NCBI GenBank assembly: GCA_030654175.1 | Contig: JAURXZ010000042.1 | Span: 1 to 64,000, forward strand | Origin: Bacteroidia bacterium | Lineage (GTDB): Bacteria; Bacteroidota; Bacteroidia; 2-12-FULL-35-15 | Length of the DNA: 64,000 nt | Direction of reading: 5' to 3' | Position numbers and translations under genes: made by a program | The notes under the pieces: model-generated | Seen by the model: the letters and a program-made list of their open reading frames with translations, nothing else | Databases searched by the model: none | What the model was told of the DNA's origin: nothing | In this document: in pieces, positions 1 through 64,000 of the stretch | Layout: the number at the start of each line of letters is the position of its first letter | Numbering within the stretch: position 1 is the first letter of the stretch

Positions 1-85
1 TTCCCCCATCGCAATTTTTCAAGTTTAGCAATACATTTGGCTTGAGTATTGTAATTTTTGCTTATTTCTAAAATATTCATTCTAT

Positions 86-3000
86 TTGCTGATTACTAAT
101 AAGTTAAATATAATAAAAATCCTTTATAGGGATAAGTACGATATTAAAAGTATCTGTGAAGACAAAATGGGAAATATTTGGTTCGGTACTTATTTAGGAG
201 GAGTTTATAAATACGATCCCAACATAAAAGAATGGGAGAAGGAGCAACGTTTTACTAATTATGGTAAGGCTCAAGGCTTGCCGCATTATTCAGTTTTTAG
301 TATCATTGAAGATAAAGGTGGGAATCTTTGGTTTGGAACAGCTGGAGGGTTGAGCAAATACGATCCAAGTTTAAAAAATAGAACGGGTAATAGCCCTTTT
401 ACAAATTTCACAACTGCTCAGGGTTTGCCCGGAAATCTTGTTTTAAATATCACCGAAGACCAAAAGGGAAGCCTTTGGATTGGCGGAGCATCAGGAAGAG
501 GGCTCAGTAAATACGATGGTAAATCCATTACTAGTTTTACGGTTAATCAAGGGCTTCTCTCCGACAAGGTTTGGAATATTACCGAAGATAAAGAAGAAAA
601 TCTTTGGTTTGGTAATAGCAGTGGAATAAGTAAATATGACGGAAAATCAATTACAAATTACAGATGCTCTTTTATATTGAGTAGTGTGAGGTGTTTAATC
701 AAGGATAAAACAGGAAACATTTGGTTCGGGAGTGGTTTTGGAGTAACCAAATTTGATGGAAAAAATTATACTAATTATACTATGGCTCAGGGATTGGCAA
801 ACAATTCTGTTTTGAGTATTGCTGAAGATAAAATAGGAAATCTTTGGTTCGGTACCTATGGCGGAGGGGTGAGTAAATTCGATGGCAACCGTGTGGAGGC
901 TATTGAACGTGGAGTAAACATACCTTTAGAAAATCAAAAAGACTTAAAAAAAATAAATGGAAAGTTAGTTAAATCCTTTACAAATTATACAACAAAACAT
1001 GGGCTTGCTGATAATACCGTTAAGTGCATCATTGAAGATAAAAGGGGGAATATGTGGTTCGGAACAAATGAAAATGGTATTAGCAAATTTGATGCGCGGC
1101 AATCTTCCAGTGATGGATTTAGTGGGCCTGTGGGTAGCTTTACTAATTATTCGATGACACAAGGACTTCCGAATAATACCATTTTTAGCATGCTGGAAGA
1201 TAAAACAGGGACGTTATGGTTTGGTACAGCTGGCGGTGGTGTATGTTGCCTCAATCCTACCTCCCCTCCAAAAGGCGAAGGAAACTCCAGTTCTTTTTCA
1301 AGGTCAGGAGGTGCTCCTCTGTTCACAATTTTTACTACCGCTCAGGGCTTGGCAAATGATGTGGTATACGGTATTGTTGAGGATACGTTAAATAATACAA
1401 TTTGGTTGGGAACAAATCTGGGCTTGTCGGGATTAAAACTAAGTTCATTATCTTCAGGGACAGAAGGAGTTAAATTTGAAAACTTTAACAGTAAAACAGG
1501 CTATCCAATAAAAGATTTAAATACAGGAGCTTTATTTTTAGATCGAAAAGGAATAATATGGGCAGGTACAGGCGATAAACTGGTTCGTTTTGATTATAGC
1601 GGTATTCATAAAAGTCCGGACCCGCCAGCAGTATTTATTCAAGCCGTAAAAATTCATGGCTCAACTATCTCATGGTATAACTTAAAATCTGATAACTCTT
1701 TGAGGAGAGATGTGAATAAACTTGCGAATACTAATTTTGAAAACCTTGAAGGGCTGTGCATTGAAGATTCCCTTGCGATTGTGAATGAAGAGGTTGTCAG
1801 CTTTAATCACCTTTTAACGGCCGCTCAGCGTGGGGCTTTGCGTAGCAAATTTGGGGATGTAAAATTTGATAGCGTAAGCCGATTTTATCCTTTACCTGTA
1901 AATCTTGTGCTGCCATTCAAACACAATAATGTTACATTTGATTTTGCTGCCATTGAAACCGAAAAGCCAGAAATGGTTCGTTATCAATGCTTTTTAGAAG
2001 GTTATGATAGCGACTGGAGCCCAGTAACTGATAAAAAAACTGCTACATTCGGGAATATACCTGAAGGTTCTTATACCTTTAAACTGAAGGCTTGCAGCCT
2101 GGATGGAATATGGAGCGTCCCTGTAACATATACGTTTGAAGTTTTACCACCCTGGTACCGCACCTGGTGGATGTATTCATGCTACCTGCTTACTTTTTTA
2201 TCTTCCATTGGATTGTTCTTTAGATTGCGTACCGCATCCTTAAGGAAAGAAAAAGAAGTTCTGGAACGAACAGTAAAAGAAAGAACAACCGAGGTGGTAG
2301 AACAAAAAGAACTTATTGAAGAAAAACAAAAAGAAATTGTTGATTCAATCAATTATGCAAAACGAATTCAATATGCCTTGCTTGCAAATGACAGTTTATT
2401 AAAGCAAAATTTAAAAGAACATTTTATTTTGTTTCAACCAAAAGATATTGTTAGTGGTGATTTTTATTGGGCAACTAAAATAATTGACAGTTTACCAATA
2501 TCAAATGGTAAAGAGGAGAATGTAGAAAGATTTTATCTTGCTATTTGTGATTCTACAGGCCATGGTGTTCCTGGCGCATTTATGAGTTTGTTAAATATTT
2601 CATTTTTGAATGAAGCCGTAACCGAAAAAAACATAAAACAACCCAATGAAATTTTAAATCATGTTCGCCAAAGGTTAATAGAAAGTGTTTCGCAAGATGG
2701 TGCACAGGATGGAATGGATGGGATTTTGCTTTGTTTTGAAAATGGTAAAATTACCTATGCTGCGGCAAATAATGCGCCCGTAATTTTAAGGGATCATTTA
2801 ATTATTAATTTACCAACCGATAAAATGCCAATAGGGAAGGGTGAAAAAAACAGCTCATTTACACTTCATACAATAGATACCAAAAAAGGCGATATGCTTT
2901 ATTTTTATACCGATGGTTATGCCGATCAGTTTGGGGGGGCCAAAGGAAAAAAATTCAAATACAAACAATTGGAAGAGCTGTTGATTTCCATAGAACAAAA

Positions 3001-3103
3001 GTCGATGGAAGATCAAAAACAAATACTTACCACTACCATTGAAAATTGGAAAGGCAATTTGGAACAGGTGGATGATATACTTATAATTGGTATGCGAATA
3101 TAG
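86..3103 (+). CDS. Propeller sensor with SpoIIE phosphatase (copy 1, N-terminally truncated)
   Basis: Predicted membrane sensor linking an extracytoplasmic signal to a cytoplasmic PP2C-like serine phosphatase. Ten Reg_prop blade motifs (GNLWFGT..GG.SKYDG type) lie at about residues 25-490, then a Y_Y_Y domain (~600-685), one membrane helix just after PPWYRTWW (~693-715), a coiled coil and a SpoIIE domain (~765-1005) with candidate metal-site aspartates in SGDFYW, CDSTGHG, DGMDG and VDDILI. The two following paralogues have fourteen blades and a lipoprotein signal; this copy lacks the first four blades and any signal peptide. The only start in the open frame is TTG at 86, and an in-frame TAG lies at 26-28, so the 5' end looks eroded and the true start is uncertain. 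A Pro/Gly/Ser-rich insertion near residues 391-412 (TSPPKGEG) is absent from the paralogues. It may be a partial or decaying gene. Confidence 0.75.
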   Translation: MLITNKLNIIKILYRDKYDIKSICEDKMGNIWFGTYLGGVYKYDPNIKEWEKEQRFTNYGKAQGLPHYSVFSIIEDKGGNLWFGTAGGLSKYDPSLKNRTGNSPFTNFTTAQGLPGNLVLNITEDQKGSLWIGGASGRGLSKYDGKSITSFTVNQGLLSDKVWNITEDKEENLWFGNSSGISKYDGKSITNYRCSFILSSVRCLIKDKTGNIWFGSGFGVTKFDGKNYTNYTMAQGLANNSVLSIAEDKIGNLWFGTYGGGVSKFDGNRVEAIERGVNIPLENQKDLKKINGKLVKSFTNYTTKHGLADNTVKCIIEDKRGNMWFGTNENGISKFDARQSSSDGFSGPVGSFTNYSMTQGLPNNTIFSMLEDKTGTLWFGTAGGGVCCLNPTSPPKGEGNSSSFSRSGGAPLFTIFTTAQGLANDVVYGIVEDTLNNTIWLGTNLGLSGLKLSSLSSGTEGVKFENFNSKTGYPIKDLNTGALFLDRKGIIWAGTGDKLVRFDYSGIHKSPDPPAVFIQAVKIHGSTISWYNLKSDNSLRRDVNKLANTNFENLEGLCIEDSLAIVNEEVVSFNHLLTAAQRGALRSKFGDVKFDSVSRFYPLPVNLVLPFKHNNVTFDFAAIETEKPEMVRYQCFLEGYDSDWSPVTDKKTATFGNIPEGSYTFKLKACSLDGIWSVPVTYTFEVLPPWYRTWWMYSCYLLTFLSSIGLFFRLRTASLRKEKEVLERTVKERTTEVVEQKELIEEKQKEIVDSINYAKRIQYALLANDSLLKQNLKEHFILFQPKDIVSGDFYWATKIIDSLPISNGKEENVERFYLAICDSTGHGVPGAFMSLLNISFLNEAVTEKNIKQPNEILNHVRQRLIESVSQDGAQDGMDGILLCFENGKITYAAANNAPVILRDHLIINLPTDKMPIGKGEKNSSFTLHTIDTKKGDMLYFYTDGYADQFGGAKGKKFKYKQLEELLISIEQKSMEDQKQILTTTIENWKGNLEQVDDILIIGMRI

Positions 3104-3144
3104 TTTACTGATAACGAATGATTCTTGTTTTACAAATCAAAACC

Positions 3145-6100
3145 ATGCGCAGATTTTTATTTATTTTGTTTTTAATTCCCATTTTTTTCTCTTGCAATAA
3201 TCATCAAAAACAGGAGAAAAAAAAAGAAGAGATTTCTTTTGCTCCTCCGGTTGTAATTAGCGCTGCTCATTCCACTATAACTTTATTGGATAATTGTCCG
3301 AAACCAATTACTATAGTTAAATCCACAAATGGAAATAATGAATATACAATTCCGACCAGCAACGGTCCCCAGGTAGTTACTTTTTCTTCACCCAAAATAA
3401 TTCCACTAATTTCCGGTGAAGCCGGTGGGGTTACTTTTATGCAAAACTATAATACCGAACAAGGTTTGGCATTAAGTATTGTTTCATGCGGATATTCAGA
3501 TAAAAAAGGGAATTTGTGGTTTGGCACTTATGGAGGCGGTGTTAGCCGCTATGATGGGAAATCCTTTACCAATTTTACAGCAGCTCAGGGCTTAGCCGGT
3601 AATCTTATTAAAACGATAACAGAAGATAAATTTGGAAATTTATGGTTTGGCACCAATGGTAGCGGAGTGAGTAAATACGATGGCAGATCATTTACCAATT
3701 ACACCACAGCGCAAGGCCTTGTGGGGAACATTGTTAAAAGTATCACTGAAGATAATGAGGGGAATCTATGGTTTTGCACTGAGGATGGAGTGAGTAAATA
3801 TAGCCCTTCTTTAAAAAGCAGCAACTCCGGTAATTTTTTTTTCAATTTTACTATGGATAATGGGCTATTAAGTAATAATGTTTCAAGTAGTTTTAAAGAT
3901 AGGTCGGGTGATCTTTGGTTCGGTACTAATGCAGGGGTCAATAAATACAACCCTTCGGCTTCACACAAAACAGGGTCAGAATTTTTCATCAGTTTTACTA
4001 CAAATCAAGGCTTGGTAAATAATGATGTAACCGGTATCATAGAAGATAATAATAGAAATGTTTGGTTTGGTACAAGAGGAGGAGTAAGCAAATACAATCC
4101 CTCTACAAAGGCAGAAGAAAATTCTTTTACCAATTATTCGACAACGCAGGGGCTAACAAATAATAATGTACAAAGCATAAATAGAGATAAAAAGGGAAAT
4201 ATTTGGTTTGCCACTGGAGCAGGTGTTAGCCGGTACGACTCCATTTCAAAATCCTTTATTAATTTCACTACAGATCAGGGCTTGTCAAATAATACTGTTC
4301 ATAGCATTACTGAGGATAAAATGGAAAATATTTGGTTTGGAACTGCCGGTGATGGGTTGAATAAATATGATGGAAAATCATGTACGAGTTTTACTTCGAA
4401 TCAAGGCTTGTCATTGGGGAAGGTCTGGCACATCAATGAAGATAAAAATGGCGATATATGGGTTGGGACAAGTGCTGGAGTTTGTAGATATGATGGAAGA
4501 TCTTTTTGGAATATCAGCAATGCAATGATGTCTAACGTGAGGAGTACAATTAATGATAAAAACGGGAATGTATGGTTTGGGTGTGGTTATGGGGCAATTA
4601 AGTATGACGGTGATTCTTTTACGATGTATACTGCTGCTCAAGGTTTGGTAAATAAAGGTGTTTTGAGCATCATTGAAGATAAAGTTGGAAATATTTGGTT
4701 TGGTACTTATGGAAATGGGGTTTATAAATTTGATGGGAAATCTTTTACTAATTATACTACAGCCCAGGGCTTGGCAAATAATGTTGTTAAGTGTATCACA
4801 GAAGATAAAAGTGGCAATATTTGGTTCGGCAGTAATGGTAATGGCCTGAGTAAATATGACCCTTCAGCTAAGTTCGGGACTGGTTCCGAATCCTTTACAA
4901 ATTATACAACTGCACAGGGTTTAGCTAATAATACAGTTTTAAGTTGTATTCAGGATAAATCGGGCAATCTTTGGTTTGGTACTGATGGCGGTGTTAGTAA
5001 ATATGACCCTTTGGCTAAAGATAGTATTGGTTCTAAACCTTTCACAACATATACTTCTGCTGATGGATTGGCTAATGATGTGATATACGCTATTGCTGAG
5101 GATACAATTAACAATGTAATTTGGTTCGGTACAAACTTAGGTTTGTCCGGGTTAAAACTAAATTCTATTTCTTCTGAAACTATTGAACCAAAATTTGAAA
5201 TTTTTAACAACAATAACGGTTATCCGATTAAAGATATAAACACAAGTGCTTTGTTTATAGATAGCAAAGGAATAATATGGGCAGGCACTGGCAATAAACT
5301 GGTGCGATTTGATTACAAAGCAATACATAAAAGTATTGATCCTCCAAAGGTGTTTATACAGGCGTTGAAAATACATGGAGAGAAGATCAGTTGGTATAAT
5401 TTGAAGTCTGATAGACTGGCCGGTATTAGTGCCAACGAACAGAGTGATAAAAATGATTCTCTTGCTATCCTTAATGAAGAGGTCATTAACTTCGGGCACC
5501 ACTTAAGTTATGTTCAAAGAGATGAAATGATTAAAAAATTCAGTGAAATAAAATTTGATAGCATCACTCGTTTTTATAATTTGCCTCTAAATCTGGAGTT
5601 GCCATTCAAACATAACAATGTTACATTCGATTTTGCAGCAATTGAAACCGGGCGGCCACAGCTTGTTCGCTATCAGTGCTTTTTAGAAGGATATGACAGT
5701 GACTGGAATCCAGCCACAGATAAAACATTCGCAACATTCGGCAATATATATGAAGGCTCTTACACCTTTAAACTGAAGGCTCAAAGTCCGGATGGGATTT
5801 GGAGCGAACCGGTAACGTATACATTTACAGTTTTGCCTCCATGGTATCGTACCTGGTGGATGTACTCAAGCTATTTGTTTATTGTATTATCTTCTATCGG
5901 TTTGTTTTTCAGGTGGCGTACAGCCTCATTAATTAAAGAAAAAGAAAAACTGGAACTGACCGTAAAACAAAGAACAGCGGAAGTGGTTGAACAAAAAGAG
6001 TTGGTGGAGAAAAAAAATGAATTCATTGAGGAAAAGCAAAAAGAAATTGTTGATTCGATCAATTATGCAAAACGTATTCAATATACATTGCTTGCTAATG

Positions 6101-6852
6101 ATGCGTTATTACAACAAAACTTAAAAGAATATTTCGTTTTGTTTCAGCCAAAAGATATTGTAAGTGGAGATTTTTATTGGGCAACTTTAAATAAAGGGAT
6201 AGTAGACAGAGGTAAAGGGGAACTTCTCTCCTCCAATACCAGTGATTCATCCATGGACACAGATCTACCTTTATCCCGTTTTTATTTGGCTATTTGTGAT
6301 TCAACCGGTCATGGTGTTCCGGGAGCATTTATGAGTTTGCTGAATAGTTCATTTTTGAACGAGGCAATTACCGAAAAAAACATAAAACAACCCAATGAAA
6401 TTTTAAATTATGTTCGTCAGCGTTTAATAGAAAGCGTTTCACAAGATGGCGCTCAGGATGGAATGGATGGTATTTTACTTTGTTTTGAAAATAACAAAAT
6501 CAACTATGCTGCAGCTAACAATGCTCCTGTAATTGTAAGGAATAATTCAGTTATCGATTTACCTACTGATAAAATGCCAATAGGCAAAGGAGAAAAAAAT
6601 AATTCATTCTCACTTCATACAATTGATACAAAAAAAGGAGACATGCTTTATTTTTATACTGATGGCTATGCCGACCAGTTTGGTGGGCCGAAAGGAAAAA
6701 AGTTCAAATACAAGCAACTTGAAAATTTATTGATCTCAATTCACCAGTTGCCTATGGAGGAGCAAAAACAAATGCTTTCAAGTACAATTGAAAACTGGAA
6801 GGGCGATTTAGAGCAGGTGGATGATATACTTATTATTGGAATGCGAGTTTAA
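3145..6852 (+). CDS. Lipoprotein propeller sensor with SpoIIE phosphatase (copy 2)
   Basis: Full-length member of the tandem family. The chosen ATG gives MRRFLFILFLIPIFFSC, a lipoprotein signal with the lipid-carrying Cys at 17; an ATG at 3118 would add nine residues before it. Fourteen Reg_prop motifs can be counted, which suits two seven-bladed propellers. They are followed by a Y_Y_Y domain, one membrane helix at ~900-922, a long coiled coil (~930-970) and a SpoIIE domain from ~975 with SGDFYW (~1007), CDSTGHGVPGAF (~1050), DGMDG and VDDILI. The layout implies a periplasmic sensor and a cytoplasmic phosphatase. The phosphatase carries a roughly 20-residue Ser/Asp-rich insert after WATLNKG that copy 3 lacks. 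It starts 41 bp after copy 1 and ends 11 bp before copy 3, so the three are probably co-transcribed. Ligand and phosphoprotein target are unknown. Confidence 0.88.
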   Translation: MRRFLFILFLIPIFFSCNNHQKQEKKKEEISFAPPVVISAAHSTITLLDNCPKPITIVKSTNGNNEYTIPTSNGPQVVTFSSPKIIPLISGEAGGVTFMQNYNTEQGLALSIVSCGYSDKKGNLWFGTYGGGVSRYDGKSFTNFTAAQGLAGNLIKTITEDKFGNLWFGTNGSGVSKYDGRSFTNYTTAQGLVGNIVKSITEDNEGNLWFCTEDGVSKYSPSLKSSNSGNFFFNFTMDNGLLSNNVSSSFKDRSGDLWFGTNAGVNKYNPSASHKTGSEFFISFTTNQGLVNNDVTGIIEDNNRNVWFGTRGGVSKYNPSTKAEENSFTNYSTTQGLTNNNVQSINRDKKGNIWFATGAGVSRYDSISKSFINFTTDQGLSNNTVHSITEDKMENIWFGTAGDGLNKYDGKSCTSFTSNQGLSLGKVWHINEDKNGDIWVGTSAGVCRYDGRSFWNISNAMMSNVRSTINDKNGNVWFGCGYGAIKYDGDSFTMYTAAQGLVNKGVLSIIEDKVGNIWFGTYGNGVYKFDGKSFTNYTTAQGLANNVVKCITEDKSGNIWFGSNGNGLSKYDPSAKFGTGSESFTNYTTAQGLANNTVLSCIQDKSGNLWFGTDGGVSKYDPLAKDSIGSKPFTTYTSADGLANDVIYAIAEDTINNVIWFGTNLGLSGLKLNSISSETIEPKFEIFNNNNGYPIKDINTSALFIDSKGIIWAGTGNKLVRFDYKAIHKSIDPPKVFIQALKIHGEKISWYNLKSDRLAGISANEQSDKNDSLAILNEEVINFGHHLSYVQRDEMIKKFSEIKFDSITRFYNLPLNLELPFKHNNVTFDFAAIETGRPQLVRYQCFLEGYDSDWNPATDKTFATFGNIYEGSYTFKLKAQSPDGIWSEPVTYTFTVLPPWYRTWWMYSSYLFIVLSSIGLFFRWRTASLIKEKEKLELTVKQRTAEVVEQKELVEKKNEFIEEKQKEIVDSINYAKRIQYTLLANDALLQQNLKEYFVLFQPKDIVSGDFYWATLNKGIVDRGKGELLSSNTSDSSMDTDLPLSRFYLAICDSTGHGVPGAFMSLLNSSFLNEAITEKNIKQPNEILNYVRQRLIESVSQDGAQDGMDGILLCFENNKINYAAANNAPVIVRNNSVIDLPTDKMPIGKGEKNNSFSLHTIDTKKGDMLYFYTDGYADQFGGPKGKKFKYKQLENLLISIHQLPMEEQKQMLSSTIENWKGDLEQVDDILIIGMRV

Positions 6853-6863
6853 TCCCACGAAAA

Positions 6864-9800
6864 ATGAACACCGGATCAATTAAAAAAAAGCGCCTCCTGA
6901 ATTATAGTTTATCGCTATTTTTTGCCTTCACTTTGTTCTCGTGCGTAAAAGAACAAAAGCGGCAAGAAAAAACGAATACTAACTATCTACCTGCTCCTGT
7001 TAAAATCCGCTCCTCTTCACCAATTATTACATTCCTTGATGATTATAAAAAACCAAACATTATCAATTTACCTGTAAATTCAAAAAATGAATGTACTCTT
7101 CAAACCTCAAATGGACCTCAGATAAAATCCATTTCCTCCTCCGTAATTCCAATTCATGGAGGCGAATTTGGTGGATTTAGTTTTATGCAAAACTTCAATA
7201 CCGAACAAGGTTTAGCATTAAGCACTATTAACTGTAGTTGTAAGGATAAAAATGGAAACCTCTGGTTTGGCACATCTGGTGGCGGTGTAAGTAAATATGA
7301 TGGTAAGTCTTTTACCAATTTTACATCAAGTCAGGGATTGGCAAATAATATTGTAAAATGTATCATCGAAGATCATAATGGAAATATATGGTTTGGTACA
7401 ATAGGTGGAGGAATCAGTAAATACGATGGAAAAAAAATTACCACTTTTACAACTGAGCATGGGCTTGCACACAATCGGGTTTCTGCTATTACTGAAGACA
7501 GGAAAGGGAATATTTGGTGTTCTACCGACAATGGAATTAGTAAATATGATCCCAATATTACAGAAGGTGGTATTGTCAAACCCTTTACAAATTATACAAT
7601 AGCTCAAGGCTTGGTAGGTAATAATGTTACCACCAGCACAATTGATAAAAATGGCAATATTTGGTTTGGAACAGATAAAGGGATCAGTAAATGCAATCCA
7701 TTAACAGAGTGGAGAAAAGATACCAAATACTTTACAAATTATACTACAGAGCAAGGACTGAGTAACAATTTTGTTCTCAGCAGTGCAGTGGACCAAGATG
7801 GCAATATTTGGTTTGGAACGAATGACGGCCTTAGTAAATATTCGGAAATTATAAAAGAAGGGATTTCTGATCACACATTTACAACTTTTGATATTACGCA
7901 TGGTCTTATATATAATAGCGTTCGTTGTATCACCCAGGATAGTAAGGGCAATCTTTGGTTTGGAACAGGAAATGGATTGAGCAAATATACCCCTGCAGTA
8001 ACCTCCAAAGTAAACTCTGCTTTTTTTACAAATTTCACAACAGAGCAGGGCTTATCACAAAACACTGTTAATAGTATCATAGAAGATGATAAGGGAAGCT
8101 TATGGTTTGGTAGTTCGGGGAAAGGCTTAAGTAAATATGATGGCAACTCCATTGTAAGTTTTACTGAGAATCAGGGATTATCATATAGTCAGGTATGGAG
8201 TATCGCGGAAGACAAAAATGGAAATCTTTGGTTTGCTACAAGCAACGGAATAAGTAAATATGATGGGCACTCTTTTACAAACTTCGACATTCCCGGCATT
8301 ATGTATAGCTTAAGGTTCGCTTTCGAAGATAGAGCCGGAAATATTTGGTTTGGTAGTTCTTTGGGAGTTACCAAATATGATGGCAAATTTTTTACTAACT
8401 ATAATATGGCACAAGGATTTCCTCACAATACCGTCTTGAGTGTTGCTGAAGATAAAATGGGAAACCTTTGGTTTGGTACCTATGGTGCCGGAGTTTGTAA
8501 ATACGATGGCAATCGCATTGATGCAATTGAAAGTAAGGGAAGCACGGCCTTAACAAACCTACAGGATCTCAAAAAAGTTAATGGAAAATTTGTGAGAACA
8601 TTTACAACATATACTACTGCACAGGGGCTCGCGGGAAATACAGTTAAGTGCATCCTTGAAGATAAAAAGGGTGATCTCTGGTTTGGAACCAATGGCAATG
8701 GGGTTAGCAGGTTTGATGGAACATCTTTTACAAATTATTCCAAAGAACATGGCCTGCCACAGAACACTGTTTTAAGTATATTTGAAGATAGATCCGGAAG
8801 CCTTTGGTTTGGTTCGGCCGGTGGTGGAGTATGCAAATACAACCCCTCTGCTAACGACAGTATCAGTTCTGGAATTTTTACTACTTATACATCTGCCCAG
8901 GGGCTGGCTAGTGACGTGGTATATGATATCAAAGAGGATACACTAAACAATAGAATTTGGTTTGGTACCAACCTGGGCTTGTCCGGATTAAAGCTTAATG
9001 CTTTAGCCCAGGGAACTCCCGCGTTAATATTTGAAAATTTCAACTTTAGCACGGGTTTTCCAATAAAGGATTTAAATACAGGTGCATTATTTATAGATAA
9101 AAAAGGAATACTGTGGGCCGGAACAAGTGATAAACTTGTACGGTTTGATTATAAAGCCATTTCCAGAAGTATTAAACCACCATCTGTATTTCTGCAAGCT
9201 GTGAAAATACGTGGCGAAGAAATTTCTTGGTATAACCTTAAATGTGGAGAATCAGAAGCCGACTCTTTAAAACTTTTGAACGAAGAGGTCATGGTCTTTG
9301 GCCACCCCATAAATGAATCCCAACGCGATGATATGCGTGAAAACTTTACTGATGTGAGGTTTGATAGCATTTCTCCTTTTTATCCTATTCCACAAAATCT
9401 CGTTCTTCCTTTTAAAGATAACAATATAACATTTGATTTTTTTGCTATTGAAACAGCTCGGCCTTTCATGGTTAATTACCAATATATACTTGAAGGTTAT
9501 GATCACGAATGGAGTAAAATCACAAAAAAAACCAGCGCTACATTTGGTAATATACAAGAGGGGGATTATACTTTTAAGCTTAAAGCGCAAAGCCCGGACG
9601 GTATTTGGAGCGATCATATATTTTACACATTTAAAGTTACTCCTCCCTGGTATCGCACCTGGTGGATGTACGTGACCTATTTATCTGCTGGATTACTTTT
9701 TATTGGTTTGTTTATCCGTTGGAGGGAACGAAACCTTCAAATGGAAAAAGTAATTCTTGAAAATAAAGTTGAATTACGAACAAAAGAATTAGAAGAAAAA

Positions 9801-10607
9801 AACAAAATAGTAGAAGAGCAAAAAGAGATCGTACTTGAAAAAAATCTGAAGATCACTGATAGTATAAACTATGCAAAACGAATACAGCACGCCATCTTAC
9901 CTTCTGAGGAATTAATAAGGTCTTATCTTCCTGATTCATTTATTTTTTACCGCCCAAAAGATATTGTCAGCGGGGATTTTTATTGGTTTACTTCAAATGG
10001 CAGTAAATTAATAATAGCAATTGCTGATTGCACCGGACATGGAGTGCCGGGTGCATTTATGAGTATGATTGGAAATACCTTATTAAATGAAATTGTAAAT
10101 GTCAAAAATATTTCAGAACCCGATCAGATCCTTGATCATCTCAACAAAGGGGTCGTAAGTCTTTTACATCAGGCAACCAGTGAGTCTGTTGAGCAGGATG
10201 ACGGAATGGACATATCCATACTTGCAATCGACAAAATAAATAATGAGATTGAGTATGCTGGTGCTAACCATATCGCCTATCTTTTTAATCCAACACTGCA
10301 AAAAACTTTAAAAGGCGATGTTTTTTCAATTGGTGGTATGTTTGGCAAAAAGGATATAAATTTTTCCAGTCAAAAAGTGAAAGTTGAGAAAGGGGCCACA
10401 ATTTATTTATTTACGGATGGCTTTATGGATCAGTTTGGGGGAGAAAAGAATACTAAGTTTTTGTCCAGCAATTTTTTGCAGTTACTGCAAAATGTTCAAT
10501 CGTATGATTTGGACAAACAAAAAGGAATTATTGATGCCGCTTTCAATAGCTGGAAAGGTAATATTGTTCAAACTGACGATGTTTTGCTAATGGGAATCAG
10601 AATGTAA
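6864..10607 (+). CDS. Lipoprotein propeller sensor with SpoIIE phosphatase (copy 3)
   Basis: Third tandem paralogue, 1247 residues. The N-terminus ends in TLFSC (Cys27), a lipobox. Fourteen blade motifs run from ~120 to ~770, the last two being the divergent pair NNRIWFGTNLGLSG and GILWAGTSDKLVRFDY found in all three copies. Y_Y_Y precedes PPWYRTWW and a membrane helix (~930-952), then a coiled coil and a SpoIIE domain with SGDFYW (~1037), ADCTGHGVPGAF and TDDVLLMG. The phosphatase has no insertion after GDFYW and is the most divergent of the three there, so it probably split off first. It is the last gene of the array; the next gene begins 100 bp on after an AT-rich gap. No anti-sigma factor or STAS protein lies nearby to serve as a partner. 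Confidence 0.88.
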   Translation: MNTGSIKKKRLLNYSLSLFFAFTLFSCVKEQKRQEKTNTNYLPAPVKIRSSSPIITFLDDYKKPNIINLPVNSKNECTLQTSNGPQIKSISSSVIPIHGGEFGGFSFMQNFNTEQGLALSTINCSCKDKNGNLWFGTSGGGVSKYDGKSFTNFTSSQGLANNIVKCIIEDHNGNIWFGTIGGGISKYDGKKITTFTTEHGLAHNRVSAITEDRKGNIWCSTDNGISKYDPNITEGGIVKPFTNYTIAQGLVGNNVTTSTIDKNGNIWFGTDKGISKCNPLTEWRKDTKYFTNYTTEQGLSNNFVLSSAVDQDGNIWFGTNDGLSKYSEIIKEGISDHTFTTFDITHGLIYNSVRCITQDSKGNLWFGTGNGLSKYTPAVTSKVNSAFFTNFTTEQGLSQNTVNSIIEDDKGSLWFGSSGKGLSKYDGNSIVSFTENQGLSYSQVWSIAEDKNGNLWFATSNGISKYDGHSFTNFDIPGIMYSLRFAFEDRAGNIWFGSSLGVTKYDGKFFTNYNMAQGFPHNTVLSVAEDKMGNLWFGTYGAGVCKYDGNRIDAIESKGSTALTNLQDLKKVNGKFVRTFTTYTTAQGLAGNTVKCILEDKKGDLWFGTNGNGVSRFDGTSFTNYSKEHGLPQNTVLSIFEDRSGSLWFGSAGGGVCKYNPSANDSISSGIFTTYTSAQGLASDVVYDIKEDTLNNRIWFGTNLGLSGLKLNALAQGTPALIFENFNFSTGFPIKDLNTGALFIDKKGILWAGTSDKLVRFDYKAISRSIKPPSVFLQAVKIRGEEISWYNLKCGESEADSLKLLNEEVMVFGHPINESQRDDMRENFTDVRFDSISPFYPIPQNLVLPFKDNNITFDFFAIETARPFMVNYQYILEGYDHEWSKITKKTSATFGNIQEGDYTFKLKAQSPDGIWSDHIFYTFKVTPPWYRTWWMYVTYLSAGLLFIGLFIRWRERNLQMEKVILENKVELRTKELEEKNKIVEEQKEIVLEKNLKITDSINYAKRIQHAILPSEELIRSYLPDSFIFYRPKDIVSGDFYWFTSNGSKLIIAIADCTGHGVPGAFMSMIGNTLLNEIVNVKNISEPDQILDHLNKGVVSLLHQATSESVEQDDGMDISILAIDKINNEIEYAGANHIAYLFNPTLQKTLKGDVFSIGGMFGKKDINFSSQKVKVEKGATIYLFTDGFMDQFGGEKNTKFLSSNFLQLLQNVQSYDLDKQKGIIDAAFNSWKGNIVQTDDVLLMGIRM

Positions 10608-10707
10608 TAGTTGTGGATAAGTTGATAAAGCTTCGTTGTTAATTTGCTAAACCCACCCCAATAATTCGTAATTTCGTTTTTTATTATCATTTTAAATTAT
10701 TTTTTTT

Positions 10708-11487
10708 ATGGCTTTCGAAAATCTTTTAACAACAATTGAAAATGGTATTCTTACAATCACCATTAATCGTCCCGATAAATTAAACGCGCTTAACAAAAAA
10801 ACGGTTGAGGAAATTGGTGCTGCGATAAAAAACGCGGAATCAAATGACGCTGTTAAGGCTTTAATAATAACTGGTTCCGGACCAAAATCTTTTGTTGCCG
10901 GAGCTGATATTTCTGAACTTTTAGGGCTTTCAATAGAACAGGGTAGAGTTCTTTCCCGCAGCGGACAAATCGTTTTTAAATCAATTGAATCCTGTTCTAA
11001 ACCTGTTATAGCCGCTGTTAACGGTTTTGCTTTGGGAGCAGGCTGTGAACTTTCCATGGCTTGTCACATACGTGTTGCCAGCGAAAACGCCAAGTTTGGC
11101 CAACCCGAAGTAAATCTGGGGTTGATTGCCGGTTATGGAGGAACACAAAGGCTAATTCAATATATTGGTAAAACAAAAGCATTAGAATTGCACCTGACAG
11201 GCGATTCAATAAATGCAGAACAAGCTTTATCTTTAGGATTAGTTAATTATGTGGTTCCACAAGATCAGTTAATTTCAAAATGTTTGGAATTATTGGAAAA
11301 AATAAAAAGTAAATCACCAAAGGCCATAACCTCGGTTATCAATAGTGTTAATGCGTATTTCGAAAACAATATTGATGGATTTAATACAGAAGTTGAAGAG
11401 TTTGGCAAATGTTTGGCCACCGAAGATTTTAAAGAAGGTACCAGTGCATTTGTGGAAAAAAGAAAAGCTCATTTTATTGGTAAATAA
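10708..11487 (+). CDS. Enoyl-CoA hydratase/isomerase (crotonase family)
   Basis: Hydrates 2-enoyl-CoA to 3-hydroxyacyl-CoA; at 259 residues it matches single-domain hydratases and 3-hydroxybutyryl-CoA dehydratases. The oxyanion-hole motifs VAGADISEL (~63-71) and GFALGAGCELSMAC are present. Both catalytic glutamates appear, Glu114 in GAGCELS and Glu134 in FGQPEVNLG, followed by GYGGTQRL. This pattern suits a genuine hydratase better than an isomerase or a decarboxylase. It stands alone, with no other beta-oxidation gene nearby, so the physiological substrate cannot be read from context. A possible promoter lies upstream (TTTG, 22 bp, TAATTTCG). A short repeat array follows the stop. Confidence 0.9.
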   Translation: MAFENLLTTIENGILTITINRPDKLNALNKKTVEEIGAAIKNAESNDAVKALIITGSGPKSFVAGADISELLGLSIEQGRVLSRSGQIVFKSIESCSKPVIAAVNGFALGAGCELSMACHIRVASENAKFGQPEVNLGLIAGYGGTQRLIQYIGKTKALELHLTGDSINAEQALSLGLVNYVVPQDQLISKCLELLEKIKSKSPKAITSVINSVNAYFENNIDGFNTEVEEFGKCLATEDFKEGTSAFVEKRKAHFIGK

Positions 11488-11490
11488 TTC

Positions 11491-11569
11491 GATGTGCTGA
11501 TTTGCTGATGAAATAATGTGCTGATTAAATGCACAGTATCAGCACATCAGCACATTTTCACATCAATTA
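11491..11569. repeat. Inverted array of the GTGCTGAT/ATCAGCAC family
   Basis: The gap holds several copies of an 8-10 bp unit GTGCTGAT(TT) on the left arm (11491-11526) and its complement ATCAGCAC on the right (11539-11569), so the transcript could fold into an imperfect hairpin. The same unit recurs at 40741-40873 and 41606-41645. It may act as a terminator or be a selfish short repeat; no protein is encoded. Confidence 0.7.
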
Positions 11570-11576
11570 ATTAAAT

Positions 11577-13052
11577 TTGAATCCGCTCAAAAAACTTGCT
11601 TCACAAACTGCCATTTATGGACTGCCAACCATTATCGGACGTTTGTTGAATTATTTTCTTACTCCTCTTTACACATATTTATTTTCTCCTGCTGAGTTTG
11701 GAGATGTAACATCAGCTTACGCTTATGTTTCTTTTCTGTTGGTGTTTTTAACCTACGGGATGGAAACCTCATTGTTTCGGTTTTCACAAACCGAGATGGA
11801 AAAAGAAAAGGTATATTCAACAGCCCTGACTTCGCTTTTTGTTTCCTCTTTCATTTTTGTTTTCCTCACAATTTTTTTTGCAGATACTATTTCCGAAACA
11901 CTTAATTTTTCCGGTCATCCCGAATATATAATTTGGTTTGCACTTATTTTAGGGTGTGATGCTTTTTCGGCTATTCCTTTTGCAAAACTGCGGGAACAGA
12001 ACAAAGCCAAGCGATTTGCAATTATCCGATCACTTAACATTGCTATTAACATTGGATTGAATTTGTTTTTTCTTTGGTTTTGTAAAGGTGTTTATGATGC
12101 TCCACAGTCCATATTCAAACCTTTTGTTGATATGGTTTATAACCCGGCTATTGGCATTGGTTATATATTTATTTCAAATCTTGTGGCAAGTATAATTACA
12201 ATGCTTTTGCTCAGTCCGGAGATTTTTTCTGTAAGATGGAACATGGATACTGTACTTTGGAAGAAAATGCTGAAATACAGCCTTCCTTTGCTTGTTGCAG
12301 GTTTAGCGGGGATGACAAATGAAACACTGGATAGGGTTTTGATCCCACTCCTGCTTCCTGAAGAAATTGCCAAAAGCCAAAACGGAATTTATGGTGCCTG
12401 TTATAAGATCGCCATTCTAATGACCATATTTATACAGGCTTTTCGGTTTGCTGCCGAACCTTTCTTTTTCAGCCATTCCAAAGAAAAAGATGCAAAAAAG
12501 ACCTATGCCGATATCATGAAATATTTTGTGATCATTTGTTCCGTCATATTTCTGGGAACAATGATGAATATGCAATGGATTCAATATTTTGTAGGTGAAA
12601 AATATAGAGAAGGTCTGGATGTGGTACCAATTTTATTGCTTGCCAACTTGTTTTTGGGCATTTTTATCAATCAATCGATCTGGTATAAACTCACCGGACA
12701 AACAGGATATGGAGCCATGCTTACTATTTTGGGGGCGCTCATCACTATTTCGCTCAATATTTATTGGATTCCCCGCATAAGCTATATGGGGTCGGCCTGG
12801 GCAACGCTAATTTGTTATGCTTCTATGATGGTGGCCTCCTATTTTTTAGGTAATAAACATTACCCTGTTAATTATGATTTAAAACGCATTTTGGGGTACC
12901 TTGGATTATCCGTAACTTTGTATTTTATTAGTGTTTTTGCCAAAACGGAATCTGCCATTATTAATCTATTCTTTAATAATTTAATGCTACTTGTTTTTGT
13001 TGCAATTGTTTGGAAGATGGAGGGGAAAAATTTAGTAACAAAAGCAAATTGA
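11577..13052 (+). CDS. Polysaccharide flippase (Wzx/RfbX-like, MATE superfamily)
   Basis: Hydrophobic 491-residue protein with about 12-14 membrane helices, of the type that flips lipid-linked oligosaccharides across the inner membrane. The N-terminus LKKLASQTAIYGLPTIIGRLLNYFL... shows the Ser/Thr-Gly-Arg-Leu first helix common to this group in Bacteroidota. The best start is TTG at 11577, since no ATG lies close enough to keep the first helix. It opens an envelope cluster that continues with dut, a sugar nucleotidyltransferase, two lipoproteins and an EnvC-like protein, which supports a role in surface glycan export. The exact substrate cannot be told from sequence. Confidence 0.85.
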   Translation: MNPLKKLASQTAIYGLPTIIGRLLNYFLTPLYTYLFSPAEFGDVTSAYAYVSFLLVFLTYGMETSLFRFSQTEMEKEKVYSTALTSLFVSSFIFVFLTIFFADTISETLNFSGHPEYIIWFALILGCDAFSAIPFAKLREQNKAKRFAIIRSLNIAINIGLNLFFLWFCKGVYDAPQSIFKPFVDMVYNPAIGIGYIFISNLVASIITMLLLSPEIFSVRWNMDTVLWKKMLKYSLPLLVAGLAGMTNETLDRVLIPLLLPEEIAKSQNGIYGACYKIAILMTIFIQAFRFAAEPFFFSHSKEKDAKKTYADIMKYFVIICSVIFLGTMMNMQWIQYFVGEKYREGLDVVPILLLANLFLGIFINQSIWYKLTGQTGYGAMLTILGALITISLNIYWIPRISYMGSAWATLICYASMMVASYFLGNKHYPVNYDLKRILGYLGLSVTLYFISVFAKTESAIINLFFNNLMLLVFVAIVWKMEGKNLVTKAN

Positions 13053-13173
13053 TTTTTTCAATTGGCTTATTTTAAAGGCAAGTCACGAAATAAGACCATT
13101 AAATTTAGATGTCACCACTACCGGGCCTGCACAGAGCCTGACGAAGTGAAGGGCAATATTTATAACCATTACA

Positions 13174-13608
13174 ATGAAAATAAAGATCATCAATAAATCA
13201 AAGCATGAATTGCCCGGCTATGCTACCAACGCCTCTGCCGGGATGGATTTACGAGCTAATCTGGAAGAACCGATCGTTTTAAGATCTTTGGAACGAACAT
13301 TGGTAGCAACTGGTTTGTTTTTCGAGATTCCAATTGGATATGAAGCACAAATTCGCCCGAGAAGCGGCCTGGCATTCAAAAACGGATTAACTGTACTTAA
13401 CTCTCCCGGCACTATTGATGCGGATTACAGAGGCGAAATAAAAGTGATCTTAGTAAACCTTTCTAACCAGGATTTTGTAATTAATGATGGTGAAAGAGTG
13501 GCACAAATGGTTATTGCCAAACACGAACAAGCAGAGTGGATCCAGGTTGAACAATTGATTGAAACAGACCGTGGAGCCGGTGGATTTGGAAGTACCGGAA
13601 CAAAATAA
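13174..13608 (+). CDS. dut: dUTP diphosphatase
   Basis: Hydrolyses dUTP to dUMP and pyrophosphate, which keeps uracil out of DNA and supplies dTMP synthesis. All five trimeric dUTPase motifs are visible in order: [27 protein letters not shown] (with the catalytic Asp), DGERVAQMV and the C-terminal P-loop-like [10 protein letters not shown]. At 144 residues the length is normal. The ATG at 13174 fits the family N-terminus. Its position between a flippase and a sugar nucleotidyltransferase fits an envelope gene block and is not itself informative about function. Confidence 0.97.
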
Positions 13609-13745
13609 AAGCCCCATTCTGTCTCCCCAAAGGAGAGGAGAGCGGAATATGAACTAAATGTATAAACACAAGATCTAACTATAAAATTAATTTTTCTCAC
13701 CAATACCCCCTTCCTTTTGGGGAAGGGATGAAGGGGTGGGGCTTA
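13608..13745. repeat. Composite inverted-repeat element of the CTCC..GGAG type
   Basis: The gap between dut and the next gene carries AAGCCCCA at its left edge and TGGGGCTT at its right edge. Between them are two GC-rich hairpin-prone stretches, CTCCCCAAAGGAGAG near 13623-13637 and CCCCTTCCTTTTGGGGAAGGG near 13707-13728. Similar CTCCCCTCCAAAAGG sequence occurs inside the first propeller gene near 1260 and inside the repeat element at 33.97 kb. A GTG at 13736 within it is in frame with the next gene but is probably not the start. Confidence 0.6.
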
Positions 13746-13750
13746 AATCT

Positions 13751-14749
13751 ATGAAAATAATTATTCCAATGGCGGGTATGGGTAAACGTATGCGCCCACA
13801 CACACTTACTACACCAAAACCCTTGATTCCTATTGCCGGAAAGCCTATGGTGCAGCGCATTGTGGAAGATATCATTAAGGTATGCGATGAACCTGTTGAC
13901 GAAATAGCCTTTGTTGTTGGACGTTTCGGAAAAGAGGCAGAAAAGAATTTGATTGCTATTGCCGAAAGTCTTGGTGCAAAAGGGCGTATTTTTTACCAGG
14001 ACGAGCCTCTTGGAACTGCACATGCCATTATGTGTGCAAAAGAGTGTTTGACCGGGAAAGTATTGGTTGCCTTTGCAGATACATTGTTTAAAGCGGATTT
14101 TAAAATGGATTCCTCTCAGGAAGGTATTATCTGGGTGCAAAAAGTAGAAGATCCAAAACCTTTTGGCGTAGTTAAATTAAATTCCGATAATGTAATTACA
14201 GACTTTGTTGAAAAACCGCAGGAATTTGTTTCAGATCTTGCTATTATTGGTATTTATTACTTTAAAGATGGGGAGTATTTAAGAAGTGAATTGCAATATT
14301 TACTTGATAATGACATTAAGGAAAAGGGGGAGTTTCAACTCACCAATGCCCTTGAAAATATGAAAGCAAAGGGAACAAAATTTACCCCTGGTAAAGTAAC
14401 TGAATGGCTGGATTGTGGAAATAAAGATGCCACTGTTTATACCAATCAGCGAATTTTAGAGTTTAATAAAGATACGGTTCGCAGATCCAAGTTTATTAAT
14501 ACAAATTCTTCAATTATTGAGCCTTGTTTTATTGGTGAAAATGTGACTTTGTTAAATTCCACTGTTGGCCCACATGCATCTATTGGAGAAGGCTGTGTGA
14601 TCGAAAATTCTACTGTTCAAAATAGTATTATTCAAACCAACAGCAAAATAAAAAATGCCGAATTAAGCAACGCTATGGTTGGTAATTTTGCTGAATATAC
14701 AGGCAAATCAGCCAATCTGAGTATTGGTGATTATTGCATAATCAGATAG
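13751..14749 (+). CDS. Sugar-phosphate nucleotidyltransferase
   Basis: Condenses an NTP with a sugar 1-phosphate to give an NDP-sugar and pyrophosphate. The N-terminus MKIIIPMAGMGKRMRP carries the GxGxRxxP nucleotide-binding signature, followed by TTPKPLIPIAGKPM with the conserved Lys. DTLFKAD and FGVVKL further on fit the NTP_transferase fold. After ~240 the chain becomes hexapeptide-like (NSTVGPHASIGEG, ENSTVQNSII), typical of a left-handed beta-helix. The ATG at 13751 is preferred because the upstream GTG lies in an intergenic repeat. Whether it uses dTTP, GTP or UTP cannot be judged; glucose- or mannose-1-phosphate is the likely sugar. Confidence 0.88.
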   Translation: MKIIIPMAGMGKRMRPHTLTTPKPLIPIAGKPMVQRIVEDIIKVCDEPVDEIAFVVGRFGKEAEKNLIAIAESLGAKGRIFYQDEPLGTAHAIMCAKECLTGKVLVAFADTLFKADFKMDSSQEGIIWVQKVEDPKPFGVVKLNSDNVITDFVEKPQEFVSDLAIIGIYYFKDGEYLRSELQYLLDNDIKEKGEFQLTNALENMKAKGTKFTPGKVTEWLDCGNKDATVYTNQRILEFNKDTVRRSKFINTNSSIIEPCFIGENVTLLNSTVGPHASIGEGCVIENSTVQNSIIQTNSKIKNAELSNAMVGNFAEYTGKSANLSIGDYCIIR

Positions 14750-14886
14750 GCGCTTCCACTCACCTTTTAACACCTTCGTGAAAAAGAGGTTGCAAAAAAA
14801 AAGAGCACAAAAGAAAATTGAAAAAGATAAAAAATAACGATAGCATAAAAACACTTTCCTTCTACCCACGGCCATTCAGAAACAGG

Positions 14887-16656
14887 ATGAATAGGAGGGC
14901 CATTGTTTTGTTTTTATTTTTATTTTCTTTAATTGCTACATCGTGCAAAACAACAAAAAAGGGGACATCAGGTTCGCCAAAACAAAGTGAAACTTCAAAA
15001 TCGAAGAGCTCTTCTGGTGGCAAACAATTGTCGGGTAAAGAAAGAGTTGAGTTCGAATATCTTTTTTTTAATTCCAACAGAGAAAAAATCCTGGGTAATT
15101 ATGATCTGGCTGAAATTTCGCTTTTACAAGCTTTACGTATAGACCCTAACAGTGCAGCCACTATGTATGAGCTGGCAAATATTTATGCTTTTAAAAACAA
15201 TAAAAAACAAGCCTTGTTTTACAGTAAAAAGGCTGCTTTGATCGACCCGGATAATATCTGGTATCAATTACTTTATATTGACTGTTTAAAAGAAAGCAAA
15301 CAAACTGCTGAAGTTGTATCTGTTTATCAGAGACTATTAAAAAAGTACCCTGAGCGTATTGATTTTTATTATGAATTAGCTAATGCCTACCTGTATGCAA
15401 ACAAAACAGCAGAGGCAATAAAAACGTATGATAAGATAGAGGATCTTACCGGTGTTACCGAAGATGCCTCAATGCAAAAATTTAAAATTTACAAGGCTAC
15501 CAATAATTTTGAAAAGGCACTTGAAGAGATCCAGAAATTAATAAAAGCTTTCCCCAAAGAAGGTAAGTATTACGGTATTCTTGGCGAATTTTATCAGGAG
15601 AAAGGGCAAAGCGAAAAGGCTTTGGCAGCCTATAACGACCTGCTTAAGGCTGACCCTGCAAATGCTTACGTTCATTTATCATTAGCGGAATATTATCGAA
15701 ATCAAAAACAAAACGAAAAAGCATTCGAGGAAATAAAGATCGCTTTTAAAAGCAAAGATTTGAATATTGATACCAAGATAAAGATCCTCTTGTCTTACTA
15801 TTCCATTACTGAAACATACACTGAGCTCAAGGCCGATGCTGATGAATTGTGTAAAATAATTGTGGAAGTACATCCTGACGATGCAAAGGCATTTTCTATG
15901 TACGGGGACTTTTTGTATCGTGATAAAAAATTATTGGAGGCCAGAACGCAATACAGAAAGGCTATTGCAATTGATAAGGAGAAATATTTACTTTGGAGCC
16001 AATTGTTACTCATTGAGTCAGAACTAAACGATTTTGTTTCTATGCAAAGAGAAAGTAAAGAAGCAATGGAATTATTCCCAAATCAGGCATTACCTTATTT
16101 TTTTAATGGAGCTGCCAATATTCAACTTAAAAACTATAAAGAGGCTGTAGCAGTTCTTAATGAAGGTAAAGAGTTTGTTTATGATGATCCAATCGTTGTT
16201 CAGTTCTATGCAAATATCGGGGATGCCCAAAATCAATTGAAAAATTATACTGCCTCCGATTCTGCGTATAGCAAAGCATTGGAACTTGATCCGAACAATG
16301 TTTATGTTTTAAATAACTATTCTTACTATTTGTCATTGCGTAATAAAGATCTGGAAAAAGCAGAAGCAATGTCTAAAAAAAGTAATGAAATAGAGCCGAA
16401 TAACAGCTCTTATCAGGATACATACGGATGGATCTTATATCAGATGAAAAAATATGACGATGCCAAAGTATGGATCGATAAAGCAATTGATAACGGGGGC
16501 AAAAACAATGGGATATTGCTCGAACATTATGGAGATGTGCTTTATAAGCTTGGTGAAACCGAAAATGCATTGAAATATTGGATGGATGCAAAAAAAACCG
16601 GTAACACCACCGATCTGATAGATAAAAAAATTACTGACAAAAAGTTATATGAATAA
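14887..16656 (+). CDS. TPR-repeat lipoprotein
   Basis: A 589-residue tetratricopeptide scaffold anchored by lipid. From ATG 14887 the signal is MNRRAIVLFLF..LIATSC with Cys20 as lipid site; the frame is open to a TTG at 14818, but that start would bury the signal. A Ser/Lys-rich linker is followed by roughly ten or more TPR-like units with the usual A..Y..AL.LDPNN pattern, for example YSKALELDPNNVYVLNNY. The stop overlaps the ATG of the next gene, so the two are translationally coupled. In Bacteroidota this gene is commonly found beside DUF4292 and M23 genes, which suggests an outer-membrane or envelope assembly role; that is inferred from context. Confidence 0.85.
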   Translation: MNRRAIVLFLFLFSLIATSCKTTKKGTSGSPKQSETSKSKSSSGGKQLSGKERVEFEYLFFNSNREKILGNYDLAEISLLQALRIDPNSAATMYELANIYAFKNNKKQALFYSKKAALIDPDNIWYQLLYIDCLKESKQTAEVVSVYQRLLKKYPERIDFYYELANAYLYANKTAEAIKTYDKIEDLTGVTEDASMQKFKIYKATNNFEKALEEIQKLIKAFPKEGKYYGILGEFYQEKGQSEKALAAYNDLLKADPANAYVHLSLAEYYRNQKQNEKAFEEIKIAFKSKDLNIDTKIKILLSYYSITETYTELKADADELCKIIVEVHPDDAKAFSMYGDFLYRDKKLLEARTQYRKAIAIDKEKYLLWSQLLLIESELNDFVSMQRESKEAMELFPNQALPYFFNGAANIQLKNYKEAVAVLNEGKEFVYDDPIVVQFYANIGDAQNQLKNYTASDSAYSKALELDPNNVYVLNNYSYYLSLRNKDLEKAEAMSKKSNEIEPNNSSYQDTYGWILYQMKKYDDAKVWIDKAIDNGGKNNGILLEHYGDVLYKLGETENALKYWMDAKKTGNTTDLIDKKITDKKLYE

Positions 16657-17521
16657 TCGAATGTTTCCACCTTTTATTTTTAACTCTTTGAGACAACTTT
16701 CCACCGTTTGTTTTTTGGCTCTTTTTGTTTTAGGCTCTTGTAAACAGCAGCAGAAAATAACTGCAAGCAAAAGCAAATGCATTTTAGATTATAAAAATGC
16801 AAAAACACTTACGGCAAATTTGAAAGCGAACGAATTTTGTTTTGACAGACTCAATGCGAAGTTAAGTGTAGAAACCGTAATAGATAGTTCTTTTAGTTCA
16901 TTTACTATTTCTTTACGCATGAAGAAGGACAGCCTCATCTGGATGTCAATTTCAAAAATGGGTATTGAAGGGGCCAGAGTTTTAATCACAAAAGATTCTG
17001 TAAAATTCTTTAATCGCATGGAAAGTAAATATTTTAAAGGCGATTTTACATTTATAAGTAAATTATTAAATACCCCGCTGGATTTTGAAATGGTACAGTC
17101 TTTATTGGTAGGTAATAGCGTGGCCTTTTATAATGAAGATGAAAAAATAAAACCCGGAGTTGATAATTGTCAATATACGCTTGGAACCATCCGAAAATAT
17201 AAACTTCGCAAGGTGATGGAAAAAGGGAAAGAGCTAAAAGAGCCTGCACAAAGTATTTATATGATACCCGAAACGTTTAAGATCGCCCGTATTTTATTTT
17301 ATGAATTTAACCCCGAACGTAGTTTCGATGCCCGCTTTTCTGAATATACAGCTATTGATTCCACTCAATTATTTCCATTACAAATGAATTATTATATAAA
17401 GGCTCAAAAAAATGTAAATATTGATATTCATTATATTAAACCACGAATAGACGAAGAACAAAGTTTCCCTTTCAAAATTCCGGATAACTATGAGCAAAGT
17501 GCTTACAAAGAAAAACAATAA
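16649..17521 (+). CDS. DUF4292 lipoprotein
   Basis: Lipoprotein of 290 residues with a signal ending VLGSC (Cys31). The body is a beta-rich stretch with the pattern of DUF4292, a Bacteroidota family whose fold resembles LolA/LolB-type lipoprotein carriers: SFSSFTISLRMKKDSLIWMS, then GIEGARVLITKDSVKF. Function is unproven, and a role in moving or anchoring envelope lipids is an inference from fold and location. It overlaps the TPR gene by 8 bp and the following EnvC-like gene by 32 bp, so the three form one tightly coupled unit. Confidence 0.75.
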   Translation: MNNRMFPPFIFNSLRQLSTVCFLALFVLGSCKQQQKITASKSKCILDYKNAKTLTANLKANEFCFDRLNAKLSVETVIDSSFSSFTISLRMKKDSLIWMSISKMGIEGARVLITKDSVKFFNRMESKYFKGDFTFISKLLNTPLDFEMVQSLLVGNSVAFYNEDEKIKPGVDNCQYTLGTIRKYKLRKVMEKGKELKEPAQSIYMIPETFKIARILFYEFNPERSFDARFSEYTAIDSTQLFPLQMNYYIKAQKNVNIDIHYIKPRIDEEQSFPFKIPDNYEQSAYKEKQ

Positions 17522-18746
17522 AAGGCTTTTGCCTGTGTTGCTTTGGTGCTTGGCGCTTCTTTCTGCTGTGCCTTGCTCTGCGCAAAAACAAACCAAAAAA
17601 GATCTCGAGAACAAAAAAAAACAATTACAAAATGAGATAGAATATACCAACCAGTTACTTTCTCAGACAAAAAAAAATAAAAAACTATCGTTAAATCAAT
17701 TAGTAACGTTAAACAAAAAAATAACGGTGCGGGAAGAGTTGATCTCTACTATTAATGGTGAGATCAGGGTGATCAATCGTCAGATAAACCAAAATAACGA
17801 ATCTATTAAAGGATTGCAGAATGATTTGGCCAGGCTAAAAGCTGAATATGCAAAAATGATCTATTATGCGTATAAAAATCAGGACGCATACAGTCGGTTA
17901 ATGTTTGTTTTTGCGGCCAAAGATTTTGAACAGGCCTTTATGCGTTTAAAATATCTTCAGCAATACAGCGACTATAGACGAAAGCAAGTGGAATTGATCG
18001 CAAAAACGAAAAAAAATCTGGATGATACAGTCCTGGATCTGGAAGCTAAAAAATCTAATCAGCGAGTTTTGTTAACGAGTGAACAAATAGAAAAACAAAA
18101 TCTTTCTACGGAGAAAACAGAAAAGGAGCAGGTGTTCTCACAGTTGCAGGAGCAGGAAGGAAAGCTCAAGAAAGATCTGGCGAAAAAGAAGAAAGATGCT
18201 GAAAAATTACAACAAGCTATTCAACGGGTGATTCAAAAGGAACTTGAAAAATTGCAAAAAGAAGCGGTAACAGAAAATAAACCTAAACCAGAAAAATTAG
18301 TTTTAACACCTGAATCGCAACAGCTTTCCAATTCGTTTTTAAGCAATAAGAGCAAACTTCCGTGGCCGGTAGTAAAAGGTATTGTTAGTGAACGTTTTGG
18401 AGTTCACCCTCACCCTCTGATGAAAAATATTGATATCAATAATAATGGCATTGATATTACTACTAGTACCGGATCTTTAGCTCGTGCTGTATTTGACGGA
18501 GATGTAAAGGCCGTTGTAAATATGCCCGGTGCAGGCCAGTTTATTTTGATCCGGCATGGTGAGTTCCTGACCATTTATGCAAATTTAAAAGAGGTGTATG
18601 TAAAAGTTGGAGATAAGGTAAAAACAAAAGATAATATCGGCTCTATAGTATTTGATGATGAAGACTCCAAAACAGTTTTGCATTTTGAAATATGGAAAGG
18701 ACAAATTAAGATGGATCCTGAAGGTTGGTTGTTTAGGAACAATTAG
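17490..18746 (+). CDS. EnvC-like murein hydrolase activator (degenerate M23 domain)
   Basis: Secreted 418-residue protein with a signal peptide (LLWCLALLSAVPCSAQ), a long coiled coil (~35-260, Lys/Gln/Glu-rich) and a C-terminal LytM/M23 domain (~290-418). The zinc ligands of active M23 peptidases are missing: the usual HxGID reads NNNGIDI, and the HxH motif reads VLHFEIW. This matches EnvC and NlpD, which activate amidases and do not cut peptidoglycan themselves. A role in daughter-cell separation or wall remodelling is inferred. The start overlaps the DUF4292 gene; the next gene is convergent. Confidence 0.85.
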   Translation: MSKVLTKKNNKRLLPVLLWCLALLSAVPCSAQKQTKKDLENKKKQLQNEIEYTNQLLSQTKKNKKLSLNQLVTLNKKITVREELISTINGEIRVINRQINQNNESIKGLQNDLARLKAEYAKMIYYAYKNQDAYSRLMFVFAAKDFEQAFMRLKYLQQYSDYRRKQVELIAKTKKNLDDTVLDLEAKKSNQRVLLTSEQIEKQNLSTEKTEKEQVFSQLQEQEGKLKKDLAKKKKDAEKLQQAIQRVIQKELEKLQKEAVTENKPKPEKLVLTPESQQLSNSFLSNKSKLPWPVVKGIVSERFGVHPHPLMKNIDINNNGIDITTSTGSLARAVFDGDVKAVVNMPGAGQFILIRHGEFLTIYANLKEVYVKVGDKVKTKDNIGSIVFDDEDSKTVLHFEIWKGQIKMDPEGWLFRNN

Positions 18747-18756
18747 GAATTGTATA

Positions 18757-18843
18757 ACATTGTCATAAAGATTTTATGTGACAAAAATGTTAATTTGGGC
18801 CATTAACAGTTTAGTTTTACTTGACTTTACAATCATAAACTGT
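18757..18843. terminator. Convergent intergenic hairpins (possible bidirectional terminator)
   Basis: Between the convergent EnvC-like and uxs genes are two inverted pairs: TTGTCATAAA (18760-18769) with TTTATGTGACAA (18773-18784, 2-nt bulge), and ACAGTTTA (18806-18813) with TAAACTGT (18836-18843). AT-rich runs flank them. The GC content is low, so terminator activity is only possible. Confidence 0.35.
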
Positions 18844-18870
18844 ATTAAAAAAACAATAAAATTAAATTGT

Positions 18871-19839
18871 TTACCCAAAGCGGTGTTCTGTTTTGTATAA
18901 TTCCTCTTTAGAAAGATTTCTAAAATAATCATACGTGATCTTCAATCCTTCCTCACGGTTTACTTTAGGCTCCCAACCCAGTATTGCTCTTGCCTTTGTA
19001 ATGTCCGGTTTACGCTGCCTGGGGTCATCCTGAGGCAATGGTTTAGAAACCACTTTTTGTGTTGTACCTGTTAATTTTATTATTTCATCAGCAAATTCCC
19101 TAATGGTAATTTCTTGCGGATTACCAATATTAACAGGCTGTTCATAATCACTCAACAATAAACGATAGATACCTTCCACCAGATCATCCACATAACAGAA
19201 TGAACGGGTTTGAGAACCATCACCAAATATTGTCAGATCTTCACCACGTAAAGCTTGTCCGATAAATGCCGGCAATACACGGCCGTCATTCAATCGCATG
19301 CGTGGGCCATAGGTATTAAAAATACGAATGATACGTGTTTCCAAACCATGGTAAGTATGGTACGCCATTGTCATAGCTTCCATAAAACGTTTTGCTTCAT
19401 CATACACCCCCCTTGGCCCCACAGGATTTACATTGCCCCAATACTCTTCAGTTTGTGGATGCACCATAGGATCACCATACACCTCAGAAGTAGAAGCAAC
19501 TAAAATCCGTGCATTTTTAACTCTCGCTAAACCCAACAAATTATGAGTTCCAAGTGAACTCACCTTTAATGTTTGAATAGGAATTTTCAAATAATCGATA
19601 GGTGATGCAGGAGATGCAAAATGTAAAATATAATCCAATTCACCCGGAACAAAAACATATGTGGAAACATCATGATGATAAAATTCAAAATGTTCCAGCT
19701 TCATCAAGTGTTCAATATTTTTCAAGTCCCCTGTAATCAGGTTATCCATGCCAATAACATGGTAACCTTCTTTAATGAACCGATCACAAAGGTGTGAACC
19801 TAAAAAACCTGCTGCTCCGGTAATTAATATTCTTTTCAT
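18871..19839 (-). CDS. uxs: UDP-glucuronate decarboxylase (UDP-xylose synthase)
   Basis: Extended short-chain dehydrogenase that converts UDP-glucuronate to UDP-xylose through a bound NAD-linked 4-keto intermediate. The Rossmann motif GAAGFLGSH (8-16) and the triad Ser118 (STSEVYGD), Tyr146 and Lys150 (YDEAKR) are visible, followed by [10 protein letters not shown] and the [14 protein letters not shown] segment typical of Uxs. The length of 322 is right for the short bacterial form. It lies 79 bp downstream of ugd on the same strand, so substrate production and use are neighbours: UDP-glucose to UDP-glucuronate to UDP-xylose. Confidence 0.92.
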
Positions 19840-19918
19840 ATATAAAATTTCAAAATGTAAATTTGCAGATCCATGAAATGTGTTAATTCAAAAATTCTAC
19901 AAATCAAAAAATCAATAA

Positions 19919-21229
19919 TTATTTTACTGTCTCTCTTCCAATAGAACAATAATAATATCCAAGCTCTTTCATTTGGTCGATCCCATATAAATTACGCCCA
20001 TCAAATATCACTTTATTTTTTAGTAAAGAGGTTACCTTTTCAAAATCAGGAGTACGGAATAAACTCCATTCTGTTGCAATTAACAATATATCAGCATCAC
20101 GTAATGCATCATATTCATCCATTGCGTAGGTGATACGGTCACCAATCAATGTTCGCACATTATGCATCGCTTCAGGGTCGTAAGCGGAGATACTTGCTCC
20201 TTCTTTTAAAAGCTCTTCAATAATATACAATGCCGGTGCTTCACGAATATCATCAGTATCCGGCTTAAAAGCCAACCCCCATAATGCAATTTTTTTTCCT
20301 TCTAAATTATTGTTAAAATAGTTTTTAATTTTAGGAACAATTATAGTTTTTTGTTTGCTGTTAATATCCATTACAGCATCCAAAATTTTAAAATCATAAT
20401 TTACATCACTTGCTGATTTTGCCAATGCCTGAACGTCTTTAGGAAAACAACTTCCACCATAACCAATTCCCGGAAATAAAAAACGTTTACCGATCCGCTC
20501 GTCAGAACCAATACCAATTCGGACTGCATCCACATCGGCACCTACCTTTTCGCAAAGGTTGGCAATCTCATTCATGAAGGTAATTTTAGTTGCTAAAAAC
20601 GCATTGGCAGCATACTTCGTCAATTCAGCTGATTTTTCATCCATAAAAATAATTGGATTACCTTGCCTAACGTAAGGTTTGTATAACTCCTCCATTTTTT
20701 TGCGGGCCTTTTCGGAGCTTGTTCCAATAACAACTCTATCTGGTTTCAGGAAATCGTCTACAGCATAACCTTCGCGCAAAAATTCAGGATTTGAAACCAC
20801 ATCAAATTCGCATTGAGCATGTTTTGCAATTGCTGCACGTACTTTATCTGCAGTGCCAACCGGGACAGTACTTTTATCTACGATAACTTTATATTCTTTA
20901 ATAAGTTTTCCAAGATCTGATGCAACACCAAGAATGTAACTTAGATCGGCAGAACCATCTTCGCCCGGAGGAGTCGGCAATGCGAGGAAAATAATTTTCG
21001 CCTTTTCAATTGCTTCCGCGAGATTAGTTGTAAATGTTAGCCTTCCCTGCTTGATATTCCGTTCAAATAATAAATCTAAATGAGGCTCATAAATTGGCAC
21101 CACACCGGATTGCATTTTTTGTATTTTATCTGCATTAATATCAACACAAATAACATGGTTACCTGTTTCAGCAAGGCATGTACCGGTTACTAATCCTACA
21201 TATCCTGTTCCTACTACTGCTATGTTCAT
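19919..21229 (-). CDS. ugd: UDP-glucose 6-dehydrogenase
   Basis: Oxidises UDP-glucose to UDP-glucuronate with two NAD molecules. The N-terminus MNIAVVGTGYVGLVTGTCLA is the NAD-binding signature, LPTPPGEDGSADLSYI and KSTVPVGT follow, and the catalytic Cys sits in GYGGSCFPKDVQAL. The C-terminal domain carries GLAFKPDTDDIREAPA. At 436 residues it is of normal length. It is the middle gene of a minus-strand set with a WbpE-like aminotransferase (64 bp upstream) and uxs (79 bp downstream). A family member acting on UDP-GlcNAc instead is possible given the neighbour, but the sequence reads as UDP-glucose type. Confidence 0.93.
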   Translation of the reverse strand: MNIAVVGTGYVGLVTGTCLAETGNHVICVDINADKIQKMQSGVVPIYEPHLDLLFERNIKQGRLTFTTNLAEAIEKAKIIFLALPTPPGEDGSADLSYILGVASDLGKLIKEYKVIVDKSTVPVGTADKVRAAIAKHAQCEFDVVSNPEFLREGYAVDDFLKPDRVVIGTSSEKARKKMEELYKPYVRQGNPIIFMDEKSAELTKYAANAFLATKITFMNEIANLCEKVGADVDAVRIGIGSDERIGKRFLFPGIGYGGSCFPKDVQALAKSASDVNYDFKILDAVMDINSKQKTIIVPKIKNYFNNNLEGKKIALWGLAFKPDTDDIREAPALYIIEELLKEGASISAYDPEAMHNVRTLIGDRITYAMDEYDALRDADILLIATEWSLFRTPDFEKVTSLLKNKVIFDGRNLYGIDQMKELGYYYCSIGRETVK

Positions 21230-21293
21230 TTTATAAGTTAAAAGTTGAAAAGTTAAAAGTCAAAAAAAAATTTGTCACTTATATGGTAGAATA

Positions 21294-22433
21294 CTATTTA
21301 CAAAATTCCAAAACAGAATCAGTAATATACTTCAATGTTTCCTCGTCCAATTCTGTATGCATTGGAAATGAAACAACGGATGCGCAAAGTTTTTCAGTTA
21401 CCGGAAAATCTCCTGCTTTGTAACGTGGATCTAAATATGCCTTTTGCAAGTGCAACGGTATGGGATAATAGATCATTGCAGGAATATCTTTACTTGCTAA
21501 AAACTCACGCAATGCGTTTCTATCAACACCATTCAACTGTACCGTATACTGATGAAACACGTGATTTGAATATTTAGCTCTTGCTGGAATTTTAAGTTTC
21601 GGATTGTTTGAAAGAGCTTTGTCATAATATTCAGCGGCTTTGTTACGTGCTGTTGCATAATTATCAAGTTGGCGCAATTTAATTCTCAAGATCGCTGCCT
21701 GTATACTGTCTAAACGGGAGTTCACACCAATTGAATCGTGCACATATTGTATTGATTGTCCATGATTGGAAATCATTCTTATTTTCGCAGCAAGCGCATC
21801 ATCATTCGTAAACAAGGCACCACCATCGCCATAACATCCTAAATTTTTGGAAGGGAAGAATGAAGTGCAACCGATTGTTCCAATTGTCCCGGCCTTTTTA
21901 ACAGTACCGTCATTGTAATAATAATCTGAGCCAATGGCTTGGGCATTATCTTCGATAACATACAAATTATGTTTTTTAGCAAGCACCGTTATTGCCTCCA
22001 TATTAGCACACTGCCCGAATAAATGAACTGGCACGATCGCTTTTGTTTTAGAAGTGATCGCTTTTTCAATGGCAACAAGATCAATATCAAAAGTATCAGG
22101 GATAACATCTACCAACACAGGCGTTAAGCCCAACAGAGCAATCACTTCAGCAGTAGCCACATAGGTGAAGTCGGCAGTAATTACTTCATCACCCGGTTTT
22201 AAATCAAGTGCCATCATTGCAATTTGCAATGCATCAGTTCCGTTCGCACAAGGGATCACATGTTTTACACCAAGATACTGTTCAAGTTCAGCCTGGAATG
22301 CTTTAACTTCAGGGCCATTGATATATGCAGTAGTATTTAGTACATTTTGAATGGCGGCATCCACTTCTGTTTTTATTTTTTCATATTGACCTTTAAGGTC
22401 AACCATCTGAATTTTTTTTACTGTTTTTTCCAT
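21294..22433 (-). CDS. DegT/DnrJ sugar aminotransferase, WbpE/WlbC-like
   Basis: PLP enzyme that transaminates a keto sugar nucleotide. Many blocks look like WbpE, which makes UDP-2,3-diamino-glucuronate: YINGPEVKAF, ANGTDALQIAMMAL, GDEVITADFTYVATAE, IEDNAQAIG and CTSFFPSKNLGCYGDGGA, whose Lys should bind PLP, then GVNSRLDSIQAAIL. The frame extends upstream, but the ATG at 22433 (MEKTVKKIQMVDLKGQY) fits the family start, giving 379 residues. It leads the operon with ugd and uxs, so these enzymes probably supply uronic or amino sugars for surface glycan. The matching dehydrogenase and acetyltransferase (WbpB, WbpD) are not in the window. Confidence 0.85.
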   Translation of the reverse strand: MEKTVKKIQMVDLKGQYEKIKTEVDAAIQNVLNTTAYINGPEVKAFQAELEQYLGVKHVIPCANGTDALQIAMMALDLKPGDEVITADFTYVATAEVIALLGLTPVLVDVIPDTFDIDLVAIEKAITSKTKAIVPVHLFGQCANMEAITVLAKKHNLYVIEDNAQAIGSDYYYNDGTVKKAGTIGTIGCTSFFPSKNLGCYGDGGALFTNDDALAAKIRMISNHGQSIQYVHDSIGVNSRLDSIQAAILRIKLRQLDNYATARNKAAEYYDKALSNNPKLKIPARAKYSNHVFHQYTVQLNGVDRNALREFLASKDIPAMIYYPIPLHLQKAYLDPRYKAGDFPVTEKLCASVVSFPMHTELDEETLKYITDSVLEFCK

Positions 22434-22501
22434 CGAAAACATATTTGTTTTAAGAATGCGAATATACTGAAAATATATAAATTTCTGAGCAATTTTGAAA
22501 A

Positions 22502-22530
22502 TTGAATTCGCCATAAAAACCTTATATTAG
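22502..22530 (+). promoter_or_regulatory. Candidate promoter for the outer-membrane protein gene
   Basis: TTG at 22502-22504, an 18-bp spacer and TATATTAG at 22523-22530 resemble the Bacteroidota consensus TTTG/TAnnTTTG with one mismatch in the -7 box. The ATG follows 17 bp later. The divergent minus-strand operon may use TATATTCG in the same gap. Confidence 0.4.
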
Positions 22531-22547
22531 CGGACATTTTTATCCAA

Positions 22548-23303
22548 ATGAAAAAAATAGTTTTATTCACTTTCTTCGCTTTTTTTATTTCAATCAGCTT
22601 ATCCGCACAGGTAAGTATAAAAGATTCATCCATTTATACGCCATTGATCGGACTTTCCTATAGTTACCAAATCCCTTTGGCAGATATGGCGAATCGTTTC
22701 GGAAATAACTCCGCTATTCATTTAAATATAGATTTCAAAACAAAAAAACAATGGACGTTTGGAATGAATGGAAATTATTTTTTTGGAAAAGATATTAAAG
22801 AAAAAGGCATTTTTGATAGTATTACAACGTCTGACGGAAATATAATCAGCCAAAATGGTGAATTTGCCGACATCCGTATATATGAGCGCGGATTCACGGT
22901 TTCAATTACAGCCGGAAGACTGTTTCCTTTAAAAAAACCTAACCCTAACTCAGGAATAATGTTCAACATAGGTTTAGGCTTTATACAGCACAAAATACGT
23001 ATAGAAACTATTGGCAACACCGTTCCTCAATTATCAAAAGAATACAAGAAGGGCTATGATCGCCTGTCGAACGGCATACTGCTGAGTGAAAATTTGGGTT
23101 ATTTATATTTAAGTAATAACCGGCTGGTGAATTTTTATTTTGGTTTAGAATGTATGCAAGGCTTTACAAAGAGCCGCAGAAACTTTGATTATGATTTGAT
23201 GAAACAAGACACAAAAAAAAGATTGGATGTATTATACGGAGGAAAAATTGCATGGATACTGCCATTATATAAAAAAGCTCCTCAATCATTTTATTATTAT
23301 TAG
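22548..23303 (+). CDS. Secreted beta-rich protein, probable outer-membrane barrel
   Basis: Protein of 251 residues with a signal peptide (MKKIVLFTFFAFFISISLSAQ). No characterised family was recognised. The body alternates polar and hydrophobic residues in strand-like stretches (LIGLSYSYQIP, WTFGMNGNYFFG, SGIMFNIGLGFIQ, LVNFYFGLECMQGF) and ends in aromatic residues (QSFYYY), as many small outer-membrane barrels do. It sits 45 bp before the KDO transferase gene on the same strand, and a similar unknown protein is often seen there in related bacteria, which hints at a link with lipopolysaccharide. Localisation is inferred from the signal and strand pattern only. Confidence 0.7.
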   Translation: MKKIVLFTFFAFFISISLSAQVSIKDSSIYTPLIGLSYSYQIPLADMANRFGNNSAIHLNIDFKTKKQWTFGMNGNYFFGKDIKEKGIFDSITTSDGNIISQNGEFADIRIYERGFTVSITAGRLFPLKKPNPNSGIMFNIGLGFIQHKIRIETIGNTVPQLSKEYKKGYDRLSNGILLSENLGYLYLSNNRLVNFYFGLECMQGFTKSRRNFDYDLMKQDTKKRLDVLYGGKIAWILPLYKKAPQSFYYY

Positions 23304-23348
23304 AAGCCCAAACTCTTCTTATAAGAAAAAAGAGCCTGAAATAAAAAA

Positions 23349-24611
23349 ATGAAAATAATCTATACATTTTTAATATACTTATATCTATTAGCGATCCGTG
23401 TTGCCTCTTTGTTTAATCCCAAAGCAAAATTATGGATCGATGGAAGGAAAAGCTTTTTTGAAAAACTCCAAGCTCAACTCTCAACTCTTAAGTCCCAACA
23501 TCAAACTTCTGACTTTAAACTGATATGGTTTCATTGTGCCTCCTTAGGCGAGTTTGAGCAAGGGCGGCCTCTTATTGAAAAAATTAAAAGGGAACAACCT
23601 TCAACCAAAATTTTACTTACTTTTTTTTCACCTTCCGGATACGAAATCCGTAAAAACTATGCCGGTGCTGATTGCATTTTTTATTTACCCATGGATACAC
23701 CTTCCTCGGCAAAAAAATTTATTGAAATAGTAAAACCTGAAATTGCAATTTTTGTAAAATATGAGTTTTGGTTCAACTACCTGAATGAGCTTAAAAAACA
23801 AAACGTTCCAACATATTTAATATGCGGCATTTTCAGAGAAGACCACTATTTTTTTAAAAGTTACGGTGCTTGGTTTCGCAAACAACTCAATGTATTTACT
23901 CATTTTTATCTCCAGGATGAATCTTCTTTGAATTCATTAAATTCGATCGGTTATCATAATGCCACTGTAGCGGGTGACACCCGCTTCGACAGGGTTTTTG
24001 AAATTTCAAAAGATGTAAAACAAATTGATATTGTAAAACAATTTGTGGCTGATAAAAAAGTATTTGTTGCAGGTAGTACCTGGGAAGAAGACATAAAAAT
24101 AATTTCAAAATTCAATTTCCAGACTGGGGGTTTTAAATTAATTATTGCCCCTCACGAAATCGATGAAACCAGCATACAATCAACTATCCAGCAATTCAAC
24201 AACTCAAAAATTGTAAGATACTCGCAAGCCAATGAACAAAATATAAAAACTGCCGATGTATTAATTATTGACAATATCGGTATGCTTTCATCACTATATC
24301 AATACGGTACAATCGCTTTTATTGGAGGGGGCTTTGGAAAGAATATTCATAATATTTTAGAACCCGCTACTTTTGGTCTGCCAATTATTTTTGGACCTAA
24401 ATACCAAAATTTTAATGAGGCGAAACAACTAATTCAGTTAGGTGGAGCCTTTTCTATTGCTTCTTCGGAGGACTTCAAAAAAACAATTGAACGCTTAAGT
24501 AAGCCAGATGCTTTAAAGAAAGCTGCTTCCGCATCAAAAAAATATGTGTTATCAAATATCGGAGCGACAGATAAAATTCTAAGATCAATATTCAAAGATC
24601 ATACGTTGTAA
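23349..24611 (+). CDS. waaA: 3-deoxy-D-manno-octulosonic acid (KDO) transferase
   Basis: Adds KDO from CMP-KDO to the lipid A precursor at the inner membrane. An N-terminal hydrophobic helix (~1-20) is followed by the GT30 signature FHCASLGEFEQGRPLIE, with the catalytic base expected at Glu68. VKYEFWFNYL, DTRFDRV, VAGSTWEED, APHEIDE and FGPKYQNFNEA follow in the expected order. Length is 420. Between ~41 and 57 lies a Gln/Ser/Leu-rich insert (QLSTLKSQHQTSDF) that matches a tandem-repeat-like DNA stretch (23470-23517) and is not part of the usual family core. The fold core is intact, so the enzyme is probably active. Confidence 0.93.
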   Translation: MKIIYTFLIYLYLLAIRVASLFNPKAKLWIDGRKSFFEKLQAQLSTLKSQHQTSDFKLIWFHCASLGEFEQGRPLIEKIKREQPSTKILLTFFSPSGYEIRKNYAGADCIFYLPMDTPSSAKKFIEIVKPEIAIFVKYEFWFNYLNELKKQNVPTYLICGIFREDHYFFKSYGAWFRKQLNVFTHFYLQDESSLNSLNSIGYHNATVAGDTRFDRVFEISKDVKQIDIVKQFVADKKVFVAGSTWEEDIKIISKFNFQTGGFKLIIAPHEIDETSIQSTIQQFNNSKIVRYSQANEQNIKTADVLIIDNIGMLSSLYQYGTIAFIGGGFGKNIHNILEPATFGLPIIFGPKYQNFNEAKQLIQLGGAFSIASSEDFKKTIERLSKPDALKKAASASKKYVLSNIGATDKILRSIFKDHTL

Positions 24612-24632
24612 ATTAAAATAAACTTACATTTG
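24606..24632 (+). promoter_or_regulatory. Candidate trpS promoter
   Basis: TACATTTG at 24625-24632 is an exact TAnnTTTG -7 box, with TTG at 24606-24608 (spacer 16 bp, slightly short). The trpS ATG lies 39 bp downstream. The -33 part overlaps the end of waaA. Confidence 0.5.
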
Positions 24633-24671
24633 AAAATAAATATCAATAATTCTATCTGATAATTAAAACCA

Positions 24672-25649
24672 ATGGCACGAATACTTACTGGAGTTCAAAG
24701 TACAAACATTCCTCATTTGGGAAATATTTTAGGTGCAATTATGCCGGCAATTGAATTATCAAAAGTGGCAGGAAATGAATCACTTTTTTTTATTGCGGAT
24801 CTGCATGCTTTAACAACTATTAAAGACGCGGAGTTTTTAAAGAACAGTTCTGATGCTGTTGCTGCAACCTGGTTGGCATTTGGTTTCGATACCGATAAAA
24901 ACATTTTTTATCGCCAAAGTGATGTACCGGAAGTGTGTGAATTAACTTGGTATTTGAATTGTTTTACCCCTTACCCAATGCTAGCGAACGCACATTCATT
25001 CAAAGACAAATCAGAACGTTTGGCGGATGTTAATGCAGGTTTGTTCACCTACCCCGTATTAATGGCAGCTGATATTATTTTATATGATGCCCATTTTGTT
25101 CCCGTTGGAAAAGATCAGGTTCAACACCTTGAAATGACAAGAGATATAGCCGAAAAATTTAATTTTAAATATGGGGATGTATTTGTAATACCGGAAGCAA
25201 AAATTGATGAAGCGGTAATGCTTGTTCCAGGTACTGATGGGCAAAAAATGAGTAAATCATTACACAATTTTATTAATATTTTTCTTCCCGAAAAAGAATT
25301 AAAAAAAATAGTGATGGGAATTGTTACCGATGCCACTCCCCTTGAAGCACCTAAAAACCCGGAGACTTGCAACGTTTTTGCTTTGTACAAATTAATTGCC
25401 ACTGAGCAGCAAATAGCAGAAATGCGTGCCAACTATTTACGCGGTGGTTACGGTTATGGCACTGCTAAAACAGCTCTATATGAGTTGCTGTTAGAAAAAT
25501 TTAAAACACAACGGGAACTATATTTTCATTATATGAATAACCGTAATGAGTTGGAGGCAAAACTACAAATAGGCGCAGATAAAGCACGTGTAATAGCAAA
25601 GGCAACATTAAAGCGTGTAAGGGAGAAATTAGGATTTAACAACTTGTAA
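24672..25649 (+). CDS. trpS: Tryptophan--tRNA ligase
   Basis: Charges tRNA-Trp. The class I signature appears as PHLGN (residues 14-18, the HIGH motif) and KMSKS (in GQKMSKSLHN, about 192-196). ADLHAL and GKDQVQHLEMTRDIAEKF are typical of the family. Length 325 is normal for the bacterial enzyme. It converges on cdsA, with an inverted repeat in the gap. No tRNA or trp-biosynthesis gene lies nearby. Confidence 0.96.
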   Translation: MARILTGVQSTNIPHLGNILGAIMPAIELSKVAGNESLFFIADLHALTTIKDAEFLKNSSDAVAATWLAFGFDTDKNIFYRQSDVPEVCELTWYLNCFTPYPMLANAHSFKDKSERLADVNAGLFTYPVLMAADIILYDAHFVPVGKDQVQHLEMTRDIAEKFNFKYGDVFVIPEAKIDEAVMLVPGTDGQKMSKSLHNFINIFLPEKELKKIVMGIVTDATPLEAPKNPETCNVFALYKLIATEQQIAEMRANYLRGGYGYGTAKTALYELLLEKFKTQRELYFHYMNNRNELEAKLQIGADKARVIAKATLKRVREKLGFNNL

Positions 25650-25650
25650 A

Positions 25651-25692
25651 ATCACCACTAAGGCACTAAGTCCAATTAGTGCTTTAGTGATA
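25651..25692. terminator. Inverted repeat between trpS and cdsA, likely bidirectional terminator
   Basis: The left arm CACCACTAAGGCACTAAG (25653-25670) and right arm TTAGTGCTTTAGTGATA (25676-25692) form an imperfect hairpin with a short loop between two convergent genes. The arms are made of 8-bp CACTAAGG units, one of several short-period inverted repeat types in this window. Confidence 0.55.
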
Positions 25693-25709
25693 AATTATAA
25701 AGAATTGCT

Positions 25710-26528
25710 CTAATAGAACATTTTTGTAAGATACAAATACGTAAACACAAAAGGAGCAGACATTATTAAACTGTCGAAGCGATCTAAGATCCCACCATGA
25801 CCTGGCAGTATTGTACCTGAATCTTTTACATTGAGACTCCTTTTAAAAATCGATTTTACCAGATCACCCAATGTACCGATCACAATTAAAATAGTAGCGA
25901 TCACCATCCAATCAAAACGGCTAATACTCGTATACCACCCTGAGATCAAATAGGCAACACCATAGCTCGCAATAGCGCCTCCAACGCTCCCTTCCCATGT
26001 TTTTCCGGGAGATACACGCAAAAACAATTTGTGCCTTCCAATTGCCGAACCTACCAGGTAAGCACCGGAGTCGTTACACCAAAGAATAAAGAAAAACCCA
26101 AAAAGCAGTTGATAATTATAAATTTCTGTTGCGGTGGCAATGTAGTTCAATAAGGAAAATGGAAGCGCCACATATAATACCCCCATGAGTGTAAAAGCAA
26201 TGTTTCGGAATGGATCTGCGGCCTTTAAATAAAGTTCAATAATAAAAATGAGAAAAAGCACCGGAATATTGATCACTAAAAATCCGGAGTCGAGATACCC
26301 CATACAAACCAATGCATTGCTTGCAAATAAAATTGCGCCAATAATGGTCCCAATTAATTTTTGAGGTTTACTCCCGCCCTTTTCGGATAAGGTATAAAAT
26401 TCCCAAACTCCCAAAATAGTAATTACAAAAAACAAAACTGAAAATGAAAATTGACTCCAAAATGTGCAACCTAAAAGTACGGCTACAAATACTATTGCGG
26501 TGAGTGTACGTTTTACGAAATTATTCAC
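25710..26528 (-). CDS. cdsA: Phosphatidate cytidylyltransferase
   Basis: Makes CDP-diacylglycerol from phosphatidate and CTP at the inner membrane, feeding phospholipid synthesis. About eight membrane helices are apparent. The family signature is at the C-terminal end, GHGGILDRFDSLIMSAPFVF, preceded by SPGKTWEGSVGG and WCNDSGAYLVGS. Length 272 fits the family. Its ATG overlaps the stop of the upstream DUF2007 gene by 4 bp, so the pair is co-translated. Confidence 0.94.
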   Translation of the reverse strand: MNNFVKRTLTAIVFVAVLLGCTFWSQFSFSVLFFVITILGVWEFYTLSEKGGSKPQKLIGTIIGAILFASNALVCMGYLDSGFLVINIPVLFLIFIIELYLKAADPFRNIAFTLMGVLYVALPFSLLNYIATATEIYNYQLLFGFFFILWCNDSGAYLVGSAIGRHKLFLRVSPGKTWEGSVGGAIASYGVAYLISGWYTSISRFDWMVIATILIVIGTLGDLVKSIFKRSLNVKDSGTILPGHGGILDRFDSLIMSAPFVFTYLYLTKMFY

Positions 26529-26731
26529 AGGTTATTTTCATTTATGATCCGTTTGGATATAATTACATTGTCGCGTTCAACATAAAGCTCAACTACTCCA
26601 ATAGTTTTATAAAACGAATCCTGATTATTGATTACAATACTTAGAATATTATTTTCAGCTAATAAAGCTTTAAACAGTTCTGCGGTGTGAAGATAAGAAG
26701 AAGTGTATATGCTTACCCAATTTGCTTCCAT
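26525..26731 (-). CDS. DUF2007 small protein
   Basis: Protein of 68 residues with the DUF2007 pattern (putative signal-transducing protein): WVSIYTSSYLHTAELFKALL then a short beta hairpin ending in LYVERDNVIISKRII. The family is small and related to the PII-like ferredoxin fold; no biochemical role is known to me. It overlaps cdsA by 4 bp. Confidence 0.75.
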   Translation of the reverse strand: MEANWVSIYTSSYLHTAELFKALLAENNILSIVINNQDSFYKTIGVVELYVERDNVIISKRIINENNL

Positions 26732-26778
26732 ATTTTTAATTATTGAGTCCTTTTCCGAAAAATTCTTTAAACGCTATT

Positions 26779-26850
26779 TGACACTAATTCCACTAATTAA
26801 ATGCGCTGTTTATCAATTATATTAATAAAAAATTCGTGCAATTCGTGTCA
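26779..26850. repeat. Inverted arms of CACTAATT / CACGAATT units
   Basis: The left arm TGACACTAATTCCACTAATT (26779-26798) is complementary, with three mismatches, to AATTCGTGCAATTCGTGTCA (26831-26850). Each arm is two copies of a 9-10 bp unit. It stands 48 bp upstream of the DUF2007 start (minus strand), in an otherwise empty gap of about 210 bp between that gene and the LUD gene, so it could act as a terminator for the LUD transcript. Confidence 0.6.
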
Positions 26851-26942
26851 TACATTTTTTGTGGAGGGAATATATTATGCCACCTTTCAATAAAAGCAAT
26901 ATAATTGAGGGATTGAAAAAGAAAAAACAGTTTAATTTCTAA

Positions 26943-27599
26943 CTAATCAACTATCGCTATATCATCAATTAAGAAAACAAAAATTTCCTTTGGGCCATGA
27001 GCCCCCTGCACTAGTGTTTTTTCGATATCCGCAGTCAGGCTTGGGCCTGTGATAGTGGAGATCATTGATGGCAATTGATTTTTATATTTTTCGCGGATAT
27101 ATTTTAAAGCATCTTTGATATTATACACCAGTTGTGAGGTATAGGCGACAACAATGTGAAAATTGCCATATACAGGCAATCTGCGCCCCGATGCTTGCTT
27201 AGAAGTAATAATAACGCTTCCTGTACGTGCTACAAGGCATTCACAAAGTGTTAAGCCAATATCAGTAGTTAAAAGGTCTGCTTCTTTATCGGAGAATTTA
27301 ATTTTGCCTTTTTTGAGCAAGGCCTTGATAGCCGGTTCTAAAGCAAAGAGATTTTTCCAATTGTTATCTTTTGCAATGAACTCAAAGTTTTCGATAAACT
27401 CAGTTTCATTTTCACAAAAAACAAATCTACCATTGAGTGCAGAAAAATTCTGAGCAAACTGTATTTCAAGTGGTTCTTCAGAAGTGGTAAATATTTCGGA
27501 TTCTATATCCACATCAACCATCTCTTTGGTCGATTTATGAATTAAAGCCTTACGAATTTTTTTTAAAATTTTTTCTTTTGAAGTAGTATTGCTTTGCAT
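26943..27599 (-). CDS. LUD-domain protein (LutC/YkgG type)
   Basis: Stand-alone LUD-domain protein of about 218 residues. The ATG at 27599 (MQSNTTSKEKILKKIRKAL) is preferred over a GTG six bases upstream. Recognisable segments are ADLLTTDIGLTLCECLVARTGSVII, SGRRLPVYGNFHIVVA and the C-terminal ISTITGPSLTADIEKTLVQGAHGPKEI, which is the LutC signature. LutC works with LutA and LutB in lactate oxidation, but no such genes are here. In Bacteroidota this protein often sits beside ftsH, as it does here, so its role may differ from lactate use. Confidence 0.85.
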   Translation of the reverse strand: MQSNTTSKEKILKKIRKALIHKSTKEMVDVDIESEIFTTSEEPLEIQFAQNFSALNGRFVFCENETEFIENFEFIAKDNNWKNLFALEPAIKALLKKGKIKFSDKEADLLTTDIGLTLCECLVARTGSVIITSKQASGRRLPVYGNFHIVVAYTSQLVYNIKDALKYIREKYKNQLPSMISTITGPSLTADIEKTLVQGAHGPKEIFVFLIDDIAIVD

Positions 27600-27603
27600 A
27601 ATC

Positions 27604-27724
27604 ACATCAATTTGAAAATGTGGTAATTTGAAAATGTGCTGCTAATTATTTGTTATTTGTAAGATCTGTTTAATCTGTGGTAAAAAAACATTGCCACAGA
27701 TTACACAGATTAACTACAGATCTT
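27604..27724. repeat. Two adjacent repeat types: AATTTGAAAATGTG units and CACAGATTA inverted arms
   Basis: 27604-27647 carries two units of AATTTGAAAATGTG. Next, AAGATCTGTTTAATCTGTGG (27661-27680) pairs with a right arm built of CACAGATTA units (27694-27724) that ends in CTACAGATCTT, so the outer ends also pair. One extra unit bulges from the right arm. This hairpin lies just after the ftsH stop (27740) and before the LUD start and may end ftsH transcription. Confidence 0.65.
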
Positions 27725-27739
27725 AAACCATATTACCTC

Positions 27740-29800
27740 TTAAAACAAGGTATTTACAGGCTTTTCAGGACCCTTATCTGATGCAGGCTCTTCCTCTTTT
27801 TTATCTTCGGCTTTTGCCTCAAGTTCAACAGCTTTTGGAATAGGTAAATCCTCTTTATCAAATGGTCGTTTACCAAAAATTGTTTCAAGATCTTCTTTAA
27901 AAATAACTTCTTTTTCAAGCAATTTTTCAGCAAGCAGTTTTAATAAAGGTTTGTTTTTTGTTAGTATATCTTTAGCTCGTACATAAGCCAGTTCAATTAA
28001 CTTACTTACTTCTTCATCAATGATCTGGGCTGTTTTTTCGCTGTATGGCTTCGTGAAACCATATTCGTTAGCACCTGTAGAATCATAATAACTGATATTA
28101 CCGATCTTACTGTTTAAACCATAAATGGTGATCATTGCATACGCCTGCTTCGTGATCTTTTCCAGATCGCTTAATGCACCTGTCGAAATTTTGCCAAAGA
28201 TCACCTCTTCTGCAGCACGTCCGCCAAGTGTAGCGCACATTTCGTCCATCAATTGCTCAGTAGTAGTAATTTGGCGCTCTTCGGGCAAATACCATGCAGC
28301 ACCTAACGACCGTCCACGAGGAATAATAGTCACTTTAATAAGCGGAGATGCGTGTTCAAGCAACCAGCTTGTAGCTGCATGTCCTGCTTCGTGATAAGCG
28401 ATCACATTTTTTTCGTGAACAGAAATAATTTTATTTTTCTTTTCAAGTCCGCCAATGATACGGTCAACAGCATCTAAAAAATCCTGTTTTTCAATAAACT
28501 TTTTGTCGTGACGAGCAGCAATTAAAGCCGCTTCATTACATATATTAGCGATATCAGCACCCGAGAATCCCGGAGTTTGTTTTGCTAAAAAATCAACATC
28601 AATAGAAGCATCTATTTTCAATGGTTTCAAATGCACTTTGAAAATATCCTTACGTTCATTCAAATCAGGCATATCCACATAGATCTGACGATCGAAACGG
28701 CCTGCACGCATTAATGCTCTGTCCAGAATATCCGCACGATTGGTAGCAGCAAGTATGATTACACCGCTATTTGTACCAAATCCATCCATTTCGGTCAGCA
28801 ACTGATTCAATGTGTTTTCACGTTCATCATTTGCACCTTGTGCAGGGTTTTTCCCACGCGCACGGCCAATTGCATCAATTTCATCTATAAAAATAATACA
28901 AGGAGCTTTTTCTTTCGCCTGGCGGAACAAGTCACGTACACGTGATGCACCTACGCCCACAAACATTTCAACAAAATCAGAACCTGAAAGTGAAAAGAAA
29001 GGAACCTTTGCTTCACCTGCAACAGCTTTCGCCAATAGGGTTTTACCGGTACCCGGAGGTCCTACCAACAATGCACCCTTAGGAATTTTTGCACCCAAAG
29101 CAGTATATTTTGTAGGACTTTTCAGAAAATCCACGATCTCCTTAATTTCAATTTTTGCGCCTTCTAATCCCGCAACATCATTAAATGTGATGTTTACATT
29201 CGAATCTTTATCAAATAAAGTTGCTTTCGATTTTCCAATATTGAAGATCTGTCCGCCACCTGCACCCCCCCCCATTCTGCGCATGATTATGATCCAGATA
29301 ACAACCATCAATACAATTGGTAATATCCAACCCAGTTGATCGGTCCAGCTGGAACGTGGATCGCTTTCAGGATAAATTACCTCGTTAGGTAAAAAGTCTT
29401 GCTGAGCTTTTTCCAAATTCTTGCTGAAATCTTCTACAGACAAAATTTTCATTTTGAAATGAGGTCCGGCAGGGTGCTTTTCAAGGCCTTCTTTCACATA
29501 TCGTGGAAGTTTTAAACTATCTCTGTTTATAAAAATTTCAGCAACCTGCTGATTTGGAACCACAACAATACGTGTTACATGATGCTTTTTTAGCATACTC
29601 TCAAAAAAGTCGGAAGATTGAACTTCTTTTAATGGGCTGCTAAAATTCATCAACTGCATAGCAATTAACGCTACTGCAATTATTCCATAGATCCAATAAA
29701 AATTAAATGGATTTTTGGGCATATTGGGTTTCTTTGGAAACTTGCTCTTCAAAGAAGAACCCTTTTCCTCTGTTTTATTACTTTCTGGTTGTTCGCTCAT
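27740..29800 (-). CDS. ftsH: ATP-dependent zinc metalloprotease FtsH
   Basis: Membrane-anchored AAA+ protease that degrades misfolded and regulatory membrane and cytosolic proteins. Two membrane helices flank a periplasmic domain ([18 protein letters not shown] and [18 protein letters not shown]). Walker [14 protein letters not shown] is at ~246, then [13 protein letters not shown] (Walker B) and the SRH region with the arginines. The zinc site HEAGHA is at ~468. An acidic/Lys-rich C-terminal tail ([15 protein letters not shown]) follows. Length 686 is usual for Bacteroidota. rsfS lies 128 bp upstream on the same strand. Confidence 0.97.
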
Positions 29801-29927
29801 TAGTATTGTTTCGGTCTTAAAATAAATAAAGTTAAAGGGTAAAGTGTAATATAAGATAATAGAATTGGCTTAAAGACAATAGGACTTTGTAACCCTGAAG
29901 TATATAACGCTATAAACGTTTAAAAAT

Positions 29928-30599
29928 TTAGTCAAAGGCAATTTTGGTTATTTCTGCATCAGCCCATAAGGCTTCCAGGTTATAAAACTCACGAATATGA
30001 GATTGAAAAACATGCACTACCACATTTACGTAATCAACCAGGATCCATTCTGAATTTTGAAACCCTTCAGTATGATATGGTCTTTCACCGATACGTTTTT
30101 TTACCATTTCTTCTACTGAACCTGCAATTGCATTCACCTGAGTGCTTGAATCGGCCTGGCAAATGATATAATAATCACAAACACGGTTATGTATGCTTTG
30201 CAGATCAAGGATAGCTATATTTTTCCCTTTTACTTCCAAAACACCTTCCACAGCAGCATCAACAAGCAACTGGATCGCACTTTTTACAGCATTGGATTTT
30301 GTTGCTTTTCCATTTTCTGACGTTTTTGCCTTCAAAAGTTTTGCAGGAAGTTTTTTGATGATCTTTCCTGTTTCCTTTTTAGCGGCTACTGCTTTTTTAG
30401 GAGCAGAAACTTTTTTTGCAACAACTGCTTTTTTAGAAACTACGGCCTTTTTTGCCGGTGCTGCTTTTTTTGTAGCCGCAACTTTCTTGGGAGCAGTAAC
30501 TTTTTTAGCCGGAGATTTTTTTGCAGCGGTCTTTTTTGCAGGAACTTTCCCCGCTAATGCTGGGGTTGATTTTGTAGAAATAGTTTTCTTTATAGCCAT
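29928..30599 (-). CDS. rsfS: Ribosomal silencing factor RsfS with histone-H1-like N-terminal tail
   Basis: The C-terminal ~120 residues (about 104-223) are RsfS, which binds ribosomal protein L14 and blocks subunit joining in starvation: DLQSIHNRVCDYYIIC, STQVNAIAGSVEE, WILVDYVNVVVHVF and REFYNLEALWADA are characteristic. Residues 1-~100 are a low-complexity Lys/Ala/Pro tail of AKK/PAKK units like those of histone H1 or AlgP, roughly doubling the protein. Typical RsfS is 105-130 residues, so the tail is an odd fusion; it could bind nucleic acid or rRNA. No methionine lies between residue 1 and the RsfS domain except those inside it, so the tail cannot be removed by a later start. A promoter-like box lies upstream. 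Confidence 0.9.
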   Translation of the reverse strand: MAIKKTISTKSTPALAGKVPAKKTAAKKSPAKKVTAPKKVAATKKAAPAKKAVVSKKAVVAKKVSAPKKAVAAKKETGKIIKKLPAKLLKAKTSENGKATKSNAVKSAIQLLVDAAVEGVLEVKGKNIAILDLQSIHNRVCDYYIICQADSSTQVNAIAGSVEEMVKKRIGERPYHTEGFQNSEWILVDYVNVVVHVFQSHIREFYNLEALWADAEITKIAFD

Positions 30600-30660
30600 T
30601 AATTGAAATTCTCAGTTTTATTTCGTTCTTTACACTACTGTTTTTGATGATTTTAAGGTA

Positions 30661-30692
30661 CAAAAATAGTCAAATCTTTCGCATTTATAACA
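30661..30692 (-). promoter_or_regulatory. Candidate rsfS promoter
   Basis: On the minus strand TATTTTTG (30668-30661) matches the -7 consensus and TTG (30692-30690) stands 21 bp upstream. Transcription would start about 55-60 nt before the rsfS ATG. The box overlaps the start region of the divergent birA gene. Confidence 0.55.
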
Positions 30693-31454
30693 ATGAAAAC
30701 ATTATTTGTAGGGCAAAATTGTATTCACTTAAAGTCAATAGACTCTACCAACAGTTATGCCAGTCAATTAATGGGAGATATAAAACCTGTTGAAGGTACA
30801 CTTATCTATACATTTGACCAGCAAAATGGTAGAGGTCAGCGAGGTAATACGTGGGAGACCGAACCCAATAAAAACGTGGCTTCCAGCTTTATCTTATATC
30901 CTTCATTTTTGCAGGCAAGCCGACAATTTTCACTCAATAAAATGGTATCATTAGCGGTTGCTGACTTAATGGCAGAACTAATTCAACCATCAGACAAAAC
31001 AAGCGAAATCAGGATAAAATGGCCGAATGATATCTATGTTGGGTCAAAGAAAATTGCAGGTATCTTAATTGAAAACACATTACGTGAAAATAACATTCAA
31101 AGTTCAATTATCGGAATTGGATTAAATATTAATCAGACAGTATTTAATGCCGATATAAACGCAACATCTCTTGCACTGATCACGAATAAAGAATTTGATC
31201 TGATGCAGGTACTTGAAAAACTTTCTGAATTTGTTGAAGCCAGGTATTTACAATTAAAAGCCAATAAGCTTGAAAGTATTGATGCATTGTACTTACAGCA
31301 TCTTTATCAATTGAATGAATGGCATAATTATGCTTCTGACAATCAACTTTTCGAAGGTAAAATTATTGGAATTTCTGCGATTGGGAAACTACAGGTACAG
31401 TTAAAATCCAATGAAATAAAGGAGTTTGACCTTAAGGAAATTAAATTTGTTTGA
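30693..31454 (+). CDS. birA: Biotin--[acetyl-CoA-carboxylase] ligase
   Basis: Attaches biotin to the carboxyl carrier protein of acetyl-CoA carboxylase. The biotin/ATP motif GRGQRGNTWETEPNKN, KWPNDIYVGSKKIAGILIE (catalytic Lys) and the C-terminal SH3-like segment are present. At 253 residues it lacks the N-terminal helix-turn-helix of E. coli BirA, so it should be an enzyme only, not a repressor. It is divergent from rsfS, with a 93-bp gap. Confidence 0.93.
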   Translation: MKTLFVGQNCIHLKSIDSTNSYASQLMGDIKPVEGTLIYTFDQQNGRGQRGNTWETEPNKNVASSFILYPSFLQASRQFSLNKMVSLAVADLMAELIQPSDKTSEIRIKWPNDIYVGSKKIAGILIENTLRENNIQSSIIGIGLNINQTVFNADINATSLALITNKEFDLMQVLEKLSEFVEARYLQLKANKLESIDALYLQHLYQLNEWHNYASDNQLFEGKIIGISAIGKLQVQLKSNEIKEFDLKEIKFV

Positions 31455-33568
<2,114 letters not shown>

Positions 33569-33589
33569 AAGTTTTCTTTTTATAAATAT

Positions 33590-33629
33590 AAATGTCCGTC
33601 TCCCAATTGGAACGCGGACATTTTTTTTT
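33590..33629 (+). terminator. Intrinsic terminator of the ABC-F gene
   Basis: AATGTCCG (33591-33598) pairs with CGGACATT (33615-33622), a 16-nt loop lies between, and a run of nine T follows at 33621-33629. It starts 22 bp after the stop codon. Confidence 0.8.
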
Positions 33630-33880
33630 ATAAAAACGCTCAAAATAGAATACAAAACTGTATGTTTTTCTTTTGTCTTGATACAGGGCAGCCAGCCTGT
33701 GGCTGGATGAGCCAGCTAGTGTGTAAGAAACAAAAAATCAAGAACAAACGATTCCTCCCCACAAGCAACCCGGCATCGCGTTTGTTCATTCCTCACGCAC
33801 GGTTTCATAAATTTATTACCGCAACTCAATAATGTTAAAATACGAACATTTTTTTGGATGCTTAAAGTTTCAACCTGAAG

Positions 33881-34027
33881 GTTGCGTTAGGGATTGCAGC
33901 GTAAATCCTTTCCCGATTTTTATCGGGAAAGATTGAAGCGTAAAGCCCGCCCTTAAATACCTCAGCCCTTCCATCTCCGTAAGGAGAGAGAAGGGCTGAG
34001 GTATTTAAGGGAACGCCCAAATGAAAG
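33881..34027 (-). repeat. Two-stem palindromic element, copy 2 (reverse orientation)
   Basis: Read on the minus strand it has the same order as copy 1. Stem 1 is a perfect 22-bp inverted repeat (33950-33971 with 33990-34011, CCCTTAAATACCTCAGCCCT...), and its 18-nt loop carries a further TCTCC/GGAGA stem. Stem 2 is CTTTCCCGAT (33908-33917) with ATCGGGAAAG (33922-33931). The linkers GGGATTGCAGCGTAAATCC and GATTGAAGCGTAAAGCCCG match the other copies. Confidence 0.85.
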
Positions 34028-34054
34028 AACAATCTAAAATCAAACTAAATTCTA

Positions 34055-35917
34055 TTACCTCTTTAAAACAAATCGCTTTGTTTGAACTGCTCCATTCACA
34101 TTAAGGGAAAGCAAGTAAATACCATCCGACATATTATCATTAGAAGTAAAATCTAAAGAAAGACTTTGCTCACCGGCAGAAATGCTTTCTTCGGTTAATG
34201 AGCTTATTAAAGCGCCCATCATATTATAAACAGAGAATGTTACTGTTGAATTATCCGATACAATTTGATAGTTGATATTTAAAAAAGTGGAAGCAGGATT
34301 TGGATAAACGGCAAACGTAAGAGCAGGAGCTTGGATGCCATCAACAGGGGATGTCCTGTCTTCAAGTTGAATTGAACTAACTGTTAATCTTACGTTAGGG
34401 CGGTTAAGGCTTTTGGTACCAATGGTAGTGGAGCAGATTCCGCCAGAAACAGCATCCTGCTGTTTAACAATACTTTTGGAAGTTGGTAAGCTTGTGCAAT
34501 ACACTTTTGTATCGGTAGTATAAGAACTGTTATCCCAGCATATTTCAACAACAAGATTTCCTGTTCCCGGAAAAGAATAAGGAGTTGTAAATGTGTGGGT
34601 GTTCCATCCGGTAACCACAGATTGGTTTGCTGAATACACGGTGGTCAATGCTGAATTATCTAAAAAAGTGTTAGAGCTGAAAGAGGTTAAGGTGGTAGTA
34701 CCTAATTTTATTGAAAAGTTTTGCATAGCCTGTCCGCTTGCACTCTGAACATTAAATGCAAGTGCCTCAATAACATTTTGTGTAAGAGAATAACCGGCAG
34801 CAACCAACTCCGCTCTGGTAATGATAAATTGTGATTTTTCATCCATATAATAGGTACCATAAGGAGCTGCCATTGTGCCAACACCAGTACCTAATGTTAC
34901 GATGGTAGAGGAAGAAGTAGAAGGTGGAACCGGAACAGATCCTCCACATGCTGAGGATAAAGCTAAATCTGCTCTTGCATTTCCGGAAACAAATAATGAC
35001 TTCATTCTGGATTTTTGTCCAGCTGAAAACATATTCATACAAGCATCATCGGTATAATCCATGTAATTCATGAACTGATCGCCATTTGCGGTATTTGAGC
35101 AGGTAACGCTGGGGAAAGAAGGGCAACCGTAGTTTGAAGTTTGCTGAGTTGGAGTATCATTTACAAGATCGCTTCCACAATTTGCATCCCCCCAGATATG
35201 ACGAAGATTTAACCAATGGCCTACTTCATGTGTTGCAGTTCTGCCTTTATCGTATGGAGCATCGGCAGAAAAACCGCTTCCAAAATGATTGTAATTGATC
35301 ACTACCCCATCTGTTGCAGCTGGTCCGCCCGGAAACTGAGCATATCCAAGCAATCCTCCACCCAAATTACAAACCCAGATATTAAGGTAACTATCTGAAG
35401 GCCATGCATTATCACCTCCATAAGAGGAGTATTTTGCGCCATCATTATCGCTGAATGAACTTACGGTAGTTGACTTTCTGATGATACCCGTTGTGGCGGC
35501 TCCGTTAGGATCTACAGAAGCAAGGCAAAAAGTGATCTCTGCATCCGCTGCTCCTGAGGCAAAACCTGAGGGTGTATTTACCTTATCAGCATTTAATCTT
35601 CTGAAGTCTTCATTTAAAACCTCTATTTGAGATTGGATCTGGGCAGTGCTTATGTTTTGTGCAGCAGTTTTATAAAGAACATGAACAACAACAGGTATAT
35701 TAATAATGGAAGCAACCTCTAAACTACCCTCTCCCGCACTTTTAGCAATTATGTCCTGACTTTGTTTCTCTATTTTCGCCATACGGCTTTCTAAAGTTGG
35801 ATCAGCTAATTTTAATCTTTCTAAATTTTCCATTGTGCTGCAACGGATGCTTTGAGCTTGAGCAGAAACTCCTATCATTGACAAAGCAACAAAAGAGTAG
35901 AGTAACGTTTTTTTCAT
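34055..35917 (-). CDS. Secreted M43 (pappalysin-type) zinc metalloprotease with T9SS type A domain
   Basis: Secreted endopeptidase of 620 residues. ATG 35917 is preferred; the TTG nine bases upstream is the alternative. A signal peptide (FVALSMIGVSAQAQ) is followed by a propeptide-like region and the catalytic domain with the zinc signature HEVGHWLNLRHIWGD, then FMNYMDYTDDACMNMFS, which carries the Met-turn. A beta-rich middle domain (~330-520) precedes a C-terminal sorting domain, FAVYPNPASTFLNINY... to KRFVLKR, which is type A of the Por secretion system. It is probably released or attached at the cell surface and digests protein. Substrate is unknown. The next gene upstream is divergent. 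Confidence 0.92.
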   Translation of the reverse strand: MKKTLLYSFVALSMIGVSAQAQSIRCSTMENLERLKLADPTLESRMAKIEKQSQDIIAKSAGEGSLEVASIINIPVVVHVLYKTAAQNISTAQIQSQIEVLNEDFRRLNADKVNTPSGFASGAADAEITFCLASVDPNGAATTGIIRKSTTVSSFSDNDGAKYSSYGGDNAWPSDSYLNIWVCNLGGGLLGYAQFPGGPAATDGVVINYNHFGSGFSADAPYDKGRTATHEVGHWLNLRHIWGDANCGSDLVNDTPTQQTSNYGCPSFPSVTCSNTANGDQFMNYMDYTDDACMNMFSAGQKSRMKSLFVSGNARADLALSSACGGSVPVPPSTSSSTIVTLGTGVGTMAAPYGTYYMDEKSQFIITRAELVAAGYSLTQNVIEALAFNVQSASGQAMQNFSIKLGTTTLTSFSSNTFLDNSALTTVYSANQSVVTGWNTHTFTTPYSFPGTGNLVVEICWDNSSYTTDTKVYCTSLPTSKSIVKQQDAVSGGICSTTIGTKSLNRPNVRLTVSSIQLEDRTSPVDGIQAPALTFAVYPNPASTFLNINYQIVSDNSTVTFSVYNMMGALISSLTEESISAGEQSLSLDFTSNDNMSDGIYLLSLNVNGAVQTKRFVLKR

Positions 35918-36408
35918 ATTATTCAATTTTAGATTTATATTCTTAAATAGTTGCTATTTTTGAAACCTTATTCTGCCTTATCTCGTTAGAGCAGTTTTTT
36001 TGACAGGGCAAGGGTAGGACTTTTTTTTAAACCACCAACTCCTAAGTGCCGAAAAGTTATTAACAATTTAAAACTGCCTTTTTGTTAATTAACAGAATTA
36101 TATTCTTCAAAATGTATTTAAAATCACCAAAACACCTGTTATATTAGCAAACCTGTCAAGTATTCACTAATTGCCTTACAATTGTACACCCCACATTAAA
36201 AAACGCTGAACAATTTTCGATGAACAAGAAATAATTACAGGCAATAAGAGAAAAAATAAGGTCGATACTAAAAAAATAAGATGGGGCTGAGGCAGCAGGA
36301 ACGCCTGAATAAACCTAAATAATGCAAAATCTTGGATTAAAATCCTTAGAAATTATTTACTGTTAGCATTTTTTACTGTTTCTTTGCAAAAAAATCGGAA
36401 AAGCAAGT
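35918..36408. other. Intergenic region between M43 protease and Lrp regulator
   Basis: A divergent gap of about 490 bp. Nothing with the features of a gene or structured RNA was recognised. A small palindrome, GGATTAAAATCC (36334-36345), lies 64 bp before the regulator start and could be an operator for it. GTTTCTTTGC just before the ATG resembles a -7 box with one mismatch (TTTCTTTG for TAnnTTTG). Confidence 0.5.
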
Positions 36409-36885
36409 ATGAAAAAGATTGAAAAATTAGATAAAACTGACTTAAAAATTTTAAAAGAGCTGCAAATTGATGGCAGGATCAGTAACCTTGATCTGGCTCA
36501 AAAAGTAGGCCTTTCGGCAACACCTACATTTGAAAGGGTTAAAAAACTGGAAAAAGCCAAGATCATTAAAAGTTATCACGCTGAATTGAACGTTGAAAGC
36601 CTTGGTTTGGGCATCCAGACCTTTATGTTGGTATCCTTGGCGCAAACAAGAGGAAATTCGGTTCCGAATTTTATTAAACAAATTGATGAGATCCCCGAAA
36701 TCATTGAATGTTATCACGTTACCGGATCATCAGATTATGTTCTTAAAATAATGGTTACTGATATTGCAGCTTATGAGAGCCTGGCAATGGATAAAATAAG
36801 AAACATTTCGGAGATCGCTAATGTTACTACAATGGTTATACTTTCTACGATCAAGAAAATGAAGGTTGTTCCTTTACAGTATTAG
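36409..36885 (+). CDS. Lrp/AsnC family transcriptional regulator
   Basis: Feast/famine regulator of 158 residues. An N-terminal helix-turn-helix (LDKTDLKILKELQIDGRISNLDLAQKVGLSATPTFERVKKLEKAKII) is followed by the RAM/AsnC effector domain with TFMLVSLAQTRGN, ECYHVTGSSDYVLKI and MVILSTIKKMKVVPLQY. The family binds amino acids and forms octamers. No amino-acid gene is adjacent, so its targets are not indicated. Confidence 0.92.
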   Translation: MKKIEKLDKTDLKILKELQIDGRISNLDLAQKVGLSATPTFERVKKLEKAKIIKSYHAELNVESLGLGIQTFMLVSLAQTRGNSVPNFIKQIDEIPEIIECYHVTGSSDYVLKIMVTDIAAYESLAMDKIRNISEIANVTTMVILSTIKKMKVVPLQY

Positions 36886-36927
36886 TATTCTGAGTTCGAT
36901 AAATAATATAATTTGTCCAAAAATATT

Positions 36928-37030
36928 TCATTTGGGCGTTTCCCTTTCTTAAAAAAGAAAGGGCCGGGCTTTTCGCTTCAATCTTTTCTTAAACAAGAAA
37001 AGGATTTACGCTGCAATCCCTAACGCAACA
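36928..37030 (+). repeat. Two-stem palindromic element, copy 3
   Basis: Same order as copy 1: CATTTGGGCGTT, stem 1 (CCCTTTCTT 36943-36951 with AAGAAAGGG 36956-36964), linker CCGGGCTTTTCGCTTCAAT, stem 2 (CTTTTCTT 36984-36991 with AAGAAAAG 36996-37003), then GATTTACGCTGCAATCCC and TAACGC. It lies between the Lrp gene and the EVE gene. Confidence 0.85.
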
Positions 37031-37093
37031 TTTACAATGAAAGAGAACCAACATCATTAATAGATTATATCCTTAAACCCTATTTATAATAAC

Positions 37094-37504
37094 ATGAACC
37101 ATTGGTTAGTAAAATCAGAGCCTTTTAAATACAGTTGGGATCAATTTGCAAAAGATAAAAAAGCAGTTTGGGATGGTGTGCGCAACTATGCCGCCCGTAA
37201 CAATATGCGCGCTATGAAAAAAGGCGACCTGGTATTTTTTTATCATAGTAACGAAGGACTTGAAATTGTTGGGATTGCCAAAGTAACAAAAGAAGCTTAC
37301 CAGGACCCTACAACCGATGATACCGCATGGAGCGTGGTAGAACTTGCACCCTTCAAAGCATTAAAACACCCTGTAACTTTAGCAGATATAAAAGCTGATA
37401 AAAAATTAGCCGATATGCAGATCATTAAGCTGAGCCGTTTATCAGTATCGGCTGTAAAGCCGCATGAATTTGATCATATTCTGGCACTTTCAGAAAAAAA
37501 ATAA
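37094..37504 (+). CDS. EVE-domain protein
   Basis: Protein of 136 residues with the single EVE (PUA-like) domain: NHWLVKSEPFKYSWDQF, WDGVRNYAARNNMRAMKKGD, VFFYHSNEGLEIVGIAKV and a C-terminal VKPHEFDHI. EVE domains are thought to bind modified bases in DNA or RNA, by comparison with their YTH and PUA relatives. No restriction gene is next to it. It follows copy 3 of the two-stem element and precedes rnhB, which is convergent. Confidence 0.9.
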   Translation: MNHWLVKSEPFKYSWDQFAKDKKAVWDGVRNYAARNNMRAMKKGDLVFFYHSNEGLEIVGIAKVTKEAYQDPTTDDTAWSVVELAPFKALKHPVTLADIKADKKLADMQIIKLSRLSVSAVKPHEFDHILALSEKK

Positions 37505-37514
37505 ATTCTTTTTT

Positions 37515-37666
37515 CACCACTGAGGCACTGAGGACACTGAGTTTCACAAGAGATCATTTTCTTTGCAAATATTTCTTTTGGGGGTAATCTTCGGCACCAA
37601 TTCAAACTCTTTTAACATAAACTCTGTGTTTCTTTATGTTCTCCGTGTCTCCGTGTCTCCGTGGTT
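37515..37666. repeat. Inverted arms of CACTGAGG / CACGGAGA units
   Basis: The left arm repeats CACTGAGG (37515-37546), and the right arm (37615-37666) is, on the other strand, CACGGAGA repeated three times followed by AACATAAAGAAACACAGAG. The arms are alike but not identical. The element fills the gap between the convergent EVE and rnhB genes. A 78-codon reading frame through it is not a gene. Confidence 0.65.
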
Positions 37667-37685
37667 TTATTGGTTCTTATTTTCT

Positions 37686-38279
37686 CTACAATTCTTCCTG
37701 TTCGGTAAATTGTCGGAAACTCTTACGGTGGTGATCTGTAATGCCATATTCTTTAATTGCCTCACGATGCTTGGGGGTAGCGTAAGCTTTATTGTTTAAC
37801 CAATCATATATTGGAAATTGGTTATGCAATTCATCCATATAATCATCCCTATACGTTTTTGCCAGGATGGATGCAGCAGCAATGCTCATGTATTTACCAT
37901 CCCCCTCAATAATACAGGTATGTGGTATTTTTTTATACTTATTAAAGCGATTCCCATCGATCAATAAACTTTGAGGAGTGGTCTTTAAACTATCAATAGC
38001 GCGATGCATCGCCAAAAAGGAAGCATTTAAAATATTTATTTCATCAATTTCTTCAACAGTTGCTATACCTATAGCCCAGGAAACCGCCTCTTCTTCAATA
38101 ATTACACGAAGCAATTTACGTTCTGAATCATTTAATTTCTTTGAGTCGTCTATCAGAGAATTTTTGAATTTTTTGGGGAAAATAACAGCCGCAGCATATA
38201 CAGGTCCGGCTAAACAGCCTCTGCCGGCTTCATCACAACCTGCTTCAACCAATAATTTATCAAAATATTTTTTGAGCAT
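37686..38279 (-). CDS. rnhB: Ribonuclease HII
   Basis: Removes RNA from RNA-DNA hybrids and excises single ribonucleotides with RNase HII specificity. GCDEAGRGCLAGPVYAAAV carries the catalytic Asp16 and Glu17, and SILAKTYRDDYM the later Asp. Length 197 is standard. It begins 93 bp from the purN stop on the same strand, and the two may be co-transcribed. Confidence 0.95.
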   Translation of the reverse strand: MLKKYFDKLLVEAGCDEAGRGCLAGPVYAAAVIFPKKFKNSLIDDSKKLNDSERKLLRVIIEEEAVSWAIGIATVEEIDEINILNASFLAMHRAIDSLKTTPQSLLIDGNRFNKYKKIPHTCIIEGDGKYMSIAAASILAKTYRDDYMDELHNQFPIYDWLNNKAYATPKHREAIKEYGITDHHRKSFRQFTEQEEL

Positions 38280-38372
38280 TTTCTTGCGACAAATAATTAG
38301 ATGAGGTTGTACTTCGAATTTATGAAAAATGTTTCATGAAAATAACAGAAAAAAAAACAGAACAAAATAAAA

Positions 38373-38942
38373 TCAACTCATCAGCAAATCAAAAATTGCT
38401 TTAGGGAAAAATTCATTTTCCAATTGATGAATTTTGTAGGCCACTGTTTCTGGTGTATCAGAAGGTTCAATTGAACAAATATGCTGTTCAATTAATTGGC
38501 CTTCGTCATAATTTTCATTTACAAAATGAATACTTATTCCGCTTTGTTTTTCTTTTGCATCAACTACTGCTTTATGCACATTCATGCCGTACATGCCTTT
38601 TCCGCCATACTTTGGCAATAAGGCAGGGTGAATATTAATGATCTTACCAGGGAAATTTTTGATCAGATTTTGCGGGATCTTCCATAAAAAGCCTGCCAAT
38701 ACAATCAGATCAATGTGTGCTGATCTTAACTGTTCAATCAGTTGATCACTGTTATAAAATGTAGTACGATCTATAACTATACTCGGGATACCGGCTTCCT
38801 TTGCACGATTCAAAACATTGGCCTTGGAATTATTTGAAATAACCAGGGCAACCTTTATCCCACATTCAGGAGATTTAAAGTAATCAATAATATTTTGAGT
38901 ATTGGTGCCCTCTCCGGAAGCAAAAATGGCTATATTTTTCAT
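38373..38942 (-). CDS. purN: Phosphoribosylglycinamide formyltransferase
   Basis: Transfers a formyl group from 10-formyl-THF to GAR in purine synthesis. MKNIAIFASGEGTNTQNII is the N-terminal signature. The catalytic trio is visible as Asn103 and His105 (INIHPALLPKYGGKGMYG) and Asp146 (NENYDEG). The length of 189 is short but normal for the family. A -7-like box, TAGATTTG, lies upstream on the minus strand (38973-38966). No other pur gene is in the window. Confidence 0.95.
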   Translation of the reverse strand: MKNIAIFASGEGTNTQNIIDYFKSPECGIKVALVISNNSKANVLNRAKEAGIPSIVIDRTTFYNSDQLIEQLRSAHIDLIVLAGFLWKIPQNLIKNFPGKIINIHPALLPKYGGKGMYGMNVHKAVVDAKEKQSGISIHFVNENYDEGQLIEQHICSIEPSDTPETVAYKIHQLENEFFPKAIFDLLMS

Positions 38943-39164
38943 TGGATACGAACAACAATTTTTTACAAATCTACGAAATCTTAATTCCTATTCTTCTCAA
39001 GAAATAATCTTCTGCAACAAAAAAACTGCCCGTAACACTAAAAAAAATCTCTTTTGTCATGTTTATTATTTTCTAAAAAAACCTTTTATCAACTTATAAC
39101 TACCTGATAATAAACGATTAGTGCCGAACAAATGCATAATTAACAGCGATTTTAAATTATTTTT

Positions 39165-39194
39165 TTTGTTATTATACACATAACTATATCTTTG
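39165..39194 (+). promoter_or_regulatory. Promoter of the acpP-fabF unit
   Basis: TTTG at 39165-39168, an 18-bp spacer and TATCTTTG at 39187-39194 are a textbook Bacteroidota sigma-ABfr promoter. The expected leader of about 25 nt ends at the acpP ATG. It is the clearest promoter in the window and was used as the guide for the others. Confidence 0.75.
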
Positions 39195-39225
39195 CACCCT
39201 AATTAACCTTAAAACGTTTAAAAAA

Positions 39226-39462
39226 ATGTCAGAAATTGCAACAAAAGTGAAAGCTATCATCGTTGATAAATTAGGAGTTGACGAAAAAGAAGTTACTCCA
39301 ACAGCTAGCTTTACAAATGATTTAGGTGCCGATTCATTAGACACTGTAGAATTAATAATGGAGTTTGAAAAAGAATTTAATATTGCTATCCCGGACGATC
39401 AGGCAGAAAAAATTGCTACCGTTGGTGATGCAATTTCTTACATTGAAGCAAATACAAAATAA
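39226..39462 (+). CDS. acpP: Acyl carrier protein
   Basis: Carries growing acyl chains on a 4'-phosphopantetheine. The attachment site is Ser37 in [17 protein letters not shown]. At 78 residues it is acidic and of normal length. It is 20 bp upstream of fabF, with which it is commonly co-transcribed, and a strong promoter precedes it. Confidence 0.97.
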
Positions 39463-39482
39463 TTCCTATACGATTTATTTTT

Positions 39483-40739
39483 ATGAAAACAAGACGAGTA
39501 GTAGTTACAGGACTTGGTGCTATTACACCACTTGGTAATAATGTTACGGATTATTGGAACAATCTTATCGCTGGTGTTAGCGGAGCTGCGCCTATTACTC
39601 GTTTTGATGCTTCAAAGTTTAAAACGAGATTTGCATGCGAAGTTAAAGGCTTTAATGTAGAAGAATATTTAGACCGCAAGGAAGCCCGAAAAATGGATCC
39701 GTTTTCTCAATATGGTGTATGTTCGGCTATTCAAGCTGTTCGCGATGCCGGATTAGATGGTGAAAACGCTTTCGATCCTGATAAAGCAGGTGTTATCTGG
39801 GGTACCGGTATTGGTGGTTTGCAAACTTTTCAAGATGAATGTTTTGCTTATGCCAAAGGTGATGGAACGCCACGTTTCAATCCTTTCTTTATTCCTAAAA
39901 TGATCGCTGATATTTGTTCCGGACATATTTCTATTATGTTTGGCATGCGCGGACCTAATTTTACAACAGTTTCAGCATGTGCATCCTCTACCAATTCACT
40001 TATTGACGCAGCATTATATATCAGACTAGGCAAGGCTGATATAATTGTAGCAGGAGGTTCCGAAGCTGCTGTTTGTGAGGCAGGTGTTGGTGGTTTTAAT
40101 GCAATGCATGCACTTTCTACACTTAATGACTCTCCGGAAACGGCATCCCGCCCATTTGATGTGGGTCGTGATGGCTTTGTACTTGGTGAAGGTGCAGGGT
40201 GTTTAATTTTAGAAGAATTAGAGCATGCTTTAAAACGTGGTGCCAAAATATATGCTGAAGTTGCAGGTGGCGGTTTAACTGCTGATGCAAACCACATTAC
40301 AGCTCCGCATCCTGAGGGATTAGGTGCTATAAATGTAATGCAAAATGCCTTGCAGGATGCAGGTATGGTTGCTGACCAGATCGATTATGTGAACGTTCAC
40401 GGAACATCTACACCGCTTGGTGATGTTGCAGAAACAAAAGCCATACTTAAGGTTTTTGGAGAACATGCTTATAAATTAAATATCAGTTCAACAAAATCAA
40501 TGACCGGCCACTTATTAGGTGCTGCCGGAGCTATTGAAGCTATTGCCTGTGTAATGGCAGTACAAAATGATATTATCCCTCCTACAATCAATCATTTTAA
40601 TGATGATCCTGCATTAGATAATAAACTTAATTTTACATTTCATAAAGCACAAAAACGTATAGTAAATGCTGCATTAAGCAATACATTCGGATTTGGCGGA
40701 CATAATGCTTCAGTTATTGTAAAGAAATACATTGCTTAG
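39483..40739 (+). CDS. fabF: Beta-ketoacyl-ACP synthase II
   Basis: Condenses acyl-ACP with malonyl-ACP in fatty acid elongation. The catalytic trio is Cys166 (SACASSTNSL), His306 (VNVHGTSTPLGD) and His343 (TGHLLGAAGAIE). Length 418 is normal. The order acpP-fabF-rnc is seen in many bacteria. The N-terminus KTRRVVVTGLGAITPLG confirms the start. Confidence 0.97.
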   Translation: MKTRRVVVTGLGAITPLGNNVTDYWNNLIAGVSGAAPITRFDASKFKTRFACEVKGFNVEEYLDRKEARKMDPFSQYGVCSAIQAVRDAGLDGENAFDPDKAGVIWGTGIGGLQTFQDECFAYAKGDGTPRFNPFFIPKMIADICSGHISIMFGMRGPNFTTVSACASSTNSLIDAALYIRLGKADIIVAGGSEAAVCEAGVGGFNAMHALSTLNDSPETASRPFDVGRDGFVLGEGAGCLILEELEHALKRGAKIYAEVAGGGLTADANHITAPHPEGLGAINVMQNALQDAGMVADQIDYVNVHGTSTPLGDVAETKAILKVFGEHAYKLNISSTKSMTGHLLGAAGAIEAIACVMAVQNDIIPPTINHFNDDPALDNKLNFTFHKAQKRIVNAALSNTFGFGGHNASVIVKKYIA

Positions 40740-40740
40740 C

Positions 40741-40873
40741 GATATGCTGATTACCAATGTGTTGATGTGCTGATGAATTGTTTATTTTTAATTTATTATT
40801 AGTCCGCTAATCAACTATTCAGAAATCAGCTAATCAATAATCAACTAATCAGCACATCGAAAATCAGCACATC
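40741..40873. repeat. Long GTGCTGAT / ATCAGCAC inverted array
   Basis: Between fabF and rnc. The left arm (40741-40779) holds ATGCTGATT, GTGTTGATGTGCTGATG units; the right arm (40824-40873) holds AATCAGCTAATCAA... then ATCAGCACATC units. This is a decayed, longer relative of the array at 11.5 kb. It fills almost the whole gap of 136 bp. Confidence 0.7.
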
Positions 40874-40875
40874 AT

Positions 40876-41604
40876 TTGACAATCTTCCAAAAACCTTTAA
40901 GGATATACTTTTCCCCCGATAAAACTCTTCATGAATCATTGCGCAATATTCTTGGCTTTTATGCCGGCAATATTGCTTTGTATAAATTAGCATTCCGCCA
41001 TAGCTCTGCCGCTCAGATGATAAAAAAGGGTGTAAAAGACAGCAATGAACGGCTTGAGTTTCTTGGCGATTCCATAATCGGGACAGTAGTTGCAGATTAT
41101 CTTTTTAAAAAATTCCCATTTAAAGATGAAGGGTTTTTAACCAAGATGCGGTCAAAGATGGTGAGCAGAGCCAAACACAATCAGGTTGCTAAAAATTTAG
41201 GATTGAATAAATTTATAGAAGTAAATAACGACCGTTTTAAAACCGCTCAACCCAGCTCTATTAGTGGAGATGCGTATGAAGCCCTGATCGGAGCCATCTA
41301 TCTTGACAAAGGGTATAATGCTGCCCAAACCTTTATTCTTACCCGTATTATTAATGTTCACATTGATATGGATGAAGTAGAAACCAAAGAAATAGATTTT
41401 AAGAGTAAATTTATTGAATGGGTTCAAAAGGAAAAAAAGGAATTTCGCTTTGAGGTTGTTAATGATGCCGGAACCGCAGCCGATAAACAATTTATTATTC
41501 AACTAATTGTCGAAAATGAAACGGTTGGAACCGCCCAGCATTTCTCTAAAAAACGTGCCGAACAAATGGTTTCGGAACAGGCATGTATTGTTTTGGATAT
41601 ATAA
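40876..41604 (+). CDS. rnc: Ribonuclease III
   Basis: Cleaves double-stranded RNA in rRNA and mRNA processing. The signature NERLEFLGDSIIGTVVAD (57-74) gives Glu61 and Asp65, and DAYEALIGAIYLD gives the second metal-binding pair. A dsRNA-binding domain follows from ~170 (KSKFIEWVQKEKKEFRFEVVND...). The start is TTG at 40876, directly after the repeat array; the N-terminal residues RIYFSPDKTL fit Bacteroidota homologues. Length 242. Confidence 0.93.
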   Translation: MTIFQKPLRIYFSPDKTLHESLRNILGFYAGNIALYKLAFRHSSAAQMIKKGVKDSNERLEFLGDSIIGTVVADYLFKKFPFKDEGFLTKMRSKMVSRAKHNQVAKNLGLNKFIEVNNDRFKTAQPSSISGDAYEALIGAIYLDKGYNAAQTFILTRIINVHIDMDEVETKEIDFKSKFIEWVQKEKKEFRFEVVNDAGTAADKQFIIQLIVENETVGTAQHFSKKRAEQMVSEQACIVLDI

Positions 41605-41605
41605 A

Positions 41606-41645
41606 TCAATGTGTCAATTTGAAGATGTGCTGATGTGTTAATTAA
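41606..41645. repeat. Short GTGCTGATGTG repeat after rnc
   Basis: ATGTGTCAATTTGAAGATGTGCTGATGTG combines units of two repeat types seen in this window (AATTTGAAAATGTG and GTGCTGAT), suggesting that the types share an origin. It lies directly behind the rnc stop, within 100 bp of the next promoter. Confidence 0.5.
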
Positions 41646-41699
41646 AAAAAAATGCATCCAAAAGGTTCTTTAATTTCCAAATTGTTTAATTTTAAAAAT

Positions 41700-41707
41700 T
41701 ATCTTTG
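41700..41707 (+). promoter_or_regulatory. Candidate -7 box upstream of the DUF4920 gene
   Basis: TATCTTTG, identical to the acpP -7 box, stands 29 bp before the ATG. A TTG lies 15 bp upstream of it, closer than usual. Confidence 0.5.
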
Positions 41708-41736
41708 TATCCTAAATAAAAAAAACAGCTCATAAA

Positions 41737-42231
41737 ATGAAAAAATTACTACTTCTGTCAACATTTGCTATCGCCCTATTTACAGCATGTTCTGAACACA
41801 AAGGAGAAAACAATAATGAACTATCCGCAGTTGATACCACACTTCAATATTTTGGCGACAGTATCACCCAGGATGGAGCTATTGCTGTAGATCAAATAGC
41901 TGCTCAAATGCAAGGAAAAGATTCATTAAAAATAAAAGTGACAGGGCCGATCGAAGACGTTTGTCAGAAAAAAGGTTGCTGGATGAATATGAATATCGGG
42001 AACAACCAAAGCATGAAAGTTCGTTTTAAGGACTATGCATTCTTTTTACCGAAAGATGCCGGTGGGAAAACCGTTTTTATTGAGGGTGTTGCCTTTACGG
42101 ATACTACATCTGTAGCCGAATTACAGCATTATGCTGAAGATGGCGGAAAAACAAAAGAAGAAATTGCAAAAATCACTGAACCGGAAATAAGTATATCTTT
42201 TGAAGCAAATGGTGTTATTCTTAAAAAATAA
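41737..42231 (+). CDS. DUF4920 lipoprotein
   Basis: Lipoprotein of 164 residues (signal ending ALFTAC, Cys18) with the DUF4920 pattern: LKIKVTGPIEDVCQKKGCWMNM, then MKVRFKDYAFFLPKDAGGKTVFIEG. The paired CQKKGCW cysteines could bind metal or form a disulfide; no function is proven. The following gene overlaps it, so the pair forms one unit with a heme c protein, which hints at redox chemistry in the periplasm. Confidence 0.8.
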   Translation: MKKLLLLSTFAIALFTACSEHKGENNNELSAVDTTLQYFGDSITQDGAIAVDQIAAQMQGKDSLKIKVTGPIEDVCQKKGCWMNMNIGNNQSMKVRFKDYAFFLPKDAGGKTVFIEGVAFTDTTSVAELQHYAEDGGKTKEEIAKITEPEISISFEANGVILKK

Positions 42232-42685
42232 AATTGTTGTAGTTGCTGTTTTATTAGCTACAGTTTTGCTGTTGGCTCAATGTTCCAACAACGAAAAACA
42301 AGCAGGCGAAAAAGCAGTAACAGCTGAGGCTTCTTGTGAAAAAAAACCACTGAACCCTAATGGTGATAGCGAATTGGCTTTACTGATGCGCAACATGATG
42401 AGTTCATCTCAAAGCCTAAAAGAAAAAATTAAACAAGGAAATTTGCCGGAAACATTCCCGGAAGAATTTTTAAAGATCCACACTGCATTACCAACAGATT
42501 CCGAGACAAAAAAAGAATCTTTTGAAGGTTTTGCCAATTCTTACATCAGCAATTTGCAGGCTCTTTACCACTCTCCAAAAGAAGACCTTTCAAAAAATTA
42601 CAATGCTGTGATCTCCGCCTGTGCAAGTTGCCATTCCGAGCACTGTCCAGGACCTTTAGGTGCAATAAATAAGTTAAAAATTTAA
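42209..42685 (+). CDS. Lipoprotein with C-terminal c-type heme site
   Basis: A lipoprotein of about 158 residues starting inside the DUF4920 gene (ATG 42209; TTG 42200 is the alternative). The signal ends LLLAQC, a lipobox. Near the C-terminus ACASCHSEHC contains CxxCH, the covalent heme c site. A helical body with one terminal CxxCH resembles the cytochrome c'/c556 class. It is likely a periplasmic electron carrier or sensor; the partner is not known. Confidence 0.75.
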   Translation: MVLFLKNKIVVVAVLLATVLLLAQCSNNEKQAGEKAVTAEASCEKKPLNPNGDSELALLMRNMMSSSQSLKEKIKQGNLPETFPEEFLKIHTALPTDSETKKESFEGFANSYISNLQALYHSPKEDLSKNYNAVISACASCHSEHCPGPLGAINKLKI

Positions 42686-42787
42686 TTATTTTTTTGCTTC
42701 TCCAATCTAAAGCATTTATGCGCATGAAGATGGCACATAATTTTTGTTGTTTAATAATCAGCAACAATAATTATAAAAATTCTGCTA

Positions 42788-43165
42788 ATGATAACAGTTA
42801 AGCCTAAAAACATTGATGAGTATATCGCTGGCTTTCCTATAGAAACTCAAAAACTTCTGGAACAAATTCGAGCGACCATAAAAAAAGCAGCACCAGAGGC
42901 GAAAGAAACCATCAGTTATGCAATACCAACTTTTAAGTTAAACGGGAACCTGGTTCACTTTGCAGCTTTTAAAAATCATATTGGGTTCTACCCTGCTCCG
43001 AGCGGAAATGAAGCATTTAAAAAAGAGCTTTCTATTTATAAAGGAGGGAAAGGAACCGTTCAATTTCCAATAGACAAAAAAATACCCTTAAACTTAATAA
43101 CTAAAATAGTTAAGTTCAGAGTAAAGGAGAATTTGGAACGGGTAAAAACAAAAGCGAAAAAATAA
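42788..43165 (+). CDS. DUF1801 (YdhG/YobT-like) protein
   Basis: A 125-residue cytoplasmic protein of the DUF1801 family: SYAIPTFKLNGNLVHFAAFKNHIGFYP, then GKGTVQFPIDKKIPLNLITKIVKFRV. Members are small alpha/beta proteins of unknown function, sometimes linked to iron or stress. It converges on the response regulator gene with only 19 bp between stops, a T-rich stretch that may serve as terminator for both. Confidence 0.85.
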   Translation: MITVKPKNIDEYIAGFPIETQKLLEQIRATIKKAAPEAKETISYAIPTFKLNGNLVHFAAFKNHIGFYPAPSGNEAFKKELSIYKGGKGTVQFPIDKKIPLNLITKIVKFRVKENLERVKTKAKK

Positions 43166-43184
43166 AAAATCAATACCGCTTTTT

Positions 43185-43880
43185 TTATTTTCCAATCAAT
43201 AGTTTAAATCCTTTTCCATGCACGTTTATCAACTCCACACTACTATCCTCTTTTAAGTATTTACGAAGCTTTGCAATGTAAACATCCATGCTGCGGCCGC
43301 TGAAATAATTATCATCGTGCCAGATCGATTTTAAGGCAAAATTTCTATCCAGAATTTCATTGGCGTTTAAACAAAGTAACTTTAACAGATCAGCTTCTTT
43401 GGTAGTTAATTTTTGCTGAACGCCTTTAATTTCAAGCGTTTGGTGTTTGTAATCAAATTTATAATTACCTATTTGAAACTCTGTTTGTTCTGAATGTATG
43501 GATGTTTTATTTTCAGTCCTGCGTAAAATAGCTTTAATACGCAACAACAATTCTTCCATGCTGAAAGGCTTTGTGATATAATCATCTGCACCGGCAGTAA
43601 AGCCTTCAAGGGCATCCTCTTTCATTGATTTGGCCGTTAAAAAAACAATAGGAACATTATTATCAATTGCACGGATTTCTTTTGCCAGGGTAAAGCCATC
43701 TTTAATTGGCATCATCACATCCAAAATACAGATATTGAATTTATCTTTTGAAAAAACATCATAGCCCTGCTTACCATTCACCGCCAAAACAGTTGAATAT
43801 CCCTTCGCTTCAAGGTATTCTTTTAAAAGACTTCCCAAATTTGGATCATCTTCCACCAATAACACTTTTACTTTTTCCAT
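43185..43880 (-). CDS. OmpR/PhoB-type response regulator
   Basis: Two-domain regulator of 231 residues. The receiver has the acidic pocket EDDPN, phosphoacceptor Asp54 (ILDVMMP) and the Lys of FLTAKS. The C-terminal winged helix shows LTTKEADLLKLL and GRSMDVYIAKLRKYL. It is 43 bp downstream of its histidine kinase. The ligand and targets are unknown. It resembles the RprY group of Bacteroidota. Confidence 0.95.
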   Translation of the reverse strand: MEKVKVLLVEDDPNLGSLLKEYLEAKGYSTVLAVNGKQGYDVFSKDKFNICILDVMMPIKDGFTLAKEIRAIDNNVPIVFLTAKSMKEDALEGFTAGADDYITKPFSMEELLLRIKAILRRTENKTSIHSEQTEFQIGNYKFDYKHQTLEIKGVQQKLTTKEADLLKLLCLNANEILDRNFALKSIWHDDNYFSGRSMDVYIAKLRKYLKEDSSVELINVHGKGFKLLIGK

Positions 43881-43923
43881 TTTATCTGCAAAGTTTAGTA
43901 TCTAATCTAAATTCATAAAATTA

Positions 43924-45534
43924 TTATGCCACATTATTGGGCAAATATACTGTAAAGGTACTTCCCTTCCCCAACTCACTCTCCACACCAATAGAACCTC
44001 CATGTTTTTCAACCACGGCTTTAACATAACTCAGGCCCAATCCAAAACCTTTTACATTATGAATATTACCGGTTGGAACCCGATACATCGTATCAAAAAT
44101 TCGCTTTTGGTTTTCCTTATTAATACCTATTCCATTATCCGTTACGGATATAAAAATACCCGCTTCATCATTATAGGTGCCGATCTTGATCTTTGGCTTG
44201 CCACGCGAATATTTCAAGGCATTATCAATCAGGTTAAAAATAATATTGGTTACGTGAATCTTATCAGCGTTTATTATTGGTTTTGTGGCTTTTAACTCGG
44301 TAGTGATTTCACCTTCTTTATTTTCCACCTGCAATTTAATATTAGCTATCGTCTGATCGATCAGCGCATGAATATCAATACTTTGAATTTTTAATTTAAA
44401 CTCGCCTTTATCAAGTATTGCTGTTTGCAAAATATTTTCTACCAATAAACTTAAACGCTTGTTCTCGTCACCTATCATTTTCACATAATTACTAACGCGT
44501 TCAGGTGACTTTTCAAAGGTCTTATCATTTAACACTTCACACGCCAGGGAGATGGTAGAAATAGGGGTTTTAAACTCATGCGTCATGTTGCTGATAAAAT
44601 CATTTTTAATTTCAGAGAGCTTTTTTTGTTTAAAAATGGTTGAAACAGTGTAATAAAACGAAAAGACGATCACAACCATAAATGCACCGGAAATTATAAA
44701 CATAAAGCCCATTGAACTCAACAAATAATTGCGTTGGTCAGGAAAGTATATCGACAAATACTGCGGTTTAATAAATACGTTATCAGGGGATAAATTTATT
44801 TTAAAATTAGATGCATATAAAAAAGTTTCTTTTTCAGAAAGCTTGCTTATATCGGTTGGAGGGACTTTTGAAGGCAGTATACCAAAAACATAATCAGCAG
44901 AAATTCCTTTTTCAAGGAGTTCTCGCTGGATCACCGAATCTAAAAGAAGTGTATCAATCTTGTTACTGTAATCATTATATATATTGATACTCACTAATTC
45001 ATCAAAAATATCATTGACCATATTTTTTTTCTGGGAAAACCATTTATCCCTTAATTCCCCTGAATTAAATTGGTGGATATAGGTTGGAACTTCCATTTCG
45101 GTAAGTCCGCTCATTTCGGAAGAAGCACTATCACTCAGATAATTTTTATGGCGGGATTTTTTGACTATTACCCCATTGGAATCGGATGAATATTCCTCGT
45201 ATATTTTTACGTTTATTTTATCTTTTTGAAGGCTAAAATCATTTTTATTTGACTTTGAATCATTAATAAATTCGGATGTAGAGGCCAAGGAATCTGTTGG
45301 GCTGAACCAGCGAATACCTTGTTTGCGAAAGTTAAATTTTTTACGGATTTTAGAAGCAGCAATTTGTTTTTCCATGCGGGAAACAACATTGCTCAAGGCT
45401 TCATTCACATTTTGTTCAAACCGTTGCTTACTCAATGTCATGGCATTGTTTATCCAATACACCTGAATGGCTATCAAACCAATCATGGCGAGACTTGCCA
45501 TTGTAATTATTATTTTAACATTGTTTTTATTCAT
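43924..45534 (-). CDS. Sensor histidine kinase
   Basis: Membrane kinase of 536 residues. The first helix is at ~10-28 (IIITMASLAMIGLIAIQVYWI), then a ~240-residue periplasmic domain that I do not recognise, then the second helix (MGFMFIISGAFMVVIVFSFYY, ~275-297). The dimerisation motif is MTHEFKTPISTISLACEVL with the phosphoryl His; the ATPase domain has NLIDNALKYS (N box), DNGIGI (G1) and GFGLGLSYV (G2). The regulator follows it in the same operon. A minus-strand -7-like box, TACTTTTG (45562-45555), is upstream. Confidence 0.93.
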   Translation of the reverse strand: MNKNNVKIIITMASLAMIGLIAIQVYWINNAMTLSKQRFEQNVNEALSNVVSRMEKQIAASKIRKKFNFRKQGIRWFSPTDSLASTSEFINDSKSNKNDFSLQKDKINVKIYEEYSSDSNGVIVKKSRHKNYLSDSASSEMSGLTEMEVPTYIHQFNSGELRDKWFSQKKNMVNDIFDELVSINIYNDYSNKIDTLLLDSVIQRELLEKGISADYVFGILPSKVPPTDISKLSEKETFLYASNFKINLSPDNVFIKPQYLSIYFPDQRNYLLSSMGFMFIISGAFMVVIVFSFYYTVSTIFKQKKLSEIKNDFISNMTHEFKTPISTISLACEVLNDKTFEKSPERVSNYVKMIGDENKRLSLLVENILQTAILDKGEFKLKIQSIDIHALIDQTIANIKLQVENKEGEITTELKATKPIINADKIHVTNIIFNLIDNALKYSRGKPKIKIGTYNDEAGIFISVTDNGIGINKENQKRIFDTMYRVPTGNIHNVKGFGLGLSYVKAVVEKHGGSIGVESELGKGSTFTVYLPNNVA

Positions 45535-45554
45535 CCAAACTTAGATCCGAATTA

Positions 45555-45562
45555 CAAAAGTA
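45555..45562 (-). promoter_or_regulatory. Candidate -7 box of the kinase-regulator operon
   Basis: Minus-strand TACTTTTG (45562-45555) matches TAnnTTTG and lies about 20 bp before the kinase ATG. No convincing -33 box was found, so confidence is limited. Confidence 0.4.
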
Positions 45563-45797
45563 AGCTATTCCATTAAGCTCATAGAACCTTAACATATTTT
45601 AACATTGTTTAATCCGCCACATTATCACTAATTCAAGCCATTTGTACTAATTAGACAAACACAAATTTTACCCTTTTAATTATTTTGTACATTTACAATA
45701 CGGGATATTGGCATTACCTGTTTTTTTAAACTTATTGTATCGAAACAATAACGTTGCCCTTTATTAGAATAAAAAAAAATCGTCACAACAGTATTTT

Positions 45798-47249
45798 ATG
45801 AACATGCAAAAAATAAAAAATTACATCAACGGTGAACTTGTTGCGCCTATATCTAACCTTTATATAGATAATTATAATCCTGCAACCGGAAAGGTGTATT
45901 CCTTCATTCCTGATTCAGATGAACAAGATGTAAATCGTGCTACTGAAGCAGCTTTAGCCGCCTTTCCGAAATGGTCGGTAACGCCAAAAGAGGAACGCTC
46001 CCGCATCATGTTGAAAATCGCAGAACTGATCGAAAAAAATTTAGATCGTTTAGCAATTGCTGAATCTATCGATAATGGCAAACCTGTATCATTAGCCAGA
46101 ATGATTGATATTCCACGTGCTGCAAGTAATTTTCATTTTTATGCAACAGGAATTTTGCATTACGCTTCCCACTGCCATGCAATGGAAGATACTGCAATTA
46201 ATTACACATTACGCACACCCGTTGGTGTTGCAGGCTGCATTTCCCCATGGAATTTACCCTTATATTTATTCACCTGGAAAATTGCACCAGCTATCGCATC
46301 CGGAAATTGTGTGGTTGCAAAACCTTCGGAAATCACCCCTATGACAGCCTATTTACTTTCCGAACTTTGTATTGAAGCTGGTTTACCAAAAGGGGTTTTA
46401 AATATTGTACATGGTTATGGACATAAGGTTGGCGCAGCCATTTCAGCTCATCCGAAAATTCCGCTGATATCTTTTACCGGAGGAACAAAAACAGGTGCAG
46501 AAATTGCACGGGTTGCTGCCCCTATGTTCAAAAAAATATCATTGGAATTAGGAGGGAAAAATCCGAATATCATTTTTGCGGATTGCGATTTTGAAAACGC
46601 TGTTAAAACAACATTACATTCATCCTTCGCAAATCAAGGACAGATATGCCTTTGCGGATCGCGTATATTTATTGAAAGATCTATTTATGAAAAATTCAAA
46701 AACGAATTTATTTCAAAAGTAAAAACGTTAAAAGTGGGAAATCCCGCTGATTCCGAAAGCAGGTTAGGTGCAGTAGTTTCAAAAGCTCACATGGAAAAAA
46801 TATTATCCTACGTTGAATTAGCGAAACAAGAAGGCGGAACAATATTATCAGGAGGCCATCAGGTGAAACTGGATGGTGAATTCTCTGAAGGATATTATAT
46901 AGCTCCTACCGTAATTGAAGGGTTAGCATACAATTGCAGAACCAACCAGGAAGAAATTTTTGGCCCTGTTGTAACGCTTACTCCCTTTGAAACCGAAGAA
47001 GAAGTATTAATGTATGCGAACAGCACTCAATATGGTTTATCGGCTATTGTTTGGACAGAAAGCTTAACCCGCGCGCACCGCGTTGCCGGTATGTTGCACG
47101 CAGGTATTGTTTGGATCAACTGTTGGTTACTTCGTGATCTAAGAACTCCGTTTGGAGGAGTAAAAAGTTCCGGAGTAGGCAGAGAAGGCGGATTTGAAGC
47201 ATTCGATTTTTTTACCGAGCCCAAAAATGTGTGTATTAAATTAAAATGA
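45798..47249 (+). CDS. Aldehyde dehydrogenase, 2-hydroxymuconic semialdehyde type
   Basis: NAD-dependent oxidation of an aldehyde to an acid, 483 residues. The base Glu250 is in ISLELGGKN, the nucleophile Cys284 in NQGQICLCGSRIF, with ISPWNLPLY and FTGGTKTG as cofactor and fold motifs. The GQICLCGSRI stretch is typical of ALDH8-like enzymes that act on 2-hydroxymuconic or 2-aminomuconic semialdehyde, in aromatic or kynurenine breakdown. No other gene of those routes is present. It lies 143 bp before the UbiA/PKS cluster in the same direction and may act within it, but that is a guess. Confidence 0.88.
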   Translation: MNMQKIKNYINGELVAPISNLYIDNYNPATGKVYSFIPDSDEQDVNRATEAALAAFPKWSVTPKEERSRIMLKIAELIEKNLDRLAIAESIDNGKPVSLARMIDIPRAASNFHFYATGILHYASHCHAMEDTAINYTLRTPVGVAGCISPWNLPLYLFTWKIAPAIASGNCVVAKPSEITPMTAYLLSELCIEAGLPKGVLNIVHGYGHKVGAAISAHPKIPLISFTGGTKTGAEIARVAAPMFKKISLELGGKNPNIIFADCDFENAVKTTLHSSFANQGQICLCGSRIFIERSIYEKFKNEFISKVKTLKVGNPADSESRLGAVVSKAHMEKILSYVELAKQEGGTILSGGHQVKLDGEFSEGYYIAPTVIEGLAYNCRTNQEEIFGPVVTLTPFETEEEVLMYANSTQYGLSAIVWTESLTRAHRVAGMLHAGIVWINCWLLRDLRTPFGGVKSSGVGREGGFEAFDFFTEPKNVCIKLK

Positions 47250-47392
47250 TTTTTATTTAAGCGAATTCAACTTTTGTATTTAAGCATGCTGGCTATTAAT
47301 ATCCAGTTTTCAACGAAATATTCCGGCACTACTATACAATTATAATATTTTTAGAAATTGGAATTTTTTTTAACTTGAATTTTTATCTAAAT

Positions 47393-48298
47393 ATGGCGAA
47401 TCTAAACATTGCACTTTGGTTTGATAAAAGCACTGTTAAGCACCTTCGTTTGCCATTTTCCTATCATTTAATGCCGGTATTTTTGTTTGCGCTAAGCCAG
47501 ACGAATTCTATTAACTGGCAATCAACAACAATTGCATTTGTGATCCTTCACCTCTTCATTTACCCCTCAAGCAATGGATATAACAGTTATCAGGATCGCG
47601 ATGAAACAAGCATTGGTGGTTTAAAGTATCCACCAAAAGTTACTAAAAATTTGTTTTTTGTTACATTATTGCTGGATATAATTGGTGTATTAAGCGCACT
47701 GTTTATATCCGTATATTTTTCAATATTTGTTTTGTTGTACATACTTATTTCCCGTGCCTACAGCTACCGAAATTTACGATTGAAGAAATATGCTATTCCA
47801 GGATTTTTAACGGTTATGATTTTTCAGGGAGCCTTCACCTATTTAATGGTTTCATCAGCAACAACAGATGTTTCCATTGCGCACTTTTTCTCAACAAACA
47901 ATATGATTTGTATGACCGTGTCAAGTCTCTTTATTGGCAGTGTTTATCCGCTTACTCAAATATATCAGCACCAGGCGGATAAAAAAGATGGCGTAAATAC
48001 TATCAGCTATAAACTAGGGTATATTGGCACATTTTTATTTTCAGCTTCATTTTTTTTACTGGCAACCTTTTTACTATTTTATTATTTCGACTTAAAACAT
48101 CAGCGGATAGCTTTTCTCTTGTTTTCATTAATGATGCTTCCTGTCATATTTCGATTGATGTATTGGTTTAATGAGGTCAGAAAAAATACGGCTAATGCAG
48201 ATTTTGAAAATACAATGGCAATGAATTTTTGGGCCTCCACTTGTATGAACATCTATTTTCTAATTCTAATTGCGAATAACATTTTTGTTTGGTTTTAG
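47393..48298 (+). CDS. UbiA-type prenyltransferase
   Basis: Membrane enzyme of 301 residues that transfers an isoprenyl chain to an aromatic or other acceptor using Mg-bound diphosphate. Motif 1 reads NSYQDRDE (for NDxxDxxxD), and motif 2 in the second half is the DKKDG of YQHQADKKDGVN. About eight helices are visible. ATG 47393 (MANLNIALWF) is preferred over a TTG 18 bases upstream. Its partners in the following genes are a type III polyketide synthase, a methyltransferase, a small membrane protein and a FAD oxidoreductase, which together look like a biosynthetic set; the prenyl donor and acceptor are unknown. It is not a housekeeping UbiA or MenA by context. Confidence 0.88.
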   Translation: MANLNIALWFDKSTVKHLRLPFSYHLMPVFLFALSQTNSINWQSTTIAFVILHLFIYPSSNGYNSYQDRDETSIGGLKYPPKVTKNLFFVTLLLDIIGVLSALFISVYFSIFVLLYILISRAYSYRNLRLKKYAIPGFLTVMIFQGAFTYLMVSSATTDVSIAHFFSTNNMICMTVSSLFIGSVYPLTQIYQHQADKKDGVNTISYKLGYIGTFLFSASFFLLATFLLFYYFDLKHQRIAFLLFSLMMLPVIFRLMYWFNEVRKNTANADFENTMAMNFWASTCMNIYFLILIANNIFVWF

Positions 48299-48367
48299 TG
48301 CTATTTACAATAGTCGCAGCGATTTAAAAGGCAAATCGATTTTATCGATAATTTTAAAAAAGAATAA

Positions 48368-49465
48368 ATGAGTAAAATAGTTTCGATAGGAACAGCAGTA
48401 CCTGAATATGGCACAGAACAAAGTGTTATACTCGGCTTCATGAAGGATGCTTATAACGATGATATAGCGTCACGTAAGCTGAATGTGCTATTCAGGCATA
48501 GCGGTATCAGCACGCGGTATTCTACTGTTCCTGATTTTGATAAAACAAAATTGAAAACTGTTCTTTTTAATGAAAAACAAGACACCTCAACTGTTGAAAA
48601 CAGATTAAATATCTTTAAAGAAAAAGCGGCACCCCTTGCTATTATGGCAATATCGAATGTATTTAAAAAAATCAACACGGACATTTCCGATTTTGGAGTC
48701 ACCCATTTAATTACCGTTTCCTGTACAGGCTTGTATGCCCCGGGAATTGATTCACAATTAATTGAAGAACTTAATTTACCAAATGATATTTTCCATATTT
48801 CTGTCAATTTTTTAGGTTGCAATGCCGCATTCCATGCATTAAAAATTGCAGATCTCATCACCAGATCTGATGACAATGCAAAAGTGCTGATCGTTTGTGT
48901 TGAGCTATGTACATTGCATTTTCAGCCAAAAAACAATCACGACAATTTATTATCAAACACCATTTTTGGCGATGGAGCTGCTGCTGTAATTATAACCTCT
49001 GATAAGTATCAAAACAATGCCTTACAGAACAGCTTGGTTATCGATGGGTTTTATTCATTGTTACTGCCAAAAGGAAAAGACCTAATGGGCTGGAATATCA
49101 CACCAGTAAATTTTGAAATGATATTAGATGCAAAAATACCGGATTTCATTGGGAGTGAGATCAATTCTATTATTTTAAAGGCATGCAAAACATTTAATAT
49201 AGAGCCTAACACCATTAAAAAATGGGCTGTACATCCGGGAGGAAAAAAAATATTGGACACCATTAAAAAAGAGTTACAACTTAATGAGGAGGATTTAAAA
49301 TATTCCTATAAAATACTGGATGAATACGGTAACATGTCCTCTCCTACCATTTTGTTTGTGTTGAATGAATTAATGGAAGAGAAACAGAATAAAAATGATT
49401 CTGTTTTTTCAATTGGTTTTGGCCCAGGATTAAGCATCGAGACTGCACTCTTTCGTTTTGAATAA
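48368..49465 (+). CDS. Type III polyketide synthase (chalcone synthase-like)
   Basis: Homodimeric condensing enzyme that builds polyketides from CoA thioesters and malonyl-CoA. The triad is Cys119 (VSCTGLYAPG), His289 (WAVHPGGKK) and Asn322 (YGNMSSPTILF). GFGPGLSIE near the C-terminus is the family GxGPG loop. Length 365 is usual. The product type (alkylresorcinol, alkylpyrone or a small aromatic ring) cannot be read from these residues. It begins 69 bp after the UbiA gene and is followed after 23 bp by a methyltransferase. Confidence 0.93.
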   Translation: MSKIVSIGTAVPEYGTEQSVILGFMKDAYNDDIASRKLNVLFRHSGISTRYSTVPDFDKTKLKTVLFNEKQDTSTVENRLNIFKEKAAPLAIMAISNVFKKINTDISDFGVTHLITVSCTGLYAPGIDSQLIEELNLPNDIFHISVNFLGCNAAFHALKIADLITRSDDNAKVLIVCVELCTLHFQPKNNHDNLLSNTIFGDGAAAVIITSDKYQNNALQNSLVIDGFYSLLLPKGKDLMGWNITPVNFEMILDAKIPDFIGSEINSIILKACKTFNIEPNTIKKWAVHPGGKKILDTIKKELQLNEEDLKYSYKILDEYGNMSSPTILFVLNELMEEKQNKNDSVFSIGFGPGLSIETALFRFE

Positions 49466-49488
49466 AACAATGGTCATTTTCACATAAC

Positions 49489-50214
49489 ATGAGCAATAAA
49501 TTTTCCAATCGATCCTACGAATCTGAATTACTGGATGCTCCAAACATTCCTCCAGAATTATTATTTCAAAATTTAAAAGAACTCGATCTCATTAATCAAA
49601 CTCTTGGCGGACATGCTGTTACAATTGCCGGAATAAAAGAACTGCTTACAGACAAAAACAAGATATACCACATTGTTGATATCGGCTGTGGCGGAGGAGA
49701 TGCGATGAAAAGGATTGCTGAATGGGCAAAAAAAAATAACTATAAAGTAAAATTAACAGGGGTCGATTTTAATAGTGACGCCATAAATTATATGAAAATT
49801 TATTGCAATGATTATCCGGAGATCAATGGAGTGAAAAATGATTATCGTGAGTTTTTGAAAAATGATAATACAGTTGATATTATTCATTGCTCTTTGTTTT
49901 GCCATCATTTAAAAGATGATGAATTAATTGAATTATTTACCTGTATAAGACAATTTGCTAAAATAGGTTTTGTGATAAATGATTTACATCGTCACTGGTT
50001 TGCCTATTACAGTATTAAATTTTTAACCCGTTTATTAAACGGATCTTCATTAGTAAGGAACGATGCACCGCTGTCCGTGTTGAGGGGATTTAAAAATTCA
50101 GAGTTAAAAAAATTGTTAGAGAAAGCAGAAGTAAAAAATGTTGATCTGAAATGGATGTGGGCATTCCGATATTTAATTATTCATCGAAATGAAAAGTATG
50201 CAGGACATCAATAA
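49489..50214 (+). CDS. SAM-dependent class I methyltransferase
   Basis: Protein of 241 residues with the SAM-binding motif VDIGCGGGDAMKRIA (motif I) and TGVDFNSDAINYM (motif II). IIHCSLFCHHLKDDEL follows in the usual place. The rest is lineage-specific. Its location in the PKS cluster suggests that it methylates the polyketide or quinone product on O or C. Its last 26 bp overlap the following gene. Confidence 0.9.
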   Translation: MSNKFSNRSYESELLDAPNIPPELLFQNLKELDLINQTLGGHAVTIAGIKELLTDKNKIYHIVDIGCGGGDAMKRIAEWAKKNNYKVKLTGVDFNSDAINYMKIYCNDYPEINGVKNDYREFLKNDNTVDIIHCSLFCHHLKDDELIELFTCIRQFAKIGFVINDLHRHWFAYYSIKFLTRLLNGSSLVRNDAPLSVLRGFKNSELKKLLEKAEVKNVDLKWMWAFRYLIIHRNEKYAGHQ

Positions 50215-50665
50215 AGGTTCAAAAAAAATAAGCTCCTTTGTTTTTTGGCAAAGGTGGCTTTTCTATACCAGCCTGCTGTTTGCTTTGTTTGGAATTGCTC
50301 TCGCTCTATATGGTAACAACCCAGTATTCACCCCTTACATTCAAGCGCTTGCACGCCTTTTCTGGCATCAACAAAATATACCGGCAGACTTTGGACCTTT
50401 TTTATTTTTTATTTGTGGCCCATTAGGTGCTACTATTGCATGCTCCTATATTTTACTTGCCTACTTAGCATGGCATCCTTTCAAGAGGAAGGAACGTTGG
50501 GCACGTAACGCCATTATGGTAGCCTTTGGCACATGGGTTATTTTAGATTCTGCAGTTTGCATTTATTATAATGTTTATTTTCAGGTATATTTAATTAATG
50601 GTTTTTCTATCCTCCAAAAGGCATTACCCTTGATTTTTACCTGGAAAGACTTTAAAAACAGTTAG
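50189..50665 (+). CDS. Small membrane protein of the PKS cluster, unknown function
   Basis: 158 residues with about four hydrophobic helices: FVFWQRWLFYTSLLFALFGIALAL, FGPFLFFICGPLGATIACSYILLAYL, NAIMVAFGTWVILDSAVCIYY and a last one. No family recognised. It overlaps the methyltransferase by 26 bp and stands 12 bp before the oxidoreductase, so its place in the operon is certain while its job is not. It could be a transport or assembly subunit, or a membrane anchor for the soluble enzymes. Confidence 0.75.
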   Translation: MKSMQDINKGSKKISSFVFWQRWLFYTSLLFALFGIALALYGNNPVFTPYIQALARLFWHQQNIPADFGPFLFFICGPLGATIACSYILLAYLAWHPFKRKERWARNAIMVAFGTWVILDSAVCIYYNVYFQVYLINGFSILQKALPLIFTWKDFKNS

Positions 50666-50677
50666 ATCAATTATTGA

Positions 50678-51832
50678 GTGGCTCAAGAAAAAAATCAAAT
50701 AAAAGAAAACAATCAGATCGCCATTATTGGTGGTGGTTTGGCAGGATTAACGTTGTCTATTCAAATGGCCGATGCGGGTTACTCTTGCTTATTATTTGAA
50801 AAGCATAAATATCCTTTTCATAAAGTTTGTGGTGAGTATATTTCAATGGAATCCTGGAGTTTCCTGGAACGATTGGGCTTAAACCTATCTGAAATGAATT
50901 TACCGCAAATAAAAAAACTGAATGTTTCATCGCCATCCGGAAAATGCTTTGAGCATGAACTTGATTTAGGTGGATTTGGAATAAGTCGTTTTTTGCTGGA
51001 TTCTAAACTGGCTGAAATTGCTATAAATAAGGGAGTAAAACTGATCGATGATTGCAAAGTAAATGACGTAAAATTCCATGAAAATAGTTTTACAATAGAT
51101 TCTGAAAAAGGGAATTATTCTGCTTCTGTTTGTGTCGGTGCATGGGGCAAGCATAGTAATTTAGATAATAAATTAGCCCGTTGGTTCACAACAAATTTCA
51201 GTAAAAGAAAAAAAAATTATGTAGGAATAAAGTACCATATAAACATTGATTTCCCTGACGATTTGATAGAATTACATAATTTCAAAAATGGTTACTGCGG
51301 TATTTCAAAAATTGAAAACAGTAAGTATTGTTTTTGTTACCTGACGGATTCTGAAAATCTGAAAAAACATAACGGGGATATAAAAAAAATGGAAGAAAGG
51401 GTGTTAATGCAAAATCCGGTTTTGAAAAAGTATTTTACTCAGGCTAACTTTTTATTTGAGAAGCCTTTGGTTATTTCACAAATTAAAATAGGATATAAAA
51501 AAGCCGTTGAAAACAATATTCTGATGTTGGGTGATGCCGCTGGTAATATTGCCCCGCTCGCTGGAAATGGGATGAGTATGGCCATGCGAAGTTCTTTTCT
51601 TCTGAATAAATTATTGATAAATTATTTCAATAGAGAAATCACAAGAGTTGAATTAGAAAACAAGTACGAGAAAATATGGAAATCAGAATTCCAAAAACGC
51701 ATTAACTTTTCGGTTTATTTACAATATCTCTTGAAAAATAAACTCATGACCAATATTGCTATTACAGTGTTTAAAGCAATTCCATTCTTGAAAAACACGA
51801 TCATTAAATCAACCCACGGAAAGCCTTTTTAA
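50678..51832 (+). CDS. FAD-dependent oxidoreductase (geranylgeranyl reductase/hydroxylase type)
   Basis: Flavoprotein of 384 residues starting at GTG 50678. The FAD fingerprint IAIIGGGLAGLTLSIQMADAG (from ~15) is followed by KVCGEYIS, and the second FAD motif MLGDAAGNIAPLAGNGMSMA is near ~290. The pattern fits the geranylgeranyl-reductase and aromatic hydroxylase relatives. With a PKS, a methyltransferase and a prenyltransferase beside it, a reduction or hydroxylation of the product is the likely step. An analogous set (PKS, methyltransferase, flavoprotein hydroxylase) makes phenolic lipids in Streptomyces griseus (srsABC). Confidence 0.88.
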   Translation: MAQEKNQIKENNQIAIIGGGLAGLTLSIQMADAGYSCLLFEKHKYPFHKVCGEYISMESWSFLERLGLNLSEMNLPQIKKLNVSSPSGKCFEHELDLGGFGISRFLLDSKLAEIAINKGVKLIDDCKVNDVKFHENSFTIDSEKGNYSASVCVGAWGKHSNLDNKLARWFTTNFSKRKKNYVGIKYHINIDFPDDLIELHNFKNGYCGISKIENSKYCFCYLTDSENLKKHNGDIKKMEERVLMQNPVLKKYFTQANFLFEKPLVISQIKIGYKKAVENNILMLGDAAGNIAPLAGNGMSMAMRSSFLLNKLLINYFNREITRVELENKYEKIWKSEFQKRINFSVYLQYLLKNKLMTNIAITVFKAIPFLKNTIIKSTHGKPF

Positions 51833-52028
51833 GACGACAATTGTCAAAAGCAATCCCATCAGTCAAAACACACCTCCTCATTCTTAAATTAAGCGAACTT
51901 TGAGCACAGCCTTAAAAATAAAAAAAACAACCGCAAAAGCCCTAACGATACAACTTTTTTTGATTTTTCTGCATCTTTTTATTACATTGCAGTAGAATTT
52001 TGCCTCTATTCAGTAAAAAAAGAAAAGC

Positions 52029-55000
52029 ATGAAAAATTTTCTACTCTTTATTTTCGCTTTTCTCTATTACCACTGCTATGGTCAGGGCAATATGATTGCT
52101 ATTAACAGCACGGTGCCGCCACAAATGACTATTTGTGGGGTGCCTAAATCCTTCGCCATTTCTATTTTTAACCCTTCCCCTTTTTTACTTACCAACGACA
52201 CATTGAAACTAACCATGCCTTCGGGCATAGATTATCAGATAGGATCTATAACAGGGGCAACCGAATTAAACATCACAAATCTGAGTCAGCCCACTTTTTT
52301 ATTGCCCAACATTTCTAATTTAACAACGTTAAACATCACCTATATTGCTGTCGCACATTGCAGTGTTATGGCATATCTTGCCGGAGGAGGTATAATCGAG
52401 AATGTTGTTCGTGTTAATTATTTCGCTAATAACACCACAAATTACGATTCACATACTACCTACTCTTACATAGTTAGGCAACCTAATTTATCCATTTCGG
52501 CTGTTACCAATCAATCCTATACCGGTAATATAGGGGATGTGTTTACACGATGTATCACTGTTACCAATGGTGGCTTAGGTGAACTTAGCCAGTTTACATT
52601 AACAGATATTCATGGTTCCGGAATTCAAATATCAGCGGTAAACAAAGGGACCTGGACCAATTCAGGGTTAACAGAAACAATTGAGTTGAGCGGTGCGGAT
52701 TTTGCATTGATTGGTGACGGGGATAATTTATTTGAGAACGGAGAAAGCATTACAATCTGTGAAACAGTAAATGTGCTTGATTGTATTTCTGTCGCATCAA
52801 CTTTTGAAGCGTATTGGGGGTGTAATGCAGAGCATTGCCAGTCCTCTGTTTCTAATGCTAACGTTGTTTTTCCTAATTTGATTCCTAATTTGGTGATCAC
52901 TCCTATTGCTGCCATAAATTCATGTATTGGAGCAGGAAATGCAAGTTTGCAACAACTCAAAATTGTCAACACAGGATTAGGAAAGGCTGTAAATGTTTTG
53001 ATGGATGTTTTTCAGTCTACAAACATTGGCTACCAGGCTAATCTGGGCTCAAACATTGACCCGGCAAGCTTTACCATACAGATAGGCTACTCAGGAACAC
53101 CATCTTCAATTATTCCTACAAGTACTTTTGCAACTGCAACTCTTGCGTGCATGACAACTCCCAAAGGAAGGGTATTGTTTACTATTCCTTCTATTAATGC
53201 CGGTGATACAGTTTATGTAAAATGGAACAGTTATAGCTGCTGCTATAATGAGTGCATAAGTGTAGGGCATTATGATATCAACGGCTGGCGATTTAAGGGC
53301 AGTTATCAGAATATCTGCCAAAGCACCTACGTAATTTCTGAAACATGGGGTAAAGTGTATTCACGAATGCGCGCAGGCCTCACAAACAATGGTTCCCCCT
53401 CAACTTTAACTTCCGGCCAAACTGGTACTTTTAATTTTTTGTTTTCCTATTATGAACATTCTTTTCCTGTAGGACCCGGAGCTTATTGGAAATTTGAATT
53501 TACTCTGCCTCCCTGTTTAAGATATGTCCCGGGGGCGGGAAACCTCCAGATTCTTCGGTCTAACGGAATTAATACCTGGACACCCACTTCTGTAACCACT
53601 TCAGGAAATATTGTTACTGCTGTTTTTAATGGCAATGCGCCATGGAGTCTTACCCAGGCCGAAATAAAGATTAATTTAACTGTTGATTGTGCCAGTTGCG
53701 GAGGAACCGGCAGTTCCGGTGCAGTTAGCATAAAATCCTATTATATCCCCAACAGCACATGTGCCTGCGCTATTGGTGTTTCATGCCAAAATGCAGCTAT
53801 TAATATTCTTTGTCCAACAGCCTGCCCCGAAGGTATGATCAACAGTAGTTATGAAATGAAACGCACAAGCTACGGCAAGCCCGATAATGAAGCAGGAGGG
53901 GGTAACGGTCTGCCTGATTTAATTGGAAGTTTAGATTTTACAAAAATTAAAACCGACAGGGCCATGTTTGGTGATACCATTACAGCATCATTTAACGGGA
54001 AGGTCAAAACCAGCTTAACGTATCCCTCCTGGCAGTATTGTTATGCCAATTCTTCCATGTCAAATGGTAACCGCCTGGATTTTTTGGATGCCACATTAAA
54101 AATATACCGGGGAGGTCTGGTAGTTGCCACCTGTACTAATTTTACAACACCGGGTAATCCTGTAGTTACCACTACCGGAACAACGAGGGTTTTTAAATAT
54201 GACCTGAGCACACTTGCACTTGGAGGCTGTCTCCCGGGAGGCTTCACCTATTCCAATAATGATTCCCTTGTATTTAAGCCCCGATATAAAGTTGCTTCAA
54301 ATATCGGAAACGCGACTCCTTTAAATTGTTACTCAACCAATGAATTTTACCTGAGTGATATTGCAAACCCAAGCTTAGCTATCAACAAATTTCAGTGTGG
54401 AAAGTTTAATGGAAATTGTTCCATAATAGGATATTATTTTACCAATTATGGCCCCGAAAGTTATTCTGTAAAATCCTGTAATGATATAATTATACGTCAG
54501 AATTATTACCTCAGTATTGGTCCATGTTGTAATAATTACGCAGGTGGAAATTTATTTCCTTATGAATGCCGCAACTGGTCACACATCAATATATTAACAG
54601 CGGTAATGCCATCAGGATATAATTATATTTCTGCACGCTTCAATCAGGTTAGAACTTCAGGAACACTTAATAGTAATACATCTCTCTGGATACCATTAAC
54701 ACCGAACAATTCCAATTCAGATACGCTTACATTTCCGGTAGAACAATATTTTGATGGATACGGAGGAACCGTGCCTTTGAGTGATGATGGATATCATGGC
54801 ACTTTAGAGATTACCATGCGTCCTTCATGTAAAGTAACTCCCGTTTTGTCTCAGGGCATAAAACATGATTGGACATTTGCCGTTACTCCATTTAATTATT
54901 TAACCGGACCAGGAAGCGCTTCTACATTTTCATCATTGGTTCAGGATTATATTGTTTACGAAGCCCCTGTTTTGTTTTTGCAGGCAACATTACCTTCAAT

Positions 55001-58000
55001 TAATGCTCCTAATGCTGCTGCAAGCTGGGATGTAAGCATCTCCAACACCTCCAATACCTCTAATGCACTGAGCACCTGGTTAAGCGGTCCTGCGATTTCC
55101 GGAGTTTCCATTACCCAGATCTTTGATTTGGATAATAATGTGATCATTCCTCCAATTGGAGATATTTACCAGGTTGGAACAATAAATGCTGGTATGGTCC
55201 GCAATTTCAGGATCACCGCGGTATTTACTTCTTGTTCAAAAGATAGTATAATTATTTATTCGGGATGGAACTGCAATGCAGGATATCCGGCCAACCTGCA
55301 AACATATCCTTGTACACCAAAATCGATCAAATTAAAACTGACACCACTAATGCCCGCACTCATTGTGAATGTTACAGCCCCCCCGGCCACCATTCAGCTC
55401 TGTGATACAGCAAGCTATACTGCAGTTGGACTCAATGTACAAATGGGAACGGCTTACCATGTTTTTCTGGTAGCCGTTCTACCCACAGGAGTTTCCATCG
55501 TTCCCGGCTCATCCCAATTGAGTTACCCTGTTTCCAACCCCTACGCCACCATCTCGGACCCGGATTTTGTGGGCGGAACTACCTGGCAATGGGACATTTC
55601 CTTTACCGACAGCCTGATCAATGCAGATGGTTTAAAAGGAATTCTTGAATCTACATTAAATTCATTCAAACTTACCTTCAAGGTGGTGACAACCTGTGGT
55701 TATACATCCGGTAGTATTATTGCTTTTAATCTTAAAGGCGAATCCGCTTGCGGAATGGCTACAGGTCAGGAAGTAGCATTGTCTTCACAACTCGGAATTA
55801 CCGGAGCAACTACTCCTTACCTTACTGCAATAAAATTACTCACCACCTATATTTCACCCTGTGCAAGCAATACATCACTATACGTAGGCGTGCACAATCA
55901 GGGACCTGCAGCATTTGGCAGCACCGATTCCGTGATCATTCAACTGCCCGTTGGCGTTTCTTTTGTGGCCGGTTCATTTTCTGGTATTTATAACCCTCCG
56001 GGGAATGCTATTCCAACACAATACACGATTAATGGAAGTGTCTACCTGAAATGGAAATTGCCTCCCGGCATAGCAGTCGGAGATAGCAGTGTGTTTACAT
56101 TTGACTATCAAGGAAACGCACAAACACTGTCCTGTGAAATTACCCAATTTGAAGCAAAAACTACCAGTTCAACAAATGTTACCTGCACTCAATCGGGTAG
56201 TAATTGTGGAATAAATGTTACTACTGGCGATACCACACTTGCTGTATTTATTTATAAGGCATACTTATCCCTAAGCAACGGACACGCCACGGCAATACCT
56301 AATCCTCCCTCAGGAGAAACGGTAACTGTTAATTTAGATATTACCAATACCGGCCAGGCTATCCTCACTGGCGCTAATTCCATTCTTCAGTTCTATTATG
56401 ATACGAATGGTAATGGAGTTTACAATTCAGGTGATTTGTTTTTAGCTCAGGATACTCTGCTTGTAAGCAATAATGCTACTTTGCCTTATTCAAAAACGTT
56501 TAATGTTTCTGCTGGTAATGCCTGTTCCATAATTGCGATTATCAGAACTGACGTTAATCCCTGTGTCTGTAATCCTTCACAACTGGTCATTTCACCGGTT
56601 TTAGTTACTTTGGGAAATGACAGCACTTTATGCTCGGGCCAAACGATGGCCCTTAACACCATGCCTGTAACAGGCTATACATATAGCTGGACGCCCGCCA
56701 CCGGATTGAGTAGTTCAAGCGTTGCCAACCCTTTGCTAACAGCATCAAATATTACCGTAACTCCGGTTGTTACTGACTATATCCTTACAACTAACCGAAT
56801 AGGATGTATCTCAAAGGATACCATACAAATTACCGTGAATCCTCTTCCGCTGTCCAATGCAGGACTTGACACAACAACCTGTCCCCTCAATACACAGGGT
56901 ACCCTGGGTACTGCGTTTGTAGCAGGTTACACTTATTCATGGCTCCCGGCATCCAACCTGAGCAGTACTATGGTATCTGCTCCTTCTGTAATGTTAAATA
57001 CCCCCGGCACCACCACTTATACAGTAACCACCACAGCTTTGGGATGTAGCTCATCCGATAGCGTAATAGTTAGGGTGAACCCTTTTCCCACAGCTACTAT
57101 AAGTGGTTCAAGAGGTGTTTGTAAAGATGCTGTTGCACCCATTATTACTTTCACAGGAGCAGATGGTACAGCACCTTATACCTTTACTTATAATTTAAAT
57201 GGAGGAGGGAATCAAACGCTAACCACTTCTGGCGGGGACACCGTAACTCTTATAGCACCTACGGGCAGTTCAGGAACTTTTGTATATACTTTGGTAAATG
57301 TGCAGGATGCAAGTTCAACTGCATGTTCTCAAGTGCAAAGCGGAACAGCAACAATTACAGTAAATCCTTTGCCCACTGCAACTATAACCGGGACAACCGA
57401 AGCATGTGAAGGAGCCGGCTCGCCAAACATTATCTTTAAAGGGTTTGGTGGCATAGCCCCGTATACGTTTACCTATACTATAAATGGAGGAGCTAACCAA
57501 ACTGTAACCAGCATTGGAGACAGTGTATTAGTGCCGGTTTCCACAACCACTGTTGGTACATTTGTGTACTCAATGATAAAAGTACAATATGGCAGTTTAA
57601 CTTCCTGCTCTCAGATAGAAACAGGGACCGCTACTGTAATAATAAACCCATCATCAACAGCAACAATAACAGGAACAGCCGAAGTATGTGAAGGAGGTAC
57701 ACCACCAGTAATCACCTTTGTTGGTGCTGATGGCATGGCTCCATATACTTTTACCTATGCTATAAATGGTGTAACATTACCACCCGTAACCAGTATAGGA
57801 GATAGTGCTCAGGTAGCTGTGCCAACATCGGTAGCCGGAACTTTTACATACGCTCTGGTAAGTGTGATAGATGCCAGTTCAACTATTTGCTCTCAGGCGC
57901 AAACCGGAAGTGCTATTGTTACAGTAAATCCATTGCCAACAGCAACAATTACCGGTGATACAGGAGTTTGTAAAAACTCGGTGGAACCGGGTATTACTTT

Positions 58001-59522
58001 CACAGGAGCAAATGGTATTGCTCCTTACACCTTCACATATACTATTAATAACGGAACCAATCAGACGATAAGCACAACAAATGGAAACAGTGTGACTATT
58101 TCTATACCCACAGGTATAGTGGGTACATTTACGTATGACCTGATTAGTGTAATGGAATCGGGCTTAACCACCTGCTTTCAAACACAGATAGGGAGTGCTG
58201 TTGTAATAATAAATCCATTACCGCAAGCTGATTTTGGATTTACCGATGTTTGTTTGAATCAAATTTTGAATTTTAATGAAGCTTCCACTGTTTCAAGTGG
58301 AACAACAATCGCCTGGTTGTGGAACTTTGGTGATAATAGCCCTTTGAATATCACTCAAAACCCTGGTTATCTGTATGCAAATTCAGGCACATTTAACGTT
58401 TCTTTAATTACCACAACCAACAATGGATGTGCTGACACCATTGCAAAAAACATTGTGGTGCATCCACTTCCTGCCCCTCAGTTTTATTCAGAAAGTGTGT
58501 GTGATGGAAGCAGCACCTACTTCACCGACCAATCTTCTATCCCCACAACCGACACAATACAATCATGGAAATGGAATTTTGGCGATAACAGCACTGTAAG
58601 CACCGATCAATTTGCCTCTCACCTTTATGCCGGTCCGGGATCGGCCTTTGTTCAGCTAGTTGTTGTTTCTAATTTTGGATGTATTGATTCTATTACAAAA
58701 ACCGCAGTTGTTAATCCAAAACCGGATGTGAATTTTACTGCTAATGATACCATTGGCTGTGAACCATTATGTGTCTATTTTATGGACGCTTCCACTATTT
58801 TAACTGGAATAAATGTTCAATGGCTTTGGAATGTTGGAGATGGAAGCCAACCGGGTGCGAATTCTAATTATGAGCACTGCTTTGGCAATGATTCTGTTTT
58901 TGCACCGGCCACTTTTGATATTACGTTAACAGTTACCTCTGATAGTGGGTGCGTTAGCACGTTGTCAAAAAATGACTATATAACAGTTTACCCAAATCCC
59001 GAAGCGAATTTCTCAGCTATGCCCGACACGGTACCGATTATTGATCCGATAATTTCCATATTGGATGCATCAACAGGTGCCGATTTTTGGAATTGGGATT
59101 TTGGAGATCTGGAAACCGGAACGTTGAATAATCCTTCGCCTCATACTTATTCAAAAACAGGAGATTACATTATTACCCTAATAACTTCAAACCAATATGG
59201 TTGTGTGGATACCACAAGTCGTACGATATACGTTGAACCCGATTTTGTGTTTTATATTCCAAATGCATTTACTCCCAATGGTGATGAAATAAACGACACT
59301 TTCTTTGGTAAAGGTATTGGTATTATCGAATTTGAAATGATGATATTTGATCGTTGGGGGAATTTAATTTTCTTTTCAGATGATATTAATAAACCCTGGG
59401 ATGGCAAAGCAAACAACGGAACTGAACTTGCACAGATGGATGTATATGTTTACTCCATCCGACTTTTAGATATTAGATTGAAAAAACATAAATACAGAGG
59501 GCATGTCACATTAGTGAAATAG
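52029..59522 (+). CDS. Giant T9SS type B adhesin with repeats and PKD domains
   Basis: 2497-residue secreted or cell-surface protein. A signal peptide (FIFAFLYYHCYGQG) precedes a long region (~25-1500) of DUF11/Ig-like stretches in which Cys is common. Two Ig-like PKD-type units follow (~1525-1680, with SWTPATGLSSSS and SWLPASNLSST), then four near-identical tandem repeats of about 94-95 residues (starting at ~1684, 1779, 1873 and 1967, each with NPLPTATITG.., APYTFTY). Next come four PKD domains with W.WNFGDNS-like motifs (~2066-2400), and the C-terminal gliding-associated CHU_C domain with FYIPNAFTPNGDEINDTFFG and WDGKANNGTELAQMDVYVY, which targets the Por secretion system. Its length and repeats suit adhesion or gliding. 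It is alone, without visible SprB or PorP partners. Confidence 0.92.
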   Translation: MKNFLLFIFAFLYYHCYGQGNMIAINSTVPPQMTICGVPKSFAISIFNPSPFLLTNDTLKLTMPSGIDYQIGSITGATELNITNLSQPTFLLPNISNLTTLNITYIAVAHCSVMAYLAGGGIIENVVRVNYFANNTTNYDSHTTYSYIVRQPNLSISAVTNQSYTGNIGDVFTRCITVTNGGLGELSQFTLTDIHGSGIQISAVNKGTWTNSGLTETIELSGADFALIGDGDNLFENGESITICETVNVLDCISVASTFEAYWGCNAEHCQSSVSNANVVFPNLIPNLVITPIAAINSCIGAGNASLQQLKIVNTGLGKAVNVLMDVFQSTNIGYQANLGSNIDPASFTIQIGYSGTPSSIIPTSTFATATLACMTTPKGRVLFTIPSINAGDTVYVKWNSYSCCYNECISVGHYDINGWRFKGSYQNICQSTYVISETWGKVYSRMRAGLTNNGSPSTLTSGQTGTFNFLFSYYEHSFPVGPGAYWKFEFTLPPCLRYVPGAGNLQILRSNGINTWTPTSVTTSGNIVTAVFNGNAPWSLTQAEIKINLTVDCASCGGTGSSGAVSIKSYYIPNSTCACAIGVSCQNAAINILCPTACPEGMINSSYEMKRTSYGKPDNEAGGGNGLPDLIGSLDFTKIKTDRAMFGDTITASFNGKVKTSLTYPSWQYCYANSSMSNGNRLDFLDATLKIYRGGLVVATCTNFTTPGNPVVTTTGTTRVFKYDLSTLALGGCLPGGFTYSNNDSLVFKPRYKVASNIGNATPLNCYSTNEFYLSDIANPSLAINKFQCGKFNGNCSIIGYYFTNYGPESYSVKSCNDIIIRQNYYLSIGPCCNNYAGGNLFPYECRNWSHINILTAVMPSGYNYISARFNQVRTSGTLNSNTSLWIPLTPNNSNSDTLTFPVEQYFDGYGGTVPLSDDGYHGTLEITMRPSCKVTPVLSQGIKHDWTFAVTPFNYLTGPGSASTFSSLVQDYIVYEAPVLFLQATLPSINAPNAAASWDVSISNTSNTSNALSTWLSGPAISGVSITQIFDLDNNVIIPPIGDIYQVGTINAGMVRNFRITAVFTSCSKDSIIIYSGWNCNAGYPANLQTYPCTPKSIKLKLTPLMPALIVNVTAPPATIQLCDTASYTAVGLNVQMGTAYHVFLVAVLPTGVSIVPGSSQLSYPVSNPYATISDPDFVGGTTWQWDISFTDSLINADGLKGILESTLNSFKLTFKVVTTCGYTSGSIIAFNLKGESACGMATGQEVALSSQLGITGATTPYLTAIKLLTTYISPCASNTSLYVGVHNQGPAAFGSTDSVIIQLPVGVSFVAGSFSGIYNPPGNAIPTQYTINGSVYLKWKLPPGIAVGDSSVFTFDYQGNAQTLSCEITQFEAKTTSSTNVTCTQSGSNCGINVTTGDTTLAVFIYKAYLSLSNGHATAIPNPPSGETVTVNLDITNTGQAILTGANSILQFYYDTNGNGVYNSGDLFLAQDTLLVSNNATLPYSKTFNVSAGNACSIIAIIRTDVNPCVCNPSQLVISPVLVTLGNDSTLCSGQTMALNTMPVTGYTYSWTPATGLSSSSVANPLLTASNITVTPVVTDYILTTNRIGCISKDTIQITVNPLPLSNAGLDTTTCPLNTQGTLGTAFVAGYTYSWLPASNLSSTMVSAPSVMLNTPGTTTYTVTTTALGCSSSDSVIVRVNPFPTATISGSRGVCKDAVAPIITFTGADGTAPYTFTYNLNGGGNQTLTTSGGDTVTLIAPTGSSGTFVYTLVNVQDASSTACSQVQSGTATITVNPLPTATITGTTEACEGAGSPNIIFKGFGGIAPYTFTYTINGGANQTVTSIGDSVLVPVSTTTVGTFVYSMIKVQYGSLTSCSQIETGTATVIINPSSTATITGTAEVCEGGTPPVITFVGADGMAPYTFTYAINGVTLPPVTSIGDSAQVAVPTSVAGTFTYALVSVIDASSTICSQAQTGSAIVTVNPLPTATITGDTGVCKNSVEPGITFTGANGIAPYTFTYTINNGTNQTISTTNGNSVTISIPTGIVGTFTYDLISVMESGLTTCFQTQIGSAVVIINPLPQADFGFTDVCLNQILNFNEASTVSSGTTIAWLWNFGDNSPLNITQNPGYLYANSGTFNVSLITTTNNGCADTIAKNIVVHPLPAPQFYSESVCDGSSTYFTDQSSIPTTDTIQSWKWNFGDNSTVSTDQFASHLYAGPGSAFVQLVVVSNFGCIDSITKTAVVNPKPDVNFTANDTIGCEPLCVYFMDASTILTGINVQWLWNVGDGSQPGANSNYEHCFGNDSVFAPATFDITLTVTSDSGCVSTLSKNDYITVYPNPEANFSAMPDTVPIIDPIISILDASTGADFWNWDFGDLETGTLNNPSPHTYSKTGDYIITLITSNQYGCVDTTSRTIYVEPDFVFYIPNAFTPNGDEINDTFFGKGIGIIEFEMMIFDRWGNLIFFSDDINKPWDGKANNGTELAQMDVYVYSIRLLDIRLKKHKYRGHVTLVK

Positions 59523-59574
59523 TTCACTTATCTAATTGAAACTAATTAATGGTTCGATATTTTTTATCAATTTT

Positions 59575-59700
59575 GGCTAAAGCCTCGCCACCGTTGAGTT
59601 TTAGCAGCCTTGATTAAATGGGCCCTAGCCCAAAAAGGGAAACTACCGAACTATTGATTTAATTTTCAAATTAACACATTTTCAAATTTTCAAATTAATA
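59575..59700. repeat. Intergenic palindromes and AATTTTCAA units after the adhesin
   Basis: GGCTAAAGCC (59575-59584) and GGGCCCTAGCCC (59620-59631) are short palindromes of a type dispersed in these genomes. AATTTTCAAATTAAC-like units follow (59660-59696), complementary to the AATTTGAAAATGTG repeat seen elsewhere. No gene was found in the 220-bp gap. Confidence 0.5.
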
Positions 59701-59705
59701 AATAA

Positions 59706-59713
59706 TACATTTG
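59706..59713 (+). promoter_or_regulatory. Candidate -7 box of the DUF4249-like gene
   Basis: TACATTTG fits TAnnTTTG and stands 29 bp before the GTG start. The expected -33 TTG is missing, because the upstream sequence is repeat DNA. Confidence 0.4.
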
Positions 59714-59742
59714 TACTTTATCAATAAAAAGCATAAAACACC

Positions 59743-60783
59743 GTGAGAAAAAAAATCAATTATTTACTATTGCTTTCAGTAACATTATTTTCGGCTTGCA
59801 GCACTGATCTGGCTGTAATTGGCGATTACAAAGAAACTATTGTTGTTTACGGCCTCCTGGATCAATCTCAACCGAAACAATATATCAAAATAAATAAAGC
59901 TTTTTTAGGTGAAGGAAATGCCTTTGGATATGCTCAGGTTAAAGATTCTACTCAATTTGTAAATTCATTAAACGTAGTTTTAAAAAGTATAAAAAATGGT
60001 GTTGAATTAAATTCGTTCAACTTAAGCCCGGACAATACGATTGCAAAGGCCCCGGGAACTTTTTATTCTGCCGATCAGGCAAATGCGATCTATTCTTTTG
60101 CCTCTACAGGTGGAAATGCCCTCAATTCCGACAACCAATACAAATTAATTATCAAAAACAATGAAACCGGGGTAGAGGTAAGCTCACAAACAACCCTAAT
60201 CACAGATTTTGGTACTTTTTCAAGTCCAAATCCCAATTCTCCTTTTTTTAACTGTATTCTGGCTAATAATAATAATTATCTCTATCAGGTTAGATGGCAG
60301 AGTGGGAAAAATGCCAAATTGTATCAAATGGTCATTCGTTTAAATTATACTGATTCTACCACAACCGGCAATATTCAAAAAACATTGGATTGGGTTTTCC
60401 CGGAACAAAAAACACAGGGATTAGCTGGTGGGGAAACAATGAAAAATGATTTTATCGGACAAGGCTTTCTTCAATTTACTGGTAATCAACTAAATGACTA
60501 TGCAGGTTTGCTGGGCCGAATTCCCGGCAATGTTGATATAATAATGGTTGCAGGTGGCGATGATCTGAATACCTTCATTGAAGTGAACAAACCTTCAACA
60601 AGCATTGTTCAGGAAAAACCTGAATTTACTAATATTACAAATGGCCTGGGCGTTCTTTCTTCGCGATATAGCAAAACCGCATTTTCCAAAGCAATGGCTA
60701 TAATTACATGGGATTCTCTTTCCTGCGGACAATATACCAAGGATTTGAAATTTTCTAACCATTTGGGAGCATTTTGTCAGTAA
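59743..60783 (+). CDS. DUF4249-like lipoprotein
   Basis: Lipoprotein of 346 residues starting at GTG 59743 (MRKKINYLLLLSVTLFSACSTD; Cys19). ETIVVYGLLDQSQPKQYIKINKAFLGEG resembles the DUF4249 family, a Bacteroidota set of outer-membrane associated lipoproteins of unknown role. The body is beta-rich with many Asn and Gly. It lies downstream of the giant adhesin in the same direction, which may mean a shared surface function. The family call is made from memory of the pattern and is not certain. Confidence 0.6.
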   Translation: MRKKINYLLLLSVTLFSACSTDLAVIGDYKETIVVYGLLDQSQPKQYIKINKAFLGEGNAFGYAQVKDSTQFVNSLNVVLKSIKNGVELNSFNLSPDNTIAKAPGTFYSADQANAIYSFASTGGNALNSDNQYKLIIKNNETGVEVSSQTTLITDFGTFSSPNPNSPFFNCILANNNNYLYQVRWQSGKNAKLYQMVIRLNYTDSTTTGNIQKTLDWVFPEQKTQGLAGGETMKNDFIGQGFLQFTGNQLNDYAGLLGRIPGNVDIIMVAGGDDLNTFIEVNKPSTSIVQEKPEFTNITNGLGVLSSRYSKTAFSKAMAIITWDSLSCGQYTKDLKFSNHLGAFCQ

Positions 60784-60786
60784 AAC

Positions 60787-60852
60787 AATGAAAATGTGCT
60801 AATTTGAAAATGTGCCATTTTAATTTTCAAATTGTTAAATTTTCAAATTAAT
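60787..60852. repeat. AATTTGAAAATGTG / AATTTTCAAATT units after the DUF4249-like gene
   Basis: ATGAAAATGTGCTAATTTGAAAATGTGCC (60787-60816) is followed by TTAATTTTCAAATTGTTAAATTTTCAAATTAA (60819-60850), giving inverted arms of about 14 bp units. This is another copy of the type seen at 27.6 and 59.7 kb. Confidence 0.6.
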
Positions 60853-60871
60853 TCTGTCTCTTTGTCATATT

Positions 60872-60905
60872 AAAAGGCGCCACATTAAATTGTGGCGCCT
60901 TTTTT
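60872..60905 (+). terminator. Strong intrinsic terminator between the DUF4249-like gene and dnaK
   Basis: AAAAGGCGCCACA (60872-60884) and TGTGGCGCCTTTT (60891-60903) form a perfect 13-bp stem with loop TTAAAT, followed by T residues. It should end the upstream transcript and isolate dnaK. Confidence 0.88.
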
Positions 60906-60937
60906 ATGCCATTATTTCGATTAATTACTAATGGCAT
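60906..60937. promoter_or_regulatory. 9-bp inverted repeat upstream of dnaK (candidate operator)
   Basis: ATGCCATTA (60906-60914) and TAATGGCAT (60929-60937) are a perfect inverted pair with 14 bp between, 63 bp before the dnaK ATG. It is not the CIRCE sequence. It may bind a regulator, or may simply be a second weak stem after the terminator. Confidence 0.4.
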
Positions 60938-61000
60938 AATCATTGAAAACGACTATATCGGTAAAAAAAATTATTATCAAATAAAAAAAAACAAAACAGT

Positions 61001-62911
61001 ATGAGTAAAATTATCGGTATAGATTTAGGAACAACAAACTCTTGTGTTTCTGTAATGGAAGGCAATGAACCAGTTGTAATTCCAAATAGTGAAGGCAAAC
61101 GTACAACGCCTTCTATTGTGGCATTTGTAGAAAATGGCGAACGTAAAGTTGGTGACCCTGCAAAACGTCAGGCAATAACTAACCCTACAAAAACCGTTTA
61201 TTCTATTAAACGTTTCATGGGTCACACTTTTGATGAAGTTACAAAAGAAATTACCCGCGTTCCATACAAAGTAGTAAAAGGTGATAACAATACACCACGT
61301 GTATTAATTGATGATAGAAAATATACTCCTCAGGAGATTTCAGCGATCATTCTTCAAAAAATGAAAAAAACTGCTGAAGATTATCTTGGACATGAAGTAA
61401 CGGATGCAGTTATTACTGTTCCTGCTTATTTCAATGATGCACAACGTCAGGCTACAAAAGAAGCAGGCGAAATTGCAGGTTTAAAAGTTAAACGTATCAT
61501 CAACGAGCCAACAGCAGCAGCTTTGGCTTATGGTCTTGATAAAAGAGGTAAAGAGATGAAGATCGTTGTATTTGACTGCGGTGGTGGTACACATGACGTA
61601 TCTGTTCTTGAACTTGGTGATGGTGTATTTGAAGTTAAATCAACTGATGGTGATACACACTTAGGTGGTGATGATTTTGACCATAAGATCATTGATTGGT
61701 TGGTTGCTGAGTTCAAATCTGAAAATGGTATTGACTTATCAAAAGACCCAATGGCTTTGCAGCGTTTGAAAGAAGCTGCTGAAAAAGCGAAGATAGAATT
61801 ATCCAGCTCTGCAACTACAGAGATTAACCTTCCATACATTATGCCTGTTGATGGAATTCCAAAACACTTGGTACGTTCATTAACAAAAGCAAAATTTGAG
61901 CAGTTGGTAGATGATTTGATCAAACGTACGATCGAACCATGTAAAACAGCATTGAAAAATGCAGGTTTAAGCACTTCTGATATAGATGAGATCATTTTAG
62001 TAGGTGGTTCAACCCGTATTCCTGCTATTGTTGATGCAGTGCAGAAATTTTTCGGAAAAGCGCCTTCAAAAGGTGTTAATCCTGACGAAGTTGTTGCAAT
62101 TGGTGCAGCTATTCAAGGTGGTGTATTAACAGGTGAAGTGAAAGATGTATTGTTGTTAGACGTTACTCCACTTTCATTGGGTATCGAAACAATGGGTGGT
62201 GTTATGACCAAACTTATTGAATCAAACACAACTATCCCAACTAAAAAATCAGAGACATTCTCAACAGCAAGCGATAGTCAACCATCCGTTCAGATTGTAG
62301 TATATCAAGGTGAACGTACAATGGCAAAAGACAACCGCAAATTAGGAGAATTTAATTTGGATGGTATCCCACCAGCACCAAGAGGTGTGCCTCAGGTTGA
62401 AGTAACATTCGACATTGATGCTAATGGTATATTAAATGTATCTGCAAAAGATAAGGCTACCGGTAAATCTCATAACATCCGTATTGAAGCAAAATCAGGC
62501 TTAAGCGATGAAGAGATCAAACGTATGAAAGCTGATGCTGAAGCAAATGCTGAATCCGACAAAAAAGCGAAAGAAGAGATCGAAAAGATCAATGCTGCTG
62601 ATTCAATGATTTTCCAAACCGAAAAACAATTGAAAGAATACGGAGATAAGATCCCGGCTGAGAAAAAATCGGTTATCGAAAGTGCTTTTACTGAATTAAA
62701 AGCAGCTCACGCTTCACGCGATATCGCAGGAATTGATTCTTCTTTGGAAAAATTAAATACTGCATGGCAAGCAGCTTCTCAGGATATGTATGCTCAGGGA
62801 GCTCCTGATGCAAACGCTCCTCAGGGTGATGGTAGCGCAAAAGCGTCAACTGACAGCGAAGTAACTGATGTTGATTTTGAAGAAGTAAAAGAAGAAGAAC
62901 ACAAAAAGTAA
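61001..62911 (+). CDS. dnaK: Chaperone protein DnaK (Hsp70)
   Basis: ATP-driven folding chaperone of 636 residues. The ATPase domain shows [48 protein letters not shown] and [10 protein letters not shown]; the substrate domain and lid follow. The tail [17 protein letters not shown] is the acidic end usual for bacterial DnaK. No grpE or dnaJ lies beside it. A terminator precedes it and another follows, so it is probably a single-gene unit. Confidence 0.98.
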
Positions 62912-62940
62912 TTCTTTTATTTGAAGATTGAATATCTTGA

Positions 62941-62972
62941 ACGGACGCATCTAACAGGTGCGTCCGTTTTTT
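62941..62972 (+). terminator. Intrinsic terminator of dnaK
   Basis: ACGGACGCA (62941-62949) pairs perfectly with TGCGTCCGT (62959-62967), loop of nine bases, followed by TTTTTT. It starts 29 bp after the dnaK stop. Confidence 0.92.
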
Positions 62973-62988
62973 GTTGTAGAAAAATCCC

Positions 62989-62996
62989 TATTTTTG
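62989..62996 (+). promoter_or_regulatory. -7 box of the endonuclease gene, very close to the start codon
   Basis: TATTTTTG matches the -7 consensus and ends only six bases before the ATG at 63003, so the transcript would begin at or within a few bases of the start codon (leaderless). TTTG lies 15 bp upstream, inside the dnaK terminator tail. Confidence 0.5.
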
Positions 62997-63002
62997 CACA
63001 CT

Positions 63003-64000
63003 ATGAAAAATAAAAAACTTGCCCTTTTCGGCATATATTGTCTATTAACATTAAACATTAGTGCTCAAATTCCGGCAGGATATTATAATTCAGCACAAGG
63101 ATTAACCGGTGCTTCCTTAAAAACAGCCTTACACAATATAATTAAAAACCACACTACAGTAAGCTATACCAGCTTATGGAATCATTTTCAAAATACAGAT
63201 AAAAAATCAAATGGAAAGGTTTGGGACATCTACAGTGATTTACCAAGCGGAACGCCTCCTTATGTTTTTACTTTTTCTACGGATCAGTGCGGTTCTTATA
63301 ATGGTGAAGCCGATTGTTATAATCGTGAACATACCTGGCCCCAAAGCTGGTTTAATTCACAAAGTGGACCAACTTCTGACCTGTTCCATGTTTATCCCAC
63401 CGATGGTTATGTAAACAACATTCGCAGTAACTACCCCTATGGAGATGTAACAACAGCCAGCTGGACCTCACAAAATGGCAGTAAGCTTGGGCCCTGTGCC
63501 GATGCAGGATACAGCCAAACTGTTTTTGAACCTATTGACGAATACAAAGGGGACTTAGCGCGCAACTATTTTTATATGAGTACACGTTACCAGGGGGAAG
63601 ATGCCTCTTGGACTTCATCCGGAGCAACCAATAAATCAGTTATTTTGCCATGGCAAGTGGATGTATTATTGCAGTGGAATCAGCTGGATCCCGTAAGTAC
63701 GAAAGAAATTGACAGAAATAATGCTGTTTACCAAATCCAAAACAATCGCAACCCATTTATTGATAATCCTCAATGGGCGGATAGTGTGTGGACAATGACA
63801 TTTACCGGTATCAAGCCGGCATTTGCTTTAGAGTCTGATGTATCGGTTTATCCGAATCCGGCAAACGGTCAATTTTCTATTAGTAATCAAGGAAAAAAAG
63901 AAGTCATCGCAAAATTATCTGTTCATTCAATTTTAGGACAAGAGATAGCTCATTACGAAGGGGTAAGATTAATCACCAACGGAACACCTGATTTTACTAT
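63003..64000 (+). CDS. Secreted endonuclease I with T9SS type A domain (partial, runs off the end)
   Basis: Begins at ATG 63003 and is still open at the last base (332 codons). A signal peptide (LFGIYCLLTLNISAQ) precedes an endonuclease I domain (EndA/Vvn type) with the metal-finger motif NREHTWPQSWF, then SDLFHVYPTDGYVNN and the downstream RNYFYMSTRY and NNRNPFIDNP. From ~278 a C-terminal sorting domain begins (VSVYPNPANGQFSISN), which identifies export by the Por system. It should degrade extracellular DNA or RNA. The C-terminal end lies beyond the window. Confidence 0.93.
   Translation, partial: MKNKKLALFGIYCLLTLNISAQIPAGYYNSAQGLTGASLKTALHNIIKNHTTVSYTSLWNHFQNTDKKSNGKVWDIYSDLPSGTPPYVFTFSTDQCGSYNGEADCYNREHTWPQSWFNSQSGPTSDLFHVYPTDGYVNNIRSNYPYGDVTTASWTSQNGSKLGPCADAGYSQTVFEPIDEYKGDLARNYFYMSTRYQGEDASWTSSGATNKSVILPWQVDVLLQWNQLDPVSTKEIDRNNAVYQIQNNRNPFIDNPQWADSVWTMTFTGIKPAFALESDVSVYPNPANGQFSISNQGKKEVIAKLSVHSILGQEIAHYEGVRLITNGTPDFT

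Follow-up and report, generated by a model that had tools for sequence, protein, structure and literature searches.

Conservation of a UbiA–type III polyketide synthase gene module in Bacteroidota and its proposed role in the synthesis of a prenylated phenolic lipid

Our analysis revealed a real co-functional module, widely conserved in Bacteroidota, composed of genes for a UbiA-superfamily protein, a type III polyketide synthase (PKS), a SAM-dependent methyltransferase (MT) and a flavoprotein. By analogy with the agq cluster of an actinomycete, from which this kind of pathway is known, we consider it reasonably probable that the operon directs the synthesis of a prenylated, methylated and hydroxylated alkylresorcinol or hydroquinone lipid; in Bacteroidota such a pathway is apparently uncharacterised. 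Both the gene content and the linkage of the cluster support the original prediction, made from the DNA sequence, that the product may be a prenylated aromatic polyketide, which we regard as likely. A conserved module with a strictly co-inherited prenyltransferase offers a testable target in the search for prenylated phenolic lipids or quinones of environmental Bacteroidota.

Organization and conservation of the cluster

The window, i.e., the whole stretch of 64,000 nucleotides that was analysed, contains five open reading frames (ORFs) on the plus strand, encoding a UbiA-superfamily membrane protein, the putative prenyltransferase (47393..48298), a type III PKS (48368..49465), an MT (49489..50214), an accessory membrane protein with four transmembrane helices (50189..50665), and a FAD oxidoreductase of the geranylgeranyl-reductase/UbiH-like superfamily (50678..51832). 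The intergenic gaps are 69, 23, −26 and 12 bp, and the ORF and Pfam searches agree with the gene set, strand and spacing that had been predicted. The flavoprotein ORF begins with GTG. For UbiA, an alternative in-frame start is possible (TTG at 47375); the ATG at 47393 was preferred because homologues align with or begin at this position. No match to the Bacteroidetes −33/−7 promoter was detected within 45.5–52.1 kb, and sigma-70-like sites did not rise above the level of shuffled sequence.

To this region we compared loci from genomes of the same genus and the same class and from named metagenome-assembled contigs of Bacteroidales and Prolixibacteraceae, giving 36 loci in all; two of these (L079 and L080) were taken in for the four-helix protein and are without PKS. 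In nearly all loci holding the whole region, the UbiA, PKS and MT genes have the same order and strand, with overlaps or short gaps, and are usually followed by a flavoprotein gene. In L075, however, the UbiA gene is on the opposite strand, and in L078 it is absent; broken contigs make up the other exceptions. Loss of synteny among relatives had been named as a test of the cluster, and the order was kept in nearly every related locus.

Across an even set of 394 Bacteroidota genomes, a PKS relative at E < 1e-20 is present in 178. Members of the UbiA clade were detected in 60 genomes, all of which encode the PKS as well; the UbiA score is strong in 26 of the 60. Among the strong-score genomes, UbiA and PKS lie within 3 kb of each other in 20, and in the other 6 they are apart while both are kept. 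Counted by genomes, the co-occurrence gave a hypergeometric p of ~3e-24, and counted by genera, ~7e-11; both values ignore relatedness on the tree. The remaining 34 UbiA matches are weaker, belong to a single family of another class and are unlinked to PKS, which counts against the pathway proposed below. A tblastn search of 28 loci from the phylum recovered the same neighbours, mostly at 33–55% identity. Based on the conserved gene order and the presence of PKS in 60 of 60 UbiA-positive genomes, the module is genuine, and the predicted co-functional cluster is borne out.

The UbiA-superfamily protein and prenyl transfer

Membership in the UbiA superfamily rests on the Pfam match (PF01040, 47.4 bits against a cut-off of 34.2) and on the fold. 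The AlphaFold model (pLDDT 94) superimposes on Archaeoglobus fulgidus UbiA with DMAPP and Mg (4tq4) with a Z of 23.7 and an rmsd of 3.4 over 271 residues, and soluble prenyl synthases reach a Z near 14, well under this match. The cluster protein shares its fold with AfUbiA, ApUbiA and UBIAD1; however, the motif alignment revealed that the first motif, canonically NDxxDxxxD, is NSYxDxDExSIGGLxxPP throughout the clade, and the second, canonically DxxxD, is YPxTQxYQHxxD, so that part of the Mg/diphosphate-binding aspartates is missing. N64, S65, D68, D70, Q192 and D196 are invariant polar residues. Since D68, D70 and D196 are kept and invariant, it is plausible that the protein transfers prenyl groups by way of a rearranged metal site, as judged from the model and the alignment. 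The altered aspartates raise the question as to how the diphosphate is bound.

The cluster UbiA is not a housekeeping enzyme, because the same genome encodes a separate heme O synthase, a UbiA/MqnP-like protein scoring above the ubiA_other cut-off and EboC; one further UbiA protein is also encoded. In the MenA, MqnP and UbiA equivalog comparison, its best NCBIfam scores were at most 27 bits, against cut-offs above 200. A search of plasmids with UbiA gave no match.

These altered motifs would be consistent with a pathway without prenylation, in which the PKS, the MT and the flavoprotein would follow the scheme of the srsABC and hidABC clusters described below and the UbiA protein has lost prenyl transfer or acts otherwise in the same membrane pathway; many bacteria indeed have the three genes without UbiA. 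Against this stand the strict co-inheritance of UbiA with PKS, the full UbiA fold with its invariant polar residues, and an isomerase-like gene that adjoins some clusters, and we regard this explanation as unlikely. The adjoining gene, a NUDIX gene (PF00293) found within three related clusters, looks like an isopentenyl-diphosphate isomerase by its family, which fits an isoprenoid step. The cluster contains no gene for a prenyl-diphosphate synthase, and this counts against prenylation.

The phenolic-lipid triad and the proposed pathway

Judged by their sequences, the adjacent PKS, MT and flavoprotein genes appear to constitute the widespread phenolic-lipid triad of the srsABC/hidABC type, and the analogy to srsABC that had been drawn at the outset is upheld. 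The same three neighbours occur in srsABC of Streptomyces griseus and in hidABC of cyanobacteria with its relatives in Planctomycetota (PMC10896814, PMC8086630), and we found the triad, including a PRK06202-type MT, in Psychrobacter, Paludisphaera (Planctomycetota) and Deinococcus as well. In contrast to the Bacteroidota cluster, srsABC and hidABC are as a rule without UbiA; a single hierridin-like cluster from cyanobacteria that includes a prenyltransferase has been reported as unique (PMC8086630). Planctomycetal triad PKSs produced alkylresorcinols (pentadecyl- and heptadecylresorcinols) in C. glutamicum, and co-expression of the Gimesia MT and oxidoreductase genes led to the addition of one methyl group, probably on carbon (PMC10896814).

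The MT, of class I, matches PF13649 (46.6 bits), and PRK06202 is by far its best NCBIfam model at 145.3 bits, under a cut-off of 243 that is no published criterion of the phenolic-lipid triad. The same model is the best one for the MTs adjoining type III PKS genes in Psychrobacter (107.6) and Paludisphaera (232.4), both below the cut-off. The flavoprotein matches PF01494 (40.4 bits) and falls below every curated NCBIfam cut-off shown, including that of the geranylgeranyl-reductase family (TIGR02032, 98.2 bits against 158.8). In some relatives its place is taken by an aromatic hydroxylase of 526–541 residues with PF01494 and Rng_hyd_C domains, which belongs to a different branch. Among the best solved relatives of this hydroxylase are rifampin monooxygenase, VibO, PgaE and 2-hydroxybiphenyl monooxygenase. 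Likewise, the triad flavoprotein is rifampin-monooxygenase-like in Deinococcus and reductase-like in Psychrobacter. Two unlike flavoproteins filling one slot point to ring hydroxylation, and the cluster flavoprotein is a probable ring hydroxylase; alternatively, it might be a reductase of the prenyl chain, as the NCBIfam model that fits it best describes a reductase family.

The closest characterised precedent with UbiA added appears to be agq, likened here by its described gene content. The agq cluster of Actinoplanes missouriensis is described in papers citing Awakawa et al. 2011 (PMC10896814, PMC3227686, PMC4044012) as yielding alkyl-O-dihydrogeranyl-methoxyhydroquinones, and AgqD, a UbiA-like enzyme, as O-prenylating the alkyl-methoxyhydroquinone (PMC3227686). 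According to these descriptions, the alkylresorcinol made by a type III PKS is then hydroxylated and is prenylated by the UbiA-like enzyme, and the corresponding set of type III PKS, UbiA, MT and flavoprotein is present in the Bacteroidota cluster. Compared by the same descriptions, the Bacteroidota set differs from agq in its phylum, its four-helix protein, its alternative aromatic hydroxylase and its altered UbiA motifs. In the loseolamycin locus of Micromonospora endolithica, the third gene ahead of losA is a UbiA-family prenyltransferase gene and the second encodes an MT, with an acyl-CoA dehydrogenase gene between them and losA, and the reported loseolamycins are alkylresorcinols (PMC7587189). 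The pairing of UbiA with a type III PKS is not unprecedented: agq, which the original prediction did not mention, and the UbiA-family gene near losA precede it. Surveys with antiSMASH list type III PKS regions of Bacteroidota without a product (PMC7440613, PMC10752948), and a literature search with most subscription journals outside its scope found no report or characterised product of a UbiA-linked PKS set in this phylum.

In the pathway that we propose, the type III PKS would elongate a starter unit (an acyl group, probably a fatty acyl one) using malonyl-CoA and cyclise the chain, which would yield an alkylresorcinol or alkylresorcylic acid. The MT would methylate the ring or a hydroxyl, the flavoprotein would hydroxylate the ring to a (hydro)quinone, and UbiA would move a prenyl group from a prenyl diphosphate to a ring carbon or oxygen inside the membrane. 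Residues of the PKS support the first step, as do, by analogy, the triad enzymes characterised from Planctomycetota; the other three steps are suggested by enzyme families and linkage, and we infer their order as well as the chain length and prenyl length.

Of the two product classes originally put forward, the membrane quinone is only a possible one. The cluster might make a chorismate-independent isoprenoid quinone, i.e., a long-chain prenylated polyketide quinone acting alongside menaquinone as an additional electron carrier, given that UbiA, MT and hydroxylase are enzyme types of ubiquinone synthesis and that polyketide quinones of M. tuberculosis are described as electron carriers in work cited in PMC10896814. 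We consider this very unlikely: no link to respiratory genes was seen, UbiA is patchy within the phylum, as its genome count shows, and the word 'polyketide' is absent from the main text of a survey, published in 2026, of the isoprenoid quinones of bacteria. That a chorismate-independent prenylated quinone lipid, made with the rearranged-metal-site UbiA, provides an extra membrane redox carrier or envelope lipid across a broad part of Bacteroidota is likewise quite unlikely.

As for the starter of the phenolic-lipid pathway that we prefer, the PKS matches the N and C domains of chalcone/stilbene synthases, PF00195 with 95.3 bits and PF02797 with 84.6 bits, each against a cut-off of 27. Its Cys151-His289-Asn322 triad is invariant among 31 homologues, as is a second cysteine, Cys119, confirming the intact catalytic triad noted before. 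The nearest solved sequences are Ectocarpus PKSIII (4b0n), Steely1 and PKS18, with slightly higher profile scores for the algal PKSIII and Steely1 than for PKS18. Cys181, which is nearly invariant, aligns with a cysteine of PKS18 at a position where entry 1tee, unlike 1ted, has Phe. We take this position to be one that shapes the fatty-acyl tunnel of PKS18, and on that basis the starter is likely a long acyl chain. A small aromatic made from a short starter (e.g., of the acylphloroglucinol or orcinol type) and prenylated to a diffusible secondary metabolite instead of a membrane lipid would suit the slightly better scores against 4b0n and Steely1, but the near-invariance of Cys181 and the long alkylresorcinols of related triads (PMC10896814) make it highly improbable. 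Identity with DpgA, the 3,5-dihydroxyphenylacetyl-CoA synthase, was rejected, as NCBIfam NF042429 gave 181.6 bits, far under its cut-off of 425.

The four-helix protein and neighbouring genes

The 158-residue four-helix protein, which had been singled out as the most novel part of the cluster, matches no Pfam or NCBIfam family, and its AlphaFold model (pLDDT 87) consists of four long helices. A Foldseek search with this model returned nothing below E 1, and VIA-align gave a Z of up to 10.3 (tetraspanins and VKOR-like proteins), within the range expected of unrelated helical bundles. Nine of the compared loci encode the protein: seven of them, this one included, have it within the cluster beside the flavoprotein gene, and the other two are homologues located elsewhere. 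Only 12 of the 394 phylum genomes encode it, and the two of these that score best outside its own group carry it and the PKS on separate contigs. It is a patchy, occasional accessory and not the heart of the cluster; judging from the sequences, the UbiA clade with its non-canonical aspartate motifs appears to be the more unusual part.

The genes upstream of the cluster differ between loci and include radA, aldehyde dehydrogenase and others. The aldehyde dehydrogenase (45798..47249) was rejected as a pathway member, being upstream only here and in two relatives, with radA or another gene at this place in most relatives. A short-chain dehydrogenase that lies downstream in many relatives is probably a mere neighbour; here, a copy with 85% identity is on another contig. 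Counter to the mere-neighbour reading, the short-chain dehydrogenase gene is also linked in one further genome, G036.

Variation of the UbiA-PKS module in related genomes

A single 31.7 kb contig of the related genome G011 bears two differing copies of the UbiA-PKS-methyltransferase module (loci L062 and L063), whose PKS proteins share 69% and 42% identity, respectively, with the PKS of the window. The four-helix protein is encoded in the second copy only, as is the NUDIX gene (PF00293) resembling isopentenyl-diphosphate isomerase. In the relative G017 (L082:1-2987), a 416-residue ORF, possibly an insertion, separates the UbiA gene from the PKS gene, which is itself interrupted by contig ends.

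Genes flanking the cluster

Genes for a FabF-type ketoacyl synthase and RNase III (window 39483-41604) are located ~6 kb 5' of the cluster, and both families are also found near the cluster in most same-genus relatives; the cluster thus neighbours fatty-acid genes. Directly 3' of the cluster, a gene encoding a repetitive secreted protein of 2497 residues was detected (window 52029-59522), with a homologue 3' of the cluster in one relative (L081).

Additional UbiA-family proteins

Elsewhere in the genome of the window, contig C16 encodes a UbiA-like EboC protein (L156; 368 bits against a cut-off of 250), a match which suggests that this genome also has an ebo-type locus, another UbiA system. 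A further UbiA-family protein is encoded on contig C31:60607-61314 (L157), its best NCBIfam score of 44.6 bits being below the cut-off of 238.
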